From Bryobacterales bacterium (lineage in GTDB: Bacteria > Acidobacteriota > Terriglobia > Bryobacterales > Bryobacteraceae), in NCBI GenBank assembly GCA_003142355.1, contig PLMF01000406.1, positions 6,636 to 13,403 of the forward strand: DNA of 6,768 nucleotides, read 5' to 3'. A program made the position numbers and the translations under genes. Below are positions 1 through 6,768 of the stretch, one piece after another; positions within the stretch are counted from its first letter, which is position 1, and every line of letters begins with the position of its first letter. Under the pieces are notes generated by a model. The model was given only the letters and a program-made list of their open reading frames with translations. It did no database searches and was not told the DNA's origin.

Positions 1-965
1 AGCAGGTAGGCGCTCTCCGGGCGCAGGGGCTCGGCGGCCATCCAGATCAGGGTGGCCGTAAACTCGCGGCCTGCCGAGGGCGGAGCGGAAGGGTCCACCA
101 GCATGTCGCCGCGGCTGATGTCGAGTTGGCCGGCGAGCGAAACCGTGGGGCAGGCTTCCGGGCCCTCGAGCGCTGCCACCCGCGTTTCCAGGCCCGAGGG
201 CAGCGCCACCACGCGATCTCCCGGGCGGAGGCGGCCGGAGACGATCTGCCCGGCGTAGCCGCGGAAATCCAGGTGCGGCCGAATCGCCAACTGCACCGGG
301 AAACGCAGCGGGCCGGCGCTCCCGGTGGGCTCCACCTCCACCGTCTCCAGGTATTCGAGCAGGCTGGGGCCTCGGTACCACGGCGTGCGCGCGCCGCGGC
401 TTGCCACGTTATCGCCATCGCGCGCGCTCACCGGCACGAAGAACGGTTCTTCCACACCCAGCTTCGCCGCCACCGCGCCAAATTCGGCGCGGATGCGATC
501 GAACACGTCCTGCCGGAAATCCACCAGGTCCATCTTGTTCACCGCCACCGCCAGCTTGCGGATGCCGAGCAGCGCGGCGATATAGGCATGGCGGCGCGAT
601 TGCGGCAGCACGCCGTAACGGGCATCCAGCAGGATCACGGCCAGGCTGGCCGTGGAGGCCCCGGTGGCCATGTTGCGCGTGTACTGCTCGTGCCCGGGCG
701 TGTCGGCGATGATGAACTTGCGGCGCGGCGTCTGGAAATAGCGGTAGGCCACGTCGATGGTAATGGCCTGCTCCCGCTCGGCGCGCAGCCCGTCGGTGAT
801 CAGCGACAGGTCGAACCCTTCGGCGTTGCTATCCCGACTGGCTTTGCGCACCGATTCGAGCTGGTCTTCGTAGACCCCGCGGGTATCGTGCAGCAGGCGG
901 CCGATGAGCGTCGATTTGCCGTCGTCCACGCTGCCGGCGGTGGTGAAGCGCAGCAGGTCTTTCAT
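1..965 (-). CDS. cysN: Sulfate adenylyltransferase subunit 1 (CysN GTPase), C-terminus beyond left edge
   Basis: This is the regulatory GTPase subunit of ATP sulfurylase. GTP hydrolysis by CysN drives formation of adenylylsulfate (APS) from ATP and sulfate by CysD in the cytoplasm. Translating the minus strand from 965 gives 321 residues with no stop. The elongation-factor-like GTPase motifs are in order: G1 P-loop GSVDDGKST (11-19), G3 DTPGH (88-92) and G4 NKMD (143-146). An EF-Tu-like beta-barrel domain II follows, including [20 protein letters not shown]. The ATG shares its A with the TGA of cysD (TGATG), so translation is probably coupled. Family members are about 475 residues as CysN alone, or over 600 when fused to APS kinase (CysNC). 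The window stops before the point that would tell which this is. Identity is near certain; the fusion state is unknown. Confidence 0.96.
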
Positions 966-1864
966 CAGAAGTACCCCTCGCGCTTCTTCAACTCCATGGA
1001 GCCTTCCTGGTCGTGGTCGATGACGCGGTTCTCGCGCTCCGAGCGCCGGAAGCCGCGCAGCTCCTCAATGATTTTGGGCAGCGTATCCGCGGCCGAGCGG
1101 ATGGCCCCGGTGCAGTAGGTGCAGCCCAGCGAGCGCATGCGGCACAGCACCGTCTCGATGCGGTCGCCGGGCGCGGGCGGCACATCGTAATCCAGCGGGA
1201 TGAGCATCTCGCCGCGCAGCAGCATGCGTCGCGGCTTGGCGAAGTAGAGCGGCACCACAGGGATCTGCTCGAGCGCGATGTACTCCCACACGTCCAGCTC
1301 GGTCCAGTTGGAAAGGGGGAAGGCGCGAATACTCTCGCCCTTGTCGATGCGGCCGTTATACAGGTTCCACAGTTCCGGACGCTGGTCTTTGGGGTCCCAC
1401 TGGCCGTAGGCGTCGCGGAAGGAGTAGACGCGTTCCTTGGCGCGCGATTTTTCCTCTTCGCGCCGCGCGCCGCCGATAGCCGCGTCGATTCCGTACTGCG
1501 CAAGGGCCTGCAGCAGGGCGCCCGTCTTCAGAAGCTGGCAGCACTTCTGCGTCCCTAGCTTAAAGGGGTTGGCGCCCTCGGCGGCGGCGGAGTGGGTGTG
1601 GACGACCAACTCGAGACCGGCCTCGCGCGCCGTACGGTCGCGGAATTCGATCATCTCGCGGAACTTGAAAGTCGTATCCACGTGCAGCAGCGGGAAGGGA
1701 GGCCGGGCGGGGTGGAACGCCTTCTGCGCCAGCCGCAGCAGCACGGAGGAGTCCTTGCCGATCGAGTACAGAAGCGCCGGCCGCGCGAACTCGGCGGCCA
1801 CTTCGCGGAGAATGTAGATACTCTCGGCTTCCAGGGTCCGCAGGTGGGAATCGTCGGAAGACAT
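965..1864 (-). CDS. cysD: Sulfate adenylyltransferase subunit 2 (CysD)
   Basis: This is the catalytic subunit of heterodimeric ATP sulfurylase (ATP + sulfate to APS + PPi), a PP-loop ATPase of the PAPS-reductase-like fold. The 299 residues match the usual length of about 300. The PP-loop SIGKDSS lies at 34-40, the family signature [15 protein letters not shown] at 131-145, [15 protein letters not shown] at 182-196, and the C-terminal [14 protein letters not shown] at 242-255. The start is fixed: an in-frame TGA lies four codons upstream (1876-1874) with no other start between. No good Shine-Dalgarno sequence is visible. It lies 51 bp downstream of the sulfotransferase-fusion gene with no terminator between, and overlaps cysN by TGATG. 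Genes for sulfite or APS reduction are not seen here, so the APS may feed PAPS formation for sulfotransfer. That role is inferred from context. Confidence 0.97.
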
Positions 1865-1915
1865 GGAACAGTTTCATGGTAACGCGAGCCGCGCGCCGCC
1901 CGGGTGGGGCATGCT

Positions 1916-4760
1916 TTAGCTTGCCCTTTGTCTTCCCGAGCTATCGCCGCCTTGCCGGCGCAGGGAGGGTTCGATGGCGGCGGCCGCCGCTTGCGCGTCG
2001 AAGGGATCGCCCAGGAAGCGCGCCAGCCTCGCCGCCGTCGCCGCCGGGTCCGCCAGCGCCTCCGCGTAGCTCACCGCCAGCACCGGGATTTCCGCGCGCC
2101 GCCGCAGCCACGTCTGCACCCGCACAAGCTGCTGCGTGTACGCGCGCATCAACCGCGCCTCGGCCAAACCGCCGCCCTTCCGGCCCAGCCGCTCCAGCAT
2201 GGCTTTCTGCGAGGCCACCACCTCCCGCATATCGCGGTGCATGAAGATCAGCCGGTACTGCTCGCCCTCCGGGAGGAAGGGAAGCAAGTGCGCGACAATT
2301 TTGACCGCCTTGCCGCGCGCGTGCGGAACCCACGACGCGTCCCGGTGCAGCTTGGTGGCCTGCTCGTGCTCGAAGTAGCCGCGCGGATTGTCTTCGTCCG
2401 GCGGGCGATGTTCATCGGCGTATGCCGGCAGGCCCGCGGCGGCCAGCATCTGCATCGCCATGGACGTGCCGGTGCGCGGCAGTCCCGCCACCACCGTCAC
2501 CACCTGCGCGCGGTCGCCGGGCGGGGCGACGTCGCTGCGGTCGAAGGCGGGAAGGCCGATTGGCCGTGCGGAGTCGGCGGGCGGGGAGACCGGCTCCGGG
2601 GGCCGCCGCTGCTTCGCCCGGCGGCGGAACTCGGCCGCGCGAGCGATATACAGGCTGCCTTCACCGATGCGCGCCCGGTCGCGCGAGATGAGCCGGCCCA
2701 GCGCCTCGAGCGCGGCCGGGAATTCCGGCGCCTGCGCCAGCGCCGCGCCGTAGGCCTGCTCGGCCTTCTCTTTCTCGCCCAGGCGTTCGAGCGCAAGCCC
2801 CAGCAGTTGGTGCAGCGCGGGTTGGAAATAGATCAGCGAGAGAGATTCCACGGCGTGGTCCACAGCCTGCTCGTAGCGGCGCGCCTGGAAATGGATGCGC
2901 GCCGCGAGACCGAGCGCTTCCCAGTTGTCGGGGTCGGCCCGGCGCAGGCGTTCGAGCAGTTCCATGGCGCGGTCGAATTCCTTCAGAGCGGCGAAGCCCT
3001 GGGCCAGGAACATGCGCAAGCCGGGGGACGGGCGGCGAGCTTTGGCGAGCTCGTCCAGTAGCGCCCGGGCGTGCTCCTTCTGTTGGCTCGAGCGGGGCTG
3101 GCTCAACGCCATACGGCAACGCAGGAACAGGCGCTCCACGGCGAATCCGCCGGCCTTTTCGGCAAGCTGCCGCCGCTCGAACATCTCGCGCCGGCCGCCG
3201 GGTTCCTGGCGCGCCCCGGCTTCCCGGTCGGGCTTCTGCTCGCGGCGGCGCTTGAGCTCTTCGGCGGCGCGCGGCGCGAACTCGGCGCAGGCCTTGCCGA
3301 ACCCGTCCAGCAGTTGCCGGCAGCCCGCGCGATCCTGGAGTTGCATCAGGCAGGCTGCCAGAATGAAGTAGAAGCGGCCCTGCTCCGGATCGTTCGAAAT
3401 CAGCTCGCGCAGCAGGGGCGCCGCCAGGTCGGGGCGGCCGGCGTCGGCGTGCGCCCGCGCCAGGTTGTAGCGCTGCTCGGTCAGGCAGTCTTCCACCGCG
3501 TTACGGCCGTCCGGACCGTCCCCCGGACCGAGCGGCGCAACGTAGCCCAGGTCTACCAGTTGCTTGAGGGACTCGGCTGCGGCCGCGCTGTCGTACTGTT
3601 CGTCCGCGGAGTGCCTCCCATCCTCGCCTTCCACCGCGTCCCAGCTCTCGATCCTCTGCACCGCGCGGCCATCCTCGAAGGCGTTGAGCAGCACCTTGCC
3701 GTCCATGTCCAATCCGGCTGGAAGCCCCAGCACGTGCAGAGCGGTGGGGGTTGCATCCAGAACGCTGGCGCCGTATACATGGCCGCCGGCCCGCACCCCC
3801 GGAGCGCGCAAGCAGAAGATGCCGAACGAGCGGTGCTCCACGGCCGGCCCGGCGGCTTCGGCCGGGATGTAGTCCGGCAGCAGGCGGTCGGAGTGAAAAC
3901 CGTGGTCGCTGATCAGCATCACGGCGCACTCCGGACCGGCCAAATGGAGAAGGCGTCCCAGCATGACGTCGTGGTAGCGGTACCCGTTCTCGACGACGCC
4001 GGTGAACAGCGCAGGGTCGGTTCCGGGCCCAGAGGGCGCCCCCTGCATGCGCTTGCCGGCGTGGTAGCGCATGAAGCGGTGGCAGAAGTGGTCGATGCCG
4101 GCGTAGTAGATGGCGGCCAGGCCCCACGGCTCTGTTTCCATCAGCTCAGTGGCGGCCGCATGCACGCTCATGGTTTCGGCGATGATGCCGGCCAGGTCGT
4201 GCAGGCTCTTGTCCTTCTCCTGGTCGATCTTCCGCCAGTCGGGCACGAACAGGCCGAGGATTTCGCCGCTGATCTCGGTGGGGTGTACGCGCAACTCGGC
4301 CATGCGAACGGCCAGGGATGCCGGCGCCACTGTTCCGGGCGGCATGGGCGCGCCGGGGTTGTGTCCGCTCTTCAGGGGGTAGAGGTCGGACACCATGGCG
4401 CCGCGGATGGGCTCGGCGGGGTGCGAAGGCCACCACCCCACCACCACGCTGCGCTTCCCGTTCTGGTGGACGATGTTCCACAGCGCCTTGGTCTGGCGGC
4501 CCAGGTTGCTAATGGGGCGCACGCTCAGGCCGTCGGGGGTAGGCTCGGTGAAACCGCAGATGCCATGCTTGGGAGGCCGCTTGCCGGTGGCGATGGAGGT
4601 CCACACCATGGGGCTGAGCGGAGGCTGAATGGTGGCGAGATTGCCGCGGACGCCCTGTTGGAGGAGGCGGGCGAGATGGGGCATCTCACCCTTGGCCAGC
4701 AGGGGAATCGATCACCTTCCAATCGGCCGCGTCCCAACCGACTAGAAGGAGGCGGCTCAT
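1916..4760 (-). CDS. Alkaline-phosphatase-type phosphodiesterase–TPR–sulfotransferase fusion, with a 5' frame disruption
   Basis: An uninterrupted frame runs from ATG 4684 to TAA at 1916 (922 residues). Its true N-terminus appears to be ATG 4760 in another frame, giving about 947 residues once a one-base indel near 4702-4707 is corrected (numbering below uses this form). Residues 1 to about 360 resemble type I phosphodiesterase/nucleotide pyrophosphatase (alkaline phosphatase superfamily): Asp10 in GWDAADW, Ser49 at the nucleophile position in PPLSPMVWTS, Asp223/His227 in GIDHFCHRF, Asp285/His286 in ISDHGF, and His342 in TPTALHVLGLP. TPR-like helices fill about 429-495 and 535-690, split by a charged R/E/Q-rich linker. 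After a proline-rich linker comes a sulfotransferase (about 751-925) with PAPS 5'-phosphosulfate loop GLPRTGTS (759-766) and a 3'-phosphate segment IFMHRDMREVVASQ with the expected Arg and Ser. No signal peptide, so probably cytoplasmic. The start overlaps the preceding stop (ATGA). Physiological substrates cannot be read from sequence. Confidence 0.88.
4701..4710 (-). other. Apparent single-base frameshift in the fusion gene
   Basis: Reading from ATG 4760 gives MSRLLLVGWDAADWKVID and then hits TGA at 4688-4686. The downstream frame, read backwards past Met 4684, continues as PLLAKGEMPHLARL, which joins smoothly to the upstream part in the way this family normally does. The two frames differ by one base, and the junction lies in GATTCCCCTG (minus strand), where one T or one C is surplus. 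Removing it gives VIDPLLAKGEMPH or VIDSLLAKGEMPH. The short C run is compatible with a homopolymer miscall, but a real mutation or +1 recoding cannot be excluded. Confidence 0.8.
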
Positions 4761-5593
4761 GCCGCGGACTTACATGCGGCGCGCCAGCGGCGCAATCCGG
4801 TGGCGCCCAGAGCCAGGGCGGCGAGGCCCGTCAGAGCCATAGTGGAGGGTTCGGGGATGGTACCGCCGGTGTCGCCGGTGTCGCCGGCGGCCAACTTCGA
4901 GCCCAAGGTGTCGTAAGCGTAACCGAGCAGGGTGACATCCGGCCCCGAACCGAAACCCTGGGGATCGCCTGACACGCTCATACTCATTTCCAGCCAGCCA
5001 TAGTAATCCATGGAGCCGGTCGGATCCTGGAAGTGGAACAGGGCGTATTTGTCATCGAAGCCGGCATTCCCCTGCACAGTGGCATTCGTGTTGCTCCAGC
5101 CAGTGCCGGTTCGGCGATAATACTGCTTTGTGGACGTAGTGGCCGGATTGGAAGCGGTTGGCGTCCGTGTGAAGTACTGCGTGGTCCGACTGTAGATTGG
5201 GTAGGAGTTGCGGTGGACGATGCGCTTGGCGATATTGAGGAAGTAGCCCGCGGGGCCAGAGTTCCACTTGTCGCCGAGGTTGAACAGCCCCAGAAAACTC
5301 CCCGTCCCCGTCTTCAGGAACTGAGGACCCACGAACTTGACTCCCCAGACGTGCCTGGACCCGTACCCAACCGTGTATCCCCCGCCCTTGACCAGCAGAC
5401 TTGACGCCCACGAGCTCACGGGGATGAGAGGGATAGAATTGAAGTTTCCCAACTCGGCGCTCACGATGGTCCCGGAGGGGAAAGAATAGCTGACGACACC
5501 CGCTTCGGCGTTGACCGCGGTGGCCGCAACCGCCCCCGCGCCGAGGGCCGAGAGCGATGCCAAGCGCGCTACGTTCTTCTTTTTAATCCGCAT
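4757..5593 (-). CDS. PEP-CTERM sorting-domain protein, exported
   Basis: This is a 278-residue exported protein of unknown specific function. The N-terminal signal peptide (basic MRIKKKNVAR, then a hydrophobic Ala/Leu/Val stretch) probably ends near the AVNAEA segment (26-31). The mature part is rich in Gly, Ser, Thr, Tyr and Trp, like other secreted PEP-CTERM proteins. A GDTGDTGG linker precedes the PEP-CTERM signal: IPEPS (246-250), a hydrophobic segment (about 252-267) and a basic cluster RRW-R (268-271). Such signals are recognised by exosortase/EpsH, usually in bacteria that make exopolysaccharide. The start at 5593 is preferred because GGAGG (5606-5602) sits 8 nt upstream and the signal peptide begins there; the frame is open up to 5881 but that extension crosses the promoter. 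The stop overlaps the next start (ATGA), so it is the first gene of the operon. Its GC is lower than its neighbours (57.5% in 5101-5220). Confidence 0.9.
   Translation of the reverse strand: MRIKKKNVARLASLSALGAGAVAATAVNAEAGVVSYSFPSGTIVSAELGNFNSIPLIPVSSWASSLLVKGGGYTVGYGSRHVWGVKFVGPQFLKTGTGSFLGLFNLGDKWNSGPAGYFLNIAKRIVHRNSYPIYSRTTQYFTRTPTASNPATTSTKQYYRRTGTGWSNTNATVQGNAGFDDKYALFHFQDPTGSMDYYGWLEMSMSVSGDPQGFGSGPDVTLLGYAYDTLGSKLAAGDTGDTGGTIPEPSTMALTGLAALALGATGLRRWRAACKSAA
4866..4887. repeat. Short tandem repeat, 9-bp unit, 2.4 copies
   Basis: The unit CCGGTGTCG is repeated head to tail inside the PEP-CTERM gene and encodes the GDTGDTGG linker just before the sorting signal. The unit is a multiple of three, so copy changes would alter linker length without breaking the frame. 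Confidence 0.6.
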
Positions 5594-5601
5594 GAACAAA
5601 G

Positions 5602-5606
5602 CCTCC
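5602..5606 (-). promoter_or_regulatory. Shine-Dalgarno site of the PEP-CTERM gene
   Basis: The minus strand reads GGATGGAGGCTTTGTTCATG. GGAGG is 8 nt from the ATG at 5593, the best ribosome-binding site in the window. It decides this start over the upstream in-frame ATG at 5608, which the site itself overlaps. Confidence 0.85.
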
Positions 5607-5612
5607 ATCCGC

Positions 5613-5698
5613 GCAGTGCCCGCATCGGCGATAACTAAAGGTAATGCAAGATTCCCGGGCCAGTGGCGCCGTTCCCCGTGGCCGCCACATGGCACTGC
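5613..5698 (-). ncRNA. Possible structured 5' leader of the operon mRNA
   Basis: Within the predicted leader, 5698-5691 (GCAGTGCC on the minus strand) and 5620-5613 (GGCACTGC) form a perfect 8-bp inverted repeat. It encloses an inner hairpin between 5688-5683 (GTGGCG) and 5668-5663 (CGCCAC). The closing stem ends 6 nt before the GGAGG ribosome-binding site, so folding could affect translation. It does not match a riboswitch class I recognise. Confidence 0.3.
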
Positions 5699-5707
5699 CC
5701 GTCCGCT

Positions 5708-5736
5708 AGTATAAGGCCATCGATTGAGGATGTAAA
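5708..5736 (-). promoter_or_regulatory. Sigma70-like promoter of the PEP-CTERM–sulfation operon
   Basis: On the minus strand, TTTACA (5736-5731, 5/6 match to TTGACA) and TATACT (5713-5708, 5/6 match to TATAAT) are separated by exactly 17 bp. Transcription would start near 5701, leaving a leader of about 107 nt before the ATG at 5593. It is the only strong promoter-like sequence noticed upstream of the four co-directional genes. Prediction by eye; no start site has been mapped. Confidence 0.65.
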
Positions 5737-5743
5737 GGCCTTT
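5734..5743. promoter_or_regulatory. Perfect 10-bp palindrome overlapping the -35 box (possible operator)
   Basis: AAAGGCCTTT is its own reverse complement and covers half of the predicted -35 hexamer (5731-5736). A second AAGGCC copy lies at 5713-5718, 22 bp (about two helical turns) from the AAGGCC at 5735-5740, next to the -10 box. The placement would suit a regulator binding site, but no regulator is known and a short palindrome can occur by chance. Confidence 0.3.
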
Positions 5744-5888
5744 TGATCCTGACTGCACTCGACACACACGAAAGGCGTTCCGCGCTGGATGAAAGATTTC
5801 GAACGGCAGCGGCTCGCCCCTCTCGGCACGCGCTTCGGAACAACTACCGGCGGCGCGGCGAATCGAAATGTTCCCGGACACTTTTCGC

Positions 5889-5918
5889 TTGCGGGTTCAC
5901 GAACGGATGCGCCATATT
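5889..5918 (+). promoter_or_regulatory. Weak candidate promoter of the PRC/MgtE_N gene
   Basis: TTGCGG (5889-5894) and CATATT (5913-5918) are 18 bp apart and would start transcription close to the ATG at 5927, giving a nearly leaderless mRNA. The matches are only 3/6 and 4/6. The lack of a Shine-Dalgarno site before 5927 fits the idea but does not prove it. Confidence 0.18.
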
Positions 5919-5926
5919 GGTCTCGG

Positions 5927-6768
5927 ATGGGCACGTTTCCACTGGCGGACAACCTCCTGTTCTTTACGGAGCTGGTGTCCATGCCTGTGCTCGACGTCCG
6001 GGGCCGGCGCATCGGCCGCGTGAAAGACGCCGCCCTGGTTCCCATGGTCAGCTCCTCCCGCATCGACCGCGTCCTGGTCGGCGGCGGCTATACCTGGCTG
6101 ACCATCCGCTACGACCAGATCCGCTCCATCGTCCTGGGCAAGGGCATCGTACTCGACGACGAGCAGCTCACCCCGTATCACGACGACGAGTACATGTTGC
6201 GCATCGGGCGCGACCTGCTCGACCAGCAGATCATCGACGTCACCGGCCGGAAGGTGGTGCGCGTGACCGACGTCACCATGGGAATCCACAATGACGGCGT
6301 TCGCGACACGCTCACGGTTCTGGAGGTGGACATCGGCCTCCGCAGCATTTTCCGCCGGCTCTGCCAGGGCCTGGTTTCGCCGCGCTGGATTCGGCGGCTG
6401 CAGCGGCCCATTCCGCCCAATTCCATCCTGTGGGACCTCTGCAACGTGGTGGAGACCGACCCGCTGCGGCGGTTGCGGCTGAACATCTCCTACGAGAAGC
6501 TGGAGAAGATGCACCCGGCCGACCTGGCGGATATCGTCGAAGAGCTGAGCCCCGCCGAACGCGGAGCCATCTTCGAAACCATCGACAGCGAAGCGGCCGC
6601 CGACGCGCTCTCCGAAGTCGATCCCAAGATGCAGGCCAGCATCCTCGAAGCCCTCGAGCCGGAGAAAGCCGCGGACATCGTGGAAGAGATGGCCCCGGAC
6701 GAAGCCGCCGACATCCTTTCCGAACTGGAGGAAGGGACTTCCGAGGAGATCATGGACGAAATGGACTC
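5927..6768 (+). CDS. PRC-barrel-like and MgtE N-domain protein, 3' end beyond window
   Basis: The first 280 residues are present and the frame is open at the right edge. Two PRC-barrel-like segments come first: VSMPVLDVRGRRIGRVKD (about 17-34, extending to about 75) and QQIIDVTGRKVVRVTDV (about 100-116, extending to about 140). From about 187 there is an MgtE intracellular N domain of short, acidic, superhelical repeats: HPADLADIVEEL, then DSEAAADALSEV, EPEKAADIVEEM and PDEAADILSEL. In MgtE channels this domain precedes CBS domains and senses cytosolic Mg2+. Here the PRC-like front part means it is probably a soluble metal-sensing or regulatory protein, often continuing into CBS domains; whether membrane segments follow cannot be seen. 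The start at 5927 is chosen because third-position GC jumps there from about 54% to 87%; ATG 5789 is an in-frame alternative. No clear ribosome-binding site. It is divergent from the sulfation operon with no evident functional link. Confidence 0.85.
   Translation, partial: MGTFPLADNLLFFTELVSMPVLDVRGRRIGRVKDAALVPMVSSSRIDRVLVGGGYTWLTIRYDQIRSIVLGKGIVLDDEQLTPYHDDEYMLRIGRDLLDQQIIDVTGRKVVRVTDVTMGIHNDGVRDTLTVLEVDIGLRSIFRRLCQGLVSPRWIRRLQRPIPPNSILWDLCNVVETDPLRRLRLNISYEKLEKMHPADLADIVEELSPAERGAIFETIDSEAAADALSEVDPKMQASILEALEPEKAADIVEEMAPDEAADILSELEEGTSEEIMDEMD

Follow-up and report, generated by a model that had tools for sequence, protein, structure and literature searches.

What might a bacterial enzyme do that combines an alkaline phosphatase (AlkP)-type hydrolase, TPRs and a PAPS-dependent sulfotransferase? 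This question is raised by positions 1916-4760 of the window, the whole stretch of 6,768 nucleotides that was analyzed, from a soil bacterium of the Bryobacterales. Translation and Pfam searches place the domains on the minus strand, whereas the plus-strand reading of the same span contains an internal stop and gives a different, unrelated sequence. The sequence-only reading of this DNA, which mentioned neither the minus strand, nor a frame change, nor the neighboring PEP-CTERM gene, took the span to encode one polypeptide. At 2845 bases, the span is not divisible by three.

Two frames are present. Translation, Pfam and homologues define a long ORF of 922 aa (4684..1916, minus strand) that encodes an AlkP-type hydrolase without its first strand, a TPR superhelix and a PAPS sulfotransferase. 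The start, MSRLLLVGWDAADW..., lies at 4760-4689 in a 24-codon frame of its own, different from that of the long ORF (MSRLLLVGWDAADWKVIDSPAGQG followed by TGA; 4686..4760, minus strand). This frame contains the first AlkP metal-ligand Asp and ends with the TGA at 4688-4686, and the long ORF begins with the ATG at 4684. Residues nearly matching the 24 codons begin the intact homologues P0004, P0005 and others. Thus, most listed relatives do have the single chain that was proposed, but the window DNA as read does not encode one, because its first 24 codons are in a frame other than that of the 922-aa ORF. With its AlkP part split by the frame change, the window copy may have no working hydrolase; alternatively, the break may stem from a sequencing error. 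The break leaves the sulfotransferase part intact.

If the frame change is genuine, the window copy could be a decaying pseudogene. Its two frames are consistent with this explanation, as are an interrupted homologue at another locus (L024) and a near-identical protein (P0003, 98%) that likewise begins MPHLARL. However, 922 codons remain open after the break, with all downstream motifs and a strong codon-position GC bias (0.74/0.49/0.87). Moreover, P0003 need not have the break, because the sequence GGTGAG directly 5' of ATG 4684 could steer gene callers to that position. P0003 was dropped as evidence of a common frame change, since a gene caller could choose ATG 4684 unaided. Decay of the gene is considered very improbable.

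The hydrolase, TPR and sulfotransferase domains read from the letters are real by profile. The long ORF matches PF01663 (E 3.6e-23, 83.2 bits, cut-off 23), and profile and fold both assign this part to the type I phosphodiesterases/NPPs. The nucleophile motif PPLSPMVWT (4598..4624, minus strand), which HMMER aligns to the SLTFPNH stretch of Xac NPP, has its Ser in 76/76 alignment rows. Metal-ligand motifs are evident from sequence and alignment at 4073..4099 (GIDHFCHRF, with Asp and His) and within 3821..3910 (SDHGF at 3910-3896 and EHRSFG at 3838-3821), all on the minus strand. The AlkP catalytic residues are invariant in every row that reaches them, and the first metal-ligand Asp is kept in 72/72 relatives' rows that do so. 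In the window that Asp lies in the other frame, so one chain does not hold the complete metal site. The nucleophile of NPPs is Thr; here it is Ser wherever the motif was located, in 115 of 115 sequences including that of the window. The modeled fold matches nucleotide pyrophosphatases/phosphodiesterases (Xac NPP and ENPP1/3 being the close known system for this part), and it matches the alkaline phosphatase PafA equally well. S1 sulfatases are defined by the formylglycine motif C/S-x-P-x-R. This motif is absent from the alignment, in which the equivalent stretch reads S-P-x-x-W-T; therefore, a sulfatase function for the AlkP domain was rejected.

The TPR repeats (2700..3480, minus strand; approximately residues 402-662 of the long ORF) are represented by TPR_14, TPR_2, TPR_19, TPR_16 and TPR_8, all over the Pfam cut-off, and by helices in the model of P0005. 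O-GlcNAc transferase and SPINDLY also join a TPR superhelix to a protein-modifying transferase, and both are among the best predicted fold matches of this part, although the transferase and its donor differ.

Pfam, model and fold matches delimit the sulfotransferase domain to residues 715-922 (1919..2542, minus strand), with matches to PF13469 (E 2e-12, 48.2 bits, cut-off 27) and PF00685 (25.0 bits, cut-off 22). PAPS sulfotransferases bind their donor with a 5'-phosphosulfate-binding loop and with the Arg and Ser of a 3'-phosphate-binding motif. Both elements are found at the C-terminus, as had been noticed: GLPRTGTS (2462..2485, minus strand; residue 734), with R, G, T and S in 76/76 rows, and HRDMREVVASQ (2207..2239, minus strand; residue 816), with Arg and Ser in 76/76 rows. 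By profile and motifs the C-terminus belongs to the PAPS sulfotransferase family, and PAPS-dependent transfer is predicted. Asp757 and Arg760 (window numbering) are invariant in the rows of alignments A1 and A4; from their position relative to TPST, we take them to be candidates for the catalytic base. The domain was modeled by itself, and its alignment left out L070 (a wrong-frame row) and L062 (masked residues). The model appears closest to tyrosylprotein sulfotransferases by a narrow margin (12.5-13.2 versus 11.7 for other sulfotransferases), and TPST1/TPST2 are best both by profile and by VIA ranking. Foldseek places Teg12, a glycopeptide sulfotransferase, at the top. Peptide and glycopeptide sulfotransferases lead the fold ranking, with heparan sulfotransferases close behind. 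The enzyme has a GxPRSGTxLM-like loop in common with TPST1/TPST2, but identity is about 16% over the aligned part, and any likeness in substrate is conjectural. Eukaryotic TPSTs are described as Golgi-resident in one account (PMC6094398).

The three-domain chain had been thought unusual. Instead, it is found repeatedly in Acidobacteriota and Verrucomicrobiota, its catalytic motifs conserved, and is uncommon per genome yet widespread. Relatives were collected from 7997 scored candidates, with a further search based on two peptide patterns. Among the best 120 of 2280, 107 have the GWD start motif within the same protein, and 100 of these have all seven motifs; the other 13 lack GWD because they start later or, in the case of P0064, because one residue is altered. 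In nearly all of these 120, a single protein spans 96-100% of the query, with shorter coverage in P0035 (79%), P0050 (73%), P0100 (90%) and P0107 (83%). Because homologues with three domains align over almost their entire length, a chance fusion, or a hydrolase and a sulfotransferase encoded by two genes, is ruled out. At least one full-length match occurs in 199 Acidobacteriota genomes, in the genome at the sample's center, and at least nine of 194 Verrucomicrobiota genomes, including the center genome, have a match at 1e-100 or better; both counts are lower bounds because four candidates were scored per genome. In seven of the nine Verrucomicrobiota genomes, AlkP and sulfotransferase lie within one ORF. 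Thus, a survey of the architecture, which had been proposed, finds it widespread, but the open-licence PMC literature yielded no characterized member and no paper on the fusion. Other Acidobacteriota have AlkP-TPR paralogues of ~1000 aa (L032-L050) whose AlkP part is 31-38% identical where matched, and no PEP-CTERM gene was flagged within the short stretches covered at those loci.

The strongest clue to the function of the enzyme is its neighbor. A gene for a 278-aa PEP-CTERM protein (4757..5593, minus strand) lies immediately upstream, its TGA overlapping the ATG at 4760. The protein has an N-terminal signal-like segment and a C-terminal IPEPSTMALTGLAALALGATGLRRWR, with the PEP motif, hydrophobic stretch and basic tail of PEP-CTERM proteins. 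It scores 22.1 bits against TIGR02595 (cut-off 16) and 18.6 bits against PF07589, slightly below the cut-off of 20.7. Among testable loci, 18 of 34 have a PEP-CTERM ORF immediately upstream, compared with 5 of 287 control ORFs; the test applied a custom pattern to mechanically called ORFs, and some of the controls are presumably not genes. The fraction is 15/27 for three-domain loci, and other groupings give 13/23 or 19/32 (one row added by hand). These loci are not independent: L014 and L016 share a genome, as do L055, L060 and L061, and the species are related, so that the Fisher p-value serves as no more than a guide. Inspection by eye of the remaining 16 found a homologous or degenerate PEP-CTERM ORF upstream in three (L002, L025, L056), one 546 bases upstream in L022, one downstream in three (L010, L057, L058), and no PEP-CTERM ORF in nine. 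In 11 genomes selected for more detailed inspection, the partner family occurs in one or two copies and adjoins the enzyme gene in nine. This gene context, the PEP-CTERM pairing across relatives, is the new point; searches of the open-licence PMC literature found no description of a PEP-CTERM protein paired with either a sulfotransferase or an AlkP enzyme.

AlkP-TPR proteins without a sulfotransferase also adjoin PEP-CTERM genes (L054, L057, L060, L061). The pairing may therefore be with AlkP-TPR, the sulfotransferase being an add-on. If so, the hydrolase would strip the PEP-CTERM partner of a phosphate or sulfate ester, and the sulfotransferase would perform the opposite or an auxiliary reaction. 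The invariance of the AlkP catalytic residues agrees with such a core. However, at two of these four loci (L060, and L057 as extended in L084) a sulfotransferase is encoded nearby by its own gene, and it is the AlkP part that is interrupted in the window, with the sulfotransferase part intact. We regard this arrangement as improbable.

At L084, the PEP-CTERM gene is separated from the sulfotransferase by genes for a GT2 glycosyltransferase and a methyltransferase, which points to a glycan acceptor. Perhaps the sulfated sugar belongs to an exopolysaccharide (EPS) or other glycan outside the partner; the AlkP domain would then act on a phospho-sugar or a carrier, and the PEP-CTERM protein would be no more than the polymer's anchor. 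A weak NoeE-like match with an exosortase nearby at L010 (E 8.4e-8, far under the cut-off) is compatible with this proposal. So is one published account in which exosortases are found at EPS loci in most organisms and PEP-CTERM proteins stabilize EPS at the surface (PMC12188702). Yet L084 and L010 are the only loci with such genes among the named neighbors, and the predicted fold ranking favors peptide and glycopeptide sulfotransferases. EPS sulfation is judged unlikely, although it is the foremost of the alternatives. Other named neighbors include AraC-type regulators (L006, L008, L011), a metallo-beta-lactamase-fold protein (L007) and a rhodanese-type protein (L088).

Genes for PAPS supply lie beside the sulfotransferase in the window. 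Directly downstream of the enzyme gene are cysD, for the small subunit of sulfate adenylyltransferase (965..1864, minus strand; TIGR02039, 438 bits, cut-off 397), and then cysN, for the large subunit (3..965, minus strand, extending past the window edge; TIGR02034, 453 bits, cut-off 336). The top-scoring model for cysN is the CysN/CysC fusion PRK05506, which falls under its own cut-off because only part of the gene is within the window; a C-terminal APS kinase, if there is one, would lie beyond it. In the closest genome found (locus L001), CysD, CysN and an APS-kinase domain are encoded upstream of the PEP-CTERM/enzyme pair. These genes bear out the sequence-only expectation that the enzyme acts where PAPS is made. 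The predicted lack of a signal peptide is also upheld, since, in the model of an intact relative, strand one of the AlkP fold is where the chain begins. The adjacency is not a general rule: by tblastn (1e-5), it was seen besides the window in L001 alone and not in the other 29 of 30 loci. In L070, cysD/cysN are also near a free-standing sulfotransferase.

It had been suggested that the hydrolase clears the by-product PAP or acts in sequence on a sulfated acceptor. The predicted fold, as PafA-like as it is NPP-like, and the missing S1 motif lend this suggestion no direct support. As a purely metabolic bifunctional enzyme, the protein would remove PAP (or PAPS) from its own sulfotransferase reaction. 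The NPP-like modeled fold would suit such a role, and the dedicated PAP phosphatase CysQ exceeds its curated cut-off in just 3 of 29 genomes. However, CysQ-related sequences, mostly under the cut-off, are present in 28 of the 29, so that PAP may be removed by another route. PAP clearing also leaves the PEP-CTERM pairing and the sulfotransferase-free AlkP-TPR proteins unexplained, and we give it hardly any weight.

The partner bears the signal of PEP-CTERM/exosortase systems, and an exosortase is present in 26 of 29 genomes carrying a related locus. The background is 142/194 in Verrucomicrobiota and 47/199 in Acidobacteriota. Six genomes taken as three-domain Acidobacteriota (G001-G004, G007 and G023, the locus of G004 being titled Proteobacteria) all have an exosortase, versus 46/198 others (Fisher p 2e-4, species related). 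In Verrucomicrobiota, 9/9 versus 142/194 is not significant (about 0.06). Kinship of the species, the commonness of exosortases and the Verrucomicrobiota comparison weaken co-occurrence as evidence.

Domains, motif conservation, folds, gene pairing and PAPS genes support a conserved two-gene cassette, in which a cytoplasmic AlkP-TPR-sulfotransferase would sulfate its PEP-CTERM precursor before export. We tentatively assign this reading a probability of about 0.45; the acceptor and the task of the hydrolase are inferred. The precursor and enzyme would be translated from overlapping or neighboring cistrons, and the TPR superhelix may bind the precursor. The TPST-like domain would then move sulfate from PAPS, supplied by the neighboring CysD-CysN(C), to a tyrosine or an attached sugar of the partner. 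The AlkP domain might trim or proofread by hydrolyzing an ester of phosphate or sulfate on this substrate or its carrier, which is the weakest part of the proposal. The PEP-CTERM signal suggests that the product would be exported by Sec and sorted by exosortase.

A more specific form of the cassette would be a writer and editor for surface proteins: the TPR enzyme would capture its own PEP-CTERM target during translation and sulfate a tyrosine, and the AlkP domain could remove or process an ester on it before exosortase sorting. This form is rather doubtful. It would mean that Acidobacteriota and Verrucomicrobiota sulfate tyrosines in proteins. In the displayed C-terminal part of the alignment, no tyrosine column is common to all 25 partners.

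The cassette can be compared with the raxX-raxSTAB system of Xanthomonas, where RaxP and RaxQ supply PAPS. One account links RaxST to PAPS-forming genes and models the sulfation of a leader-bearing molecule before it is exported (PMC4216712), and RaxX is reported to be tyrosine-sulfated (PMC6637879). Here, too, a sulfotransferase is accompanied by PAPS-forming genes, and sulfation is modeled before export. However, no C39-peptidase/ABC exporter is found among the named neighbors of the enzyme in the window or in relatives, the candidate substrate is a PEP-CTERM protein, and the enzyme adds AlkP and TPR parts.

The location of the enzyme gene beside an exported surface-protein gene in many relatives suggests an unrecognized bacterial route of surface sulfation. 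Across two phyla, a PEP-CTERM family goes together with a sulfotransferase, which offers a concrete, testable enzyme–substrate pair; one named strain that has the cassette is Cerasicoccus frondis NBRC 105381 (L010). If true, the proposal would connect the activation of sulfate with surface anchoring and with biofilm/EPS biology in soil and water bacteria.

The sequence-only reading had placed one polypeptide, joining an alkaline phosphatase (AlkP)-type hydrolase, TPRs and a PAPS sulfotransferase, at 1916-4760 with no strand given. The plus-strand reading of this interval contains an internal stop, and translation of the minus strand produces a long ORF of 922 residues (4684..1916). All three domains anticipated in that reading were recovered in a domain search, as the ORF matches the Pfam profiles PF01663 (E 3.6e-23), TPR families and PF13469/PF00685. 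The single frame did not survive, because a short minus-strand frame (4760-4686), which starts MSRLLLVGWDAADW, stops after 24 codons and is in another frame than the long ORF. The first AlkP metal-ligand Asp lies within this short frame, outside the frame of the 922-residue ORF, and in intact relatives similar residues open the same protein without a break. Therefore, there is an apparent frame change near the start of the gene. A 98% identical protein (P0003) likewise begins at MPHLARL, at an ATG that gene callers might pick in any case. The Solibacteraceae SbA3 homologue (L024:9809-12735) is interrupted too, with ORFs of 395 aa and 884 aa. Overall, the earlier observation is partly confirmed and its interpretation partly supported.

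A homologue search scored 7997 candidates, and among the homologues listed (120 of 2280), 100 of 120 carry all seven tested motifs (the AlkP start, the nucleophile, three metal motifs and two PAPS motifs). A two-pattern scan of GTDB genomes produced 30 loci, whose titles name Acidobacteriota groups, Verrucomicrobiota groups and Victivallales. The titles also include one MAG each under the labels Proteobacteria, Geobacteraceae, Schlesneria, Flavobacteriales and Saprospiraceae, and Cerasicoccus frondis NBRC 105381 as the one named strain. The ORF is without a sulfotransferase in L025 and L027 and leaves the contig end in L028; the start motif is missing in L013 and L029. The complete Pfam architecture scores over cut-off in the three cases examined (homologous protein P0005 and loci L010 and L006). 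As lower bounds, an Acidobacteriota sample (n=199) holds at least one full-length match, in the genome around which the sample was drawn, and a Verrucomicrobiota sample (n=194) holds at least nine genomes, its centre counted, with a match at 1e-100 or better. A literature search for a characterised family member found none. Thus, the AlkP-TPR-sulfotransferase family is real and sparse, yet widespread.

The enzyme gene adjoins a gene for a 278-aa PEP-CTERM protein (5593-4757, minus strand), whose TGA overlaps the ATG at 4760. The same stop/start overlap is seen in L001, L004 and L007. Recurrence was scored as a same-strand PEP-CTERM ORF ending at most 450 bases upstream, with other ORFs in the same loci as controls. 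Removing loci with an unrecognisable start motif (L013, L029, L059) or too little upstream sequence (L005, L014) left 34 of 39; the excluded L059 has a PEP-CTERM ORF directly upstream. The arrangement is present in 18/34 loci versus 5/287 other ORFs (Fisher p 5e-16, related species not being independent), and four of the five control positives are PEP-CTERM ORFs themselves, in tandem. Seven of the 34 loci have an AlkP ORF without a sulfotransferase (L025, L027, L028, L054, L057, L060, L061), and the rate is 15/27 once these are removed. Among the 16 misses, a homologous or degenerate partner is visible by eye in L002, L025 and L056, the partner is 546 bases away in L022, and it lies on the opposite side of the enzyme gene in L010, L057 and L058. 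No partner was found in the misses L003, L017, L018, L019, L021, L023, L027, L028 and L030. L082 has two tandem cassettes, each with its own PEP-CTERM gene; AlkP-TPR and sulfotransferase are fused in one and split in the other.

The window's PEP-CTERM protein was used as a query against 11 of 29 genomes, mostly ones already showing the partner. A relative at 1e-5 occurs in all 11 (one gene in eight genomes, two in three) and adjoins the enzyme gene in nine. In the exceptions, the match is at a contig end (G003) or elsewhere in the genome (G010), though a PEP-CTERM gene is next door in the corresponding locus, L010. With so few copies per genome and this adjacency, the partner looks like a particular family rather than any PEP-CTERM protein. 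More distant partners have only parts of the window's protein in common.

In at least 35 matches from other Acidobacteriota, the phylum-sample search recovered only the sulfotransferase part. The 20 of these that were examined share 42-47% identity with the window's domain, and Pfam was run on selected loci. PF01663-type genes are on the stretch examined in 13 of the 20 (L068-L073, L075-L081; not immediately adjacent in L070 and L073), and none was found on the stretches L062-L067 and L074 (7/20). The 13/20, from related loci and without a matched control, is an independent hint, and it suggests a joint function for AlkP-type hydrolases and this sulfotransferase.

A conserved Acidobacteriota block (L079:2590-10333; similar in L068, L069, L072, L075 and L078) groups a free-standing sulfotransferase with two genes for PF01663 phosphodiesterases (741 and 666 aa), each with an N-terminus that resembles a signal or membrane segment. 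It also contains genes for a PQQ beta-propeller protein and for a 364-aa protein that matches AMP-binding weakly. Single ORFs of 1185 aa (L064:3613-7167, plus strand) and 1124 aa (L066:2121-5492, minus strand) match HTH, Ser/Thr kinase, MacB_PCD and FtsX permease domains.

In the window, the enzyme gene is followed by cysD and cysN, and L001 has matches to CysD and to CysN plus an APS-kinase domain just upstream of its PEP-CTERM genes. This adjacency is not general across the loci; APS kinase is present in 27/29 genomes. A divergent gene (5930-6766, plus strand) that leaves the window end encodes PRC-barrel and MgtE N-terminal domains by Pfam. In three Verrucomicrobiota loci (L006, L008, L011), the cassette is directly followed by a gene for an AraC-type regulator, and a 394-aa protein (L007:13377-14558, plus strand) has a metallo-beta-lactamase-fold match, the matches listed scoring under their curated cut-offs.

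The domains, motifs, folds, gene pairing and PAPS genes are the observed part of the preferred mechanism, in which the TPRs would bind the PEP-CTERM partner and guide its modification in the cytoplasm before export. PAPS would provide the sulfate for a putative acceptor, the AlkP part would presumably contribute, and an exosortase may sort the product. The main uncertainty is whether the acceptor is tyrosine or a glycan. The fold of the sulfotransferase is a hint of peptide-type acceptors; hints of a glycan come instead from L084 (GT2, methyltransferase) and from L010, which has an exosortase and, at 2414-3451, a weak NoeE-like match. The L010 exosortase of Cerasicoccus frondis (L010:12987-14630, plus strand; TIGR02602 over cut-off) is ~6 kb from the AlkP-TPR-sulfotransferase gene. 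AlkP-TPR proteins without a sulfotransferase also occur beside PEP-CTERM genes, which shows that the hydrolase part is linked to the partner in its own right. The repeated pairing with a surface-protein gene in one cassette, more than the fusion by itself, is what merits testing.
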